NCBI GenBank assembly: GCA_002897635.1
Contig: BDTD01000037.1
Location: forward strand, 1-64,000
Reading direction: 5' to 3'
From: a bacterium BMS3Abin11
GTDB lineage: Bacteria; Pseudomonadota; Gammaproteobacteria; BMS3Bbin11
DNA: 64,000 nt
This document shows positions 1-64,000 of this stretch, piece after piece. How positions within the stretch are numbered: the first letter of the stretch is position 1; every line of letters begins with the position of its first letter. A program made the position numbers and the translations under genes. The notes beneath the pieces were generated by a model. That model saw nothing but the letters and a program-made list of their open reading frames with translations, was not told the DNA's origin and made no database searches.

Positions 1-1
1 A

Positions 2-526
2 GATCATTGTAGTGGTCGTTTCTGGGAAGGACGCTTCAGAAGCCAGGCCCTGCTGGATGAAGCAGGGCTGCTGACCTGTATGGCGTATGTTGATTTAAAC
101 CCCATCCGTGCAGGAATCAACCCAACCCCTGAATCCTCAGATTTTACCTCCATACAAGCCCGGATACAGGCACTGCAATCAGAAACTCCGCAAGTTGACA
201 GTCTTCCCCTAAAGGCTTTTCATACACTCAGCAGTATAGACAAGGCAGACACCTTACCGTACAGCTTCCAGGATTATCTGGCACTCATCGACTGGACCGG
301 GCGAGCAGTAAGAGAAGACAAACGGGGATCGATCTCTGAGGGCATACCGACGATACTGGAGCGGATCAATATCGACCCGGATCAGTGGCAACAATTGATG
401 CAGCCCAGAGGCAAGCTATTCAGCAGTGCGATAGGCCGTATAGATACAATGCGACTGTATGCCCAGTCAATCGGCCAGTCCTGGTGTCAGGGCATGGGAG
501 CCAGTCAGGCCCTGTTTCCGACTTAG
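2..526 (+). CDS. REP-associated tyrosine transposase (RAYT, IS200-like Y1 family), 3' part
   Basis: The reading frame is open from base 2, so the gene starts outside the window. The first residues read SGRFWEGRFRSQALLDE, followed by MAYVDLNPIRAG. Both are hallmark stretches of the C-terminal half of RAYT (TnpA_REP) proteins, single-strand HUH transposases that act on REP palindromes. The catalytic HUH and Tyr motifs would lie before or at the window edge and cannot be checked. An internal ATG at 80 gives 148 residues but begins inside the conserved block, so it is not the true start. A T-rich repeat cluster begins about 165 bp downstream and could be the cognate REP array. The C-terminal ~100 residues vary in this family. 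I am confident of the family, not of activity. Confidence 0.8.
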   Translation, partial: DHCSGRFWEGRFRSQALLDEAGLLTCMAYVDLNPIRAGINPTPESSDFTSIQARIQALQSETPQVDSLPLKAFHTLSSIDKADTLPYSFQDYLALIDWTGRAVREDKRGSISEGIPTILERINIDPDQWQQLMQPRGKLFSSAIGRIDTMRLYAQSIGQSWCQGMGASQALFPT

Positions 527-691
527 GAGGTTCAATACAGCCAGCGGCCACCCCACCATCGGCACGGCTGAGAATAACGCTTGCCTGCTGTTCAGTGATA
601 TTCAATAAAAATCACACAATCGAGGATATATCCTGCCTGAAACGGCAAATCCATAAGCTTGAGCAGTGAGCTAATGATGTTGTGCGGGTTT

Positions 692-853
692 ACATAGAGG
701 TATTTGTATGGGTGTCTATTTATTTTCTTTATTTTTGCATAGAGGTATTTGTATGGGTGTCTATTTATTTATTTATTTGATTTTTATTTGATTTGTATGG
801 GTGTCTATTTATTTGTGGGTGTCTATTTATTTGGTATGGGTGTCTATTTATTT
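692..853. repeat. REP-like cluster, five copies of GGGTGTCTATTTATTT
   Basis: The unit GGGTGTCTATTTATTT starts at 710, 755, 799, 817 and 838. The first two copies share a longer preceding sequence (CATAGAGGTATTTGTAT). Spacing shrinks from 45 to about 20 bp along the array, and the spacers are T-rich expansions of the same sequence. The rest of 527-1195 has no convincing gene apart from the lapB scrap at 865-948. The position just after a RAYT gene suggests REP/BIME repeats mobilised by that family. This link is inference from position. Confidence 0.7.
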
Positions 854-864
854 GAATTTATTTT

Positions 865-948
865 CGTGGGAACGCCATGCATTGGCAGTGTCCTGGTTGT
901 AAGCGGTGGAATACGGTTAAACCGGTATGGGATGATGGTGATGAGTAG
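865..948 (+). pseudogene. lapB: lapB 3'-end fragment, upstream copy
   Basis: These bases encode 27 residues including MHWQCPGCKRWNTVKPVWDD and then a stop. This is the last part of the rubredoxin-like metal-binding domain of LapB (YciM). It is nearly identical, including the stop, to 2577-2660. Homology ends abruptly on the 5' side at the T-rich repeat array, where the frame runs into a stop. It has lost the first CxxC pair of the domain and cannot work alone. It is best read as a duplicated scrap left by rearrangement. Confidence 0.75.
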
Positions 949-1195
949 GGTGGGGTTTGTTTTTTGTGCTGGCGCACCGAAGAAAAGACACCCGCATGCT
1001 TGCCCTTCGGGTTCCCTGCGTTGCCCGGCAAGCCTGAACGGGACTTTAAGATTAACACCAAAGGCCAAAGATTGAGTTGGCTGCCCCCGAGATGTGCCAG
1101 ACGATTTCATGTTGAGTGGAATCGTTTCAGTTCATCCAGAAACAGGCATTCAGCATATCCTGCAATGCGACCTTTTTATGAACTCTCCTCTTCCA

Positions 1196-2215
1196 TTACT
1201 TCAACAATTCTGGTTTTGGGAAAGTCCACTTGCTGTCGAGAACCTCCTGGTGTGGGAGATACATACGTACGGTGTAGTTCCAGCCCTGAGAGATAGGCAG
1301 GCAGTTTATACGCTTATCTTCACAACCTCCAAAGCTTACAGTAAATGAACCGTTCTTATTTGGTGTGGCAGTGATGTTGTTTATGCTGTAGGAATTGAAC
1401 TTGTTCTTCTCGAAGAAACCATTCTTGTTGTATACGCTAATAGACCAAAAGCCATCAACCGGTACGTCTTTTACGGTCAACTGATATTTACCCAGAGGCA
1501 GACTTGGTTCAACCGTCAGATAGTAGGCTTCTTTTTCAGGTAAACCACCCCAACCGTAGGCTGCTCCTAACAAATGGCGTATCGGATCCACGTCTTCCAT
1601 ACTCCCGAACATTTTGTTTGTAGACGACATTCCTTTACTTAATTCGAGCAATAGTTTATATGTTTTCTCGTAACTAGCCTTATCGTAGTCTATATGTTTA
1701 TATGGCTTTGACGATACTGATTTGATTTTCAGCTGATCCTGCAAAGCATTCGCTGCTTTGATATCTGAAGGATCAGAGGCATTGACCAGGGTTCGGGCAG
1801 CTAATAGCACATAGGGCGTATTGAACTCCTTCATGGCCAATTTGTAAGTGCCGGCTTTGTGGAACACTTTATTGATATAGTGATTCTGGTTGACCACCAT
1901 CACAGACATATAGCGCTTGCCGGAATCCGGGATGGTGAGTGTTGCACCCTTGCTAATATCTACAATCGCAAAGCTGTATAGCGTATCGCGATTCATGCGG
2001 ATAACACTCTGTTTATCAAGTGGAGTTGGCTCCCGGAAATGGCTCCACTTATTTGATCCACCGGCCATTTTAACCATTCGATCGAATTGGGCGGCTGTTT
2101 CAGCTCGCACAAAGTTATCAACGTTTACGATCTCAGCCTGGTTTTTAGCGAAGGCAGTCCCTATATCCAGGGTCATTACGAATCCGAGAACGACGATTAC
2201 AGTTATTTTGTTCAT
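1196..2215 (-). CDS. Exported DUF1254/DUF1214 protein
   Basis: The start at 2215 is chosen because GGAGAG lies 8 bases before it; an upstream in-frame ATG at 2251 lacks this. The 339-residue product begins with a typical signal peptide (MNKITVIVVLGFVMTLDIGTAFA), so it is probably periplasmic. The N-terminal half (about residues 35-145) matches the DUF1254 pattern with RMNRDTLYSFAIVD. The C-terminal part (about 230-325) matches DUF1214 with GFWSISVYNKNGFF and a closing SKWTFPKPE. The biochemical role of this family is not known. The gene stands alone, opposite in direction to its neighbours, between two fragments of lapB, so it probably arrived with the rearrangement that split lapB. Confidence 0.8.
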   Translation of the reverse strand: MNKITVIVVLGFVMTLDIGTAFAKNQAEIVNVDNFVRAETAAQFDRMVKMAGGSNKWSHFREPTPLDKQSVIRMNRDTLYSFAIVDISKGATLTIPDSGKRYMSVMVVNQNHYINKVFHKAGTYKLAMKEFNTPYVLLAARTLVNASDPSDIKAANALQDQLKIKSVSSKPYKHIDYDKASYEKTYKLLLELSKGMSSTNKMFGSMEDVDPIRHLLGAAYGWGGLPEKEAYYLTVEPSLPLGKYQLTVKDVPVDGFWSISVYNKNGFFEKNKFNSYSINNITATPNKNGSFTVSFGGCEDKRINCLPISQGWNYTVRMYLPHQEVLDSKWTFPKPELLK

Positions 2216-2411
2216 AATTAACTCTCCATTGTCTAGGACTATTCTGGACAAACATTAGTTGAGATCGGAAAAGCCTTTGGTGTGGGGCATTATTGCACGG
2301 TATCACAAACTATATCGCGACTATTGAGATTGATGGAAAAGGATCGTCAGGCTGCTATTGATCTATCTACTATAAAGACTTGAACCCCACACTTGATGAC
2401 CCCACACTTGA

Positions 2412-2660
2412 GAAGAGCTCCGACAGCAACCCTCAATGCATGGTCTATCTCGTATGATTCACCTCTCAGCCGCGCAGGCCGATGGTCAGTCGAAGTCTGA
2501 TCTTGAGACCTTAGAGGCAATAATAGAGCGTGTCCTCAAGTCACGAAAGAACTATTTGTGCGAGCATTGTGGGTTTCGTGGCGCCGCTATGCATTGGCAG
2601 TGTCCTGGCTGTAAACGTTGGAATACGGTTAAACCGGTATGGGATGATGGTGATGAGTAG
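2412..2660 (+). pseudogene. lapB: lapB 3' fragment (C-terminal 83 codons)
   Basis: After an in-frame stop at 2409-2411 the frame encodes a short helical stretch followed by YLCEHCGFRGAAMHWQCPGC, the rubredoxin-like tail of LapB with both CxxC pairs intact. LapB is an inner-membrane TPR protein of about 390 residues that controls LpxC turnover and hence LPS amount. Only the last fifth is present; the TPR part and membrane anchor are missing. An ATG at 2436 gives a 74-residue frame but is unlikely to be a real gene start. lapB is often found just before LPS sugar genes, so this is probably the native site with the 5' part removed or moved. Confidence 0.75.
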
Positions 2661-2827
2661 GATGCAACCAAAAGGGGTCAAGTCGCCCAGCACATCAATC
2701 AAACAAGAAATACACCCGAATTCTCGACAACGGCATGAAAACGCAGGATAATTAAAGGTTATGTGTAGAAGCCGCAATATGAAGAATACTGCGGTATTTG
2801 ATGAATTTTTAGTTTTGAGGTAAATGA

Positions 2828-4147
2828 ATGAAAGTTACCGTCATTGGGACAGGCTATGTTGGTCTGGTTTCGGGCACATGTCTTGCTGAAGTCGGCAATA
2901 ATGTGGTCTGTGTAGACATTGATCAGAGCAAGATCGATATGCTCAATAATGGAGAGATCCCGATATATGAGCCGGGTCTTGAGGACCTGGTGAAGAAGAA
3001 TGTTGATGCTGGACGTTTATCTTTTACATCGGACATTGAGGCGGGCGTAGGCTATGGCTCGGTATTATTCATTGCAGTCGGCACACCGCCTGATGAAGAT
3101 GGATCTGCCGATTTGAAGCATGTACTGGCTGTTGCCAGTGACATCGGTAAACATATGAATGATTTCCGCGTCGTCGTCACAAAATCAACGGTGCCAGTAG
3201 GCACGGCTGACAAGGTGCGGGACGCGGTCAGTAATGCCTTACAGGAGAAAGGGGCATCGACCGAATTCAGTGTTGTTTCAAATCCTGAATTCCTCAAAGA
3301 AGGTGCCGCCGTTGAAGACTTCCTTAAACCGGATCGCATCGTTGTCGGGGCAGATGATGATCGTGCGATTGACATGATGCGTGAACTCTATGCACCTTTT
3401 AATCGTAACCATGAGCGTATCATTGTTATGGATATACGCTCAGCTGAGATGACCAAATATGCCGCCAACGCAATGCTGGCGACCAAGATATCGTTCATGA
3501 ATGAGATGGCGAACCTGGCTGAACTGCTTGGTGCCGATATAGAAAATGTGCGCCACGGCATCGGCGCGGATCCGCGAATCGGCTATTATTTTATCTACCC
3601 TGGTTGTGGATATGGTGGTTCCTGTTTCCCCAAGGATGTACAGGCGCTGCATCGTACAGCCAAAGCCGTTGGTTACGATGCACAAATTCTGGATGCGGTT
3701 GAAGCTGTAAACAAGCGCCAGAAATCAGTTCTTGTAGACAAAATAGTCAAAAGATTTGGCGATGATCTGCAGGGTAAAAAGTTTGCTGTCTGGGGCCTGG
3801 CATTTAAACCTGAAACTGATGACATGCGTGAAGCACCCAGTCGAACCATTATGGAAGCACTGTGGCAGCGTGGTGCGACGATTGCCGCCTATGATCCCGT
3901 GGCAGAGGAAGAAGTAGAACGGATTTATGGAAACAGAGATGATCTCACTCTGGTCGCCGAACCTTATGATGCACTGGATGATGCAGATGGACTGATTGTG
4001 GCCACTGAATGGAAGGTTTTCCGCAGCCCGGATCTTGAAAGCATGATGATCAAAATGAAGACGCCAGTCATCTTTGATGGTAGAAATATCTTTCAACCGG
4101 CGACAATAAGAAAAGCCGGTTTTGAATACTTTGGTATTGGGCGCTAG
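2828..4147 (+). CDS. ugd: UDP-glucose 6-dehydrogenase
   Basis: Oxidises UDP-glucose to UDP-glucuronate with two NAD+, giving a precursor for acidic surface sugars. The 439-residue length is normal for the family. The N-terminal NAD-binding motif is [10 protein letters not shown] (residues 7-16). The catalytic cysteine motif [12 protein letters not shown] lies near residues 258-269. The C-terminal UDP-binding domain contains [17 protein letters not shown]. It is the first gene of a long rightward polysaccharide cluster, 15 bp before hldA. The ATG is preceded by TTGAGGTAA, a usable ribosome site. Confidence 0.95.
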
Positions 4148-4162
4148 GAATTAATTGCTAGT

Positions 4163-5119
4163 ATGAGTCGGTTTCTTCAGAAGATAGCAGATGCCAGAGT
4201 ACTGGTTGTTGGTGATGCCATGCTGGATCGTTACTGGTTTGGTGATGTAGATCGAATTTCCCCCGAGGCACCGGTTCCGGTGCTGGCAATTACCGATAAT
4301 GAAGAGCGTGCCGGCGGGGCGGCGAATGTTGCCTGCAATATCTCTGCACTGGGTGGTCTGTGTGACCTGATTTCCGTGGTAGGAAATGATGATGCGGCAA
4401 AAAGCCTTGAACGCCTGCTGTCAGAAAGAGGGGTAACTACCCGTTTTACCCACGATGAAAGTCATGTCACCACAGTAAAACTTCGCTTACTGTCCCGCAA
4501 TCAGCAGTTGCTAAGAGCCGATTTTGAACAAACACCCGACGATGTTTCTATCATTGCGGCGATGGATTGTTTCAAAAAGAGTCTGGATACGGCTGATATC
4601 TTATTATTGTCAGATTATGGAAAGGGAGTATTGCGTGATATTGATCTGATGATTGGTGCGGCAAAAGCAAAAGGGATAAAAGTACTGGTTGATCCAAAAG
4701 GGCGTGATTTTGCGCGTTACCGTGGAGCTAGCCTGATTACACCTAACCGGCACGAATTTGAGGATGTGGTCGGTCCCTGCCCATCACTAGAAAATATGGC
4801 AGTGAAGGCGGCTGAGTTACTGAGAACAATCGAAGTGTCATATCTGCTGATTACGCTCAGTGATAAGGGAATGGCCCTGTTTGATGTAGACGGACTGGTA
4901 TTTCATCAAAAGGCACGTGCACGAGAGGTATTTGATGTTAGTGGTGCCGGCGATACGGTTATAGGTGCAATTGCTGCCATGCTTGCTGCCGGTGCAGGCT
5001 ACCGGGAAGCAATTCATGTCGCCAATGCGGCAGCCGCCATTGTGGTCGGAAAATTAGGTGTTGCTACCGCCTCGGTTAATGAAATACTGGCTGAGATTGG
5101 AAAAGAGGAGGTCGAATGA
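4163..5119 (+). CDS. hldA: D-glycero-beta-D-manno-heptose-7-phosphate kinase
   Basis: Phosphorylates D,D-heptose 7-phosphate at C1 on the way to ADP-heptose for the LPS inner core. The protein is a PfkB-fold sugar kinase: RVLVVGDAMLDRYWFG near the N-terminus, GGAANVACN at about residue 50, and the anion-hole motif DVSGAGDTV near residue 258. At 318 residues it matches only the kinase half of HldE. The adenylyltransferase half (HldC-like) is absent from the window and must be encoded elsewhere. Its stop overlaps the hldD start (ATGA), so the two are co-translated. Confidence 0.92.
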   Translation: MSRFLQKIADARVLVVGDAMLDRYWFGDVDRISPEAPVPVLAITDNEERAGGAANVACNISALGGLCDLISVVGNDDAAKSLERLLSERGVTTRFTHDESHVTTVKLRLLSRNQQLLRADFEQTPDDVSIIAAMDCFKKSLDTADILLLSDYGKGVLRDIDLMIGAAKAKGIKVLVDPKGRDFARYRGASLITPNRHEFEDVVGPCPSLENMAVKAAELLRTIEVSYLLITLSDKGMALFDVDGLVFHQKARAREVFDVSGAGDTVIGAIAAMLAAGAGYREAIHVANAAAAIVVGKLGVATASVNEILAEIGKEEVE

Positions 5120-6117
5120 TCATCGTAACTGGCGGTGCTGGCTTTATCGGTGCCAATATTGTCAAAGGCCTGAATGACAGCGGTCGTGATGATGTTATTG
5201 TCGTGGATAACCTTGAGAAGGGTGAGAAATTTCTTAATCTGGTGGATCTGGAAATCGCTGATTACATCGATAAACGTGACTTCATTGATATGATCAATGG
5301 TGGTGAATTCAACGGCGATGTGGAAGCCATTTTTCATCTGGGGGCCTGCTCCGATACCATGGAATACAATGGCCTGTATATGATGTCGAATAATTATGAC
5401 TACTCGAAAACGCTGCTGCATTTCTGCCAGCAGAACAGGGCTTCTTTCATCTATGCTTCATCTGCCTCTGTTTATGGCGCCGGTCCGGTATTTCGCGAGT
5501 CACCTGAGTTTGAGTCACCACTGAATGTCTATGCCTACTCCAAGTTTCAGTTTGATAAATACGTTCGTCGCATGTATGAGGATCGTAGCGCACAAATTGT
5601 TGGTCTGCGTTATTTCAATGTCTATGGCGACCGGGAGCAGCACAAAGGCCGCATGGCTTCGGTAGCTTTCCATTTCAGTAACCAGTACCGGGAAACTGGT
5701 TATGTCAAGTTATTTGAAGGCGTAGATGGATATGAAAATGGTGCACAGCTGCGCGATTTTGTTTCTGTTGAGGATGTGGTTGATCTAAATCTCTTTCTGC
5801 TTAAGCACCCGGATGTCAGTGGCATCTTCAACGTAGGCACGGGGCATTGCCAGTCATTTAATGACATGGCGGTCGCCAGCATCAATCGCTGCCGCCTGGG
5901 AGAGGGCAAGGAAGCACAGGATCTGGCTACGCTGCAGCAGAAGAAAATTATTCGCTACATCGATTTTCCAGAAACCCTGAGAGGAAAATATCAAAGCTTT
6001 ACCGAAGCCGATATCTCCGCTTTGCGCGCTGCTGGCTACACAAAGGACTTCCTCACTGTCGAGGAAGGGGTCAGTCGTTATGTCGGGCGATTGATAGAAA
6101 AGTCAACGTCATCCTGA
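5116..6117 (+). CDS. hldD: ADP-L-glycero-D-manno-heptose 6-epimerase
   Basis: Converts ADP-D,D-heptose to the ADP-L,D-heptose used by heptosyltransferases. It is an extended SDR enzyme of 333 residues. The NAD(P) motif is TGGAGFIG at residues 5-12, the family signature [12 protein letters not shown] follows, and the catalytic YAYSK motif lies near residues 138-142. The start ATG overlaps the hldA stop. About 50 bp separate it from rfbB, which has its own apparent start region. Confidence 0.94.
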
Positions 6118-6169
6118 TCTGTTTACAGATAAAAGACTCTCATCAGCAAAACAGTATAGTATCTTAAAA

Positions 6170-7234
6170 ATGGCAAAAACCTATATCATAACCGGTGGTG
6201 CAGGCTTTATTGGCTCCGCCGTGGTCAGAATGATCGTCAATACCAGTGATGACGTCGTCGTAAATGTTGACAAGCTGACCTACGCAGGGAATCTGGATTC
6301 TATGCGACCGGTCGCTGATAACCCCCGCTATCATTTTGTACAGGCGGATATCTGCGATACCAGTGCCATGGCAGAAGTCTTTGCCGAATATAAACCTGAT
6401 GCCATTATGCATCTGGCTGCAGAATCCCATGTCGACCGCTCAATTGATGGCCCGGGCGAGTTTATCCGGACTAACATCGTTGGTACTTACACCTTGCTGG
6501 AAGTTGCGCGGAATTACTGGTCCGGTCTACAGGACGATAAAAAAGAAAGTTTTCGTTTCCATCATGTATCTACCGATGAGGTATATGGAAGCCTTGGTGA
6601 TGACGGCATGTTCCTTGAAACTACCCCTTATGACCCTAGCTCACCGTATTCCGCCAGCAAGGCATCCTCCGACCATCTGGTACGGTCCTGGCAGCGAACA
6701 TTTGGGCTGCCGGTGGTATTGACCAATTGTTCAAATAATTATGGTTCCTATCAGTATCCGGAAAAATTGATTCCCCTGATGTTACAAAAGGCGCGTGCCG
6801 GAGAGGCTTTGCCGATATACGGCAGCGGTGAGAATGTTCGCGACTGGCTATATGTTGATGATCATGCACGTGCCCTTATCCTGGTCATGAAACGGGGAAT
6901 GCAGGGTGAAACCTATAATATTGGGGGGCACAATGAAGTAACGAATATTGATGTTGTAAAAACACTTTGTGCTATTCTGGATGATCGTGAACCTGCTAAG
7001 GACGGGCGGCCCTATGCAGAGCTAATAACATTTGTTACTGATCGCCCCGGCCATGATATGCGCTATGCGATAGATGCCGGTAAGATTCAACGGGATCTGG
7101 GCTGGACGCCGGAAGAGACCTTTGAGACCGGGCTGAAAAAAACAGTAGACTGGTATCTTGCCAATCAAAAATGGATAAACCGTGTACTTGACGGTTCCTA
7201 CATGGGTGAGCGCCTGGGAGTGGCGGAATCATGA
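6170..7234 (+). CDS. rfbB: dTDP-glucose 4,6-dehydratase
   Basis: Makes dTDP-4-keto-6-deoxyglucose from dTDP-glucose, the branch point to dTDP-rhamnose and other deoxy sugars. It is an extended SDR of 354 residues with TGGAGFIGS at about residues 8-16, the TDE motif in [10 protein letters not shown] and the catalytic YSASKA near residue 161. Its stop overlaps the rfbA start by 4 bp, so the two enzymes are coupled. Neither rfbC nor rfbD is present in the window. Confidence 0.95.
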
Positions 7235-8106
7235 AAGGAATTATTCTTGCAGGTGGCTCTGGTACACGTCTTTACCCGATGACGACAGTTGTTTCAAAAC
7301 AGCTGTTACCGGTCTATGACAAACCGATGATTTACTATCCACTGTCGACCCTGATGCTGGCAGGGATACGTAAAATTCTTATTATCTCTACGCAGCATGA
7401 TATACCACGTTTTGAAGGACTGCTCGGTGATGGTCGTCGTTGGGGCCTGAATCTGGAATATGCGATTCAAGATCAGCCTGATGGCCTCGCACAGGCCTTT
7501 CTAATTGGCAAGGAGTTCATTGGCGATGATTCAGTTTCACTGGTACTGGGTGACAATATTTTCTATGGTCATGATATGTCATCCATGCTCGAGAGAGCGG
7601 TCTCGTTAGAACATGGTGCTACGGTATTTGCCTACCCGGTGCAGGATCCGGAACGCTATGGCGTAGTGGAGTTTGATAAACAGGGCAACGTGATTAGCCT
7701 GGAAGAAAAGCCAGAGCAGCCACGTTCTCGCTATGCGGTAACCGGGCTGTATTTTTATGACAATAAAGTCATCAGTTATGCAGAAAGTATTCAACCCTCA
7801 GCACGCGGTGAACTGGAAATCACCGATATAAATAGATGTTATCTTGATGATGGAGACCTGTCGGTAGAACTGATGGGACGCGGCAGTGCCTGGCTGGATA
7901 CCGGTACCCATGATTCTTTGTTGCAGGCAGCCACATTTATTGAAACTCTGGAAAAGCGTCAGGGCCTGAAAGTATCCTGTCCGGAAGAAATAGCCTTTCG
8001 AAAAGGCTATATCGATAAACCGCAGTTGCTGGAACTTGCCGAAGTGATGTCGAAAAATACCTATGGACAATATTTGAAGCTGGTAGCGGAAGAAGAGCTG
8101 TTTTAG
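7231..8106 (+). CDS. rfbA: Glucose-1-phosphate thymidylyltransferase
   Basis: Joins dTTP and glucose-1-phosphate to give dTDP-glucose, the substrate of RfbB. The nucleotidyltransferase signature [11 protein letters not shown] lies at residues 8-18, followed by [17 protein letters not shown] and the metal-binding GDNIFYG near residue 109. Length (291) is typical of RmlA. Order B then A without C and D is a partial rml set. Confidence 0.95.
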
Positions 8107-8117
8107 GCCGCCTCTAT

Positions 8118-8942
8118 ATGGAAGGCATAAATGACAATCTCGAACCCACAGGCATTATCAGTTCACTGATAAAACATCAGTCGCTGATTCTCCAGCTGGC
8201 AAAACGTGAGGTTTCCAGCCGCTATCGGGGCTCTGTCATGGGTTTTTTCTGGACCCTGTTGAACCCCCTGCTAATGCTGACCATCTATACCCTTATTTTC
8301 GGTTATGTCTTCAAGGCACGCTGGGGGGATATGAATCTGGGTGACGGCAGTTTCGCGCTGACTTTGTTCGCTGGACTAATTGTGCACGGCATGTTTGCGG
8401 AATGTATCAACCGGGCACCCATTCTGATCACCAGTAATGTCAATTATGTAAAAAAAGTCGTATTCCCGATAGAGGTATTACCCTGGGTGACTATCTATGC
8501 TGCATTTTTTCATACCCTGATGAGTCTTGTCGTTTTGACGGTATTCAACCTGCTGGTAAACGGCAGCGTTCCGGTCACTATATTCTGGCTCCCAGTAGTA
8601 TTTATACCCTATATCCTTTTTCTGGTTGGCTGCCTGTGGTTATTCTCAGCACTGGGCGTTTTTCTCTCTGATATCAGGCAGATGATGGGTTTGTTGACGA
8701 CTGCTTTATTGTTCCTCAGTCCGGTTTTCTATCCCATTTCTGCACTACCAGAAAGTATGCAGAAACTGATTTATCTGAATCCGCTGACCCTGATCATCGA
8801 GCAGAGCAGAGAGATCTTCCTGTGGGGTCATGCACCGAATTTCAAACTGCTGTTTTATTACACACTAGTCTCTTTGATTATTGCTATCGTTGGTTTTGTC
8901 TGGTTCCAGAAAAGTCGCAGAGGCTTTGCAGATGTCCTCTGA
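8118..8942 (+). CDS. wzm: O-antigen/polysaccharide ABC exporter, permease subunit
   Basis: The membrane half of an ABC-2-type exporter that moves a finished lipid-linked glycan across the inner membrane. The 274 residues contain about six hydrophobic segments and the ABC-2 signature LAKREVSSRYRGSVMGFFW near the N-terminus. The last 11 bases overlap the wzt start, as expected for an obligate pair. Polymer length would be set in the cytoplasm, and no wzx or wzy gene is seen nearby. Confidence 0.92.
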   Translation: MEGINDNLEPTGIISSLIKHQSLILQLAKREVSSRYRGSVMGFFWTLLNPLLMLTIYTLIFGYVFKARWGDMNLGDGSFALTLFAGLIVHGMFAECINRAPILITSNVNYVKKVVFPIEVLPWVTIYAAFFHTLMSLVVLTVFNLLVNGSVPVTIFWLPVVFIPYILFLVGCLWLFSALGVFLSDIRQMMGLLTTALLFLSPVFYPISALPESMQKLIYLNPLTLIIEQSREIFLWGHAPNFKLLFYYTLVSLIIAIVGFVWFQKSRRGFADVL

Positions 8943-10272
8943 ACCCGTTATTCGTATCCAGCAGTTGAGTAAGGCTTATCGTATCTACAATCGCCCCATA
9001 GATCGTGTGCTGGAATCAATTCTACATCGTTCACGCATACGAAAATCCGGTACTAAGTTTCGCGAAATACAGGCGCTGAATCCGGTAGACCTTGAAATTT
9101 ATCCGGGGGAAACCATCGGTATAATTGGCCAGAATGGTTCAGGTAAATCTACATTACTGCAGATCATTAGTGGTACTCTGTATCCTTCGACCGGCACTGT
9201 CGAAGTCAACGGTAGATTGTCCGCATTACTGGAGTTGGGTGCTGGCTTTAACCCTGATTTCAGTGGCCGGGAAAATGCTTATCTAAACGGTTCAATTATG
9301 GGAATCAGTCGAATAGAAATGGACAACAGATTCGATGATATCCACGAATTCTCCGGTATCGGTGATTTTATCGACCAGCCAGTTAAAACCTACTCCAGCG
9401 GCATGTATGTAAGGTTGGCTTTTGCTGTAGCGATACACATGGACCCGGATATCCTTGTGGTTGATGAAGCGCTGTCTGTCGGTGACGTTCGTTTTCAGAA
9501 TAAATGTTTTCGTAAACTTCGTGAATTAAAATCACAGGGCACCACTACACTTTTCGTCACTCACTCCAGTGACTTGATCGTGCGCCATTGTGATCGCGCA
9601 GTGTTGCTGGAAAAAGGGACTGTGTGCGCAATGGGTGAGCCAGCAGATGTGGTCAACGAATACCTGAATTTGCTGTTCAATAATGAAGAAGGGCAGGTGG
9701 AATCAGTTTCATCAATTGCCAAGCAGCAAAACTATGATGAGAAAGGCCTGATTGTGGACCGTGCTATTGACGGTTGCCGTCTACGACCTTTCTATAATGC
9801 TGCAGAATACCGCTGGGGTGACCAGCGAGGCCAGATTCAGGATTATGTATTATTGATTAATGGCGAGCCAGCTAAAGGGTTGTGCCAAAGTGGTGATCAT
9901 ATCGATCTATTGCTGAGGATTGTATTTAAAGAGGATGTGTTCAATCCTATCCTGGGGCTTACTCTAAAGACTTCCGACGGCATAGCCGTTTATGGCGCGA
10001 ACACAAGGGACAGGAAAATCGACGTACCCGCAGGCAGAGCAGACAGTGAATTTCTGGTTCGCTATGGTTTTGATATTGGCCTGATCGGCGGTGATTATTT
10101 TATTTCTCTTGGACTGGCAGACGATGATGAGCAGAAAGACAATCTGGCTGTGGATCGGCGTTATGACCTGATTCATATTCATGTAAAGGCAGAGCATAGT
10201 GATTTTGGGATAAGTGCATTGAACATGGACATTTCGATTGATGCCGACGATGTCGCCGAGGAAACGACATGA
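8932..10272 (+). CDS. wzt: O-antigen/polysaccharide ABC exporter, ATPase subunit with C-terminal carbohydrate-binding domain
   Basis: The start is taken at ATG 8932, giving MSSEPVIRIQQLSKAYRIY; a longer TTG-start reading from 8881 only adds wzm sequence. Walker A is GQNGSGKST at about residues 67-75, the signature YSSGMYVRLAFA follows, and Walker B is DILVVDEAL. The polysaccharide-exporter ATPase class is shown by LLELGAGFNPDFSGREN. Residues from about 250 to the end form an extra domain (DYVLLINGE to HSDFGISAL) like the Wzt C-terminal domain that recognises the non-reducing end of its own polymer. The stop overlaps the next gene's start. Confidence 0.9.
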   Translation: MSSEPVIRIQQLSKAYRIYNRPIDRVLESILHRSRIRKSGTKFREIQALNPVDLEIYPGETIGIIGQNGSGKSTLLQIISGTLYPSTGTVEVNGRLSALLELGAGFNPDFSGRENAYLNGSIMGISRIEMDNRFDDIHEFSGIGDFIDQPVKTYSSGMYVRLAFAVAIHMDPDILVVDEALSVGDVRFQNKCFRKLRELKSQGTTTLFVTHSSDLIVRHCDRAVLLEKGTVCAMGEPADVVNEYLNLLFNNEEGQVESVSSIAKQQNYDEKGLIVDRAIDGCRLRPFYNAAEYRWGDQRGQIQDYVLLINGEPAKGLCQSGDHIDLLLRIVFKEDVFNPILGLTLKTSDGIAVYGANTRDRKIDVPAGRADSEFLVRYGFDIGLIGGDYFISLGLADDDEQKDNLAVDRRYDLIHIHVKAEHSDFGISALNMDISIDADDVAEETT

Positions 10273-12644
10273 CAGTTGAAGAGCAAACAATGTCACTCGT
10301 TTTACATCAGCAGGATGATACTGAGCAGTCAGTTGCCATCTACCCGCTGGTTGAGCGACAACGTCTCCACTTTAACAGCATTTCAGCAGATCAGACAGCA
10401 CTGACTTTATCAATAAGGCGATCTTCAGGTGTCTGGCGTGATGGCTTTATTCATCTTTATAGGATTGTCCTGAAAAAGCATAATGGTGAAACAGATGAGG
10501 TTCTACTTCACTATGATGAACCAGATGAAATCCTCCAGGCCTGTCAATTCAATGACCTACGATATCGTCATTCGGCGCTGGGTGAAGTGTTTGTTGTAAC
10601 TGGGCCAAATCCATCGCTGCAGATATCGCTTGCTGAAACGAAGTTGGCTTCGCGAAATACCGACCAGACTCTAGAACTCTGCATAGAGATGTCTGCCCCT
10701 TATTCCCTCGATTATGCGATTGCGCAGGATGGTTTTATCCAGCAGGAGAATGGTTACATCAGTCGTATACGTGAGCTGGAATCTGAGCTGCAGGCACATA
10801 AACAATACAGGCTTGAAATTGAAGATATAAAGCGATCCAAGGCCTGGCGAATGATAGAGGGTGGACGTGAGCTGATCTATAATCGTCTGCTTGGCCGGCT
10901 GCCTTCATTGCGTAAAAGAGCGCTTATTGTCACTCGACCGGGAGACAGTGCTACAGCTGTTGCAAACAAAGTGGGTGATGGAAGTTGCTATACATATACC
11001 TTCGTAGAAGCAGATAGTGATCGGGTAAAAACAGAGATATTAAAACTTGAAAAAAAACCACTGATCAGTCTGGTGATGCCAGTCTTCAATATTGATCCAG
11101 GTTGGCTGCAGGCTGCGATTAAGAGTGTGGAGAGCCAGTTCTATGAAAACTGGGAACTTTGTATTGTTGACGATGCTTCCAGCTCTGAAGAGACCATTAA
11201 TTATCTCAAAACGATTCGACACCCACGCATTAGAATCCGCTATCTGGATAATAACCGAAATATCTCGGGCGCAACCAATGAAGCGATACGGTTTGCCAAA
11301 GGTGAATATCTGGCCTTCATGGATAATGATGATGAACTAACACCAGATGCGGTATTTGAAATGGTTAGAGCAATTAATGAATTTGATGCTGACCTGATCT
11401 ATTCCGATGAAGATTTTATTAGTCTTGACGGCAACTATTGTGACCCACACTTCAAGCCGGATTATTCTCCGGATCTGCTGTTGTCACATAACTATATTAC
11501 ACATTTTGTGGTGGTCAAAAAGCAACTGGCCGAGGATGTGGGCCTATTGGACAGCCACTATGACGGTGCGCAGGATCATGAGTTTTTATTGCGCGTAACG
11601 GAGAAGGCTCTGCGGATACATCATGTACAAAAAGTTTTATATCACTGGCGTAGAAGTGAAAGTTCGACCAGTTTTAGTCCAGATGCCAAGCCGGGTGCTC
11701 TAATCAGTGCTCGTATGGCACTGCAGTCTACACTGGAAAGGCGAAAGATAGATGCGGATGTTGTAGATGAAAAAGCGCCCTTCTATTTTCGTGTTAAACG
11801 GCGTATAAAAGGTACTCCACTGGTAAGTATCGTCATTCCCTTTCGTGATAAGCCCGATCTGCTCGACACCTGCATTAACTCCATACTCGACCATTCGACC
11901 TGGGAAAATTATGAGATTGTAGCGGTATCCAATAACAGCCGCTCCAGCGAAACCTTTGGCCTGATTCATCAACTGGAAGAGAAGTCACCGCACTTTCATT
12001 GTGTGGAATTTAACGAGGAGTTTAATTTTTCCCGTGTAGTCAATTATGGTGTTAGTCAGTCTAAAGGCGAGTATCTGATTATCCTGAATAATGATATAGA
12101 GATAATTAGCTGGGACTGGATAGAAGCGATGTTGGAGCAGGCGCAACGCGAAGAAGTTGGCGCCGTGGGTGCAAAACTCCTCTATCCTGATAACACTATT
12201 CAGCATGCAGGAATAATTATCGGTCTTGGTGGCTATGCAGGACATTCTCACAAACTCACTCGAGCCAACAGACCGGGCTATTTTAATTTACTACAGTCTA
12301 TTCATAATGTCTCAGCTGTGACAGGTGCCTGCATGATGATTTCACGCAGCAAGTTCGATGCCATCAATGGTTTCGATGAAGAAAATTTCAAGATCGCCTA
12401 CAACGATGTGGATTTCTGTCTGCGTTTAAGAGAACAGGGCCTGCTGAATGTGTTCACACCTTATGCCGAGCTGTATCACCATGAGTCAATATCTAGAGGA
12501 TATGAGGATAGCGATGAAAAGCAGCAGCGCTTCAGCGGTGAAAAGAAGCGTCTAAGGGAAAGGCATGCCAGCATATTCAAAGAGGGAGATCCCTACTACA
12601 ACCCGAATCTGACCCATGACCGTGAGGACTACAGCATCCGTTAA
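10269..12644 (+). CDS. Two-domain family 2 glycosyltransferase
   Basis: A 791-residue protein. The first ~260 residues have no recognised domain, but a charged helical stretch (RIRELESELQAHKQYRLEIE) sits near 165-185. GT2 domain one begins near residue 260 with LISLVMPVFN and carries MDNDDELTPD. GT2 domain two begins near residue 517 with PLVSIVIPFRDKPD and carries ILNNDIEI and YNDVDFCLRLREQG. Such tandem GT2 proteins often add two different sugars or linkages to a growing O-chain. The ATG overlaps the wzt stop (ATGA), so it belongs to the export operon. Sugar specificity cannot be told. Confidence 0.85.
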   Translation: MTVEEQTMSLVLHQQDDTEQSVAIYPLVERQRLHFNSISADQTALTLSIRRSSGVWRDGFIHLYRIVLKKHNGETDEVLLHYDEPDEILQACQFNDLRYRHSALGEVFVVTGPNPSLQISLAETKLASRNTDQTLELCIEMSAPYSLDYAIAQDGFIQQENGYISRIRELESELQAHKQYRLEIEDIKRSKAWRMIEGGRELIYNRLLGRLPSLRKRALIVTRPGDSATAVANKVGDGSCYTYTFVEADSDRVKTEILKLEKKPLISLVMPVFNIDPGWLQAAIKSVESQFYENWELCIVDDASSSEETINYLKTIRHPRIRIRYLDNNRNISGATNEAIRFAKGEYLAFMDNDDELTPDAVFEMVRAINEFDADLIYSDEDFISLDGNYCDPHFKPDYSPDLLLSHNYITHFVVVKKQLAEDVGLLDSHYDGAQDHEFLLRVTEKALRIHHVQKVLYHWRRSESSTSFSPDAKPGALISARMALQSTLERRKIDADVVDEKAPFYFRVKRRIKGTPLVSIVIPFRDKPDLLDTCINSILDHSTWENYEIVAVSNNSRSSETFGLIHQLEEKSPHFHCVEFNEEFNFSRVVNYGVSQSKGEYLIILNNDIEIISWDWIEAMLEQAQREEVGAVGAKLLYPDNTIQHAGIIIGLGGYAGHSHKLTRANRPGYFNLLQSIHNVSAVTGACMMISRSKFDAINGFDEENFKIAYNDVDFCLRLREQGLLNVFTPYAELYHHESISRGYEDSDEKQQRFSGEKKRLRERHASIFKEGDPYYNPNLTHDREDYSIR

Positions 12645-12664
12645 GCGGATGTGAAGGATCTCCT

Positions 12665-14101
12665 GTGAGTATGCTGCCCCAGACATTGCCAGACAAAATT
12701 TGGCCGGGTCGTGGTACGGCCTGTCTGGTTAGTGGCTACGCACCCAACGACAGTGTGCTTCAGGATATCAGTGTTCAGGCAGACGGACTATTATCATCAT
12801 CAACCCTGCTGCAGTTGGCGACAACACAGATTGATGAATGCTGTACTAAAACCAGCCCACGAAGTTGTCTGTTGTCAGGTTTTACAACACTGGTCAGGTT
12901 TCCGCCAGTCGAACAGACAAAAGTGTTTACTGCTGAACTCCGTGCCGAGTTCAAGGCAAACAAGTATGAAACAATTGACCGCAGTACAATTGAGCTAATA
13001 CAGGAAAATCCTGTCAGCAAGGCCAGGATATCGGGGTGTAAAGTTGTTATTTGCATGGCTTGCTGGGAACCTGATGAAGAGCATTTAAAACGTCAGATAG
13101 AATCCATCAAGGCACAGACACTGAGGTCCTGGCATTGTATTATCAACGATGATGCTTCCTCTGATGATACCTGGCGGCGCTATCAGGAAATCATTGACGA
13201 TGATTCGCGTTTCAGCCTGTTCAGAAATGAAAGTAATCTCGGTTTTTACAGAAATTTTGAAGTCGCATTATCGAGAGTGCCAGAAGATACCGATTACGTC
13301 GCCCTGGCCGATCAAGATGATGACTGGTATCCAGAAAAGTTGGCCACCAGTGTCGCGGCATTTGATGAGGACACGACGCTTGTTTATTGTGATATGCGTA
13401 TCGTCAATGAAGAAGGCGGGATGATTTCGGAGACTTACTGGAGCGGCAGGAAGAATAATTTCCAGGATGTAGATGTGTTGTTTCTGGCTAATACAGTGAC
13501 CGGTGCGGCATCGGTTTTCCGGCGCGATTTGCTGGTCGACATCCTGCCATTTCCACAAGCAGTGGGACAGGTATTTCATGATCACTGGATAGCCTGCGTT
13601 GCCCGTTGCCGCGGTAAACTTGGCTATGTGGATCAGGCCTTATATGATTATTATCAATACGGAAATAGCGTTATTGGCCGCTGTGATTTTCAAGCCAGAG
13701 GTGTGGGGGAGAGAGTAATAGATATTGTTGCGAATGCGAAATATCTCGGCAAGGCAGGTAAGTTTAAGTCATGGTTATTGCACAAACGGGTCACGGCATT
13801 AAATATTTTTCACTATGAATATCTGCGCCTGTATCTGTTTGCTGAAATATTAAAAATGCGTCTACCGGATATGCAGAAGGATGCAGAACATCATCTGCGA
13901 ATGTTTTCAGCGGGCTGGTCGGCTATCTTTCATCTATTACTGGTTCATCTGCGCATTATCTTCAGAAAAGAGACGACGGATGATGCCGAGATGAGACTGG
14001 CGGTTGCCATCTTTATGTTTAAATTAGATCGTATTTATGGCCGTTTGTTTGCCGGAAGAATAGTAAAAAGACATTGTCGATCACTGGGCAGATCGAATTA
14101 A
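12665..14101 (+). CDS. Family 2 glycosyltransferase
   Basis: GTG start at 12665 with AAGGA just upstream. The catalytic domain starts near residue 120 (KVVICMACWEPDEEHLKRQI) and has the donor/metal motif DYVALADQDDDWYPEKL, typical of the capsule and rhamnan GT2 group. The first ~115 residues match nothing I recognise. The last ~100 residues contain hydrophobic patches that may lie on the membrane. It sits 20 bp after the two-domain transferase and is probably co-transcribed. Confidence 0.82.
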   Translation: MSMLPQTLPDKIWPGRGTACLVSGYAPNDSVLQDISVQADGLLSSSTLLQLATTQIDECCTKTSPRSCLLSGFTTLVRFPPVEQTKVFTAELRAEFKANKYETIDRSTIELIQENPVSKARISGCKVVICMACWEPDEEHLKRQIESIKAQTLRSWHCIINDDASSDDTWRRYQEIIDDDSRFSLFRNESNLGFYRNFEVALSRVPEDTDYVALADQDDDWYPEKLATSVAAFDEDTTLVYCDMRIVNEEGGMISETYWSGRKNNFQDVDVLFLANTVTGAASVFRRDLLVDILPFPQAVGQVFHDHWIACVARCRGKLGYVDQALYDYYQYGNSVIGRCDFQARGVGERVIDIVANAKYLGKAGKFKSWLLHKRVTALNIFHYEYLRLYLFAEILKMRLPDMQKDAEHHLRMFSAGWSAIFHLLLVHLRIIFRKETTDDAEMRLAVAIFMFKLDRIYGRLFAGRIVKRHCRSLGRSN

Positions 14102-14138
14102 TCAGTGGTTTTTCTAAAATAGTACACAGGATATTATT

Positions 14139-15455
14139 TTGTCAAAAATGTTAACCAGTTTTCTGGCCTTCGGCGCACGTAAAGGTTTTTTGCGTCCGGT
14201 ACTTAACTACGGCCGCAAGATCATTGAAGAGTATTACATCAATGAGGCTATCCACCGGGTGGTGGCAGAGAAGATTGCAGCACTGAATCTACGCATTAGC
14301 GATTCCGAACCACAGCGATTCAACCTATTCATTCCTGAAATTGATTTTGGCAGCTTCTTCGGTGGTTATATCGCCAAGTTTAATTTTGCCCGCAAGCTGG
14401 TTGAGAACGGCAACAGGGTTCGTATTATCACGGTGGATCGTTGTTATACGAAGCGTGAAGACTGGCCTGCTGTGGTACAGAAATATCAGGGTATAGAAGA
14501 TATTTTTGACAAAATTGAAGTGGCCACGGTCTTCGGCAGGCAACAACAACTGTCTTTTCACCCGGACGATGTACTGATGGCAACAACGTGGTGGACTGCC
14601 CATATTGTGAACCAGTGCCTGCCGCAGTTTAACAACAGGAAATTTCTGTATTTCATCCAGGAATATGAAGCCTTCACTTTTCCTATGGGCAGTTACTATG
14701 CATTGGCCCATGAGTCGTATTCTTTTCCCCATGTTGCGCTGTTTTCCTCACCGACCTTGAGGGACTATTTTCAGGCCCAGTCGTATGGAATTTTTGCATC
14801 CGAGAATCAGGAGGATCCAGAGAGTAAGGGGCTTCCCTTCGAAAATGCGATACTTAGCTTTGATCGAAACCTGAACGAGGACAGAAAGAAAAGCCGTAAA
14901 CTGCTGTTTTATGCGCGCCCTGACGGACATGCTGCACGAAATATGTTCGAAATTGGTTTTATTGCGCTTGAGACGGCAATAAGAAACAGTGCATTTCCGG
15001 ATGACTGGGAGTTTTTTGGTATCGGTGCCAGTCATAATGATATGCAACTGCCGGATGGGCGGCTTCTGAAAATGATCGGCAAACTTGGCCTAAAAGAATA
15101 CCGTGAAAGGCTGCCTGATTTTGACCTTGGGCTGGCGTTGATGTATACCCCTCATCCCAGTTTATTACCGATAGAAATGGCTGCTGCAGGGCAGGTAGTA
15201 GTAACCAATACCTGTATGAACAAGACGGTAGCGGAACTGGAAAATATTTCCAGCAATTTCTGTGTTGCAGAACCAACAGTTCCTGCTATTGCAGCTGCGC
15301 TGGAGCAGGCTGTGAATCGTGTCGATGATTTAGCTGCCAGAGAATCCGGTGCACAGGTGAACTGGTCGCAGGACTGGGATCAGACGTTTTCTCCTGATCT
15401 GTTAAATCAGGTTCAACAGTGGTTTCCTGTTATAAAACTGGGTAAATCACAATAA
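14139..15455 (+). CDS. WsaF-like glycosyltransferase (possible rhamnosyltransferase)
   Basis: The frame opens with TTG at 14139 after an ACAGGA site; an ATG at 14148 is the alternative. The 438 residues resemble the WsaF group of GT-B enzymes. FNLFIPEIDFGSFFGGYIAK lies in the N-terminal domain, DVLMATTWWTAHIVNQ and FLYFIQEYEAFTFPMGSYYA in the middle, and the nucleotide-sugar half has KLLFYARPDGHAARNMFEIG and LALMYTPHPSLLPIEMAAAG. WsaF itself is a dTDP-rhamnose-dependent S-layer glycan enzyme, which fits rfbA/rfbB in the same cluster. Substrate assignment is inference. Confidence 0.82.
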   Translation: MSKMLTSFLAFGARKGFLRPVLNYGRKIIEEYYINEAIHRVVAEKIAALNLRISDSEPQRFNLFIPEIDFGSFFGGYIAKFNFARKLVENGNRVRIITVDRCYTKREDWPAVVQKYQGIEDIFDKIEVATVFGRQQQLSFHPDDVLMATTWWTAHIVNQCLPQFNNRKFLYFIQEYEAFTFPMGSYYALAHESYSFPHVALFSSPTLRDYFQAQSYGIFASENQEDPESKGLPFENAILSFDRNLNEDRKKSRKLLFYARPDGHAARNMFEIGFIALETAIRNSAFPDDWEFFGIGASHNDMQLPDGRLLKMIGKLGLKEYRERLPDFDLGLALMYTPHPSLLPIEMAAAGQVVVTNTCMNKTVAELENISSNFCVAEPTVPAIAAALEQAVNRVDDLAARESGAQVNWSQDWDQTFSPDLLNQVQQWFPVIKLGKSQ

Positions 15456-15565
15456 CAGGCTCAACAGCAATACTCCTGGCCTGTTTGGTGGTGATATCAG
15501 CCCATCGGATGTAAAATAATGCCCTATCTAACTCATAATCCATAATCCAGGCGCAGGAGTCGCTC

Positions 15566-16504
15566 TTGAAAATTTCTATCATACTGCCCGTCTTCAATGA
15601 AGAGGGAAATCTCGACGATATGAATGCTGAGATTATGGCTGTCGTTGAGAATATGGATGTAGATTATGAAATTATCTATATCGATGACGGCAGTACGGAT
15701 CGAAGCTTTGAGATTCTCAGTTCGCTGCGGAAGAAAAATCAGAATATCAAGGTAATTGTGTTTCGACGAAATTTTGGCCAGACGGCATGTCTGGCGGCAG
15801 GTTTTGACCAGTCCTCTGGAGATGTCATCATCACCATGGATTCCGATCGTCAGAATGATCCCAATGATATTCCGATGCTGCTGGACAAAATTAATGAAGG
15901 CTATGATCTGGTCAGTGGCTGGCGTTTTGACCGGCAGGATGCCTGGCTGTCACGAAAACTACCTTCAAAACTGGCAAATAGTCTGATCTCAAAAATTACC
16001 GGCGTTAAACTGCATGATTACGGCTGTAGCTTGAAGGCATTTCGTAAAGAAGTAGTGGAAAATATCAGACTATACGGAGAGATGCACCGGTTCATTCCTG
16101 CCATAGCCAGCTGGATGGGCGTGCGTATTGCCGAAGTAAAAGTTAATCATCGTGCACGGGTTGCTGGCACAAGCAAATATGGCATATCTCGAACTTTCCG
16201 CGTGATCCTTGATCTGGTAACGGTGAAATTTCTGCTTCAGTATTCAGCCAGACCGCTACATTTTTTTGGTGGTATTGGTTTGGTAAGTGGCATAACAGGA
16301 TTTCTGATTGCATTTGTTATGCTTATCCAGAAGTTCTTTTTTGGTGTTGCACTTGGCGACAGGCCGCTATTGCTACTCGCTGTCCTGCTTATGTTTATTG
16401 GTATACAGTTTGTTACCTTTGGTTTACTCGGAGAGCTGATGACCAGGACATATCATGAAGCACAAAACAAGCCGGTCTATGTGATACGGCAACTATTAAT
16501 TTAA
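15566..16504 (+). CDS. DPM1/GtrB-like family 2 glycosyltransferase with membrane segments
   Basis: TTG start at 15566 after CAGGAG. Residues 1-220 are a GT2 domain (ISIILPVFNEEGN, YIDDGSTDRS, ITMDSDRQNDP). The C-terminal ~90 residues carry two strongly hydrophobic segments. This is the layout of polyprenyl-phosphate glycosyltransferases (DPM1, GtrB, ArnC), which load a sugar onto undecaprenyl phosphate for use at the membrane. A partner flippase or acceptor transferase is not seen beside it. It could instead be a membrane-tethered chain-elongating enzyme. Confidence 0.85.
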   Translation: MKISIILPVFNEEGNLDDMNAEIMAVVENMDVDYEIIYIDDGSTDRSFEILSSLRKKNQNIKVIVFRRNFGQTACLAAGFDQSSGDVIITMDSDRQNDPNDIPMLLDKINEGYDLVSGWRFDRQDAWLSRKLPSKLANSLISKITGVKLHDYGCSLKAFRKEVVENIRLYGEMHRFIPAIASWMGVRIAEVKVNHRARVAGTSKYGISRTFRVILDLVTVKFLLQYSARPLHFFGGIGLVSGITGFLIAFVMLIQKFFFGVALGDRPLLLLAVLLMFIGIQFVTFGLLGELMTRTYHEAQNKPVYVIRQLLI

Positions 16505-16507
16505 CCC

Positions 16508-17503
16508 TTGGTCAAAAAACAGATAAGTCGGATCCCACATACTTCCGTAGGGGTCATTATCGTCAATTACAATGGCGGTGAAAGACTGGAGGCCTGTCTG
16601 AGTGCTCTGAAACAACAGACACGCCGACCGGATCAAATCATACTCGTCGATAATAACAGCAGTGATTTTATTGCAGAGAGTATTCAGAAAAGATTCCCTG
16701 ATGTGGAGATTGTTGAGCTGGAAGAAAATGTCGGTTTTGCAGCGGCCAATAATAAGGCAGTAGATTTGCTTTCATCCGTCGAATGGGTGGTGCTGCTCAA
16801 TCCTGATGCCTATGTAAAACCGGACTGGCTGGAGAAATATTTAGCGGGGGTCAGCGAGCATCCTGAGTGTTCATTCTTTGCCTGTCGCATGCTGTCGATG
16901 GACGGGCAGAGTCTGGATGGTACGGGTGATGTATATCATGTCTCCGGCGCCAGCTGGCGCCGGGATTACGGAAAACCTGCTGATCAGCGAAGACAAAATG
17001 GCGAAATATTCTCACCATCAGGTGCTGCCGCACTCTTTAAACGGGATGTTTACCTTGAAGCGGGTGGTTTAAATGAAGATTTCTTTTGTTATATGGAGGA
17101 TGTAGACCTGGGTTTTAGAATCCAGTTGCTCGGCTACCGCTGTTTCTATATTTCGGATGCCGTTGTGACCCATGAAGGATCAGCTCTGGTTGGCCAGCAC
17201 AGTGATTTTCAGGTGTATTATGGTCATAGAAATCTGGTTTGGGTCTATGTCATGAACATGCCATCACCCTGGATATGGATCTATCTACCGCAGCATCTGT
17301 TGTACAATGTAGCCAGTATTTTACTTTATATTCTTCGTGGCAAGACGGCTGTCATACTGCGTGCAAAATATGATGCAATAAAAGGGCTGGCCAGAGCCTG
17401 GCTACGACGTAAGGAAATTCAGGCAGAGTCCCGGGCTAGTACAAAAGATTTAAGGAAGAAGCTGTCACATAGTTTGCTTACTCCCTATCTGTATCGTGAT
17501 TAA
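16508..17503 (+). CDS. Family 2 glycosyltransferase, rhamnosyltransferase-like
   Basis: TTG start only 3 bp after the previous stop. The GT2 domain occupies about residues 12-240: VGVIIVNYNGGERLEACLSA, LVDNNSSD, LLNPDAYVKPDWL and the acceptor-side FFCYMEDVDLGFRIQLLGY. This is the GT2 subgroup that includes many rhamnosyl- and fucosyl-transferases such as WbbL. A hydrophobic C-terminal stretch near residues 255-285 may anchor it to the membrane. Substrate is not determinable. Confidence 0.85.
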   Translation: MVKKQISRIPHTSVGVIIVNYNGGERLEACLSALKQQTRRPDQIILVDNNSSDFIAESIQKRFPDVEIVELEENVGFAAANNKAVDLLSSVEWVVLLNPDAYVKPDWLEKYLAGVSEHPECSFFACRMLSMDGQSLDGTGDVYHVSGASWRRDYGKPADQRRQNGEIFSPSGAAALFKRDVYLEAGGLNEDFFCYMEDVDLGFRIQLLGYRCFYISDAVVTHEGSALVGQHSDFQVYYGHRNLVWVYVMNMPSPWIWIYLPQHLLYNVASILLYILRGKTAVILRAKYDAIKGLARAWLRRKEIQAESRASTKDLRKKLSHSLLTPYLYRD

Positions 17504-17518
17504 TAATTATTTTTTACA

Positions 17519-20455
17519 GTGGCTATGAGTAAAAAAGATCTGGTTACCATTATTATCGTTAATTTCAATGGCGGCGAACTACTTGCTCGTTCCGTCAGGC
17601 AGGCGTTTACTTCGAATACGCCAGTCAAGCTTATTGTTTCGGATAATGCTTCGACCGATAACTCAATTCCACTGCTGGAGCAGGAGTTTGGCAGTGATTC
17701 ACGGCTGACCGTTATTCATAACAGCAGTAATCTGGGTTTTGCGAAGGCAAATAATGTTGCGCTCGATCAGGCAGAAGGGGATTTCATTCTCTTTCTTAAT
17801 CCTGACTGTTTGGTTCAGGTTGATACGATCAGTCAATTACTTGAGGTTTTTCGGCACAATGACCAGGCAGGCATGATCGGCTGCCGGGTTCTCAACCCGG
17901 ATGGTACCGAGCAAAAAGGCTGTCGGCGCAGAGTACCGACCCCCTGGCGAACTTTTGTTCGCGTTCTTGGATTATCTTATTTTACACGGTCCACCGAATG
18001 GCTGCAGGGCTTTGATATGTCAAAAGAGCCTCTGCCTGAGAAACCTGTACCGGTTGATGCGATCTCTGGTTCTTTGATGATGGTCAGTCGCAGAGCTATG
18101 AATGATGTCGGTCCACTAGATGAAGGCTATTTCCTGCATTGTGAGGATCTTGACTGGTGTATGCGTTTTAATCTCAAAGGGTACTCTGTGCTCTTTGTTC
18201 CCGATGTGGACGTGATACATTTTCAGGGTTTTAGCAGTAAGCAGCGACCTGTGCGGGTGATGTGGCACATGCACAAGGGCATGATGCGTTTTTATAACAA
18301 ATTCTTTCTGCATCGATATCCCTGGCCTCTGGTAATTGTTGTGGCACTTGGTGTCTGGTCGCGATTTCTTGCTCTTGTTGTTCAGCATATTTTTCGTAGT
18401 ACCACAGAATTACTGCACAGGATGCTTGTTCGAGTTAAGCAATTCTTCTCGTCGGAAAGCGAAGATAAGCTCGACCCGTCATTTTTACAGTTCAAAACAA
18501 ATTCTCAGCCAGCACAATCACGTGTACTGATTATGGGCGCGCGAAGCCAGGTTGGCCATTTTCTCATTCCTCGCCTGATAAATGCGGGTTATCTGGTTAC
18601 CGCCACCAGCAGGAAAAAGGTGCGAAGCGCTGCTATTCATGAACTGGAATGGCGCGAACTGGATCTTTCGTCAGAAGACGAATTTAATTTGCACGAAGAT
18701 ATTGCAAACGTTATTTCTCTGGCACCGATCTGGTTGATAACTTCAAGAATTAGCGAACTTGCCAGCCAGGGTATGCGCCGACTGATTTTTTTTAGTTCCA
18801 CCAGTCGATTTACAAAACTTGAGTCCGGCTACGAGGGTGACAGGAAGCTTGCAAAGCGACTAGCCGAGTCAGAAGAGCGACTAATTGAGGAATGCAGAAA
18901 GCATAACATCGCATGGACCCTGTTCAGGCCGACCATGGTCTATGGCTGCGGGATGGACAGGAATATCTTTTCTATTGCTGGTTTTATTCGCCATTTCGGG
19001 TGTTTCATTATGGCTGGTGAAGGAAAGGGTCGTCGCCAGCCGGTACATGCTGATGATCTGGCAGATGCCTGTCTCAAGGCACTGGATAATGAGCATACGT
19101 ATCAGCAGGAGTACAATCTAAGCGGTGGCGAAACCTTGACTTATACACAAATGGTCAGGCTTATATTCGGCCTTCTAGGGCGCAAACCCAGGGTGTGCTT
19201 CGTTAACCGCTCGTTGATGAATGCTATGGCCAGTATGATATCGGTGCTGCCAGGCCTGCACCATGTTACACCGGCAATGCTTGGTCGAATGGAGGAAGAT
19301 TTCTGTTTTGATCATGCTCGCGCTGCTGAGGATTTTTCCTATGATCCCAGGGGTTTTCTGGAAACCTCATACTACAGCCATTTTTCATACAGGCCGAATG
19401 CAGCTGAAAAAAATAAACATGTCCTGTCAGAGTTAAAGAAAAAGAAGATATTGGTGACAGGTGCCGGCGGTTTTATTGGTTTCTCTCTATGTCGCTATCT
19501 CGTCGCTAGAGGATGTTCAGTATACGCCGTTCTACGTGATGCAAGGCAGTTGCATGAGTTAGGAAGTCAGGTAACCCCTGTGGTGATAGATGATCTTTGC
19601 GAAGTGCATGACTGGCAGGAGATGCTTGCTGATATTGATGTAGTAGTGCATCTTGCGGGTTACGTTCATGAGCGTGCAGGTAATCTCTCAGAAAAAGCAG
19701 GACTACAGTGCACACGTTTGAATGTAGGTGTAACAAGACGGCTGGCTACAGCGGCTGCCAGTGCTGGGGTTAAACGTTTTCTTTATGTCAGCAGTGTAAA
19801 AGTGCATGGCGAGACAAGTAATCATGATGAATCAGTAACAGAATACATAGATCTGTACCCTGAAGGCAGTTATGCAAAAAGTAAACTTACAGCGGAAAAT
19901 CTCCTGCGTGAGATCGAATCCACAACCGGAATGGAGACAGTTATTGTACGTCCGCCGTTAGTTTATGGCCCGGGTGTAAAGGCGAACTTTCTCAGGCTGA
20001 TGAAGCTGGTCGAAAAAGGTATACCTCTACCCCTTGCTGCGGTAGATAACAGACGCAGCTTCATTTATCTGGAAAATCTGGTCGATGTACTTGCTTTGTC
20101 ACTGGTTCATCCTGCAGCCGCAGGGGAAACCTTTCTTGTCAGTGATGACGAGTGTGTGTCAACGCCTGTACTTATTAACATGCTGGCAGACAGGCTGGGT
20201 GTTACGCCGAGGTTGTTCCCGATATCGGTGCAGGTAATGCGGTTGCTTGCTGCTGTGGGCGGAGAACGATCCACAGTTGACAGGCTGGTGCAGTCACTGG
20301 TCATAAATGCCACACATGTTCGCGATACGCTGGACTGGGAGCCACCCTGTTCGATGGAGCAGGGGATCAGCAAAACGGTCTACTGGTATCAGCAGTTGTA
20401 TGATCCGGTACAGGCACGACCCTCTCAGCTGGCCGCCTATGCCAGCAGTTGGTGA
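17519..20455 (+). CDS. Three-domain fusion: GT2 glycosyltransferase, degenerate SDR epimerase, SDR epimerase
   Basis: GTG at 17519; ATG at 17525 is equally possible. Residues ~5-290 are a GT2 domain ([43 protein letters not shown]). After a linker, residues ~334-625 form a Rossmann domain ([16 protein letters not shown]). It keeps RPTMVYG, but the segment where YxxxK is expected reads YEGDRK, so it may not be catalytic. Residues ~641-955 are an intact NDP-sugar epimerase: [19 protein letters not shown], catalytic SYAKSK with Tyr near 785, RPPLVYGPG. The last domain resembles WbpV/Gne-type enzymes that precede wbpL in Pseudomonas-like loci, and a wbpL homologue follows directly. At 978 residues it is about three times a normal member of either family. 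No stop or frameshift is seen at the joins. Confidence 0.85.
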
Positions 20456-21486
20456 CAGAACCTGTGGGTGACGGGCTAATCATTCTTACTTTTTTCATCA
20501 GTATACTGTTGTCATGGCTGTTTACATCACGTGTTAGACGATATGCATTGAAGAAGGACTTACTGGACATCCCGAATGCCCGTAGTTCACACTCTGTTCC
20601 GACACCGCGTGGTGGCGGGCTGTCCATTATTATTGTGCTGCTGATTTCTACTGTGGTATCCCTGTTTCTTCCTGCTGCCCCGGTTCAGTTACTGGTCAGC
20701 CTGGTTCTTGCCACCCTGGCCTATGCTGTGCTTGGCTGGCAGGATGATAAGCATGATCTACCGGCACCAATTCGATTTCTGTTCCAATTATTGATAGCGG
20801 CCATTTTTATCGAATGGCTGGTCTGGAACAGGATGCTTGATTTCACACTCTCCTCCGGCGGGATAGTTGTCATCCTGTTCTCTGTCTTATGGATAGTATG
20901 GATGGCAAATCTATATAATTTTATGGACGGTATTGATGGCATTTCCGCTGTTGAAACAATCATGCTTGGCACAGTCACTTCGTTCTGGTTTGCAATGTCA
21001 GGGGCCAATAGCATCGCTATAATCTGTATCGCAGTGGCCGGGGCGGGGCTGGGTTTTTTACGCTGGAACTGGTCACCAGCAAAGATCTTCATGGGAGATG
21101 TCGGCAGCCTCGCACTGGGAGCTTTTTTTGCCATTATTGCCTTGATCGGTAGCAGTATTTTGAATATTCCCTTTATTGCTTTCCTTATTCTTTATGCTGT
21201 TTATCTCGCTGATTCAGGTGTGACCCTGCTGTACAGGATGATTAAAAGAGAGAGATGGTGGCAGGCACATCGTTCCCATTTCTACCAGCGTGCTGTTCAG
21301 TCTGGCTATAGTCATGCACAGGTCAGTCTTGCTGTTATGGTGATTAATCTTCTGCTTGCGGTGCTGGCAAGTCTGGTAGTTGCTGGTGTACTTGATGCCA
21401 ATATTGCACTGCTTGCAAGCTTGATAATACTTGCTCCTTTGATGTTTCTGATAAACTCGCGCTTTAATCGTATTTGTCGTAAATAA
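20449..21486 (+). CDS. wbpL: Undecaprenyl-phosphate sugar-1-phosphate transferase (WbpL/WecA family)
   Basis: Transfers a sugar-1-phosphate, often an N-acetylated 6-deoxyhexosamine, from a UDP-sugar to undecaprenyl phosphate and so starts the glycan. The 345 residues are mostly transmembrane helices. Family motifs are [18 protein letters not shown] (cytoplasmic loop 1), [27 protein letters not shown] and [13 protein letters not shown]. The start is TTG 20449 or, more naturally, GTG 20452, which overlaps the preceding stop as GTGA. It follows an epimerase domain and precedes a WbpM-type dehydratase, the arrangement of Pseudomonas O-antigen loci. Confidence 0.9.
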
Positions 21487-21509
21487 CAGAACTGCGAGAC
21501 TTTTTACAC

Positions 21510-23360
21510 TTGTCAAAAATCGGACTATACCTGAGGCTGCTCAAAACACGGTGGGCTGCACTTACGCACGACATCATTATGATCCCGATTGCCTGGATGC
21601 TGTCCTACTGGATTCGCTATAAAATTGGTGAATATCCGGATCTTTTATTTGAGAGGGCACTTCATTTACTGCCCTTAATGATACTGATACAGGGTAGTAC
21701 ATTCGTATATTTCGGGCTTTACCGGGGGATATGGCGTTTTGCCTCCTTACCAGATTTAACACGCATCGTTCGTGCAGTGCTAGTTTCAACTGCTATCGCT
21801 GCAGTAGTGATCTTCTTTTTCACACGTCTGCAGTATGTACCCCGATCAGTATTCATCATTGATGCCATTCTGCTCATTCTACTGCTCGGTGGAACGCGTC
21901 TCAGCTACCGTTTAGTAAAGGATCATCATCTCAATAAGGAAACTACAGAAAGAGTGTTGGTTGTCGGTGCTGGAGCAGCCGGCGAAGGCCTGGTACGTGA
22001 TTTGCTGCGCATGCATCCGGCTATTTATGCACCCGTCGCATTCGTTGATGATGCGCCAGACAAGCAGGGGCAGGAGATTCATGGCATTCGCGTGGTTTCT
22101 AGCATAGAAAATATTTCCAGTGTAGCCGGGCAATGGGATGCAGACCTGATTATGCTTGCATTACCCAGTGCCAGTACCAGTCAAATGCGCAGAATAGTGG
22201 AACTGTGTGAGATGTCCGGCCTGCCTTTCCGTACCTTACCAAAATTACAGTCACTTGTTAGCGGCAAGGTCAGTATTAATGAGATCAGGGATGTACAGAT
22301 TGAAGATTTACTGGGTCGGGCACCGGTTATGCTGGACCGCACAGAAATTGTAAACCGTTTGGCCAATAAGGTGGTACTGGTCACAGGCGGGGGTGGTTCC
22401 ATTGGATCTGAGCTGTGTCGGCAGATAACGGCCATTGATATTCAACGCCTGGTCATACTAGATCAGAGTGAATACAACCTTTACGCTATTGAAAAAGAAC
22501 TACAGCAGGCCATGCCCGATCTTGCACTGACCTGTGAACTGGGTGATGTGTGTGATGAAGCAGGGCTGGAATATCTGTTCAGGTGCTATCAGCCTGATAT
22601 AGTCTTTCATGCGGCGGCATACAAGCATGTGCCAATGCTGGAGAACAAGGTAAGGGAAGCGGTAAGAAATAATATTATTGGTAGCTGGAATGTAGCCCGA
22701 CTGGCTGAAAGATACAGCTGCAGTGATTTTGTAATGGTGTCGACGGACAAGGCGGTTAACCCCGGCAATATCATGGGAGCAAGTAAACGGGTCTCTGAAA
22801 TCATTTGCCAGACCCTCGATGAACGCTCAATGACCCGGTTTATTACTACTCGTTTTGGTAATGTACTCGGTTCAGCCGGAAGTGTAGTGCCACTGTTCAA
22901 GCAACAGATACAAAGCGGTGGTCCGGTAACTGTCACCGATAGAGAGATTACGCGCTATTTTATGACCATTTCCGAAGCCTGTCGTCTGATATTACAGACT
23001 ACTGTAATGGGGAATGGCGGTGAAATATTTGTTCTTGATATGGGGGAACCTGTGAAGGTGCGGTATCTGGCTGAGCAGATGATACGATTGTCGGGTAAAG
23101 TCCCTGAAGAAGATATTAAGATTGAATTTACCGGCTTGCGTCCTGGCGAAAAGTTGCACGAGGAATTATTTCATAGCGACGAGGATTTGACGGATACCAG
23201 TCACGAAAAAGTAATGCTCGCTCAAAGCCGTAAAACTGACTGGAAAACTCTTGAAGAGACTATGGATGCCTTTCACCAGGCCGTTGATGAATTTGATGTA
23301 GAAGCACTTAAAGCCCTCATACAAAAACTGGTGCCGGAGATGACCAGAAAGATAGCGTAA
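21510..23360 (+). CDS. wbpM: Membrane-bound UDP-GlcNAc 4,6-dehydratase (WbpM/PglF family)
   Basis: Makes UDP-4-keto-6-deoxy-GlcNAc, leading to QuiNAc/FucNAc-type sugars that WbpL uses as primer. TTG start at 21510. About four N-terminal hydrophobic segments (residues 15-135) precede a Rossmann domain (VLVVGAGAAGEGLVRDL) and the catalytic SDR domain from about residue 285 (VLVTGGGGSIGSELCRQI). The STDKAVNPGNIMGASKR motif carries Met in place of the usual catalytic Tyr, as in this family. Length 616 is close to WbpM. Gene order epimerase-wbpL-wbpM supports the call. Confidence 0.92.
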   Translation: MSKIGLYLRLLKTRWAALTHDIIMIPIAWMLSYWIRYKIGEYPDLLFERALHLLPLMILIQGSTFVYFGLYRGIWRFASLPDLTRIVRAVLVSTAIAAVVIFFFTRLQYVPRSVFIIDAILLILLLGGTRLSYRLVKDHHLNKETTERVLVVGAGAAGEGLVRDLLRMHPAIYAPVAFVDDAPDKQGQEIHGIRVVSSIENISSVAGQWDADLIMLALPSASTSQMRRIVELCEMSGLPFRTLPKLQSLVSGKVSINEIRDVQIEDLLGRAPVMLDRTEIVNRLANKVVLVTGGGGSIGSELCRQITAIDIQRLVILDQSEYNLYAIEKELQQAMPDLALTCELGDVCDEAGLEYLFRCYQPDIVFHAAAYKHVPMLENKVREAVRNNIIGSWNVARLAERYSCSDFVMVSTDKAVNPGNIMGASKRVSEIICQTLDERSMTRFITTRFGNVLGSAGSVVPLFKQQIQSGGPVTVTDREITRYFMTISEACRLILQTTVMGNGGEIFVLDMGEPVKVRYLAEQMIRLSGKVPEEDIKIEFTGLRPGEKLHEELFHSDEDLTDTSHEKVMLAQSRKTDWKTLEETMDAFHQAVDEFDVEALKALIQKLVPEMTRKIA

Positions 23361-23405
23361 CAGAGGACATAGCTATGACAGTAACAGAAACATAAGGAGA
23401 ATGAT

Positions 23406-24830
23406 TTGATTGTCCCAGTCATTATGTCAGGAGGCTCTGGCACACGCCTGTGGCCTATGTCGCGTGAGCTTTACCCCAAACAGTTCCACCATCTGCTGGG
23501 CAATGAAACCATGCTGCAGCAAACCGTGCAGCGCCTTGATGGCTTATGCGAACCCGAACAGCTGATTGTAATAGGTAATCGTGAACACCGCTTTATGATT
23601 ATTGACCAGCTGGCTGAAATAGGTTGGCAAAATGCCAATGTTATGCTTGAACCCGTGAGTAGAAATACAGCACCTGCGGTAGCCATGGCGGCATTTTCGG
23701 CGCTGGAGGTATCTGCAGGGGCGACGCTGCTGGTACTTGCCGCAGATCATGTGATCAGGGATGCAGAAGGCTTTAGAGCGACCGTAAAAACTATGTTGCC
23801 ATTAGCTGAGGATGGCAGGTTGATTACTTTCGGTATACCGGCGAGCAGGCCGGACACGGGTTTTGGTTATATCCATTGTGGAGAAAAAATTTCTGCCTGT
23901 GCTTTTCATGTCGATGCATTCGTTGAAAAACCGAATAAAGATAAAGCAGCTGAATATGTTGCTGCCGGGGATTATTACTGGAATAGCGGTATGTTTCTGT
24001 TTCAGGCAAAAACCTATCTGGCTGAGCTTGAAAAATGGCAGCCGGAAATCTTCGAATGTTGTCAGGCCGCATGGGTAAACAGAGAGCAGCGCTTCCATGG
24101 TTTCCAGGCTTTTGATGAAGTAGCCTTTGGCCGCTGTCCTGCCATTTCCATCGACTGTGCGGTGATGGAGAAAACCAGTAAAGCCGTTATGGCACCTCTG
24201 GATGTGGGCTGGAACGACATAGGCTCCTGGTCAGCATTATATCAGGAACTTGAACGGGATGAGTACGGCAATGCCACGAAAGGCGATGTGCTGGTACAGG
24301 ATACACATGACTGCCTGCTGTATGCGCATGATCGTTTGCTGGTTGCTTCTGGATTGAAAGATGTTGTTATTGTCGAAACCTCTGATGCAATACTGGTAGC
24401 TGACCGTAGCCAAAGTCATAAGATAGGAAAACTGGTAAAAGAACTGCAGAACAATGGGCGTAGCGAAGCCAGTTTGCATCGCTGCGTATTTCGACCATGG
24501 GGTAGCTATACCGTATTGGAGAAAGATTCAGAGCATCAGGTTAAGCGGCTGACACTAAAGCCAGGTGCGGTGTTGTCATTACAGCGTCATAAATATCGGG
24601 CCGAGCACTGGGTGGTGGTAAAAGGCCAGGCAAGCATTGTGCACGGGGAAGATAAAATGCTTCTCAACGAAAATGAATCCACCTATATTCCAGCGGGCGT
24701 GATTCACCAACTGGCAAACGAAACTGAAAATATACTGGAAGTTATCGAGGTGCAAACCGGTTCCTATCTGGAAGAAGATGATATCGAACGTCTGGATGAT
24801 CCTTATCATCGTAGTGGCACGTCTGGTTAA
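23406..24830 (+). CDS. manC: Mannose-1-phosphate guanylyltransferase / mannose-6-phosphate isomerase
   Basis: A bifunctional enzyme giving GDP-mannose. The TTG start is fixed by AAGGAG 7-8 bases upstream; the ATG at 23401 is in another frame and stops at once. The guanylyltransferase domain has SGGSGTRLWPMSRELYPKQF at residues 8-27 and YYWNSGMFLFQ near 195. The C-terminal cupin (about residue 365 on) starts RPWGSYTVLE and keeps the zinc-site pattern QRHKYRAEHW. Length 474 is normal. It is the last gene of the polysaccharide cluster; manB, gmd and fcl are not in the window. Confidence 0.93.
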   Translation: MIVPVIMSGGSGTRLWPMSRELYPKQFHHLLGNETMLQQTVQRLDGLCEPEQLIVIGNREHRFMIIDQLAEIGWQNANVMLEPVSRNTAPAVAMAAFSALEVSAGATLLVLAADHVIRDAEGFRATVKTMLPLAEDGRLITFGIPASRPDTGFGYIHCGEKISACAFHVDAFVEKPNKDKAAEYVAAGDYYWNSGMFLFQAKTYLAELEKWQPEIFECCQAAWVNREQRFHGFQAFDEVAFGRCPAISIDCAVMEKTSKAVMAPLDVGWNDIGSWSALYQELERDEYGNATKGDVLVQDTHDCLLYAHDRLLVASGLKDVVIVETSDAILVADRSQSHKIGKLVKELQNNGRSEASLHRCVFRPWGSYTVLEKDSEHQVKRLTLKPGAVLSLQRHKYRAEHWVVVKGQASIVHGEDKMLLNENESTYIPAGVIHQLANETENILEVIEVQTGSYLEEDDIERLDDPYHRSGTSG

Positions 24831-24911
24831 GGGTATCTCTATCAATTACAGGAACCATCATTGCTTCGTCGCATACTCCTCGCAATGACAAATTAATAGA
24901 AGTACCCTTAA
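24827..24911. repeat. GGTACC-family inverted-repeat element, paired arms
   Basis: The left arm 24827-24848 starts with the manC stop and reads TTAAGGGTATCTCTATCAAT. The right arm at 24891-24911 is AATTAATAGAAGTACCCTTAA. Between them is a second small palindrome (TCATTGC ... GCAATGA). The arms match other copies at 28541, 35763, 42291, 42690, 43022 and 53356. The structure looks like a miniature inverted-repeat element just after manC and could also act as a hairpin at the operon end. Confidence 0.7.
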
Positions 24912-24955
24912 GTTCCAAACTTCTTAAAAAATAATATTTTTTATACATAAACATC

Positions 24956-25507
24956 ATGTCTGAATTTCTCCGTGAGATTACCGAAGTCAGAAAGAAGGCT
25001 GATCTGATTTATGATAAAGGGGCCATGGTCACCTGTTATGACCATCTGGCAGAAAAAATTACTGAGGGCCTGAGTGATAGCATGCCTCTTCTCTTGCCTG
25101 TCATGATGGGAGGGATATATCTCTGTGGGCAGTTGATGCAAAGGCTGGATTTCCCTTTAGAGATTGACTATCTCCATGCTACACGTTATCGCGATAAACT
25201 GCAGGGCAATGATTTACACTGGCTGGTTCATCCATCAAAGAAGGTGGAGGGAAGGACCGTACTGGTCATCGATGACATACTAGATCAGGGACATACATTG
25301 TCTGGAGTTATTGAATATTTACGCAAGGCTGGTGCTACTGAAGTGCAAAGTGTTGTCCTTACTGATAAGCAATGCCCAAGAATCAAAGAGGTCGATGTAA
25401 CGTACAGAGGTGTGGATGTGCCCGACAGGTACATTTTTGGCTGTGGCATGGATTACAGGGGGTTTTGGCGAAATCTCCCCCAAATTTACGCTGTAGCAGA
25501 TTCATGA
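24956..25507 (+). CDS. hpt: Hypoxanthine-guanine phosphoribosyltransferase
   Basis: Salvages hypoxanthine or guanine with PRPP to IMP or GMP. The PRPP-binding motif VLVIDDILDQGHTLS lies near residues 101-115, and VMMGGIYLCGQL gives the pyrophosphate loop. Length 183 is typical. It lies 55 bp before an MTA/MTI phosphorylase gene that would release a purine base, so the two may form a salvage unit. Confidence 0.9.
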   Translation: MSEFLREITEVRKKADLIYDKGAMVTCYDHLAEKITEGLSDSMPLLLPVMMGGIYLCGQLMQRLDFPLEIDYLHATRYRDKLQGNDLHWLVHPSKKVEGRTVLVIDDILDQGHTLSGVIEYLRKAGATEVQSVVLTDKQCPRIKEVDVTYRGVDVPDRYIFGCGMDYRGFWRNLPQIYAVADS

Positions 25508-25562
25508 TACGGACCGGGTTGAATGCTATGCTATGTGATATTAGAAACCGGGAGCAGAGAAA

Positions 25563-26300
25563 ATGCTGATAGCAATCATTGGCGGCAGTGGCCTTGCTAA
25601 ACTGGATGGGTTGGTCATCACTCACCGGCAGGTGACACGAACGGAATATGGTGAACCATCCGGTGCCCTGACCTTCGGTATGATGGGTGGTAAGGATGTT
25701 GTATTTTTAAACCGACATGGGCCGGGGCATACCATCCCACCACATCGCGTAAACTACCGGGCAAATATAATTGCTCTGAAACAGGTTGGGGTAAAGCAGA
25801 TTATTGCTATCAATGCTGTCGGTGGTATCGATAGCAATCTTGAGCCTGTTGACCTGGTAATACCTGATCAAATAATCGACTACACTTACGACCGTGAACA
25901 TACCTATTTTGGCAGTGAGCATGGGCCGGTCAAACACGTAGATTTCACTCATCCCTATACAGAAAAATTGCGAAAAATCATCATTGATTCAGCAAGCAGG
26001 AATATGATTCCTGTTACAACTACCGGTATTTATGCAGCCACCCAGGGCCCACGATTTGAAACAGCTGCCGAAATTGATCGCATGGAGCGAGACGGTGCAA
26101 CTATTGTAGGTATGACAGGTATGCCAGAAGCAGGACTGGCCAGAGAACTGGATCTGGACTATGCGGTGATTGCTGTAGTTTCCAACCCGGCGGCAGGTCG
26201 CTCAGAATCTGAAATCAGTGTCGATGAGATTACGAGTATGTTACAGCAGGGTATGAATAAAACCCGAGCTTTGCTTGAATTGGTGATTCCACAACTTTAG
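25563..26300 (+). CDS. S-methyl-5'-thioinosine (or thioadenosine) phosphorylase
   Basis: Phosphorolytic cleavage of the MTA-derived nucleoside from polyamine synthesis, giving a purine base and methylthioribose-1-phosphate. The family-2 purine phosphorylase signature is FLNRHGPGHTIPPHRVNYRA at about residues 47-66. The base site carries IVGMTGMPEAGLARELDLDY, and VVSNPAAGRSESEIS follows. Gammaproteobacterial members with this GMTGMPEA loop are usually S-methyl-5'-thioinosine phosphorylases. Hypoxanthine as product fits the hpt gene upstream. AGCAGAGAAA precedes the ATG. Substrate choice is inference. Confidence 0.88.
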   Translation: MLIAIIGGSGLAKLDGLVITHRQVTRTEYGEPSGALTFGMMGGKDVVFLNRHGPGHTIPPHRVNYRANIIALKQVGVKQIIAINAVGGIDSNLEPVDLVIPDQIIDYTYDREHTYFGSEHGPVKHVDFTHPYTEKLRKIIIDSASRNMIPVTTTGIYAATQGPRFETAAEIDRMERDGATIVGMTGMPEAGLARELDLDYAVIAVVSNPAAGRSESEISVDEITSMLQQGMNKTRALLELVIPQL

Positions 26301-26392
26301 ATTCGAGACGAATGACTAAGGACTAAGGTCAAAACTCTGGTGGGGTTCAGGTATCTGGTCGTCTTTAGTCCTTTGTCTTTTGTCCCGAATCT
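26299..26392. repeat. Imperfect inverted repeat between two convergent genes
   Basis: Arms at 26299-26326 and 26365-26392 (28 bp each) share AGATTCG, GAC and AAGGACTAA, differing at about five positions. The right arm encodes the last residues and stop of the csiV gene. It may serve as a two-way terminator hairpin, though no long T run follows. Confidence 0.65.
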
Positions 26393-27078
26393 GTATCAGG
26401 TATTTCAACCGGGGTGACTCTCAACACCATTCCTATCTTCGGGTGATCATAGTAATTCAGTTCGCCACTCTTCATTCGCCGTTTTTCATAAATCCGGTAA
26501 CTCACTGGGTTGGCAGCAGGCTCTTCATCGAGAATGGAAGGGCGGTAAACAGGCTTGTAGCGAATATCGGCTTCAAGTGTGTACTGTCCGGTAAGGTAAA
26601 AATTAATAAAACCGTCGAGGATGGGTTGTGAGGTCGGTAGCTGATCGTCATTAAAGCCAGGCTTTATGTCTGTATAGCTGACCTTCAGATCATCTGTAAG
26701 GTCCTTCCTGTTCGTGATACGGGCAATCATGGTATTTGCGGGGTCGAGCACGGTTTGTACCCAGTGCGTTGCAAGTATTATGTTTCTATCTGGGTTTTTT
26801 CGTATACGGTCTACATAGGAAGAAAAATTACTTTCCTTTATTTCATCTGGTACATCTTTATATCCATCCATGATTAGGGCAGGAAGTTTTGCCCTCGACA
26901 TTTTTTTCTCATTCAGTGGAGGATTGGCAGTTATCCATTTTTCAGTTTCACCCCTGTCCTGCATGCTGAAAACTACGAGCTCAATAAGGTAACTGCGGGC
27001 TGCCTGGGCTGGCGTAGGTAGCGAAATGAAGAGCCCTGTTATAAGCAGACTCATAAGTATACGTGTATGAATTCTCAT
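26365..27078 (-). CDS. csiV: CsiV-family periplasmic protein
   Basis: A 237-residue protein with a signal peptide (MRIHTRILMSLLITGLFISL to TPAQA) and the CsiV family pattern: YLIELVVFSM early, and the central ATHWVQTVL. Its neighbourhood near mfd is the usual setting in gammaproteobacteria. The family is thought to bind or sense peptidoglycan in the periplasm; its exact job is poorly defined. The C-terminal SGQKTKD is encoded by an inverted repeat, so the natural end may once have differed. Confidence 0.82.
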   Translation of the reverse strand: MRIHTRILMSLLITGLFISLPTPAQAARSYLIELVVFSMQDRGETEKWITANPPLNEKKMSRAKLPALIMDGYKDVPDEIKESNFSSYVDRIRKNPDRNIILATHWVQTVLDPANTMIARITNRKDLTDDLKVSYTDIKPGFNDDQLPTSQPILDGFINFYLTGQYTLEADIRYKPVYRPSILDEEPAANPVSYRIYEKRRMKSGELNYYDHPKIGMVLRVTPVEIPDTDSGQKTKD

Positions 27079-27178
27079 TATTTCTTTTGCATTGCCTGAT
27101 TAGTGTAATGTGCAAATGATAACGGGTATTATATCAGGCCTGAAGGGCCAATAGATTATTAGGACGAATAAAGACATC

Positions 27179-27700
27179 ATGGCTGTACGCGAAGTTTTAC
27201 AAATGGGCAATCCACTGCTGTATCAGCGATCAGAGGAAATCACAGATTTTGGTTCAGCACAACTGCGTATTTTGATTAAAGATATGTTTGATACCATGGC
27301 CGACAGTGACGGTGCCGGCCTCGCCGCACCACAAGTCGGTGTTTTGCAGCGCCTGGTGATCTTCTCTGTAGAAGCCAATCCCCGATATCCCGATGCCGAA
27401 ACCGTTCCGCGAACAATATTAATTAATCCGGAAATTGAAGTGCTTGTCGATGAGCAGGAAGCTGGCTGGGAGGGCTGTTTGAGTATTCCGGGTATGCGCG
27501 GGGTGGTGAGTCGTCCCTCTCAAATTCGTTATAGCGGTTACAATGAAAAGGGCGAAAAATTTAGCAGGGAAGTCAGTGGCTTTCATGCCAGAGTCGTGCA
27601 GCATGAGTGCGACCACCTTGATGGAGTTTTATATCCAATGCGTATTCAGGATATTCGACAGTTTGGATATGAATCAGCCCTGTTTCCGGATGAGGAGTGA
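27179..27700 (+). CDS. def: Peptide deformylase
   Basis: Removes the formyl group from nascent N-terminal methionine. All three metal and active-site motifs are present: GAGLAAPQVG (about residues 42-51), EGCLSIPG (about 97-104) and QHECDH (about 138-143). At 173 residues it is a normal short type. It is divergent from csiV and not beside fmt, so it is probably a second or stand-alone def copy. Confidence 0.93.
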   Translation: MAVREVLQMGNPLLYQRSEEITDFGSAQLRILIKDMFDTMADSDGAGLAAPQVGVLQRLVIFSVEANPRYPDAETVPRTILINPEIEVLVDEQEAGWEGCLSIPGMRGVVSRPSQIRYSGYNEKGEKFSREVSGFHARVVQHECDHLDGVLYPMRIQDIRQFGYESALFPDEE

Positions 27701-27730
27701 ATGGTTTCAAGTTTCAAGATGAAAAGGGAG

Positions 27731-27755
27731 CTTGTGGGAGCGAGCCCCACGGTGA
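27731..27755. repeat. REP-like GTGGGAGCGAGCCCCAC palindrome
   Basis: The sequence GTGGGAGCGAGCCCCAC, 30 bp after the def stop, forms a short hairpin of a type common as dispersed REP repeats in proteobacteria. It may stabilise or end the def transcript. The surrounding 27701-27864 shows nothing else. Confidence 0.5.
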
Positions 27756-27864
27756 TATTTCTGATAAATGTAAAAGTCAGCATGCAATCTGACAGTATTG
27801 ATCATTGTGTCAGAACTCAACCGGCATGTTAACAGATGGCCGTTGCCGGGCCAGCTGGAGGAAG

Positions 27865-28134
27865 TTATTCTTTTGCCCAGTTTTCATTCCTACGTAACGG
27901 GAGGCTGGGTTGCTTGTTAAGAAACCCATTCTGCTCAATGAGTGCAAACATGCTCTCATCTGAATCAGTCATAACGAAGACGGGACTTTGATACATAGGA
28001 CGTCGTATGAATTTAATGTGCCAGCCAAATGTCGTCATGCGACGGTATGTAAATAGTTGTGCTTCGTTCAAATACCCCAGCGGGTCATCAGGTATCGGTT
28101 TTACCCCTTTTCGTTTTTCTTTGTACTTCATCAA
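27865..28134 (-). CDS. Small conserved protein of unknown function
   Basis: An 89-residue, basic, soluble frame with no signal peptide. It contains YLNEAQLFTYRRMTTFGWHI followed by KFIRRPMYQSPVFVM, a regular helix-then-strand pattern that looks like a real protein. It is not recognised by domain. It lies between def and mfd. No strong ribosome site is seen before the ATG. Confidence 0.6.
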   Translation of the reverse strand: MMKYKEKRKGVKPIPDDPLGYLNEAQLFTYRRMTTFGWHIKFIRRPMYQSPVFVMTDSDESMFALIEQNGFLNKQPSLPLRRNENWAKE

Positions 28135-28540
28135 TTAGAGTGTCCCTGTGGTTCAATAGAAAATAACATATGGCATAAAAGGATAGATAATACGCCGCAT
28201 TTCTGATTGACGGAACATGTCAATCGATTGACTGGGTAAAAAATTGCCCCGCACACCGTAAATTCTATTCTTAAACATTTTATTTTTTTTATAAACTGAT
28301 CAGATTAACTGCACATAAAAATAAAAGCATGAATAGTGCCAACTTCTACTTTCAATAACTTACAACCACTTAATTTTAGAAGTGTTAAATATCCTGACAA
28401 TCTCTATAGGATATGTTTATGAACCCGATAGGTTTTTCCTTTAGCACCGTTAAAAGGCGGGAACAGTGAAATGCTGTAAAGAACTCAAGATTCAGCGACC
28501 CCTGAATGCCTCAGTAGTGCAGGAAGCAGGCCTTTAACAT
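28135..28540. other. AT-rich intergenic region with no gene seen
   Basis: About 400 bp between a small leftward gene and the 3' end of mfd. No frame longer than a few dozen codons is convincing. It holds A/T runs and a segment at 28219-28254 (CAATCGATTGACTGGGTAAA and following bases) that resembles 52336-52376 before cysC. I considered a structured RNA at 28400-28530 but could not match one. Confidence 0.5.
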
Positions 28541-28559
28541 AAAGGGTACCTCTATTAAT
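28541..28559. repeat. Single GGTACC-family arm overlapping the mfd stop
   Basis: AAAGGGTACCTCTATTAAT lies at the end of mfd, and the mfd stop codon (28555-28557 on the minus strand) is inside it. It matches the paired arms at 24827-24911 and 43022-43065. The same placement on a stop codon is seen at 53356-53375. Confidence 0.7.
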
Positions 28560-31500
28560 CTTTTGCCTGCCCTGACCCCAGTTCATTCAACAATTCTTTC
28601 ACCGTCTGCAGTCTTTGTTCTTCTGACGACAACTCCATCATTAAATGCAGTATCTGTGGGCCTTCCATACGATATTTTCCTTTACCGGTCTGTAGCAGCT
28701 GTATCAGTGCCATGGGTTCAATGTTGGGCTTTGGTTTGAATTTCAGTCTTCCACCCGCTTCACCTATTCTTATTTCGGTGATGCCCAGGGTCATGGCTTC
28801 AATTCTCAGTTCAGTGAGTTTGATCAGGGCTTTGGCTTCATCGGGCAGCAGGCCGAAGCGGTCGATCATTTCTATCTGCAGTTCATAGAGTTCTTCTGTG
28901 CTTTTGGCATTGGCGATGCGTTTGTACATGATTAAACGGGTATGCACATCCGGCAGGTAATCTTCGGGCAGGCGGGCGGGGATCTGTAGATCTATCTCAA
29001 TAGCGGATGAGGAGTCGTTTTCTATATCTTCTGCTGAGAGTTCCTTCCCTGCTTTTAGTGAACCTATGGCACGATTTAATAAATCTGTGTACATATTAAA
29101 GCCAACTTCGTCGATGACACCACTCTGTGATTCACCCAGTAATTCACCAGTGCCACGTATTTCCATATCGTGCATGGCCAGTGCAAAGCCTGCGCCGAGA
29201 TCATCCAGTTGTTCCAGTGCGTCCAACCGGCGTGCGGCATCGGCTGTGATCAGTTTCCTTGACTGTACCATGACATAGCAGTAGGCCTGGTGATGTGATC
29301 GTCCTACGCGACCTCTTAACTGGTGCAATTGTGACAGGCCGAAGTGATCTGCATGATTGATGAAAATTGTGTTGGCGGAGGGGATATCAATACCGCTTTC
29401 GATGATGGTGCTGCAGAGTAATACGTTGAATCGCTGATGATAGAAGTCCTGCATGATGTGTTCCAGTGCGCGCTCCGCCATCTGGCCATGTGCCATGCGG
29501 ATGTGGGCTTCCGGGATGATTTCCTCCAGTTTTGCCTGCATGGCCGGCATGCTCCGAACCTCATTGTGGAGGAAATATATTTGCCCTCCACGACGGATCT
29601 CGCGCAGAAAACCTTCGCGGATCTGACCTTCACTCCATTCCACAACGAAGGTGCGAATGGCCAACCGCTGTCGTGGTGCTGTGGCAATAATGGAGATTTC
29701 ACGCAGCCCGGACAGTGACAGGTTCAGTGTCCGGGGTATGGGTGTTGCGGTGAGTGTCAGGATGTCGACCTGACTGCGTTTTTTCTTCAGTATTTCCTTG
29801 TGGCGGACACCGAAGCGTTGTTCTTCATCAAGAATCATCAGCCCCAGTCTTTTGAAAGCAATATCTTTCTGTAACAGGCGGTGGGTACCAATGACTATGT
29901 CTACTGAACCATTTTTCATCCCCTCGATAACGGCGTCAGATTCTTTTTTTGTTCTGAAACGGGACAGCAGTTCCACCCTGACCGGCAGGTTGGCAAAGCG
30001 GTCGCGGAAATTTTCATAATGCTGTTGTGCCAGCAAGGTGGTAGGCACCAGCAAGGCGACCTGATGCTCACCGTGGACGGCGAAAAAGGACGCACGCAAT
30101 GCCACTTCGGTTTTGCCAAAACCGACATCACCGCAGACCAGCCTGTCCATGGGTTTGCTGGATGTCATATCCTGGATTACATCATCAATGGCCCTGGCCT
30201 GATCCGGTGTTTCCTCAAACGGAAATGCTGTGACGAAGTGGTCATAGTGTAAATCTGCTGTCGGAAAAGCATGACCCTCGCGTGCATCACGCAAGGCCTG
30301 TACAGCAAGCAACTCCACCGCAGTATCATAGGCTTTTTTCTGTGCCTTGCGACGGGTTTTTTCCCATTCCTTACCACCGAGTTTGTGTAAGGGTGCTGAA
30401 TCAGGGTGGGCGGCAGTAAATCGTGACACCAGGTGCAGTGACATCACAGGCACATAGAGCTTATCTCCGTCACGGTATTCCAGCGTCAGGAATTCATATT
30501 TTGAATTATTGATGTCCAGTGTTTGCAGACCGATATAGCGGCCTACACCCTGTGTTTCATGGATCACCGGGTCACCGATATTCAGGTCTGCCAGTGAACG
30601 GATGACAGATTCTGGGTCACGTGCCGGTTTACTGCGACGGCGACGCTGAAATACCTTGTCACCGTAGAGCTGAATTTCTGACAGAATGACTAACTCGGGC
30701 TGCTCAAGTGACAGTCCTCGATCCAGCCTGGCAGCACAGAGAGCGAGTTTTTCATCACCATTGAAGAAGGCAGATGCATCCTCTACGGTGTCAGGAAAGA
30801 CGCCCTGTTCATTGAGAACATTCTTCAGGTTTTCACGGCGCCCGGTAGTCTCGCATGCCAGCATTACTCGTCTGTCCGTCTGTGCAAGAAAATCAAGCAG
30901 GCGCTGATAAGGCTGTTCGGCATGAATGTCAACGTCGAATGTATCCGGCCGGCGGGTGGCAAAGCGTTGGCAGGCCTTCTCGCCGTGTTCTGGCGTTGGC
31001 CCATATTCTATCAACGGCCAGTATGTAAGCTGTTTTTTCAGCTCGTCATATTGCTGATACAGGGCCTCCGGTGGTAACGCGGGTCGTTCCGGATCCAGGC
31101 CGACGGACTGGAATCGCTCAATGACTTCAGTTTGGAAAGTGTTTGCCGTCTGTTCACATTCTTTGTCCATAATGAGCAGGCTGTCAACCGGTAGATAGTC
31201 GAGAAAGCTACTGGTATCATCGAAGAACAGTGGCATGTAAAACTCAGTGCCGGGCGGTATATTCCCCTTACTGACTTCATTGTAGATCAGTGATTGCTGC
31301 GGGTCACCGGAAAATTTTTCCCTGTAGGACTGGCGAAAGCGATTGATTCCCTGTTCGGTCATCGGGAACTCCCTTGCCGGAAGTAATTCGATCTGATTCA
31401 CCGTCCCGGCTGAGCGCTGGGATTCTGTGTCAAACAGGCGGATGCTATCGACTTCATCGCCGAACAGGTCGATGCGGTAGGGTTGTGAACTACCCATGGG

Positions 31501-32046
31501 GAACAGGTCGATAATCCCTCCGCGAATGGCATATTCGCCGTGTTCATAGACCTGGCTAACATGGCGGTAGGCGGCAGTTTCCAGTTGAAGCCTGAATTTG
31601 TCGGTATCAAGAATGTCACCACAGGCCAGGGAAAAACTGTGGGCGGCGATATAGGCCTGTGGTGGCGTGCGCTGCATTAAGTTGGATATCGACAGTATGA
31701 TGATGCCCTGTCTCTGTACCGGGAGACTGGCGAGCGTGCGCAGGCGCTGTGAAATGATATCCTGATGCGGAGAGAAACGGTCATATACCAGACATTCCCA
31801 ATCGGGGTAACTCAATAGCGGAATACTGTTGTGCTGACCCATGTAGAAGCGAATTTCTTCTTCTAGCGACTGTGTGAGGCGGTTGTCGGGCGTGACAACA
31901 ATTATTGGACCGCTATGCTGGTGCGCAGCAGATACGATTGCCAGCCCGAAACTGCTACCATAGAGCTCAGACCAGGCCAGTACCTGGCCTGATTTGCCTG
32001 GCAGTTGGGGATTAAAAATATCTGCCGCGACTGAATAACTACTCAT
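28555..32046 (-). CDS. mfd: Transcription-repair coupling factor
   Basis: An ATP-driven DNA translocase that removes stalled RNA polymerase at lesions and recruits UvrA. From the ATG at 32046 the product is 1163 residues; an in-frame ATG at 32073 would add nine. The N-terminal UvrB-like part is followed by the polymerase-interacting domain (DPVIHETQGVGRYIGLQ). The RecG-like motor has Walker A CGDVGFGKTEVA and the DEAD-like box ILDEEQRFGVRHKE, then HQLRGRVGRSHHQAYCY and the C-terminal TRCF domain. Length is normal. Its stop codon lies in a dispersed repeat. It is divergent from ispD with about 80 bp between starts. Confidence 0.96.
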   Translation of the reverse strand: MSSYSVAADIFNPQLPGKSGQVLAWSELYGSSFGLAIVSAAHQHSGPIIVVTPDNRLTQSLEEEIRFYMGQHNSIPLLSYPDWECLVYDRFSPHQDIISQRLRTLASLPVQRQGIIILSISNLMQRTPPQAYIAAHSFSLACGDILDTDKFRLQLETAAYRHVSQVYEHGEYAIRGGIIDLFPMGSSQPYRIDLFGDEVDSIRLFDTESQRSAGTVNQIELLPAREFPMTEQGINRFRQSYREKFSGDPQQSLIYNEVSKGNIPPGTEFYMPLFFDDTSSFLDYLPVDSLLIMDKECEQTANTFQTEVIERFQSVGLDPERPALPPEALYQQYDELKKQLTYWPLIEYGPTPEHGEKACQRFATRRPDTFDVDIHAEQPYQRLLDFLAQTDRRVMLACETTGRRENLKNVLNEQGVFPDTVEDASAFFNGDEKLALCAARLDRGLSLEQPELVILSEIQLYGDKVFQRRRRSKPARDPESVIRSLADLNIGDPVIHETQGVGRYIGLQTLDINNSKYEFLTLEYRDGDKLYVPVMSLHLVSRFTAAHPDSAPLHKLGGKEWEKTRRKAQKKAYDTAVELLAVQALRDAREGHAFPTADLHYDHFVTAFPFEETPDQARAIDDVIQDMTSSKPMDRLVCGDVGFGKTEVALRASFFAVHGEHQVALLVPTTLLAQQHYENFRDRFANLPVRVELLSRFRTKKESDAVIEGMKNGSVDIVIGTHRLLQKDIAFKRLGLMILDEEQRFGVRHKEILKKKRSQVDILTLTATPIPRTLNLSLSGLREISIIATAPRQRLAIRTFVVEWSEGQIREGFLREIRRGGQIYFLHNEVRSMPAMQAKLEEIIPEAHIRMAHGQMAERALEHIMQDFYHQRFNVLLCSTIIESGIDIPSANTIFINHADHFGLSQLHQLRGRVGRSHHQAYCYVMVQSRKLITADAARRLDALEQLDDLGAGFALAMHDMEIRGTGELLGESQSGVIDEVGFNMYTDLLNRAIGSLKAGKELSAEDIENDSSSAIEIDLQIPARLPEDYLPDVHTRLIMYKRIANAKSTEELYELQIEMIDRFGLLPDEAKALIKLTELRIEAMTLGITEIRIGEAGGRLKFKPKPNIEPMALIQLLQTGKGKYRMEGPQILHLMMELSSEEQRLQTVKELLNELGSGQAKD

Positions 32047-32128
32047 AAGATGATGTGTGCGAATGCCAACCATAAAGATGCGGAATTCTACCGCTTACAG
32101 GGTGTTGATCAAAGGGGAAAGGGGATAT

Positions 32129-32833
32129 ATGAAGGATGAAAGATGTTGGGCGGTTGTCCCTGCTGCTGGCGTGGGGCGTCGGATGGGTGGAAATATTCCC
32201 AAACAGTATCTTGAGCTGGCTGGAGAGGCCGTTTTAGTTCGTACTATGAAGCGACTGGCTAGTTGTCCTGGGATATCTGGTTTATTTCTTGGGGTGTCGG
32301 CGGGTGATTCTTATTGGCAGGAGATGTCTTTTTCGGCTCCCTGGCTAAAATCAGTCTGCAATGGTGGAACTGAGCGTTCTGATACGGTTAGCCGGATACT
32401 TGATGATATGGCTGGGGTGGTGGAACAAAACGATTGGGTACTGGTGCACGATGCAGTTAGGCCCTGTATCTCGCATAAAGATATACAGCAACTGATGGAA
32501 CTGGCCATACAAACAGGTGGTGGGTTATTGGGTATGCCGATTACCGATACCGTTAAACTTGCTGACGATGAAAACAAAGTTAAGAAAACTGTCCCTCGTC
32601 AGGGCATGTGGCAGGCGCAAACACCGCAGATGTTCCGTTATGGAGAATTACGGCAGGCCCTACTTAATGCAAAAAATAATGGTCTGATAGTAACTGATGA
32701 GGCATCAGCGATGGAATATGCTGGTTTTTATCCACTGATGGTAAAGGGCTGTTCCGAGAATATAAAAATCACAGTACCGGAAGATTTACAGTTGGCTGAG
32801 GTGTTTTTTCAGGGTCAGGAGTCAGGGAGTTAA
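32129..32833 (+). CDS. ispD: 2-C-methyl-D-erythritol 4-phosphate cytidylyltransferase
   Basis: Third step of the MEP isoprenoid pathway. ATG 32129 follows AAAGGGGATAT; an upstream TTG-type start at 32057 would overlap mfd and is not needed. The 234 residues have VVPAAGVGRRMGGNIPKQYL at the CTP site and VLVHDAVRPCI in the middle. The stop is 1 bp before the ispF start, a standard ispDF pair. Confidence 0.95.
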   Translation: MKDERCWAVVPAAGVGRRMGGNIPKQYLELAGEAVLVRTMKRLASCPGISGLFLGVSAGDSYWQEMSFSAPWLKSVCNGGTERSDTVSRILDDMAGVVEQNDWVLVHDAVRPCISHKDIQQLMELAIQTGGGLLGMPITDTVKLADDENKVKKTVPRQGMWQAQTPQMFRYGELRQALLNAKNNGLIVTDEASAMEYAGFYPLMVKGCSENIKITVPEDLQLAEVFFQGQESGS

Positions 32834-32834
32834 C

Positions 32835-33323
32835 ATGATAAGAATAGGGCAGGGTTACGATGTACATAAACTGGTTGATGACCTGCCATTAGTGCTGGGT
32901 GGGGTAGCTATTGAGTATGGAAAAGGACTGGCCGGTCATTCTGATGCGGATGTGCTGATACATAGTCTTTGCGATGCGTTTATTGGTGCTGCCGGGAAAG
33001 GTGATATAGGCCGGTATTTTCCTGATACTGACAGCCGTTATCACAATATTGACAGCCGGGTTTTGTTACGTGAAGTGGTGTCAATGCTGGAGAAAGATGA
33101 CTGGAAGATAGTCAATGCTGATCTGACTATTATCGCTCAGGCACCAAAAATGGCCCCGCATATTCCGGAAATGTGTAGATTGTTAGCGACTGACATGAAA
33201 ATTGATGAGAAACAGCTGAATATCAAGGCAACAACGACTGAAACTCTTGGCTTCTGTGGCAGAGGGGAAGGTATTAGTGCTCTGGCTGTGGTGCTGATTT
33301 ATAAAATAACAGAGAATATATAG
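32835..33323 (+). CDS. ispF: 2-C-methyl-D-erythritol 2,4-cyclodiphosphate synthase
   Basis: Cyclises CDP-ME-2-phosphate. Metal ligands are in GQGYDVHKL (Asp8, His10) and GHSDADVLIHSLCDA. The TTTETLGFCGRGEG end is characteristic. 162 residues, normal length. It is translationally coupled to ispD, since the starting ATG lies within AACATG right after the ispD stop. truD is not the next gene here. Confidence 0.95.
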   Translation: MIRIGQGYDVHKLVDDLPLVLGGVAIEYGKGLAGHSDADVLIHSLCDAFIGAAGKGDIGRYFPDTDSRYHNIDSRVLLREVVSMLEKDDWKIVNADLTIIAQAPKMAPHIPEMCRLLATDMKIDEKQLNIKATTTETLGFCGRGEGISALAVVLIYKITENI

Positions 33324-33462
33324 CGCAAATACGGTGAGATGTTACAATCAGCCGAATTTTGATTTGACAATGTGTCGTATAGGCCCTATCTTTTAGGGAA
33401 AAGCACAATAAAAACAAGTAGTACGATAGCATTATGAACAAGTAACTTGAGAAGGTTCTCAT

Positions 33463-35169
33463 ATGGCAATCAGGTTGACCCTGACAGACTGCGATTCGAT
33501 ACCAGGGAAGGACAAGCTAAAGCCACGCATGGCGGCTAATCTGATAAAAGAAATGTCGGCCGCCGATGTGGAGCTGCCCGATTTTATACCGAAAGTCTCT
33601 TTAATGATCCGTGCGATCACCTGTAGCAATACGAAAGTAAAACACCGCCTGCTATTGTTGCGGCTGTTACAGGAGCCGGTGACCGGCATATTGCAGGCGG
33701 TGCATGCCAGAAAAATTGGAATAACACTTCCAGTTGCCAGTGAAGATGCCAAGTTGCTGGGTACAGTTGACGGACTGCTGCGTGATCTTATTTGTGGCTA
33801 TAACGCCATTATCAAAGAAGCTCAGGACTCAATAGGTTTTATGGGCGCTGCCAGCAAATCTCAGTTTTCTGAGGCATGTTATGGTTCAATTACATTTCAA
33901 ACACGTCGTCTAATGTTGTCCTATGAGTCATACCGACCAGTCCGAAAAGGTATCTGGTCGCAGATCCATCTAGTGTACAGTATTGCCCGAAAATGTGAAT
34001 CTGAAACCTTTCCTGTGCAAATTGAATCCTCTGAGAATATTTACCATTCATCAATTGAGCACATATATAAGCGTGCAATCCTGATTAGTCGAAGCGACCC
34101 CTATCATTTTTCTTTTCGCGGTGTCACACGATTATTTGACTCCCTTGAAAGATGGCCGGAAAAAGTCAGGCTAACTCATGAAGCAGTCGTTCCAAAGAAT
34201 AACAGCATGTTCATCGTTGATCTGAACAGTGATTTTTCGGCTGCACCTTATTTCCAGGATTCAGCTAATGTTGCAGATGACCGTTTTCTTATTCTTGATA
34301 CCACGGAGTTAATGGAACGTCTGAATATGGAATTAAAATCGGTTTTGCATAGCATAGCGGGTGGTTTGAAAGGGATTCAACAGGTGCAGTACTTCGAGCG
34401 TATGGAAATCCTTCGTCATATCGTAGTCAGTTGGGGAATGCATCCTGTTCGTAAGGCTGAGCGAGAAGATCTATACATGGACTGCAAGATCGTTTTTGGT
34501 CTGACAAATATTTTCAGTATATTGCACCCCGACCTTGATGCTGATGAAGTGGATGAAATTGATTTTGACTCCACTGCTGAAATACAGATGGTGCTAGGTG
34601 CCTTTCAGGAAAGATTTGGTAAGAGCCTGGATAGAAATTCGTTTGTTTCCAGCTGGAAGATAGGCAATGAAAGTAGTGGTGGTTTTAGCCTTAGCCATAC
34701 CCGCTCCAGTACAAAAGAGCTACGCGTTGGTGATATCCTGGCCTTGCAGAAAAGTGGCGAGCATAAATGGAATATCTGTATCGTCCGTTGGGCAATGGAA
34801 GGCGATGATGGTCAGCTACAGGCCGGCATTTTCAAAATAGGTTACAATGCTGAGCCAATTTCGATGAAACCACTAGAAACAGAAAAGGAATTTTTAAGGC
34901 TCGAGTATACGGCTGCCCTGCATATCCCTGAAGCAAGTTCATTTTCAAACACACACCTGATAGTTGCGCAGAAAACGGTTTATTCACCACACCGTACATT
35001 GTATATGAGAAGAAGCGTCAGGGATCATCTTGTCATTGCGAGCAATCTTGTTGTTTCCAGTCGCTCAGTCGATGTATTTTCTTATCGTTATGATGTAAAA
35101 GATCACCAACGTCCTATGTCACACCAGGATACATTACGTTTCAACAGTTATAATAAAGTTTCCATATAA
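33463..35169 (+). CDS. Conserved protein with C-terminal PilZ-like (FimW-type) region; function uncertain
   Basis: A 568-residue cytoplasmic protein with GAGAAGG upstream. The first ~430 residues are mainly helical, with no signal peptide or membrane segment. The C-terminal ~130 residues hold SSTKELRVGDILALQK, then WNICIVRWAMEGDDG and AGIFKIGYNAEPI. This RVGD ... VRW ... G pattern resembles the atypical PilZ region of large c-di-GMP effector proteins such as FimW. The PilZ RxxxR and D/NxSxxG motifs are not clear, so c-di-GMP binding is only a possibility. It stands alone between ispF and the trxB-smr pair. Confidence 0.5.
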   Translation: MAIRLTLTDCDSIPGKDKLKPRMAANLIKEMSAADVELPDFIPKVSLMIRAITCSNTKVKHRLLLLRLLQEPVTGILQAVHARKIGITLPVASEDAKLLGTVDGLLRDLICGYNAIIKEAQDSIGFMGAASKSQFSEACYGSITFQTRRLMLSYESYRPVRKGIWSQIHLVYSIARKCESETFPVQIESSENIYHSSIEHIYKRAILISRSDPYHFSFRGVTRLFDSLERWPEKVRLTHEAVVPKNNSMFIVDLNSDFSAAPYFQDSANVADDRFLILDTTELMERLNMELKSVLHSIAGGLKGIQQVQYFERMEILRHIVVSWGMHPVRKAEREDLYMDCKIVFGLTNIFSILHPDLDADEVDEIDFDSTAEIQMVLGAFQERFGKSLDRNSFVSSWKIGNESSGGFSLSHTRSSTKELRVGDILALQKSGEHKWNICIVRWAMEGDDGQLQAGIFKIGYNAEPISMKPLETEKEFLRLEYTAALHIPEASSFSNTHLIVAQKTVYSPHRTLYMRRSVRDHLVIASNLVVSSRSVDVFSYRYDVKDHQRPMSHQDTLRFNSYNKVSI

Positions 35170-35170
35170 C

Positions 35171-35189
35171 TTAAGGGCACCTTTTAATC
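35171..35189. repeat. Degenerate GGTACC-family arm between convergent genes
   Basis: TTAAGGGCACCTTTTAATC lies 2 bp after the preceding stop and over the 3' end of the smr gene. It differs from the family arm at a few bases. It is counted here because position and sequence both fit the other copies. Confidence 0.45.
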
Positions 35190-35729
35190 AGAGATCCCCC
35201 GACCCTTCTTCCGTAATAACACATAAACAGCTCCCTTGCCGCCATCACGAGGGAGCGCAGAGCAATATGCCAGTACCGCATCGTGTTGCTGCAACCAGTA
35301 ATCTATATGTTGCTTTAATACAGGGATACCCCCCGTCGAACGATAACCCTGGCCGTGGATGATCAACACGCAACATTGCCTGGGCTGCCGGTTATGATGA
35401 ATGAAACGCATACAAGATTGATGTGCCTGCGCAACTGTTTGCCCATGCAGGTCAAGCTGGCTCTCAATGGATATTTTCCCACGTTTTAGTTCCCTCATGA
35501 TGCGGTTCTGGACGCCATGACCCTGATAACTCAGCTCATCATTGGCGCCAATGGTAGAACTACCAGAAAGTTGGAGTAGAGGGGAATCAAAATCATCACT
35601 GGCTGGCCTGGTCTTCGGGCGAGACTTCCTTTTGCCTGCTGTATTATTTTTCTGCTTATTCTGTTGAAGTGGTGTGATATCGGGAAATGCGCGGGACATG
35701 AATGAAGGGGTATCTCGCTTGTCAGACAT
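35184..35729 (-). CDS. Smr-domain protein
   Basis: The start is set at ATG 35729 (MSDKRDTPSFMSRAF); a TTG at 35747 would add six residues. No clear ribosome site separates the choices. The N-terminal ~85 residues are polar and probably disordered. The C-terminal Smr domain has the LDLHGQTV and IIHGQGYRSTGG motifs of small MutS-related nucleases (SmrA/YdaL type), which act on nucleic acids, recently linked to mRNA cleavage at stalled ribosomes in relatives. It follows trxB in the same direction. Confidence 0.87.
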   Translation of the reverse strand: MSDKRDTPSFMSRAFPDITPLQQNKQKNNTAGKRKSRPKTRPASDDFDSPLLQLSGSSTIGANDELSYQGHGVQNRIMRELKRGKISIESQLDLHGQTVAQAHQSCMRFIHHNRQPRQCCVLIIHGQGYRSTGGIPVLKQHIDYWLQQHDAVLAYCSALPRDGGKGAVYVLLRKKGRGISD

Positions 35730-35756
35730 AACAGGGTTCGGATTCAATATGATTAT

Positions 35757-36788
<1,032 letters not shown>

Positions 36789-36838
36789 TTAGTGTGGTAT
36801 GTTACGTCATCGAAAATTGAAGGGCAAAACCAGTTCTT

Positions 36839-37903
36839 GTGAATATTGGAATTCCTGTTGAAATTAAACCGTTTGAGCGGCGTGTTGCCTTGCTGCCAGC
36901 AGCAGTGGCTGAGCTGACAGCGCTCGGTCATGATGTGTTTCTGCAAGCTGGTGCGGGTGTTGGGAGCGGTTATGACGACATGGCCTATACTGCTGTCGGT
37001 GTGAAGATTGTTAATGACGCTGAGACTTTGTATGGCGAAGCTGAACTGATCGTAAAAGTAAAAGAGCCGGTTGCTGAAGAATATACTTATTTGCGAGCAG
37101 ATCATTTGCTGTTTTCATATCTCCATCTGGCAGCAAATCCGGAGTTGGCTAAAAGTTTACAAAACATTGGTCTGACAGCACTGGCCTTCGAAACGCTCAT
37201 GGTTGACAATAGCTTACCCTTGTTGGCTCCTATGAGTGATGTAGCCGGCCGTGTTGCTGTGCAGACAGGCGCCACTTTACTCTATGCAACACAGGGAGGA
37301 GAGGGCCTGCTTTTGGGTGGTTTACCTGCAGCAGAAAGAGGGAATGTTGTTATTATAGGGGCAGGCAATGCAGGAGGTAATGCCGCAATTGTAGCTAAAA
37401 ACCTCGGTGCGACAGTGACAGTGTTTGATCGTCAGAGAAAAAAGCAGGCCCAGATGCGCCAACTAGGCGAAAATGTAAGCGGTCTTTATCCTTATCCTGA
37501 CGCGGTTGCTGCAGCTCTTGAACAGGCTGATCTGGTAATCGGCGCTGTTCTTGTTCCTGGTGCGCGTACTCCTCATGTGATTAGCCGAGACATGGTTATT
37601 GGTATGAAGCCAGGCAGTGTCATTGTCGATATTGCCGTCGATCAGGGTGGTTGTGTCGAGACTACAAAAGCAACTGATTATTCTGCACCAACATATATAG
37701 AGGAAGACGTGGTTCATTTTGCAGTCACCAATATACCGGCAGCTGTACCTCGCTCTGCTTCACAGGCCCTAAGTGCCGAACTGCTGCCTTACGTCAGGTT
37801 ATTGCTTGCAGAGCGGGTAAAAGGAGAAGCCCTTGCAAGTGCGGTAAACATAGAACGAGGCAGGATCGTTCATCCTGTTGTAGCACAATCATTGAGAAAC
37901 TGA
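36839..37903 (+). CDS. ald: Alanine dehydrogenase
   Basis: Reversible NAD-dependent deamination of L-alanine to pyruvate. GTG start at 36839; the GAAGG upstream is rather far (about 15 bases). The N-terminal signature MNIGIPVEIKPFERRVALLP is that of AlaDH/PNT proteins. The NAD fold has VVIIGAGNAGGNAA near residue 166, and DIAVDQGGC holds the catalytic Asp region. 354 residues, slightly short of the usual ~370. The stop overlaps the ftsK ATG. Confidence 0.92.
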   Translation: MNIGIPVEIKPFERRVALLPAAVAELTALGHDVFLQAGAGVGSGYDDMAYTAVGVKIVNDAETLYGEAELIVKVKEPVAEEYTYLRADHLLFSYLHLAANPELAKSLQNIGLTALAFETLMVDNSLPLLAPMSDVAGRVAVQTGATLLYATQGGEGLLLGGLPAAERGNVVIIGAGNAGGNAAIVAKNLGATVTVFDRQRKKQAQMRQLGENVSGLYPYPDAVAAALEQADLVIGAVLVPGARTPHVISRDMVIGMKPGSVIVDIAVDQGGCVETTKATDYSAPTYIEEDVVHFAVTNIPAAVPRSASQALSAELLPYVRLLLAERVKGEALASAVNIERGRIVHPVVAQSLRN

Positions 37904-40191
37904 TGCCACAGGCAAAGCGAAACAAATCAAAAAAGAAAGAGCCGGTCATTACCCCAAAAGTAAGAGCTGGTTTGCGCGAGAGCATACTGTTCCTGCTTAC
38001 TGTTGTTGCCATTTTCCTGCTGATTGCTCTGGTCAGTTTCTCTCCGCAGGATCCAGGCTGGTCGCACAGCACTGATACCGGTATGGTATCAAACCTGGGC
38101 GGTCGTACTGGTGCCAGTTTTGCCAACCTGTTTCTGAATCTGTTTGGCCTGATGGCCTATCTATTTCCGATTATGCTGCTTTGGCTGGTAGTCCGAATTT
38201 ATCGCCAGAAATCAGCCTCCCATGCAAGGGATATTCAAACCAGGGTGATAGTTTCCGTTGGTTTTCTCTTTACCCTGATTGGCGGCAGCGGCCTGTCTCA
38301 GATGTATTTCAATTCGCCGCTCAATGCCAGCAACTATCTGGCCGGCGGATATCTTGGCGGTGCTATAGCCAGTACATTGATCCCATCATTTGGTGTAGTG
38401 GGGGGAACCTTGTTGTTGCTCGCTCTGTTTCTTTCCGGTGTGACACTATTGACCGGTTTATCCTGGTTCTGGTTGATGGACATTACAGGTAAATACACCT
38501 TGCTAGTCTATGATCGTGCCAGGGCCTTTTTAATTTCCCTGCGGGAGAAGAAGAGATCAAACAGGATGCTGGAGCAGCGTCAGCTTAGTGTGAAGAAAGC
38601 GAGGCGTAGCCAGGAGAAAAAGAAGGCGGTTCGCATCGAGCCTAAAATTGCCAGGCCTGAGCAAAGTGAGCGTAATGAACGTGAAAAGCAAACTGATCTA
38701 TTTTCTCGCCCTGCTGGTGAGTTGCTGCCGAGTTTGTCATTGCTGGATCCTGCTCCGATACATGAAGGTAGTTATTCACGGGAAACAATAGAAACCCTGT
38801 CACGTATGCTGGAACGGAAACTGCTGGACTTCAATATTGAAGTGCAGGTGGTTGAGGTTCAGCCCGGGCCTGTCATCACACGGTTCGAAATTGATCCGGC
38901 ACCCGGTATCAAAGCCTCACAAATCGCCAACCTGGCCAATGATCTGGCGCGTTCTCTTTCTGTCATTAGTGTCAGAGTAGTCGAAAACATTCCGGGTAAA
39001 CCCTATATGGGAGTCGAAATTCCCAATGAAACCAGAGAAAGCGTCGGTTTTATTGAAGGTCTTTCATCGAAGGCCTATGAAGATGCTAGCACTCCACTGG
39101 CAGTTCTTCTGGGAAAAGATATCAGCGGCGCACCTGTCGTTGCTGATCTGTGCAAGATGCCGCATCTCCTTATTGCCGGTACTACTGGCTCGGGTAAATC
39201 AGTATGCATTAATGCCCTGATACTGAGCATTATCTTCAAATCCACACCAAAAGATGTACGTATGATTCTGGTAGACCCGAAAATGCTGGAATTGTCGGTA
39301 TACGAAGGCCTGCCACATCTGCTGGCACCGGTCGTCACCGATATGAAAAAAGCCGCCAATGCCTTGCGCTGGGGAATATTTGAGATGGAACGGCGATATA
39401 GGCTTATGGCTGCAGTGGGGGTACGCAATCTTGCGGGTTACAATCGTAAAGTGGAGGAGGGTGTTAAACAGAAGTCTCCATTGATGAATCCCCTGGTAGA
39501 GCCTGGCAATGAACCTGAAGAATTAACGGCACTGCCGCATATCGTCATTATCATCGATGAACTAGCTGATTTGATGATGGTGGTCGGTAAAAAACTGGAA
39601 GAACTGATCGCAAGACTGGCCCAGAAAGCGCGGGCTGCCGGCATACATCTGGTCCTGGCAACACAGCGTCCATCGGTTGATGTGATTACTGGTCTGATTA
39701 AAGCAAATATCCCATCCCGGATTTCATTTCGGGTACCGTCAAAGATTGATTCCCGTACAATACTTGACCAGAGCGGCGCAGAAAGCCTGCTGGGTTTGGG
39801 TGATATGTTGTTTCTGCCTCCAGGGGCAAGTAATACCGTCCGTGTGCATGGTGCATTTGTTTCTGATGATGAGGTGCATCGTGTAGTCAAACAACTCACC
39901 GCTGCGGCACAGCCAGAATATGATGAGACTGTACTGGAAGAACCGGAAATGGGTGGGAATTTGACCGCAGATGGCGATGTTGGTGCTGAACATGATCCGC
40001 TCTACGATGAGGCCGTGCGTTGTGTCACCGAAAGTCGACGCGCATCCATATCCTCAGTACAAAGAAAACTGCGTGTCGGCTACAATCGTGCCGCCCGCAT
40101 GATCGAAACCATGGAGATGGCTGGTGTGGTGACGGCAGCAGATACTTCCGGCAAACGGGAAGTGCTGGCACCTGAGCCGTTCAAGGATTGA
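37903..40191 (+). CDS. ftsK: DNA translocase FtsK
   Basis: Septal DNA pump that aligns terminus regions for XerCD recombination. About four membrane segments lie in residues 25-195. A short linker of ~80 residues precedes the motor. Walker A is IAGTTGSGKSVCINAL near residue 425, and Walker B is HIVIIIDELADLMMV. The C-terminal gamma winged-helix (RRASISSVQRKLRVGYNRAA) reads polar DNA motifs. 762 residues is the compact form typical outside enterics. lolA and rarA follow, the usual order. Confidence 0.95.
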   Translation: MPQAKRNKSKKKEPVITPKVRAGLRESILFLLTVVAIFLLIALVSFSPQDPGWSHSTDTGMVSNLGGRTGASFANLFLNLFGLMAYLFPIMLLWLVVRIYRQKSASHARDIQTRVIVSVGFLFTLIGGSGLSQMYFNSPLNASNYLAGGYLGGAIASTLIPSFGVVGGTLLLLALFLSGVTLLTGLSWFWLMDITGKYTLLVYDRARAFLISLREKKRSNRMLEQRQLSVKKARRSQEKKKAVRIEPKIARPEQSERNEREKQTDLFSRPAGELLPSLSLLDPAPIHEGSYSRETIETLSRMLERKLLDFNIEVQVVEVQPGPVITRFEIDPAPGIKASQIANLANDLARSLSVISVRVVENIPGKPYMGVEIPNETRESVGFIEGLSSKAYEDASTPLAVLLGKDISGAPVVADLCKMPHLLIAGTTGSGKSVCINALILSIIFKSTPKDVRMILVDPKMLELSVYEGLPHLLAPVVTDMKKAANALRWGIFEMERRYRLMAAVGVRNLAGYNRKVEEGVKQKSPLMNPLVEPGNEPEELTALPHIVIIIDELADLMMVVGKKLEELIARLAQKARAAGIHLVLATQRPSVDVITGLIKANIPSRISFRVPSKIDSRTILDQSGAESLLGLGDMLFLPPGASNTVRVHGAFVSDDEVHRVVKQLTAAAQPEYDETVLEEPEMGGNLTADGDVGAEHDPLYDEAVRCVTESRRASISSVQRKLRVGYNRAARMIETMEMAGVVTAADTSGKREVLAPEPFKD

Positions 40192-40258
40192 TAAATAGAA
40201 GAGCCCTAAAGTTTTCGGTGTTCAGTTTTCGGTTGTAAATAACGAGAACTATTCCATC

Positions 40259-40318
40259 ATTTACTGAACACTGAACACTGAACACTGAACACTGAACACT
40301 GAACACTGAACACTGAAA
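40259..40318. repeat. Tandem 7-bp repeat (CTGAACA) upstream of lolA
   Basis: The unit CTGAACA repeats about eight times, ending 3 bp before the lolA ATG. The array takes the place of a normal ribosome site; the last unit ends CTGAAAGT. A 7-bp unit is not a multiple of 3, but the array is non-coding, so changes in copy number would alter leader length rather than frame. Confidence 0.85.
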
Positions 40319-40320
40319 GT

Positions 40321-40944
40321 ATGAAAATTTTTACTATAACTTCGATTACAATTCTGCTGCTGATTTCAGAATCTGTTTTTGCCTCCGGGCTGGACGATCT
40401 ACAGCGGTTTTATAGTGGAATAAAAAGCTATTCTGCCAGTTTCGAGCAGACTGTCAGGGACGAAAAGATGAATCTGTTAGAGGCATCCAGCGGTGAGCTT
40501 TCGATACAGCGCCCTGGGAAATTTCGCTGGCATTATACTGCGCCATCTGAGCAGCTGATTGTAGGTGATGGCAAGCAGGTGTGGATATATGATGTTGAAC
40601 TGGAGCAGATTACCCATCGGCAGTCCGATGCGGCTGTCACTCAAACGCCTGCTATGCTGCTGTCAGGAGAAGGTGACCTGGCAAAAAACTTCATTCTGGA
40701 AGATGCTGGCCGGCATGACGGTCTTGACTGGGTGCGCATGATTCCGAAGAACCGGGATTCGGGATTTACCGATATCCACATAGGGTTTTCCAGTGGCAGC
40801 TTGAAGTTGCTTGAATTGCAGGACAGCTTTGGCCAGACAACACAAATGCGCTTTAATAATGTAAAAGAAAATAGCGATATTCCAGAAAAAACTTTTACTT
40901 TTACACCCCCGCCAGGTGTAGATGTCATCGAAGAGGCAGGCTAA
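40321..40944 (+). CDS. lolA: Outer-membrane lipoprotein carrier protein
   Basis: Periplasmic chaperone that carries lipoproteins from LolCDE to LolB. A signal peptide (MKIFTITSITILLLISESVFA) is followed by the LolA fold with YSASFEQTV, GELSIQRPGKFRWHY and VWIYDVELEQITH. 207 residues. The stop overlaps the rarA start by one base (TAATG). The immediate leader is a tandem repeat with no clear Shine-Dalgarno. Confidence 0.93.
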   Translation: MKIFTITSITILLLISESVFASGLDDLQRFYSGIKSYSASFEQTVRDEKMNLLEASSGELSIQRPGKFRWHYTAPSEQLIVGDGKQVWIYDVELEQITHRQSDAAVTQTPAMLLSGEGDLAKNFILEDAGRHDGLDWVRMIPKNRDSGFTDIHIGFSSGSLKLLELQDSFGQTTQMRFNNVKENSDIPEKTFTFTPPPGVDVIEEAG

Positions 40945-42263
40945 TGCATACTATTTCTTTACATGCTCCGCTAGCTGATCGCATGCGACCGCAGGAAATC
41001 TCCGAGTGTGCCGGTCAGCAGCACTTGCTGAAAGAGGGCAAGCCTATACGCCATATGGTGGAATCACAACATGCGCACTCGATGATCCTGTGGGGACCGC
41101 CAGGTACCGGAAAGACTACATTGGCAAGATTGATTGCACATCACTCAAGCGCACGTTTATTAACAATGTCGGCTGTGCATGCCGGCGTTAAGGATATCCG
41201 CGCAGTCGTCGAGCAGGCTCGGCAGAATCAGGAGATCGGTGAGAAAACGCTACTGTTTGTTGATGAAGTGCATCGTTTTAACAAAACTCAGCAGGATGGT
41301 TTCCTTCCTCATATAGAGGACGGCACCTTCGACTTTATTGGAGCTACTACCGAGAACCCGTCATTTGAGTTGAACAATGCACTGTTGTCGCGGCTGCGAG
41401 TCTATGTGCTGAAATCACTGACTGAAGATGACATCATTGAAGTACTTCAGCGTGCGATTACAGACAGGCAGCGAGGACTGGGTGATCTATTCATTAGCAT
41501 TACAGATGAGGCCTTGCGACTGCTTGCAGGGCTTGCTGACGGGGATGCCAGGCGTTCCCTGAATATGCTCGAAATCGCGGTTGATTTTGCCCGGACTGTC
41601 GATGGCAGACAGCTAATCGATAAAGAGGCTATTAAGCAGGTGGCTGGGGATAATTTACGGCGATTTGACAAGGGGGGTGATGCTTTTTATGACCAGATAT
41701 CCGCCTTGCATAAATCTGTCCGGGGCTCGTCTCCCGATGCAGCTTTGTATTGGCTTGCACGTATGCTTGATGGGGGTGCAGATCCTTTTTATGTAGCCAG
41801 ACGCGTGGTGCGTATGGCCAGTGAAGATATTGGCAATGCTGATCCTCGTGGTCTGCAGCTGGCCCTTAATGCCTGGGAAGCACTGGAACGTCTGGGTAGT
41901 CCTGAAGGTGAACTGGCACTCGCGCAGGCAGTCAGTTATCTGGCCAGTGTTCCGAAAAGCAACGCCGTCTATATGGCCTGGAAAAAAGTACTCTCTGATG
42001 TACGTAAACAGGGTTCGCAGCCAGTACCCATGCATTTACGAAATGCACCGACAAAGCTTATGAAGGAACTCGGTGCCAGCCAGAATTATCGTTATGCACA
42101 TGATGAGGAAGAGGGTTATGCCAGCGGAGAGAACTACTTTCCTGAAGGGATGAAACCGGTTAGCTACTATGAGCCGCTGGATCGCGGACTGGAAAAAAAG
42201 ATTGCAGAACATCTAAGATATCTAGGAGAATTAGATCAGGCATACAGGCAGCAGAAAAAGTGA
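40944..42263 (+). CDS. rarA: Replication-associated recombination ATPase RarA
   Basis: AAA+ protein of the clamp-loader class acting at stalled forks. Walker A is GPPGTGKTTLAR near residues 51-62, Walker B LLFVDEVHRFNKTQQD, sensor 1 FIGATTENPSFELN, and the MgsA C-terminal domain has YLASVPKSNAVYMAW and MHLRNAPTKLMKELG. 439 residues, normal. Part of ftsK-lolA-rarA. Confidence 0.95.
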   Translation: MHTISLHAPLADRMRPQEISECAGQQHLLKEGKPIRHMVESQHAHSMILWGPPGTGKTTLARLIAHHSSARLLTMSAVHAGVKDIRAVVEQARQNQEIGEKTLLFVDEVHRFNKTQQDGFLPHIEDGTFDFIGATTENPSFELNNALLSRLRVYVLKSLTEDDIIEVLQRAITDRQRGLGDLFISITDEALRLLAGLADGDARRSLNMLEIAVDFARTVDGRQLIDKEAIKQVAGDNLRRFDKGGDAFYDQISALHKSVRGSSPDAALYWLARMLDGGADPFYVARRVVRMASEDIGNADPRGLQLALNAWEALERLGSPEGELALAQAVSYLASVPKSNAVYMAWKKVLSDVRKQGSQPVPMHLRNAPTKLMKELGASQNYRYAHDEEEGYASGENYFPEGMKPVSYYEPLDRGLEKKIAEHLRYLGELDQAYRQQKK

Positions 42264-42290
42264 TACAGATAAACCAGAACAAGCTGACAA

Positions 42291-42309
42291 AATTAATAGA
42301 GGTACCCGT
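42291..42309. repeat. GGTACC-family arm forming the crcB leader
   Basis: AATTAATAGAGGTACCCGT abuts the crcB ATG at 42310. The AGAGG inside the arm sits 7-8 bases before the ATG and is the only Shine-Dalgarno-like sequence there, so the repeat appears to supply the ribosome site. Confidence 0.7.
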
Positions 42310-42684
42310 ATGAATCAGCTTATAGTAATTGCAGCCGGTGGGGCAGTGGGTGCTGTGATGCGATACGGTATGTCGAATGCGGTATATACCGTGCTGGGCA
42401 GATCGTTTCCCTATGGTACTTTGGCAGTTAACGTATTAGGTTCTCTGCTGATGGGTTTCCTGTTTGTACTGTTGATCGAAAGATCGACATTCGATGTGTA
42501 TTGGCGTAGCGCGATATTGATAGGAGGACTGGGCGCGTTCACTACTTTTTCCACTTTTTCCATAGAAACACTAAATCTGATTGAGGATGGCGCGGTAACT
42601 CTGGCATTACTGAACATTCTATTGAGTGTTGCACTCTGTATCGTAGCAGTTTGGCTGGGTGTGGCTATGGCCAGACAGATATAG
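42310..42684 (+). CDS. crcB: Fluoride channel Fluc
   Basis: Dual-topology fluoride exporter of the inner membrane. 124 residues with four hydrophobic segments. Hallmarks are GGAVGAVMRYGMS near the N-terminus, NVLGSLLMGF and the pore motif GGLGAFTTFSTFSIE. No fluoride riboswitch fits in the 46-bp leader. Followed by a DUF190 gene, a frequent partner. Confidence 0.94.
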   Translation: MNQLIVIAAGGAVGAVMRYGMSNAVYTVLGRSFPYGTLAVNVLGSLLMGFLFVLLIERSTFDVYWRSAILIGGLGAFTTFSTFSIETLNLIEDGAVTLALLNILLSVALCIVAVWLGVAMARQI

Positions 42685-42689
42685 CGCGG

Positions 42690-42704
42690 AGCGAGGTACC
42701 CTTA
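42690..42704. repeat. Partial GGTACC-family arm before the DUF190 gene
   Basis: GCGAGGTACCCTTA lies between the crcB stop and the ATG at 42707. It keeps AGGTACCCTTA of the arm but not the AT-rich half. The GAGG is about 11 bases from the ATG and may aid translation. Confidence 0.5.
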
Positions 42705-42706
42705 GA

Positions 42707-43012
42707 ATGAAAACAACGAATGTAACAGTGGTTCGAATATACTGCACTGAAGGAAAGAGCAGACTTAAAGACTTATTATCCAAATTGCATGATTATTACC
42801 AGGTGAGGGGGGTAACTGTTTTCCGCGGTATTGCTGGTTTTGGTGTTTCAGGTGAACTTCATTCCTCTAGTTTATTGGATATTTCACTCGATTTACCGCA
42901 AGTGATAGAGTTTTTTGATGAGCCGGAGAAAATTTCATGCATTCTCTCTGAGCTGGCAGGCACATTCAAACCAGGTCATGTGCTTAGCTGGAATGCTAAA
43001 GTTAACACTTGA
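42707..43012 (+). CDS. DUF190 protein (PII-like fold)
   Basis: The ATG at 42707 gives 101 residues, the normal size; the longer frame from 42659 runs into crcB. The family pattern is seen in VVRIYCTEGKSRLKDLLSKL, RGVTVFRGIAGFG and LPQVIEFFDEPEKI. DUF190 proteins have a ferredoxin-like PII fold and often sit next to crcB, where a regulatory role in fluoride export is suspected but unproven. Confidence 0.85.
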   Translation: MKTTNVTVVRIYCTEGKSRLKDLLSKLHDYYQVRGVTVFRGIAGFGVSGELHSSSLLDISLDLPQVIEFFDEPEKISCILSELAGTFKPGHVLSWNAKVNT

Positions 43013-43021
43013 TATAAACGC

Positions 43022-43065
43022 TAAGGGTACCTTTATTAATCCACGAATTAATAAAGGTACCCTTA
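43022..43065. repeat. GGTACC-family element: perfect inverted pair, 19-bp arms
   Basis: TAAGGGTACCTTTATTAAT at 43022-43040 and its exact reverse complement at 43047-43065 are separated by CCACGA. This is the cleanest copy in the window and defines the element as an inverted-repeat unit. It lies between the DUF190 gene and serS and would fold into a strong hairpin. Confidence 0.85.
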
Positions 43066-43080
43066 AAACAAAACACCTGA

Positions 43081-44394
<1,314 letters not shown>

Positions 44395-44406
44395 AGAAAT
44401 TGCTTT

Positions 44407-44629
44407 TAACCGCAGAGGACACGGAGGTACACAGAGGTTTTTGGATTATTGATCCATTTCGATCGACGCTCCGTTTGTAGGTTCGAATTTATTCGGACAT
44501 AAACATGTCTGTGCATGTTCAGGCTTTAGGCGTGTAAAGGCCTTTTGTGCGAATGAATTCGCACCTACATGTTAAAATTGAGATTTAACGAATAAAAACC
44601 TCTGCGTACCTCAGCGTCCTCTGCGGTTA
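44407..44629. repeat. 223-bp palindromic element with CCGCAGAGGA ends and a nested inverted repeat
   Basis: Arms at 44407-44442 and 44594-44629 are 36-bp imperfect inverted repeats beginning TAACCGCAGAGGAC. Inside is a second inverted repeat, with TGTAGGTTCGAATTTATTCG at about 44476 and GCGAATGAATTCGCACCTAC at about 44551. It has no coding capacity and fills the gap between serS and the convergent transaldolase gene. The form is that of a non-autonomous miniature element. Confidence 0.75.
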
Positions 44630-44644
44630 CACGATTTCGGCCTA

Positions 44645-45757
44645 TTATTTAGCCGCACCGAGTTTTGATTCCAGCGTTTCAAGCAGCACATCAAACGGCT
44701 TGATAAATTTTTCCAGGCCTTCATCTTCCAGTTGCTGTGCGACGGCTTCCATATCTATACCCAGTTCCGCGAGTTGCTCCAGTACTGCTTCTGACTGTTC
44801 AAGGTCATCTTCAAGGCGAACAGCAGGTACGCCGTGATCCTGATAGGCTTTCAGCGTTTTTAGCGGGATGGTATTGACTGTGTTAACACCTATCAATGCC
44901 TCGACATACATGACATCTGAATAAGATGGATCCTTGGTGCTGGTGCTTGCCCAGAGTAACCGTTGGGGCTGCGCACCTTTGCTGGCCAGGGCCTGCCAGT
45001 CCTTGCCGCTGAATAGTTTTCTGTAATCCTGATACGCCATGCGTGAGGCGGCAATGGCAGTTTTACCACGCAGATCAGTCGTATCTTCCAGTGCAGAGAG
45101 TTTTTTATCGACCAGCACGTCTATGCGGCTGAGAAAAAAGCTTGCGACCGATGCAATTTTTTCTATTGACAGACCGGCATTTACCCTGTTCTGAATACCG
45201 GCAATATAGGCTGCCGCAATCTCTCGATAACGTGAGATGGAAAAGAGCAGGGTGGCATTGACATTGATACCGTCGGCAATCAGTGTGGTAATAGCTGGCA
45301 GACCCTCTTTTGTGGCAGGTACTTTGATCAAAACATTAGGCCGGTCTAGCATTTTCCACAGACGGCGTCCGGCGTGAATAGTTTTCTCCGTGTCGTGTGC
45401 ATAGTGTGGAGAGACCTCCATGCTGACAAAACCATCCTGACCATTGCATTCGTCATATATCGGCCGCAGCAGATCTGCCGCCTGCTGCAAATCTGCGATG
45501 ACCAGCTTTTCATAGGCACTTCGGGCATCCGTATTCTCAGACGCCAGTTGTGCAATAGCTGTATCATAATCATCGTGATCGAGGATCGCTTTTTTTAGAA
45601 TGGCAGGATTGGACGTCACACCGGTAATGCCGTCATTGTTTATGTAGGACTGGAAATCACCATTATTAAGCATGCCACGGTGAATATCGTCTAGCCAGAT
45701 GCTCTGACCAAGAGTTTGTATTGTCTTGAGTGGGTTTGTATTAGTCAATTTATTCAT
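44645..45757 (-). CDS. tal: Transaldolase (long bacterial type)
   Basis: Interconverts sedoheptulose-7-phosphate and glyceraldehyde-3-phosphate with erythrose-4-phosphate and fructose-6-phosphate. The start at ATG 45757 (MNKLTNTNPLKTIQTLGQSI) gives 370 residues; an upstream ATG at 45820 lies in repeat DNA. Signatures are GITGVTSNPAI and NVLIKVPATKEGLPAI with the Schiff-base Lys, followed by NVNATLLFS. This is the ~370-residue class seen in cyanobacteria and autotrophs. In a Calvin-cycle organism it links sugar phosphate pools. Confidence 0.94.
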   Translation of the reverse strand: MNKLTNTNPLKTIQTLGQSIWLDDIHRGMLNNGDFQSYINNDGITGVTSNPAILKKAILDHDDYDTAIAQLASENTDARSAYEKLVIADLQQAADLLRPIYDECNGQDGFVSMEVSPHYAHDTEKTIHAGRRLWKMLDRPNVLIKVPATKEGLPAITTLIADGINVNATLLFSISRYREIAAAYIAGIQNRVNAGLSIEKIASVASFFLSRIDVLVDKKLSALEDTTDLRGKTAIAASRMAYQDYRKLFSGKDWQALASKGAQPQRLLWASTSTKDPSYSDVMYVEALIGVNTVNTIPLKTLKAYQDHGVPAVRLEDDLEQSEAVLEQLAELGIDMEAVAQQLEDEGLEKFIKPFDVLLETLESKLGAAK

Positions 45758-45810
45758 TTTATGTGGTTTGCTGTGAGCTTCAATAGCTTTTAGATTAACA
45801 TGTTCTTTGT

Positions 45811-46114
45811 TTTTTACCACAGAGGATGCGGAGGTTACAGGGGATAAGAATGTTTAGAGTATATTCAGCACAGAATTCAATAGATGCCCATATCGTCAAA
45901 GGGCTACTTGAACAGCATGGCGTATCTGCGAGGATAGATGGTGAGTATCTACAGGGTGGGATAGGGGAGTTGCCACCAATGGGACTTATAACAGTCAGTG
46001 TTGCAGAAGAAGACTATGACAGGGCTTTAAGTCTTGTGAGTGAATATGAAACTAAAGAACTATAGTGAGTATTTTTCTTTTTCTCTGTGACCTCCGTATC
46101 CTCTGCGGTAAAAA
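45811..46114. repeat. Inverted CCGCAGAGG-family arms enclosing a DUF2007 gene
   Basis: Arms at 45811-45840 (TTTTTACCACAGAGGATGCG ...) and 46085-46114 are imperfect inverted repeats of 30 bp. They match the ends of the 223-bp element at 44407. One small gene, 45850-46065, lies exactly between them. Either one element carries the gene or two solo ends inserted on both sides. Confidence 0.7.
45850..46065 (+). CDS. DUF2007 small protein (putative signal-transducing)
   Basis: ATG 45850 after AGGGGATAAGA, which gives a good ribosome site. The 71-residue product MFRVYSAQNSIDAHIVKGLL ... matches the DUF2007 fold, with an internal GIGELPPMGLITVSV and a C-terminal helix. Function is unknown; the fold resembles nucleotide or metal-sensing regulators. 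It is bracketed by palindromic element ends. Confidence 0.8.
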   Translation: MFRVYSAQNSIDAHIVKGLLEQHGVSARIDGEYLQGGIGELPPMGLITVSVAEEDYDRALSLVSEYETKEL

Positions 46115-46119
46115 TTTTC

Positions 46120-46308
46120 TTAATTTCGGACTGACACAACCATCAGTACAACAAACCCCACAATTGCAGCAATAATCAGAGCAAACGACATCCAGTCACT
46201 GCGACTGCCTTTTGGGCCGTTCTCCATCCAGTGTTTGGTAGCAGGCCACATGCGCCACAGTAACATGACTAGCACAACAGCCAGCGTGATTTTTAGAAAT
46301 AGACCCAT
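46120..46308 (-). CDS. Small two-helix membrane protein, unknown function
   Basis: 62 residues with hydrophobic segments at about 3-20 and 42-59 and a basic, polar loop between (HWMENGPKGSRSDW). The pattern looks like a true inner-membrane protein rather than a chance frame. No family name can be given. Confidence 0.6.
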   Translation of the reverse strand: MGLFLKITLAVVLVMLLWRMWPATKHWMENGPKGSRSDWMSFALIIAAIVGFVVLMVVSVRN

Positions 46309-46376
46309 CAGGACGCCTCTTTTAATTCATGAATAGTCATATTAAATTCAGAGCCTTGTAGCCTGTTACAACAGAC

Positions 46377-46446
46377 ATGTAGGTGCGAATTCATTCGCAC
46401 ACAGAAATGCGTAAAATCACCTGTGCGAATGAATTCGCACCTACAT
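46377..46446. repeat. Perfect 25-bp inverted repeat (GTAGGTGCGAATTCATTCGC)
   Basis: Arms at 46377-46401 and 46422-46446 are exact reverse complements, and each arm contains its own small palindrome (GCGAATTCATTCGC). The same sequence forms the inner repeat of the element at 44407-44629. Part of a run of three repeats between two leftward genes. Confidence 0.85.
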
Positions 46447-46453
46447 ATGTCCA

Positions 46454-46506
46454 GGGAACCTCTGATTAAATGCCATAATTCTGGTCTACAGGCTGATTCA
46501 CAATCC
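46454..46506. repeat. Half copy of the 158-bp inverted-repeat element
   Basis: GGGAACCTCTGATTAAATGC and the following bases to CACAATC align with the left arm of the element at 47600-47757, with about ten differences. Only one arm is present. Confidence 0.65.
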
Positions 46507-46548
46507 GCCGTACCCGGGGAAATAGAACTGCCCCGGATTTTCCACAAT

Positions 46549-46575
46549 AAAAAACCCCGGCCTGAGCCGGGGTTT
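46549..46575 (-). terminator. Rho-independent terminator of the Bax-inhibitor gene
   Basis: Arms AAACCCCGGC and GCCGGGGTTT with loop CTGA; read leftward the stem is followed by TTTTTT. It lies 17 bp after the stop of the leftward gene at 46592. Confidence 0.9.
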
Positions 46576-46591
46576 GGTTTAAGCGAGCGAT

Positions 46592-47260
46592 TTAATCGCT
46601 GCTCATAATTCCGAGGATATTCAACAGGCTGATAAAGATGTTGAACAGGCTAAGAAAGATGCTGTAGGTAGCCATGATGTAGTTGGTTTCTCCACCGTTG
46701 ATGATGCGACTGGTATCAAATAGAATCATGCCTGACATCAGCATAATGATGGCGGCTGAAATAGTCAGTGTCAGAGCGGGGATCTGGATAAACAGGCTGG
46801 CAATAATCGCCAGTACGATCACCATCATGCCGGCAAACAGGAATCCACCGAGGAAACTGAAGTCTTTTTTAGTGGTTAGCGCGTAGCCGGACAGACCCAG
46901 GAAGATGATGCCGGTGCCGCCAAGAGCGGTCGCAATTATCTGTGGGCCATTGGCCATAGCCATATAGACAGTAAGGATAGAGCCAAGGCCGAATCCCAGC
47001 AGGCCGGTGATCAGGAAGATAACACCGATACCAGCAGAAGAATTAGCTGTTTTTGGCAGGACAAACATGCCTAGAACTATAGCGACAATAACAGAAATCA
47101 AATATGCCATAGGCGGCATGTTGATGGACATTGATACCATTGCCATAACGGCACTAAAGGCCAGTGTGGCTGACAGTAGCATGTAGGTGTTTTTCAGTAC
47201 TTTATTGGCTTCCAGCGTGTTCAGTCGCGGGCGGGAAACAGCAGCATAATTCGGGTTCAT
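46592..47260 (-). CDS. yccA: Bax inhibitor-1 family membrane protein (YccA-like)
   Basis: 222 residues with seven hydrophobic segments and the family ending SLFNIFISLLNILG. YccA in E. coli modulates FtsH. The N-terminal ~20 residues are cytoplasmic and polar. It has its own terminator. Weak AGATAATG-type leader. Confidence 0.9.
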   Translation of the reverse strand: MNPNYAAVSRPRLNTLEANKVLKNTYMLLSATLAFSAVMAMVSMSINMPPMAYLISVIVAIVLGMFVLPKTANSSAGIGVIFLITGLLGFGLGSILTVYMAMANGPQIIATALGGTGIIFLGLSGYALTTKKDFSFLGGFLFAGMMVIVLAIIASLFIQIPALTLTISAAIIMLMSGMILFDTSRIINGGETNYIMATYSIFLSLFNIFISLLNILGIMSSD

Positions 47261-47443
47261 TATCTAATCTCCATAACGTTTACAATATAGTCTCATACAG
47301 ACTCATTCTACTGATATATATAATGAGGGTAGAGTTCCATGATTTCAAGAAAAAATAAAGGGGTAATATCACCACTATTGTCATAATATTGCCACGCTAA
47401 TCTTGTTTCCTGAAGCGAGTTGAGGCAAACTCGCGCGCAATAC

Positions 47444-47534
47444 GGAGAGGTGGCAGAGCGGTTGAATGCACCGGTCTTGAAAACCGGCATGGGTTTGTAG
47501 CCCATCCAGGGTTCGAATCCCTGCCTCTCCGCCA
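47444..47534 (+). tRNA. tRNA-Ser (anticodon UGA)
   Basis: Acceptor stem GGAGAGG/CCTCTCC, discriminator G and encoded CCA. The anticodon arm reads CCGGTCTTGAAAACCGG with TGA at the centre. A long variable arm (CATGGGTTTGTAGCCCATC) and the T-arm GGGTTCGAATCCC are typical of tRNA-Ser. It marks the left edge of an accessory region. Confidence 0.96.
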
Positions 47535-47544
47535 TACAGCCTGG

Positions 47545-47576
47545 TCTCAGTAGGCCGTCTCTGTGGTCTACTGAGA
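47545..47576. terminator. Hairpin after tRNA-Ser(UGA)
   Basis: TCTCAGTAG and CTACTGAGA pair around a 14-base loop 11 bp after the tRNA. No T run follows, so it may be a processing or weak termination structure. Confidence 0.45.
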
Positions 47577-47599
47577 ACCTTAAAATAGATCAATTAATT

Positions 47600-47757
47600 A
47601 AGGAGCCTCTGATGTGTATGCCATATCTCTGGCTTACAGGCTGACTCACAATCAAGGCGCAGCTTTGAAAGCATGCCTGGGCCTGGTGAAAAGTTGCAAC
47701 TCAGAGTGTGAATCAGCCTGTAAGCCAGAGATATGGCATACACATCAGAGGCTCCTT
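47600..47757. mobile_element. 158-bp miniature inverted-repeat element
   Basis: Terminal inverted repeats of about 50 bp, nearly perfect, begin AAGGAGCCTCTGATGTGTAT and differ at only a few bases between ends. The centre is ~55 bp with no frame. A half copy is at 46454-46506. Ends share AGG-N-CCTCT with the GGTACC family, hinting at a common origin. No target duplication could be firmly assigned. The rest of 47535-47835 is featureless. Confidence 0.75.
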
Positions 47758-47835
47758 AGCCCACTCTAGTCTGATTTTCCCCTGTAAGCGCTGGTCTGTC
47801 TCTGATTTAGGCAAAACGCAAGGCTCGATCCGGCA

Positions 47836-48711
47836 CTATTCCAATCTCTCCCAGGGCAAAGACTCATAAAAAGACTGCACTACAGGATATATCAAATCAA
47901 AATCCGGCAGGTCGCCGACTATCTCATCGGCAAGGGTTGGGTATTCAGCCTTTGATCGTTTTCGTATTTCCTCATCTCGAAATGACTCTGCCTGAGGGTA
48001 AATTCCTCTAGAGTGGGCTTTTACTATCAGGCTATCCAGAATCTTAGCTTTCACCACAGCATCCAAATCAGGGAATTTTTCTATCAGCAGGAAAAGATCA
48101 AAAACATCCTGACGTCTGTGCCTTCCCCGCTTTAGTTGCTGCAATACTGATCGTATTTTCTCCGCGATTAGGTCAATGAGAGTGTAAGCAGTGAGTATCC
48201 CATCTCCGCCGATACTGAATTCATCGATATTGGGCATTAACTCATTCAGACTATAGTCGATGTCTATAGCTGTAGGGCATCTTCCTGCCAATAAGCGTTT
48301 GTATTTTTGCTCATGTTTATATGCATACCCGATTTTCATCTTAATTGATGGAAATTGGGCATCAGACTTATTAGCAGGCTGAACTTTGCAGCTTTGGATT
48401 TTGCATTCCAGGTCATAATCGAGAGACTCTCCCATTATGGCCATGCTTTTATTCAGCCTATTGGCTATCTCATCCTTGTTAATGTCCCCCAACATCTGAT
48501 TAGTGGAAAAATCGATATCCCTGGTATAGCGATGGCTGTTATATCGAATAGCTAAAAGAATTCCACCTTTGATTACCATGCTGGACTTGAGTGCTGGCTG
48601 GTTGGCGATGCCAGACAGGATGATATGAATAGCTTCTCTGAATTGCCTTTGATCCCCTTCGGGGACATCATTGACCCAGTCTTTAATATTGTGTTCTTCA
48701 ATCAACGACAA
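47836..48711 (-). CDS. abiEii: AbiEii-type nucleotidyltransferase toxin
   Basis: Toxin of a type IV toxin-antitoxin and phage-resistance pair; relatives block growth by modifying tRNA or other substrates with nucleotides. The 291 residues have the nucleotidyltransferase core KGGILLAIRYNSHRYTRDID (motif I with RDID) near residues 45-64 and a later RRQDVFDLFLLIEKF. No signal peptide. It lies 9 bp downstream of the AbiEi-like antitoxin gene, the standard order, in accessory DNA between two tRNA genes. Confidence 0.88.
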   Translation of the reverse strand: MSLIEEHNIKDWVNDVPEGDQRQFREAIHIILSGIANQPALKSSMVIKGGILLAIRYNSHRYTRDIDFSTNQMLGDINKDEIANRLNKSMAIMGESLDYDLECKIQSCKVQPANKSDAQFPSIKMKIGYAYKHEQKYKRLLAGRCPTAIDIDYSLNELMPNIDEFSIGGDGILTAYTLIDLIAEKIRSVLQQLKRGRHRRQDVFDLFLLIEKFPDLDAVVKAKILDSLIVKAHSRGIYPQAESFRDEEIRKRSKAEYPTLADEIVGDLPDFDLIYPVVQSFYESLPWERLE

Positions 48712-48720
48712 TCACCCTGA

Positions 48721-49617
48721 CTAAAATAAATTAATTGACAGGCACCACTTCTCAGAAAATTCCGGGATGTACTCCGCAGAGGCGTCTAATTTTCTTGAAC
48801 CTCCCCGTTGTACCTGAGAGAGCCACCCATCAATAAGAGGGTGCTTCAATTTAAGCTTTTCATCCAGAATGTATCCTGCCCGAACTTTATCTATGGGACG
48901 ACCATGATTTGTCACCTCATCGACGATAAGCTTCAAATAGGTCTCCGCATGCTCCTCATATACCTCAAGTACATGGCCAATGCCTCCACAAAGCTCCGGG
49001 TTTCGAAGCATATCGAGAAAAGTTCGACCAATGGTCGACACACGGTAGGGCTTATCCCTGATATTTTTATAAGCACCCAGGTGGATGCTATTATGTCTAT
49101 GTACCTCAGTTCGGCCAATTTTTACCATGTTGATCTTGCGTAACTCAGGCAAACCATTCTTTAGATATATCGCCAGGTCATCACCCAAATCCTTCTGCAT
49201 ACGATCAACGGCATATTTTCTCCACTCTCCTTTGCCAGGAGACGAAAGAAATAGTTTGCCGGGTATTCGGTTGGTTAGGCCGTGATGTGCCATGGCACTG
49301 AGATGGGATACATAGCAGAATGGATCTACCGAGCAGACAATCTCTTCTGATGGGGCATTGCTTCTTCCCAGAATACTAAAGACCGATTTACTGGAAAAGC
49401 TTTTGTGGGGATCCAGAATTCCATCATCAAGCAGGTTGTTAAGTGCAGTGGATAGTGAGCGCGAATCAGGGGAGTCCTTTTTGATGGACTGTATGGGTTC
49501 ACCTCGGAAAGATTTTGTCTGGTATATACGATAAACAATTACCGCTAATTGATAAAATGTGACAATTGGCTGATTTAGCTCAGACAGGGATAAAGACAGG
49601 GCTTTTGTTAATTTCAT
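48721..49617 (-). CDS. abiEi: AbiEi-type antitoxin / transcriptional repressor
   Basis: A 298-residue protein. The N-terminal ~90 residues suit a winged helix (FYQLAVIVYRIYQ, LSTALNNLLDDGIL). The C-terminal part has SHLSAMAHHGLTNRIP and the family hallmark RVSTIGRTFLDMLRNPELCG. AbiEi proteins repress their own operon by binding inverted repeats in the promoter. Two long perfect palindromes lie directly upstream, the nearer one only 4 bp from the ATG. Confidence 0.88.
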   Translation of the reverse strand: MKLTKALSLSLSELNQPIVTFYQLAVIVYRIYQTKSFRGEPIQSIKKDSPDSRSLSTALNNLLDDGILDPHKSFSSKSVFSILGRSNAPSEEIVCSVDPFCYVSHLSAMAHHGLTNRIPGKLFLSSPGKGEWRKYAVDRMQKDLGDDLAIYLKNGLPELRKINMVKIGRTEVHRHNSIHLGAYKNIRDKPYRVSTIGRTFLDMLRNPELCGGIGHVLEVYEEHAETYLKLIVDEVTNHGRPIDKVRAGYILDEKLKLKHPLIDGWLSQVQRGGSRKLDASAEYIPEFSEKWCLSINLF

Positions 49618-49621
49618 TACA

Positions 49622-49666
49622 GCTTACCAATGATATACGTCCTCAGGACGTATATCATTGGTAAGC
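49622..49666. promoter_or_regulatory. 45-bp perfect palindrome at the abiE start (probable operator)
   Basis: Two 22-bp arms are exact reverse complements around one central base, with the core GTCCT-C-AGGAC flanked by ATATAC. It ends 4 bp before the abiEi start codon. In the leftward mRNA the loop area (GTCCTGAGGAC) contains the only Shine-Dalgarno-like GAGGA, so the structure could control both transcription and translation. Confidence 0.8.
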
Positions 49667-49738
49667 ACTGATTGTCAAGTTTATAAGACGTTAAATATAG
49701 TAACAAAATTTTCATTAACTTGACTAAATTGATACTTC

Positions 49739-49777
49739 ATCAGTATACTAATGTCCTAAGGACATTAGTATACTGAT
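49739..49777. promoter_or_regulatory. 39-bp perfect palindrome upstream of abiE (second operator)
   Basis: Arms of 19 bp (ATCAGTATACTAATGTCCT and its reverse complement) around a central A. It shares the GTCCT-N-AGGAC core and TATAC-rich flanks with the palindrome at 49622. The 72 bp between them is AT-rich and probably holds the promoter. Paired inverted repeats are a known feature of AbiE promoters. Confidence 0.8.
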
Positions 49778-49924
49778 CAATAACCCTTTTTTTAGTTGAA
49801 ATTCATTTCATTGCACCCCAGGCCCGTACTTGCGAGAATGACCTTATAACGAATAAGAGATAATGAACGGGCAAACCTTCCCTGACGTTCTAATTCCCTG
49901 CAACAACAGAAGAAAGAAATAAAC

Positions 49925-50044
49925 GTGTCAGAATTTAAAAACATACAGGAGCTCGAAAAACGTCTCTGGTCAGCAGCGGATCAACTGCGTGCGAATACGG
50001 GGCTGACCGCGCACCAATTGCTGGGCTTAATTCCATTTAGGTAA
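49925..50044 (+). pseudogene. hsdM: Type I restriction methylase (HsdM) N-terminal remnant
   Basis: From GTG 49925 the frame reads SEFKNIQELEKRLWSAADQL then RANTGLTAHQ, the usual start of N-6 adenine DNA methylases. After a few more residues (LLGLIPFR) it stops at 50042. The whole catalytic region is missing. The break coincides with the left end of the IS200-type element, so insertion and later deletion removed the rest. hsdS and hsdR are absent. The DNA from 49778 to 49924 shows nothing else. Confidence 0.7.
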
Positions 50045-50637
50045 ACCACCGCCTCTGGCGGTGAGACAAGAAAAGGCTCAGCCGTTCCGGTGTGCGGAGT
50101 AGATAATGGCCTCTCTTTGAATCGGCAAGTTCTATAGGATGCCATTATGAGAGAGTAGCAACGACAAGCTCACGTTAAACATTATTGCAGATATCACGTA
50201 GTGTTTATCCCAAAATATCGTAAGAAGTCGATATATGGGACGTTAAGAAAAGGATATTGGAGGGATCTCTCGAGACCTGTGTCGTCAAAATGGGATTGAA
50301 CTGGTGGAAGGCCATGCGATGGATGATCATGTGCATATGCTGTTGATTATTCCCCCGAAATTCAGCATAGCCAATACGATAGGGTTTCTGAAAGGAAAAT
50401 CAGCGATACGGATATTCAGAGAATATTTACAGGTGAAACGGAATTTTACAGGAAGGCGCTTTTGGACCCGAGGCTACTGTGTCAGTACTGTGGGATTAGA
50501 TGAAGAGATGATCAGCATCTACATCAAGAATCAGGAACTGGAAGAAAAACGCCAGGAGCAAATAAGATTAAAAGTAGTTTAACAATAGCCCCTTCCAGGG
50601 GCTTTCACCATACCACCCGCTTTGCGGGTGGTCGTTG
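50044..50637 (+). mobile_element. IS200/IS605-type insertion sequence, decayed
   Basis: Left-end hairpin CCACCGCCTCTGGCGGTG at about 50046 and right-end hairpin ACCACCCGCTTTGCGGGTGGT near 50611-50631 bracket one tnpA-like reading region. A second stem (AGCCCCTTCCAGGGGCT) follows tnpA. No terminal inverted repeats or target duplication are seen, as expected for this family. Exact ends are estimates. Confidence 0.75.
50148..50582 (+). pseudogene. tnpA: IS200-type transposase tnpA, nonsense and frameshift mutations
   Basis: From ATG 50148 the frame reads M-R-E-stop-QRQAHVKHYC then HVVFIPKYRKKSIYGTLRK. The TAG at 50157 sits where the family has Tyr. At the AAAA run near 50247-50250 the homology moves to the next frame, continuing KDIGGISRDLCRQNGIELVE and GHAMDDHVHML (the HUH-type histidines), then RRFWTRGYCVSTVGLDEE. 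The catalytic Tyr region is still readable, but the gene cannot make full protein. The intact tail from 50304 is only 92 residues. Confidence 0.8.
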
Positions 50638-50699
50638 ATTCTCCTGCGCTATTAGTTCTTCTTCCAGAAAATCCAGGTCAAACCTTTGTGTTTTAAATA

Positions 50700-51449
50700 T
50701 CAGCGAATACGGGGTATAAAGCCGTTGACCTGTGTCATATAGTGCCGATAGGTTTCACCGAACTGGTCGATCATCACCGCTTCTTCTCGCCGCGCCAGTC
50801 GTCGATACATCCAAAACAATACTGGCGCCATTGCCAAAGTAATTAACGTCGGCCACTGGATCAGAAAACCGAATATCACCAGAAAGAAACCAGTGTATTG
50901 CGGATGGCGTACGTAGCGGTAGATACCATTCGTGACAAGATCACTATGGGCGAGATAAATTTGTCGCCATCCGAGTGTGACAACAATCACGCCGGTCGTA
51001 ATCAAAACCATACTTAGTGTCATCACTACATACACCGCCCATTGCATCGGCAACAACCCGGTCTGATTTAACAGATAGGCCCACAGGTGACTTTGCTGGT
51101 GGCCGAATAAGCCGGGTGAAACATCTGTATAGGCCGACAGGAAGTAAATAGTCAGCGGAATACCAAACATTTCGGTGAACAAAGCAATAAAAAATGCAGC
51201 ACCCATACCTGCGCTGCGCCAGGCAGGCGCACCCCTGGGCCGCACAAAACCCAGCAGGAAAGCAACAAAAAGTGCAACGGCACCGACCATCATTGGCCAA
51301 TTGCCGTACCAATGGTTAAACGAAATATTTTCCTGGTGGTTCATGACCGGACCAAGTAGCGTAACAACAAGACCGCCAAGGGCGAGCACAACAACCAGAA
51401 CCAGCAACAGGTTTGGCCATTTTAATTTTTTTGCATCTATAGTCATCAT
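50700..51449 (-). CDS. Isoprenylcysteine carboxyl methyltransferase (ICMT/PEMT) family membrane protein
   Basis: 249 residues with about five to six membrane segments. The SAM-binding C-terminal part has GIYRYVRHPQYTGFFLVIFG and RREEAVMIDQFGETYRHYM, the signature of ICMT-type methyltransferases. The bacterial substrate is unknown. Two adjacent ATGs (51449, 51446) are possible starts. Between the IS element and its stop is 60 bp without a gene. Confidence 0.85.
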   Translation of the reverse strand: MMTIDAKKLKWPNLLLVLVVVLALGGLVVTLLGPVMNHQENISFNHWYGNWPMMVGAVALFVAFLLGFVRPRGAPAWRSAGMGAAFFIALFTEMFGIPLTIYFLSAYTDVSPGLFGHQQSHLWAYLLNQTGLLPMQWAVYVVMTLSMVLITTGVIVVTLGWRQIYLAHSDLVTNGIYRYVRHPQYTGFFLVIFGFLIQWPTLITLAMAPVLFWMYRRLARREEAVMIDQFGETYRHYMTQVNGFIPRIR

Positions 51450-51529
51450 AAATACTGCAGTATATACGCTAGCCGGTTTAACGGTTGATTTTTATTTCGT
51501 GGCAAAACGTATGGTGACGTCAGATTTTT

Positions 51530-51586
51530 GGGTCAGAGTAAAAATTCTAGGATGAAAGAAAAAGAGAAGAGTTTTTACTCTGACCC
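51530..51586. repeat. Inverted repeat GGGTCAGAGTAAAAA
   Basis: Perfect 15-bp arms at 51530-51544 and 51572-51586 separated by 27 bp. This sequence type is often seen as a dispersed palindrome in proteobacteria. The right arm overlaps the beginning of the following small gene, whose early codons it provides. Confidence 0.8.
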
Positions 51587-52004
51587 CGAGTATTTTGTGA
51601 GAGACTATAAAGGCATGTTTGTAAGAGTTTGCCATAAGGATCAGGGCCTCCACTTTACTGTGGTAGATATACTGCGGGATGACAAGGAACAGGAACTCAA
51701 GCTGATTCTTGACCTGGGGGTTATTCAACACAGCAATTTGAATAGTGAGCAGGCCTGGGTTGTGATTGCCGAGAATCTGCTTGCATCGGAACTGGTGGAA
51801 AACGAGAAATGTTTATTGGCCCGGGATATCGCAAACTGGCTGCCGCCACTGTCCCGTGAATGTCTGCTCAGTGTCAGAGAAGAAGATCTCCGCCAGCTGT
51901 CAGCATTTTGCCCAGAAGATGCATCACAGATGCCTGTCATTCCCGCTACTTTGTCTGAGAATGACCCGTTAACCATTCTCGCTGACTGGCTAAATAAGGA
52001 CTGA
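51552..52004 (+). CDS. Hypothetical cytoplasmic protein
   Basis: From ATG 51552 the product is 150 residues. A TTG at 51528 or an internal ATG near residue 21 (MFVRVCHKDQ) are alternatives, since the first ~12 codons come from the inverted repeat. The body is acidic and helical (LASELVENEKCLLARDIANW, LPPLSRECLLSVREEDLRQL) with no signal peptide or membrane segment. No family recognised. It ends 54 bp before tRNA-Ser(GGA). Confidence 0.6.
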   Translation: MKEKEKSFYSDPEYFVRDYKGMFVRVCHKDQGLHFTVVDILRDDKEQELKLILDLGVIQHSNLNSEQAWVVIAENLLASELVENEKCLLARDIANWLPPLSRECLLSVREEDLRQLSAFCPEDASQMPVIPATLSENDPLTILADWLNKD

Positions 52005-52058
52005 ATTGCGTTAAGGGAAGATCTAAGCTAATCTTCGCCGTCCGATTTTTCTCAATTC

Positions 52059-52148
<90 letters not shown>

Positions 52149-52178
52149 AAAAAAACCGGTTCTGCGGACCAGTTTTTT
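52149..52178 (+). terminator. Rho-independent terminator of tRNA-Ser(GGA)
   Basis: AAAAACCGGT pairs with ACCAGTTTTT (one mismatch) around TCTGCGG, with a T run on the 3' side, directly after the tRNA. Confidence 0.8.
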
Positions 52179-52600
52179 GCATCAGAGTGCCAGTTTCTCG
52201 GGGTCTCCAGCCGCGATTCAAGTGTGCCCTTCAGTGCTCTGTTACTACGCTTCATTAATCCCAGATTCAATGAGCCAAAGAAGATTCCTTGATCGCTCTG
52301 ATTTCCATGTTCGCGGCTGGCAAACCTGGGTGAAAATCAATCAATTGATCTGGTAAATAATTTTACTGCACGTATGTGTGTTATTTAAGCAATAATATAC
52401 AGTAAAGACGACATTAAATATTGCATAAATTATTGTAAGAAATAAGATATTTTACAAAATAATACATGGCATAAAAGAACAAAACTACAAAATATAGTGT
52501 TTGTAAAATCAGCAGGAAAAACTATAATTCACAATTCACAGCATAGAAATGATGCATTTTACAACGACTTTTATGCATTCAGGATGCAGAGGAAAAATGA
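52179..52600. other. AT-rich cysC upstream region, no gene seen
   Basis: About 420 bp without a convincing frame. 52336-52376 resembles a block in the def-mfd gap at 28219-28254, and CATGGCATAAAAG at 52465-52477 recurs at 28174-28185. The strongly A/T sequence from 52380 on could hold the cysC promoter, but no confident -35/-10 pair was picked. Confidence 0.45.
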
Positions 52601-53227
52601 ATGAAAAGTGATAATGTCGTATGGCATCAGACTGCCATCACGCGTCAGGACCGTAATAATCTGCATAATCATGAAAGTATTATTATATGGTTTACAGGCT
52701 TGTCGGGAGCAGGGAAGTCAACTCTGGCCAACGCCCTCGAACAAAAACTGCATGCTACAGGCTGCGCTACTATTGTACTCGATGGCGATAATGTGAGGCA
52801 CGGTCTCTGTGGTGATCTCAGCTTTTCCACGGATGGCCGTGAAGAAAACATACGCAGAATTGGTGAGATGTCCAAGCTGTTTATCGATGCTGGCGTCATT
52901 GCCATCACGGCATTTATCTCTCCCTTCCGCCATGACCGCAGACGTGTGCGAGACCTCGTCGAAGAAGGAGACTTCATTGAAGTGTACTGCCGCTGCTCGT
53001 TAGATACCTGTGAAAAACGCGACATCAAGGGGATATATAAACTTGCGCGGAGTGGTGAGATTAAGGAATTTACCGGAATATCATCGCCATACGAAGAGCC
53101 TGAGCAAGCGGATATCACGGTAGATACTGATAAGCATAGTATTGAGGAATGCGTTGATCAAATAGTTACTGAGTTAGAGGGTCTGCAGTTATTTAATAAG
53201 AAAACTCCGCTCAACGAAGTTGTTTGA
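52601..53227 (+). CDS. cysC: Adenylylsulfate kinase
   Basis: Phosphorylates APS to PAPS for sulfate assimilation or sulfation. P-loop FTGLSGAGKSTLANAL at about residues 31-46, LDGDNVRHGLCGDLSFS, and REENIRRIGEMSKLF follow the family exactly. FTGISSPYEEPEQADI is the usual end. 208 residues, a stand-alone kinase not fused to CysN. Isolated from other cys genes in the window. Confidence 0.95.
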   Translation: MKSDNVVWHQTAITRQDRNNLHNHESIIIWFTGLSGAGKSTLANALEQKLHATGCATIVLDGDNVRHGLCGDLSFSTDGREENIRRIGEMSKLFIDAGVIAITAFISPFRHDRRRVRDLVEEGDFIEVYCRCSLDTCEKRDIKGIYKLARSGEIKEFTGISSPYEEPEQADITVDTDKHSIEECVDQIVTELEGLQLFNKKTPLNEVV

Positions 53228-53272
53228 TTTATATGTGAGAATCCAAAAGTGCCTGGATGCGCAAAAGAAAAG

Positions 53273-53291
53273 AGGGGGGGCCCTCCCCCCT
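53273..53291. terminator. G/C hairpin after cysC
   Basis: AGGGGGG and CCCCCCT pair around a five-base loop 45 bp downstream of cysC. It is stable but has no T run, so termination is likely rather than certain. Confidence 0.5.
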
Positions 53292-53355
53292 GGTTTAAAC
53301 GCTGTTCTAATGTTAGACCAAATGCCCTTCGGGCTAATGAGTCACCCTCATTCCT

Positions 53356-53375
53356 TTAGGGCGCCTCTATTATTT
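53356..53375. repeat. GGTACC-family variant arm (GGCGCC core) over the porin stop
   Basis: TTTAGGGCGCCTCTATTATT matches the family arm except that the centre is GGCGCC. The stop codon of the leftward porin gene (53370-53372) lies in it, the same position as in mfd. Confidence 0.55.
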
Positions 53376-54800
53376 AAACTTGTACCGGGCCATTACCCAG
53401 AACTTATCGGTGTCGAAGCTGAAACCATCGCCACCATCTGTGAAGCTGGCGTATTTCACCAGTCCTAGCCAGTTCTTTGTAAACGGTTTTGCAAACAACA
53501 TGTCCCACTCACTTCCATAGTCGCTAACGCCGCGTATCGTTTTGTTAGCCTGAAAGTTGTGATACGCCACGACAAGCTTGGACTTACCGATTAAACCCTT
53601 CACCACCAGGGTGATGCTGGTATCCTCGAGGCCACCGACCGGAGTCGCCGTACCACCGGGGGCACCGACAAACTTATCGGCCCAGCCATTAAAAGCATGT
53701 ATCGTGGCCAGAGGAGTCTGAAGGGAATTCACACCATTACTTCCAAGAACCTCCTGTCCCACTTTCACAACCACTGGTTTGCCACCCACTTTGAATGCGC
53801 CACCAAACTCGATGTTGTAGTAATTATTGCTAGACAGCCTCGGGTCGGCATCGGCGGTGGGGTTTTGATTTGCCCACTCCAGTTCGTATAGTAAGCTGAA
53901 CCTGTCGCTGGTTTTTTTCTTACCCACGAATCGCAGACCCCAGGTATCTGAATCGAAGTTAACGATGCCCGGTGTACCCGGGGTGCCCACGCCCTCTTTG
54001 AAGGGGGTCTTAGGATTGTCATTAAAGTCCAGCAGATAGCCGTAACCAGTCAGCTTGCCGAGCGGGAGTTTATAGGAAACGTTGATAAGATGGGAATTGT
54101 CCATATCCCACTCGTCGAATACCGAGTTTGGACCGAAGGTACGGATCACTTTATCAAGGTATACATATGATGCACTAAGGTTTTTGATCGAGGAGTTGTC
54201 GATCCGAAAGGCTTCATAGGTCTGGAAGTTCTGGCGCCAGACGATGTTGCCCACCCAGCGGTGGTTGTTGTAGATGATGCTTTGCCGTCCCACCTTGACC
54301 GTGGTATTTCCGTTACAGCCTCCGGGCGCGTTCTTGCAACCGCTTGTTGCACTGCGCCAGCCGAGGTAGGCTTCGTTGAACTCTACGAAATTGTTATCCG
54401 GGATAGCGGAATAGCCCGCACGGATGCGGGAACCGGCTGGTCCTGGTGGAAAGGTCAGGTCGTCGTCGATGTTTAATGCTTTGTCTTTACCCATCGTTGT
54501 GTTGGCCTCGAACTCAACTCGGCCATAGAACCCGTTATATCGGGCCGTGCTATAACCTAGCTTGGTACGTATGCTCCACAGGCTGGCATCACCAGTGCCA
54601 GCCAGGGGTGATGCGGCAGGAATCTTGTCCGATACGTTTTCATACCTTAGTCGTAAGGAAAGGTCAGGTGTGCCACTTTTGAGTGCACTGCTGAAGTTTT
54701 TCGTTTCTTTTAATCCCTTGGGGTTCAATTCCCCGCAGCTTGCTGCGAATATCATCATTCCGGCGTAGGCCGGAATCCAGTGGTTCTCGAGTATGGACAC
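53370..54800 (-). CDS. Alginate-export-type outer-membrane porin, 5' end replaced
   Basis: From about residue 45 the sequence is a beta-barrel protein: SLRLRYENVSD, FYGRVEFEANTT and the family hallmark TVKVGRQSIIYNNHRWVGNI. The last strand ends FWVMARYKFK with C-terminal Lys rather than the usual Phe exactly at the end. This matches the alginate-export/porin group. The first ~40 residues (MSILENHWIPAYAGMM ...) are translated repeat DNA, not a signal peptide, so the original 5' end is lost and secretion is doubtful. The homologous part starts near 54690. It may be a pseudogene. The junction faces a broken PhzF gene. Confidence 0.65.
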   Translation of the reverse strand: MSILENHWIPAYAGMMIFAASCGELNPKGLKETKNFSSALKSGTPDLSLRLRYENVSDKIPAASPLAGTGDASLWSIRTKLGYSTARYNGFYGRVEFEANTTMGKDKALNIDDDLTFPPGPAGSRIRAGYSAIPDNNFVEFNEAYLGWRSATSGCKNAPGGCNGNTTVKVGRQSIIYNNHRWVGNIVWRQNFQTYEAFRIDNSSIKNLSASYVYLDKVIRTFGPNSVFDEWDMDNSHLINVSYKLPLGKLTGYGYLLDFNDNPKTPFKEGVGTPGTPGIVNFDSDTWGLRFVGKKKTSDRFSLLYELEWANQNPTADADPRLSSNNYYNIEFGGAFKVGGKPVVVKVGQEVLGSNGVNSLQTPLATIHAFNGWADKFVGAPGGTATPVGGLEDTSITLVVKGLIGKSKLVVAYHNFQANKTIRGVSDYGSEWDMLFAKPFTKNWLGLVKYASFTDGGDGFSFDTDKFWVMARYKFK

Positions 54801-54855
54801 CGGCCTGCGCCGGTGTGACGCGACGATGTTAATACCCCGTCAGCTTGCTGCGGGG
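54731..54855. repeat. Cluster of hairpin repeats at a gene-gene breakpoint
   Basis: Four palindromic pieces lie in 125 bp: CCCCGCAGCTTGCTGCG (54731), ATTCCGGCGTAGGCCGGAAT (54757-54776), ACACCGGCCTGCGCCGGTGT (54797-54816) and a CCCCGT-CAGCTTGCTG-CGGGG stem (54835-54855). The second is the common repeat that translates as PAYAGM. Truncated genes lie on both sides. Confidence 0.85.
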
Positions 54856-54858
54856 TAG

Positions 54859-55527
54859 TTTACTGGACACCCGATCCTCGGTACGGCATGGGTTATCCGC
54901 CATTACGTTGCTCCTGAGCCCTGTGCACAGGTGCGGCTGCACCTCGCCGTGGGGCCGGTCTCTGTCACGTTTGAGTCTTCCGATGCTGGAAGAGAGCTTG
55001 CGTGGTTTCTCGCACCGCCGATGTCTCTCGGGATGACGTCTACTCGTGAGCCAGTTGCAGCAGCACTTGGTTTATCACCGGAGGATATAGAGACGAGGGC
55101 ACCCATCCAGGTGATTTCTGCTGGTACCTCGGCCATGGTTGTCCCGCTGTGCAGTCTTGACGCGCTTCGACGCAGCAAGCTTAATCTCGAGGCGTATACT
55201 GCACTGGCGGCCGAAGGTTTTCCTCCCCTGGTCTACCTGTTCTGCCACCAGACGCATCAGCCCCAGAACGACCTCTGCGCAAGGTTTTTCTTCGAGGCGC
55301 ACGGGGTGCGCGAAGATCCGGCGACGGGGAATGGCGCCGCCTTCCTCGGTGCCTACCTGTTGGAGCATCGATTTTTTCCTGAGTCCAGCCTGTCCGTACG
55401 GATTGAGCAAGGCTACGAGATTCGACGACCATCGTTGGTCATGCTGCGTGCACGAATGTTCAACGGGGCTCGTGAGGTAAGCGTTGGCGGCTATATCATT
55501 CCAACGGTACAGGGAGAATTGCTTTGA
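54859..55527 (+). pseudogene. PhzF-family epimerase/isomerase, 5' truncated
   Basis: Just after an in-frame stop at 54856 the frame opens directly in the PhzF motif FTGHPILGTAWVIR. It then runs through LAVGPVSVTFE, LFCHQTHQPQNDLCARFF and the family motif EDPATGNGAAFLGAYL to a normal C-terminus (REVSVGGYI). The first ~65-70 residues, including the N-terminal catalytic region, are absent. No ATG precedes the motif; a GTG at 54931 would drop more. Codons look G+C-richer than neighbouring genes, hinting at transfer. Not expected to be active. Confidence 0.8.
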
Positions 55528-55600
55528 CACAGATATCAATGGCATGCTGTCACGGACGTACAACATGAAATCCCCATTATTGGTTGCGGTCGTGCACTTT

Positions 55601-56515
55601 TCATCGGGGTAAACGAATAAAATGTTCAGCTTCGTCCAGTACAAACTGTTTGAATGCCTGTGCCACTGGAGAAAGTCGTTTTCCAGATCTTTGCACGATA
55701 TGCCATTGGCGCATGATGGGAAAATCTTCAACATCCAGAATCGTCAGACGACCGGTTTCCAGTTCCAGTTCCAGCGTATGGATCGAAACAATACCCAGTC
55801 CCAGCCCGGCTTCCACCGCCTGTTTGATGGCTTCGTTGGAACTCATTTCTATGCCGGTATGGAATGACACACCATGTTGTTCAAAAAAACGTCGTATTGC
55901 AATGCGTGTACCTGAACCTGCTTCGCGTACAACGAAATGTTCATTCTCGAAGTGTTTCAATGGAATATTGCTTTCTTTTGTTAGTGGATGATTGGCTGGG
56001 GCGATTATTACCAGTGGATTTTCCATAAAAGTTTCTGATTTAACATCTAAACCTTCTGGTGGCTGACCCATGATGACCAGATCAGGCACATTGTTATCCA
56101 GCTGGTCACGCAGGCTTGCCCGGTTGGTGATGTCCAGGCTGATGGTGACCCCTTCGTATCTTTGTGAGAAGGCAGCCAGCAGGCGGGTAGCAAAATGACT
56201 GGCGGTTGTAGCGACGGAAATAGCCAGTCTTCCTGATTGAACACCCTTAAGCTCCTTTACCACGACCTCTGCTTCATCCAGTAAATGGCCAATTCTCTGG
56301 CTGTAGGTGAATATTTCATGTCCAGCGGGGGTTAAATGCATTTTCTTGCCGATCTGTTCAAACAGGGGCAGGCCGATCACTTCTTCCAGCTGTTTGATCT
56401 GCATGGAAACGCCAGGCTGGCTCAGGTGCAGTTCCTCAGCTGCACGGGTGTAACTAAGGTGTCGTGCGGCAGACTCGAATACCCTGAGCTGTCGGAAGGT
56501 GATATTCAGGGCCAT
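55601..56515 (-). CDS. cbbR: LysR-family regulator of RuBisCO genes
   Basis: 304 residues: N-terminal winged helix-turn-helix (TFRQLRVFESAARHLSYTRA, then LHLSQPGVSMQIKQLEE) and a LysR effector domain from about residue 90 (GRLAISVATTASHFATRLLA). The closest pattern is CbbR. It is divergent from cbbM, 226 bp apart, the usual arrangement in which CbbR senses metabolites such as RuBP, PEP or NADPH and activates the cbb operon. Confidence 0.93.
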   Translation of the reverse strand: MALNITFRQLRVFESAARHLSYTRAAEELHLSQPGVSMQIKQLEEVIGLPLFEQIGKKMHLTPAGHEIFTYSQRIGHLLDEAEVVVKELKGVQSGRLAISVATTASHFATRLLAAFSQRYEGVTISLDITNRASLRDQLDNNVPDLVIMGQPPEGLDVKSETFMENPLVIIAPANHPLTKESNIPLKHFENEHFVVREAGSGTRIAIRRFFEQHGVSFHTGIEMSSNEAIKQAVEAGLGLGIVSIHTLELELETGRLTILDVEDFPIMRQWHIVQRSGKRLSPVAQAFKQFVLDEAEHFIRLPR

Positions 56516-56546
56516 GAGACTATTAGCTTTGAAAAAGTAGATTTTT

Positions 56547-56571
56547 TACCATAAGTGATAGCTTATCATAA
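56547..56571. promoter_or_regulatory. Probable CbbR-binding palindrome
   Basis: TAAGTGATAGCTTATCATAA contains the inverted half-sites TGATA and TATCA and fits the T-N11-A LysR rule. It lies in the divergent cbbR-cbbM region, close to the cbbR start, the usual place for auto-regulation. The rest of 56516-56741 has no other clear palindrome; GGAGA stands before the cbbM ATG. Confidence 0.55.
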
Positions 56572-56741
56572 CAATCAAAAACATTGAGTGTTAATTATGT
56601 TTGAATGGAATTATAGTAGCCATCCCTGGAAGTCTGTTGGACTTAGGATTGAACTGGTTACGACCACCCATGTCAGACAGACTCCTGGCGAGAGGCGCTG
56701 ATGCCTGAATCAGACTGATTTTTATAAAAGGAGACCATTCA

Positions 56742-58130
56742 ATGGCTTTATTAGACCAAACAGGTCGTTATTCAGACCTGAGTTTGAACGAAGATACCCT
56801 GCTTGCTGACGGCAACCATATTCTGGTTGCATACACCATGGAACCGGCAGAAGGCCATGGCTATCTGGAAGCAGCGGCTCATTTTGCAGCTGAATCTTCA
56901 ACCGGCACCAATGTAGAAGTTTCCACTACTGACGATTTTACCAAGGGCGTAGACGCACTGGTATATGAAATCGACGAAGCCGGAGGCACCATGAAAATCG
57001 CCTATCCTAATGAGCTATTCGACCGTAATGTCATTGATGGCCGTGCCATGATCGTTTCATTCCTGACCCTGACGATTGGTAACAATCAGGGCATGGGTGA
57101 CATCAAGAACTCTCAAATGTACGATTTCTACGTTCCGCCTAAGATGTTGCAGCTGTTTGATGGTCCTTCAATGGATATCTCTGACATGTGGCGTATCCTG
57201 GGTCGTCCAATTAAAAATGGTGGTTATATCGCCGGTACTATCATCAAACCTAAATTAGGTTTACGCCCAGAGCCATTTGCACATGCTGCTTACCAGTTCT
57301 GGCTGGGTGGCGACTTTATCAAGAATGATGAGCCTCAGGGCAACCAGGTTTTCTGTCCATTGAAGAAAGTTATTCCTCTGGTTGCAGATGCTATGGCTCG
57401 TGCACAGGATGAAACTGGCGAAGCTAAATTGTTTTCTGCCAATATCACCGCTGATGACTACCATGAAATGTGTGCCCGTGCAGATTTCGTACTGGAAACC
57501 TTCGGCGAGAATGCGGCTCATGTTGCCTTCCTGGTTGACGGTTATGTTGGGGGACCTGGCATGGTAACGACCGCACGTCGTCAATATCCAGGTCAGTATC
57601 TGCACTATCATCGTGCCGGTCACGGTGCAGTAACATCACCTTCCTCAAAGCGTGGTTATACAGCCTATATCCTGGGCAAAATGGCACGTCTGATGGGCGC
57701 TTCCGGTATCCATGTAGGTACCATGGGCTACGGCAAGATGGAAGGTTCTCAGGATGACAAGATCATTGCCTACATGATTGAGCGCGATGAGTGTCAGGGG
57801 CCTGTCTACTACCAGAAGTGGTACGGCATGAAACCAACGACTCCAATCATCTCCGGTGGCATGAACGCACTGCGTCTGCCTGGTTTCTTCGAGAACCTGG
57901 GTCACGGCAACGTCATCAACACGGCGGGTGGTGGGGCATACGGACATATCGACAGCCCAGCTGCCGGTGCGAAATCGCTGCACCAGGCATACGATTGCTG
58001 GAAGCAGGGCGCTGATCCGATCGAATACGCAAAAGAGCATCATGAATTTGCCCGCGCATTCGAATCATTCGAGCACGATGCCGATACATTGTTTCCAGGC
58101 TGGAGAGACAAACTGGGCGTTCACAAGTAA
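56742..58130 (+). CDS. cbbM: Form II RuBisCO large subunit
   Basis: Fixes CO2 onto ribulose-1,5-bisphosphate in the Calvin cycle; Form II has no small subunit. The 462 residues include the active-site [14 protein letters not shown] (about residues 188-201, with the carbamylated Lys), the phosphate-binding [18 protein letters not shown] with loop 6 [12 protein letters not shown], and [28 protein letters not shown] lies 8 bases before the ATG. No cbbL/S or carboxysome genes are nearby. It suits high-CO2, low-O2 settings. A terminator follows. Confidence 0.98.
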
Positions 58131-58158
58131 GCAAAAGCGAATGCTTCAGTGATAAAGG

Positions 58159-58185
58159 ACCCTCGCTATGAGCGGGGGTTTTTTT
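58159..58185 (+). terminator. Terminator/attenuator after cbbM
   Basis: ACCCTCGCT and AGCGGGGGT pair (one T-G wobble) around ATG, then TTTTTTT. It lies 29 bp after the cbbM stop and before cbbQ. This would leave most transcripts cbbM-only and lower cbbQ/cbbO output. Confidence 0.9.
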
Positions 58186-58224
58186 CTCTCAAAAAGTAAA
58201 AGATTTTTCACAAGGTGTTTGAAA

Positions 58225-59034
58225 ATGACTGATATTGATATCGAACAATATAAAATCGAGCAGGAACCTTATTATGAGGCTCAGGCTAATGAAGTAGATT
58301 TATATGCAGCGGCTTATGAATCGCGTTTGCCGGTAATGATTAAGGGGCCGACGGGTTGTGGTAAGTCACGTTTTATAGAATTCATGGCGTGGAAGTTGAA
58401 ACGGCCGTTGATTACGGTAGCCTGTAATGAAGACATGACGGCCTCTGACCTGGTCGGGCGTTATTTACTGGACGCCAATGGCACGCACTGGCTGGATGGC
58501 CCATTAACCACGGCGGCTCGTATTGGTGCTATCTGCTACCTTGATGAAATCGTCGAAGCCCGTCAGGACACCACCGTTGTAATTCATCCGTTGACCGATC
58601 ATCGTCGTCAGTTGCCGCTCGACAAAAAAGGTGAACTGATCAATGCCAATCCTGATTTTCAACTGGTGATCTCTTACAACCCAGGTTATCAGAGCCTGAT
58701 GAAAGACCTGAAGCAATCTACCAAACAGCGCTTCACCGGCATGGACTTCGATTATCCTTCTGCCGAAGTTGAAGCCATTATTGTTGAAAAAGAAACTGGT
58801 ATCGATAGCGATACGGCACTGAAACTGGTCAAAATTGCTGGGTCAGCGCGTAACCTGAAAGGGCATGGACTGGATGAAGGTATCTCCACACGCCTTCTGA
58901 CCTATGCCGCTTTACTGATAAAAAAAGGCATCAGCCCGGTAGATGCCTGCCGTATGGCACTGGTACGGCCTATCACCGACGACTCCGATATCCGGGCTAC
59001 CCTGGATTATGCTATAGACGCTGTGTTTACCTGA
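58225..59034 (+). CDS. cbbQ: RuBisCO activase ATPase CbbQ
   Basis: MoxR-type AAA+ ATPase that, with CbbO, removes inhibitory sugar phosphates from RuBisCO. ATG 58225 follows CAAGG at a good distance; the longer frame from 58168 starts inside the terminator. 269 residues, typical. Walker A is IKGPTGCGKSRFIEF near residues 39-53, Walker B ICYLDEIVEARQDT, sensor 1 LVISYNPGYQ. Confidence 0.95.
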   Translation: MTDIDIEQYKIEQEPYYEAQANEVDLYAAAYESRLPVMIKGPTGCGKSRFIEFMAWKLKRPLITVACNEDMTASDLVGRYLLDANGTHWLDGPLTTAARIGAICYLDEIVEARQDTTVVIHPLTDHRRQLPLDKKGELINANPDFQLVISYNPGYQSLMKDLKQSTKQRFTGMDFDYPSAEVEAIIVEKETGIDSDTALKLVKIAGSARNLKGHGLDEGISTRLLTYAALLIKKGISPVDACRMALVRPITDDSDIRATLDYAIDAVFT

Positions 59035-59044
59035 GAGTTTTTGT

Positions 59045-59097
59045 TAACCGCAGAGGACGCAGTGGTTCACAAGGAACCCCTGCGTCCCCTGCGGTCA
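59045..59097. repeat. CCGCAGAGG-family hairpin between cbbQ and cbbO
   Basis: TAACCGCAGAGGACGCAG (59045-59062) pairs with CTGCGTCCCCTGCGGTCA (59080-59097), with few mismatches. It is a short copy of the element family at 44407 and 45811, placed inside an operon, 14 bp before the cbbO ATG. Confidence 0.75.
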
Positions 59098-59111
59098 GAA
59101 AATAACTAACA

Positions 59112-61361
59112 ATGAATACTGAAGAATTACAAGCCTATCGTGATGTTTTGAAGTGTGGTTTCAAGGACCTGGATGAAGTCTTTGAAGATTGCATGATTGA
59201 TGCTAAGGCACATTTATCTGAGCAGGGCATCAGGGACTACCTGAAAGGGGCATCACTGATCTGCATGATTGGTCGTGGTTTTGAGCCGGTGTTGGTGTAT
59301 CTGGAAAAAATGCCACAGCTTGCTACCAGGCTGGGAGAGCGGACTCTAACACTGGTTTCACAGATGGTCTGGGATATGTCGCGCACTCCAAATGGCAAGG
59401 CTATCCCGCCGTTTCTGCAGACCATCGCTCAGGCCTCGCGTCGCCTGGGCAGTGAAGAACAGCTGCAGAAGTATATTGAAATAGTTACTGATATGATGGA
59501 GCGAACTACCGGTTCCGTGCATGGATTTCAAACAAGTATCCCCAGTCCCGGTCTGCCTGATCTATTGAATCAGATGCCCTATCTGCTGAATGAACTTTCT
59601 CTTGAAGGGGTCAAAAACTGGATTGACTACGGCATTAGCAATTACGCTAATCATCCTGAGCGGCAGAAGGATTATTTCTGTCTGCAGTCTGCCGATAGCC
59701 GTGCCATTTTGCAGCGTGAGCGCCATGGCACGTTGTTTATCGACAATGAGCGTAAACTTGATCTCTATATGCGCGGCCTGTGGCAGGATCCCGAGCATCT
59801 TGTGCCGTATTCTTCGGGCTACGATGAGCTACGTAAGCCGATGCCCTATTACGATGCCTATGGGATTCGTGTGCCGGATGTTTATGATGACGAAGGTGAG
59901 GTTAAGGGTATTAACCGTTACCGTGCAGTGCTTGCACACATCGCTTCCCACCGACGCTGGACGACAGCTATCATTGCTGATAACTACAGCCCGTTCCAGC
60001 GAGTAGCAATAGAAATTCTGGAAGATTCACGCGTTGAATACCTCGCCATGCAGGAATACCCGGGCTTGCGTAAACTGTTTCTTGCCCTGCATCCAGTACC
60101 AAAAGAAGGTGATTGCAAGCAGGAGGAAGAATCCTGTATTCGCCACCGTCTGACAATGTTGTCGAGGGCCATTCTTGACTCGGCACATGGGTATAAAAAC
60201 CAGGATCTGCTCGATTGTGTCGAAAGTTTTCATCAGCTGATGCAATCTGAAGATACAGGTACTGCAGAAATGGCCAGCCTCGCTGTGAACTATGTTGCCC
60301 GTACCCGTCGTCAATCCGACCAGTTAGCAAAGATGTACTTTACCGATACGGTGGTAGATTACCGTGATGATAACCGTCACATGTGGGTATTCATCGAAGA
60401 AGGTGATGAAGAGGAAATGTTCGAAGAAAAGCGAAAGCTGGAACCAGAAGAACATGAACCGAAAGGCCTGCCGCCGCGCCATTATCCTGAATGGGATTAT
60501 AAGACGAAAACCTACCGACCTGACTGGGTCAGCCTGTATGAGAGCCTGCACCCTGTGGGTGATGCGCGTAAGATAGACAAACTGCTGGATAAACATCGCG
60601 CGCTGGCCAAGCAACTGGAGCGGATGCTGGAAATGTTGAAACCCCAGCAGTATGTGCGTATCCGTTATCAGGAAGAGGGCAGTGACCTGGATCTGGATGT
60701 TGCCATTCGCTCATTAATCGATTTCAAGAGCGGCTGCACGCCTGATCCACGCATAAACATGAGCTACAGGCATGATGGTCGGGATATTGCCGTGATGCTG
60801 CTGCTGGATTTATCTGCTTCACTGGCTGATGTTCCCGATGGCTGTGAACAGACCATCCTTGAATTGAGTCAGGAGGCGGTCGCCTTACTGGGCTGGGCCA
60901 TCGAACAGCTGGGTGATTCCTTTGCCATTGCCGGTTTTTCCTCCAATACCCGGCACGAAGTGCGCTATCAGCACATCAAGGGTTACAGCGAGAGCTGGGA
61001 TGATACGGTAAAGGGCAGGCTGGCTGCTATGGAAGCGGGTTATTCCACACGTATGGGTGCGGCCCTGCGACATGCAGCGCATTACCTCGGTGCACAGAAG
61101 GCAGAAAAAAAACTGCTGCTGGTACTCACTGATGGCGAACCGTCAGACATCGATGTCGATGACCCGGAGTTGCTGATCCAGGATGCTCACAGGGCGGTAC
61201 AGGAACTGGATCAGCAGGGAATCTACACCTACTGTATCAATCTCGACCCATATGCCGATGATTACGTCGCCGATATCTTCGGCAAACAGTACACCGTCAT
61301 CGACAAAATTGAACGCTTACCAGAAAAACTGCCTAAGCTTTTTGCGGCATTAACTTCATAA
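59112..61361 (+). CDS. cbbO: RuBisCO activase adaptor CbbO (VWA protein)
   Basis: 749 residues. The N-terminal ~540 residues are helical with a charged linker (GDEEEMFEEKRKLEPEEHEP). The C-terminal von Willebrand A domain has the MIDAS motif LLLDLSASLADV near residue 563 and LVLTDGEPSDIDVDDPE. CbbO is the adaptor that docks CbbQ hexamers onto RuBisCO through MIDAS. Directly follows cbbQ apart from the hairpin repeat. Confidence 0.94.
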   Translation: MNTEELQAYRDVLKCGFKDLDEVFEDCMIDAKAHLSEQGIRDYLKGASLICMIGRGFEPVLVYLEKMPQLATRLGERTLTLVSQMVWDMSRTPNGKAIPPFLQTIAQASRRLGSEEQLQKYIEIVTDMMERTTGSVHGFQTSIPSPGLPDLLNQMPYLLNELSLEGVKNWIDYGISNYANHPERQKDYFCLQSADSRAILQRERHGTLFIDNERKLDLYMRGLWQDPEHLVPYSSGYDELRKPMPYYDAYGIRVPDVYDDEGEVKGINRYRAVLAHIASHRRWTTAIIADNYSPFQRVAIEILEDSRVEYLAMQEYPGLRKLFLALHPVPKEGDCKQEEESCIRHRLTMLSRAILDSAHGYKNQDLLDCVESFHQLMQSEDTGTAEMASLAVNYVARTRRQSDQLAKMYFTDTVVDYRDDNRHMWVFIEEGDEEEMFEEKRKLEPEEHEPKGLPPRHYPEWDYKTKTYRPDWVSLYESLHPVGDARKIDKLLDKHRALAKQLERMLEMLKPQQYVRIRYQEEGSDLDLDVAIRSLIDFKSGCTPDPRINMSYRHDGRDIAVMLLLDLSASLADVPDGCEQTILELSQEAVALLGWAIEQLGDSFAIAGFSSNTRHEVRYQHIKGYSESWDDTVKGRLAAMEAGYSTRMGAALRHAAHYLGAQKAEKKLLLVLTDGEPSDIDVDDPELLIQDAHRAVQELDQQGIYTYCINLDPYADDYVADIFGKQYTVIDKIERLPEKLPKLFAALTS

Positions 61362-61551
61362 AAGGTTAAAGGCTGCTTAATCGCAGAGATGCAGAGTGCG
61401 CAAAGGGAACCCAATAAATTTTCACTGCATACTTTACGTCTTTGTGGTGAAAACATCTGATTCCCAGATTCAGCCAATAATATTATCAAACAATTACAAA
61501 GCTGCGGATAATTTCTCTGAATAAGAATGTGCTCTGTCAATGATCAGGTAT

Positions 61552-62676
61552 CTAGCCGATACAGTCTTCAATAAATATTGTCATGATTTTTTCTATCTCA
61601 TCACGGCTATCAATCAAAACCTGTACGCATTCGGCATCCAGCTTCTTGCCCGATAGTCTTTTTAGCTCGTTAAAAGCCTTATCAATATCCCATGCATTCT
61701 TGTAGGGACGTTTGCTGGTTAGCGCATCAAACACATCAGCGGTAGCAACAATCCTGGCTTCTAGCGGGATGTCGTCGCCTTTCAGATTACTCGGGTAACC
61801 TTCTCCATTAATGGCTTCGTGGTGATAACGAGTAATATTTCGCAGGATGTCGAGATACTGGATAGATGAAAGATTAAAATTTGCAATCATATGATCAATG
61901 ATTTCCAGACCTTTATCCGAATGGGTGTCCATGATCTTTCGTTCTTCTTTGTTCAGAGGGCCTTTTTTTTGCAAAATGTGATCGGGGATCGTTACTTTCC
62001 CGATATCATGCAGTGGTGCAAACATTAAAATGTGTTCCACATATTCATCACTTAACTGATGTCTCTCTGCAAGCTTACGTGCAATCATCTGAGAATAGCG
62101 CGACATGCGGTCAAGATGGATGCTGGTTTCGGGATCGCGCTGGTGGGTGATGTGAGTTGCTGTGCTAAGCGCCGCTGTCAGTGAACGCAGGGCTGACATT
62201 TCATCAATCACCATCAGTGAAATCAGACGTGCAAAGATATCCAACCCATCAAGAACTTCCTCTGAAAAAACATCTGCTTTGTAGGAATTAAAGAAAACAA
62301 ACCCAAAAAAGTTTCCTTTATAAAATATTGGCAGCGTATAGCTGGCTGCATATCCTTGGCGACCGATACGCTTAGTGTGTTCATGCTCGCCATTCTCAAA
62401 GGCCAGCATATTGTTGATGATCCGAGGCTCACCCTTTTCCAGTATGGATTTTAGAGACGGTGCGTCATCAAGAGGGGCCTGGTAGTGCGAAAGAGGATCA
62501 TCCTCACCACTGCTGTGTATATAGCTTTTTAACACCGAAGTTGCTGGGTCATAAATGGTGATTGCAATTCTGGCAATATCAAGACAATACCTCTGAATGA
62601 CCTTGTGGCAATGAACAAGCTTATCGCTAAGGCTGTTTTGTCTGTTCAGTGGTTCGAGAACGTCTTTATGTCGCAT
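61552..62676 (-). CDS. GAF/HD-GYP domain protein (probable c-di-GMP phosphodiesterase)
   Basis: 374 residues. A GAF-like sensor domain covers about 10-165 (IARIAITIYDPATSVLKSYI, YTLPIFYKGNFFGFVFFN). The HD-GYP domain from about 180 has APLHDIGKVTIPDHILQKKG, RYHHEAINGEGYPSNLKG and IVATADVFDALTSKRPYK. All metal-binding motifs are intact, so c-di-GMP hydrolysis is likely. No membrane segment, so it senses a cytoplasmic signal. Stands alone. 61362-61551 upstream holds only a degenerate CCGCAGAGG-like stretch. Confidence 0.92.
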   Translation of the reverse strand: MRHKDVLEPLNRQNSLSDKLVHCHKVIQRYCLDIARIAITIYDPATSVLKSYIHSSGEDDPLSHYQAPLDDAPSLKSILEKGEPRIINNMLAFENGEHEHTKRIGRQGYAASYTLPIFYKGNFFGFVFFNSYKADVFSEEVLDGLDIFARLISLMVIDEMSALRSLTAALSTATHITHQRDPETSIHLDRMSRYSQMIARKLAERHQLSDEYVEHILMFAPLHDIGKVTIPDHILQKKGPLNKEERKIMDTHSDKGLEIIDHMIANFNLSSIQYLDILRNITRYHHEAINGEGYPSNLKGDDIPLEARIVATADVFDALTSKRPYKNAWDIDKAFNELKRLSGKKLDAECVQVLIDSRDEIEKIMTIFIEDCIG

Positions 62677-63008
62677 CTAAAGCCTACTGTGATTGAATAA
62701 ACGGGCTTGTTGCTGCTGTTTTGTACAAAAAGTATAGCAGGCAATAATAAAACTATATATCCACAGTTTGTTCTGGGAGTATTAGTGCCCTGCAATTAAC
62801 ATGGTTGTTTTCCGGGGTTCTGCCACCCCAGAAATTGAATATTCCAGTATGTGCTAGAATTATAGTTAATTACTCAATTCTCAATTCTTGTCAGAATCGT
62901 CGTATTTATCAATATTCCTGTCGCCGGTTTCCTTTTGCCCCTTTACATGGAAAGTTCAACAGACAACAGTTAAATGGTTACGTAGTTTGAGATGGTCATC
63001 AGGACTGA
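62677..63008. other. Intergenic region, nothing recognised
   Basis: About 330 bp between two leftward genes. It has no convincing frame or palindrome. The half nearer 62677 presumably carries the promoter of the HD-GYP gene. Confidence 0.5.
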
Positions 63009-63815
63009 TTAATTGACCTCACCAAACCCGAATGTAATATAGGCAAACGGTCCCTGATATTTCCACTTGATATCGAGGTTGTCGCTAACATCTTTAAGTT
63101 TGGCATCTGCCTCGTTGTATACATAAGCGATGCCAAAACCAACATTCTGCCAGGGCCGGAATTCAGCGCCTCCCATCGCATCAATGATTGTACCTTTGAA
63201 ATCTTCACCTATGCTAAGGCCAATACTACTGAAACGACCCTCTAGTGACCATTTTGGAGACAATGCCCTGGTAAAGTAAACCCCGACTGTGGGTAGGGGG
63301 TAGGTTTCATCAAAAGCAGTATATGATGCAACGGTGATACCGGCGACTGAAGCATCCAGTGCCGATTTTAGTGAAAGAGCTGAAAGACCAAGATCAACTC
63401 CAAATTCAGTAGTATCATTTCGTATAAAGGACCACCCAACCGCAGCCGACGCAAGACTGCTGTCAAAGCTTGCAGTAATCGTTGTTCTAGCAGGTACTGT
63501 GATCGGCCCAATCGGTACCCCTATATCAAAGTCGGTAGATGTATCCCGGTTAACTGCCCAGTAACCAAAATTTAGACGGAAGTGGTTGGAGATGCGCCAT
63601 ATGCCCTTGATGGCAGCAGTCGTTGCGTTGTCATCAAGATAATCTTCGAAGTCTTGCTTTTGATCACCGACCTGGACACTGGTATCGATGCTGGGAAAAA
63701 ATGGTCCAATCCGGAATGCCAGCCTGTCGTTTAGTGTCTGGTTGATGGGGGCAGCCTGGGCTGAAACAGAAAATAGACCAAGTATGATTACAGATGCGAG
63801 TAAATCCTTTTTCAT
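63009..63815 (-). CDS. Outer-membrane beta-barrel protein
   Basis: 268 residues. A signal peptide (MKKDLLASVIILGLFSVSAQ, then AA) is followed by alternating amphipathic strands such as LNFGYWAVNRDTSTDF, GIAYVYNEADAKLKD and a closing strand FAYITFGFGEVN. GGAGAATTAGA precedes the ATG. The general fold looks like small OmpA/OmpW-type barrels; no closer family can be named. Substrate unknown. Confidence 0.75.
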   Translation of the reverse strand: MKKDLLASVIILGLFSVSAQAAPINQTLNDRLAFRIGPFFPSIDTSVQVGDQKQDFEDYLDDNATTAAIKGIWRISNHFRLNFGYWAVNRDTSTDFDIGVPIGPITVPARTTITASFDSSLASAAVGWSFIRNDTTEFGVDLGLSALSLKSALDASVAGITVASYTAFDETYPLPTVGVYFTRALSPKWSLEGRFSSIGLSIGEDFKGTIIDAMGGAEFRPWQNVGFGIAYVYNEADAKLKDVSDNLDIKWKYQGPFAYITFGFGEVN

Positions 63816-63883
63816 TCTAATTCTCCAATGGGTATTTTATGGTTAGCGTTCAAGAAAGGACTCACAATTACCTGAGATTCGTT

Positions 63884-63903
63884 ATTCCGGCATATGCTGG
63901 TAT
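63884..63903. repeat. Degenerate PAYAGM-type hairpin
   Basis: ATTCCGGCATATGCTGGTAT is a diverged form of the ATTCCGGCGTAGGCCGGAAT palindrome at 54757. It lies upstream of the barrel gene. The rest of 63816-64000 shows no gene. Confidence 0.6.
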
Positions 63904-64000
63904 TCAGATGATACAATTATATACTGTATTACGTCATTCAGGACAAACTGGCCTGATGTTGACCTGACTATTTCAAATTCTACTCTTTTTTGAATGTGTT

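Follow-up and report, generated by a model that had tools for sequence, protein, structure and literature searches.

The abiE operon and its upstream palindromes

The window, by which we mean the whole 64-kb stretch of DNA analysed here, carries an AbiE toxin-antitoxin operon on its minus strand, as the original prediction stated. The first gene, abiEi (48721-49617), encodes an antitoxin and putative repressor of 298 aa that matches the PADLOC family PDLC02237 (3e-111), and the second, abiEii (47836-48711), which follows 9 bp downstream on the same strand, encodes a nucleotidyltransferase toxin of 291 aa (Pfam PF08843, 6e-27; PDLC02306, 8e-107). As is characteristic of type IV AbiE systems, the nucleotidyltransferase gene lies directly downstream of an AbiEi whose AlphaFold2 model (mean pLDDT 89) combines a winged-helix N-terminus with a nucleotidyltransferase-like C-terminus. 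Upon fold comparison with the PDB, only AbiEi of S. agalactiae (6y8q) and Rv2827c of M. tuberculosis (1zel) matched this model with E < 0.001; a phmmer search of the PDB with the protein sequence found no direct relatives. The operon is flanked on both sides by tRNA-Ser genes (47444-47534 and 52059-52146), and a remnant of an IS200-like (Y1) transposase, in which the C-terminal part alone is open and which is likely a broken copy, occupies 50140-50582, upstream of the palindromes described below.

Two long palindromes precede abiEi. The near one, P1 (45 bp, 49622-49666), consists of two 22-bp arms around a single central C at 49644 and ends 4 bp before the minus-strand start codon of abiEi at 49617, and the far one, P2 (39 bp, 49739-49777), consists of two 19-bp arms around an A at 49758 and lies 72 bp beyond P1. 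Both are free of mismatches and share the core GTCCT-N-AGGAC (GTCCTNAGGAC; 49639-49649 in P1 and 49753-49763 in P2), which encloses the centre TCCT-N-AGGA (49640-49648 and 49754-49762, respectively), and their outer arms are unlike. In all these respects the original prediction proved exact. A perfect arm of at least 19 bp is expected by chance at about 4^-19 per centre, which is negligible, and the sole other palindrome in the window with arms of at least 10 bp is one of 10+10 at 16944.

Conservation of the symmetry within one AbiEi subfamily

Relatives of the window AbiEi belonging to the subfamily defined by PDLC02237 were gathered from genomes and plasmids, yielding 27 loci in Pseudomonadota and Cyanobacteria, among them the window itself, two Pseudanabaena, Pandoraea, Nitrosococcus, Thiodictyon, Diaphorobacter, Xanthomonas, Rhodobacterales, Enterobacterales, Pseudomonas, and Acinetobacter, with 25-59% identity to the window protein where aligned. 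These correspond to about 20 independent lineages, because some loci are close relatives (L001/L002, L005/L009, L011/L014, L018/L020/L023). Palindromes of the P1/P2 type occur upstream at all 27 loci, two of them at 21 and one at the remaining six, in which a search for a second, imperfect palindrome found none that was convincing. The palindromes therefore form a conserved system across two phyla.

All 48 palindromes carry the centre TCCTNAGGA, and at positions 1-18 from the centre every one of the 864 pairs is Watson-Crick, with no G:U or G:T pair among them. Further outward the paired fraction falls to 0.88 at position 20, 0.56 at position 22, and about 0.4 beyond, reaching background by position ~30. 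Arm lengths range from 18 to 26, with 32 in the two cyanobacterial loci. Outside the centre the arm letters are nearly free, save that the near palindrome is TATA-like at positions 7-10. Within a locus the arms of P1 and P2 are scarcely more alike than in shuffled pairings (identity 0.40 vs 0.34, p = 0.014 in a test that ignores relatedness), reaching 0.6-0.8 in a few loci, and within Xanthomonas the inner arms are kept while the flanks diverge. The two centres are 84-153 bp apart across loci, with no fixed spacing or helical phasing. What is preserved is thus symmetry at the DNA level, rather than any particular sequence or a hairpin in RNA, since the symmetry and the 9-base centre are constant whereas the arm letters change. 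Operators usually hold their sequence while their symmetry drifts; the abiE palindromes reverse this pattern, their symmetry being constant without exception and their sequence drifting across two phyla.

This architecture is not a general property of AbiE promoters. The comparison with other AbiE promoters that had been proposed revealed mismatch-free arms throughout the 27 PDLC02237 loci, but no such palindrome upstream of abiEi at any of 47 control loci from other subfamilies (19 of PF13338 and 28 of PDLC02267). Nor do the palindromes behave as dispersed mobile repeats or insertion hairpins of the REP, MITE, or IS200 type that came to lie upstream of abiE by accident. The transposase remnant about 0.4 kb upstream would fit such an origin, but the GTCCTNAGGAC 11-mer occurs in the 2.67-Mb genome only at P1 and P2 and not in several similar copies, 11 of 13 AbiE plasmids contain exactly two cores, and the arms differ from locus to locus in spite of their association with abiEi at 27 of 27. 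Copy number thus contradicts this explanation, which we consider hardly conceivable.

Predicted promoter layout and candidate AbiEi operators

Promoters were called as consensus matches, namely a -35/-10 pair with a spacer of 16-18 and the -10 box inside a palindrome arm, and compared with shuffled flanks. Of the 27 near palindromes, 24 have a promoter directed towards abiEi (3.1 expected) and three have one directed away from it (2.7 expected). At the far palindrome this orientation was reversed, as 12 of 21 loci have a promoter leading away from abiEi (2.9 expected) and two have one leading towards it (2.6 expected). Most predicted starts are no more than 3 nt away from the centre of their palindrome. 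In the window, the predicted abiEi promoter (minus strand) comprises a -35 box TTGACA just outside P1 (49673-49678) and, after a spacer of 18, a -10 box TATACG in the upstream arm (49649-49654), with a predicted start near the centre at ~49642, while the predicted outward promoter at P2 (plus strand) comprises a -35 box TTGACT (49720-49725) and a -10 box TATACT in the near arm (49744-49749), with a predicted start at ~49756. Since the promoters point in opposite directions at P1 and P2, the palindromes would be the start-site elements of a predicted divergent pair. Inverted repeats covering the promoter and start of their operon, as an operator would, are accordingly present in silico at the 24 loci. 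Of the original claim that the palindromes control the abiE operon, their belonging to the operon and their position over its predicted promoter hold, and binding by AbiEi itself would be expected by analogy with characterised AbiEi proteins.

This layout also bears on the suggestion that, within the abiEi mRNA, the near palindrome would form a hairpin masking the ribosome site, thus exerting control at the RNA level. In the window P1 does end only 4 bp from the start codon, and any transcript running across it should fold strongly. However, because the predicted start falls inside the palindrome, at its centre, the abiEi mRNA would hold a single arm; in addition, G:U pairs, which an RNA stem would tolerate, are absent, and the start codon lies at no fixed distance from the near centre, being anywhere between 25 and over 50 nt away depending on the locus. 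Together these features disfavour an RNA hairpin, and we regard this part of the original prediction as highly improbable.

That AbiEi antitoxins bind inverted repeats, as the original prediction noted, is known: their targets are pairs of such repeats located at the start site of their own operon (PMC3985639, PMC7319586). For instance, the S. agalactiae AbiE operator, at which AbiEi acts as an autorepressor, is one pair of 23-bp inverted repeats over promoter and start (PMC3985639, PMC7319586). These repeats are 3 bp apart and imperfect, with four mismatches in 23 bp and only the outer 11 bp perfect (PMC3985639), whereas the loci described here mostly have two palindromes with a 1-bp centre, no mismatch, an invariant centre, and free arms, such that conservation is strongest centrally and not at the outer ends. 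A second parallel is the M. tuberculosis Rv2827c-Rv2826c operon, in which the AbiEi-like antitoxin, whose structure (1zel) the predicted fold of the window protein matches, binds two inverted-repeat pairs upstream of its gene (PMC7319586). There, however, the repeats are 13 bp apart within a set, the sets 4 bp apart, and agreement with the consensus varies, as opposed to perfect palindromes whose centres are 84-153 bp apart, with predicted divergent promoters. Similarly, Streptococcus suis ICESsuHN105 has two palindromic AbiEi promoter sites, IR1 and IR2, both required for repression, and the part of that report drawn on here does not mention long mismatch-free palindromes or covarying arms (PMC11062541). 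In the literature searched we found no description of a perfect-palindrome AbiE promoter; thus, binding of inverted repeats by AbiEi is already known, and the perfect, fused layout with an invariant centre is what differs.

Taken as a whole, we consider it probable that the palindromes are fused pairs of AbiEi operators serving autorepression, with symmetry kept at the DNA level. Each would be a pair of fused AbiEi half-sites, because the arms of 18-26 bp come near to one 23-bp AbiEi repeat, placed over a sigma70 promoter with the start at its centre. By analogy with the known operators, AbiEi would contact the invariant TCCTNAGGA centre and the flanking arms, turning off its own promoter at P1 and, at most loci, also controlling a second, outward promoter at P2. 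At least 18 bp of arm would have to mirror each other, the letters being largely free. Several observations count against this reading: P1 and P2 arms of one locus have little in common beyond the core, so that a lone sequence-reading protein would not in itself account for symmetry out to 18-22 bp; six of the 27 loci have a single palindrome; and two phage contigs have such a palindrome without AbiE.

Alternatively, the palindromes could be ordinary sequence-specific operators, in which AbiEi reads each 20-bp half-site in full and the two arms come to share one best sequence. The binding of S. agalactiae AbiEi monomers to 23-bp repeats speaks for this, as do the inner arms conserved within Xanthomonas between diverged flanks and the few loci in which P1 and P2 arms are 0.6-0.8 identical. 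In most loci, however, the arms of P1 are unlike those of P2 although one AbiEi should bind both palindromes, and four mismatches in 23 bp are tolerated in S. agalactiae as against none in 864 pairs here. We consider this alternative possible, albeit on balance unlikely.

Another alternative dispenses with the reading of arm sequence. The palindromes might act as DNA hairpins or cruciforms of which AbiEi or another protein reads the TCCTNAGGA tip, the stem being required merely to pair; extrusion, caused by supercoiling from the divergent promoters or by single-strandedness, would then switch the promoter, and the operon would sense DNA topology or phage replication. Structural elements are usually marked by just such a constant loop on a stem whose letters vary freely while every pair stays Watson-Crick. 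In addition, the DNA hairpins are predicted to be stable (-15 to -33 kcal/mol, with a T-N-A loop), the predicted promoters diverge with their -35 boxes between the palindromes, and P1 and P2 arms are unlike within a locus. On the other hand, a centre containing G+C should slow extrusion, the inner arms are conserved at the level of clades, as sequence contact or a -10 box would cause, and AbiEi proteins are not known to bind hairpins. We find this alternative doubtful. Its stronger form, in which the symmetry is itself the signal, is rather unlikely: AbiEi or a partner would recognise a hairpin or cruciform tipped with TCCTNAGGA, and as a phage or plasmid replicates, DNA topology or exposed single strands would switch the promoter. 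These loci separate what is read by a protein from what is paired with itself, and offer a clean natural test case for the old question of hairpins and cruciforms in promoter DNA.

Proposed arm copying, phage contigs, and neighbouring genes

Among close relatives, positions 1-18 show seven compensated double changes and no single change, single changes being confined to position 19 and outward. Two recent one-sided changes lie at position 19 (L056) and position 21 of the far palindrome (L049). The latter belongs to a Xanthomonas plasmid in which abiEi is annotated as two fragments (L049:528-1438), and the change perhaps reflects relaxed selection. The central base changes as well. Near-identical 4.7-kb plasmids occur in Klebsiella, E. 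coli, and Salmonella; among these, the only differences of L045 and L047 from L019 over 301 bp are a T replaced by A at one centre or at both. As a flip gives rise to a second match, match counts suggest that the centre is flipped at the far palindrome in about 11 of 49 plasmid records and at the near one in three; flips were read directly in L045, L047, and L055. In part they could be assembly errors at palindromes, and flips of a one-base spacer to its complement only are hard to obtain by point mutation.

Polymerase template switching at inverted repeats homogenises arms and inverts spacers (PMC8604942; see also PMC8794818). Paired changes together with centre inversion are the marks of such hairpin-templated copying. 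As at the yeast template-switch repeats, arms become identical and the spacer is inverted repeatedly; unlike the short repeats in yeast coding DNA (PMC8604942), those described here occupy one promoter class across phyla, and because they are kept there selection should act besides copying. For the fused operators that we favour, template-switch synthesis would copy one arm onto the other, flipping the central base, and selection would purge asymmetric versions; copying is the preferred route by which symmetry may be restored, since nothing but base pairing between the arms, at some point, could check each against its partner.

The two phage contigs bear the TCCTNAGGA centre within arms of 19 (L090:5471-5509, beside a phage capsid gene) and 18 (L092:213-249), by eye without a clear -35 box, and no AbiEi was found in either record. 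Searches for AbiEi relatives in viral contigs and for AbiEii in phage records found none, and of the 25 sites in viral contigs that match the core together with seven arm positions, 23 have arms no longer than 7-9. The two palindromes may serve as decoy, as trigger, or for an unrelated use, and would be natural decoys or triggers if the symmetry were indeed the signal. The symmetry kept at the abiE promoters also bears on phage sensing by AbiE, for which these contigs suggest a place to look.

Beyond the subfamily, a cyanobacterial AbiEi locus has two perfect even palindromes (L148:1375-1457) with arms of 19 and 17 and the common centre GGTATATATACC, its toxin gene being convergent and not downstream. 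A search for similar cases found L147 only. This single case hints that symmetry, and not the TCCTNAGGA core, may be the general feature.

In enterobacterial plasmids (L019:3697-4365; also L018, L020, and L023) a third gene follows abiEii and encodes a PP2C-type protein phosphatase, which may act on a phosphorylated toxin. Furthermore, two plasmids have genes for WGR-domain proteins bordering AbiE (L010:939-1424 and 4884-5144; L015:2126-2353).
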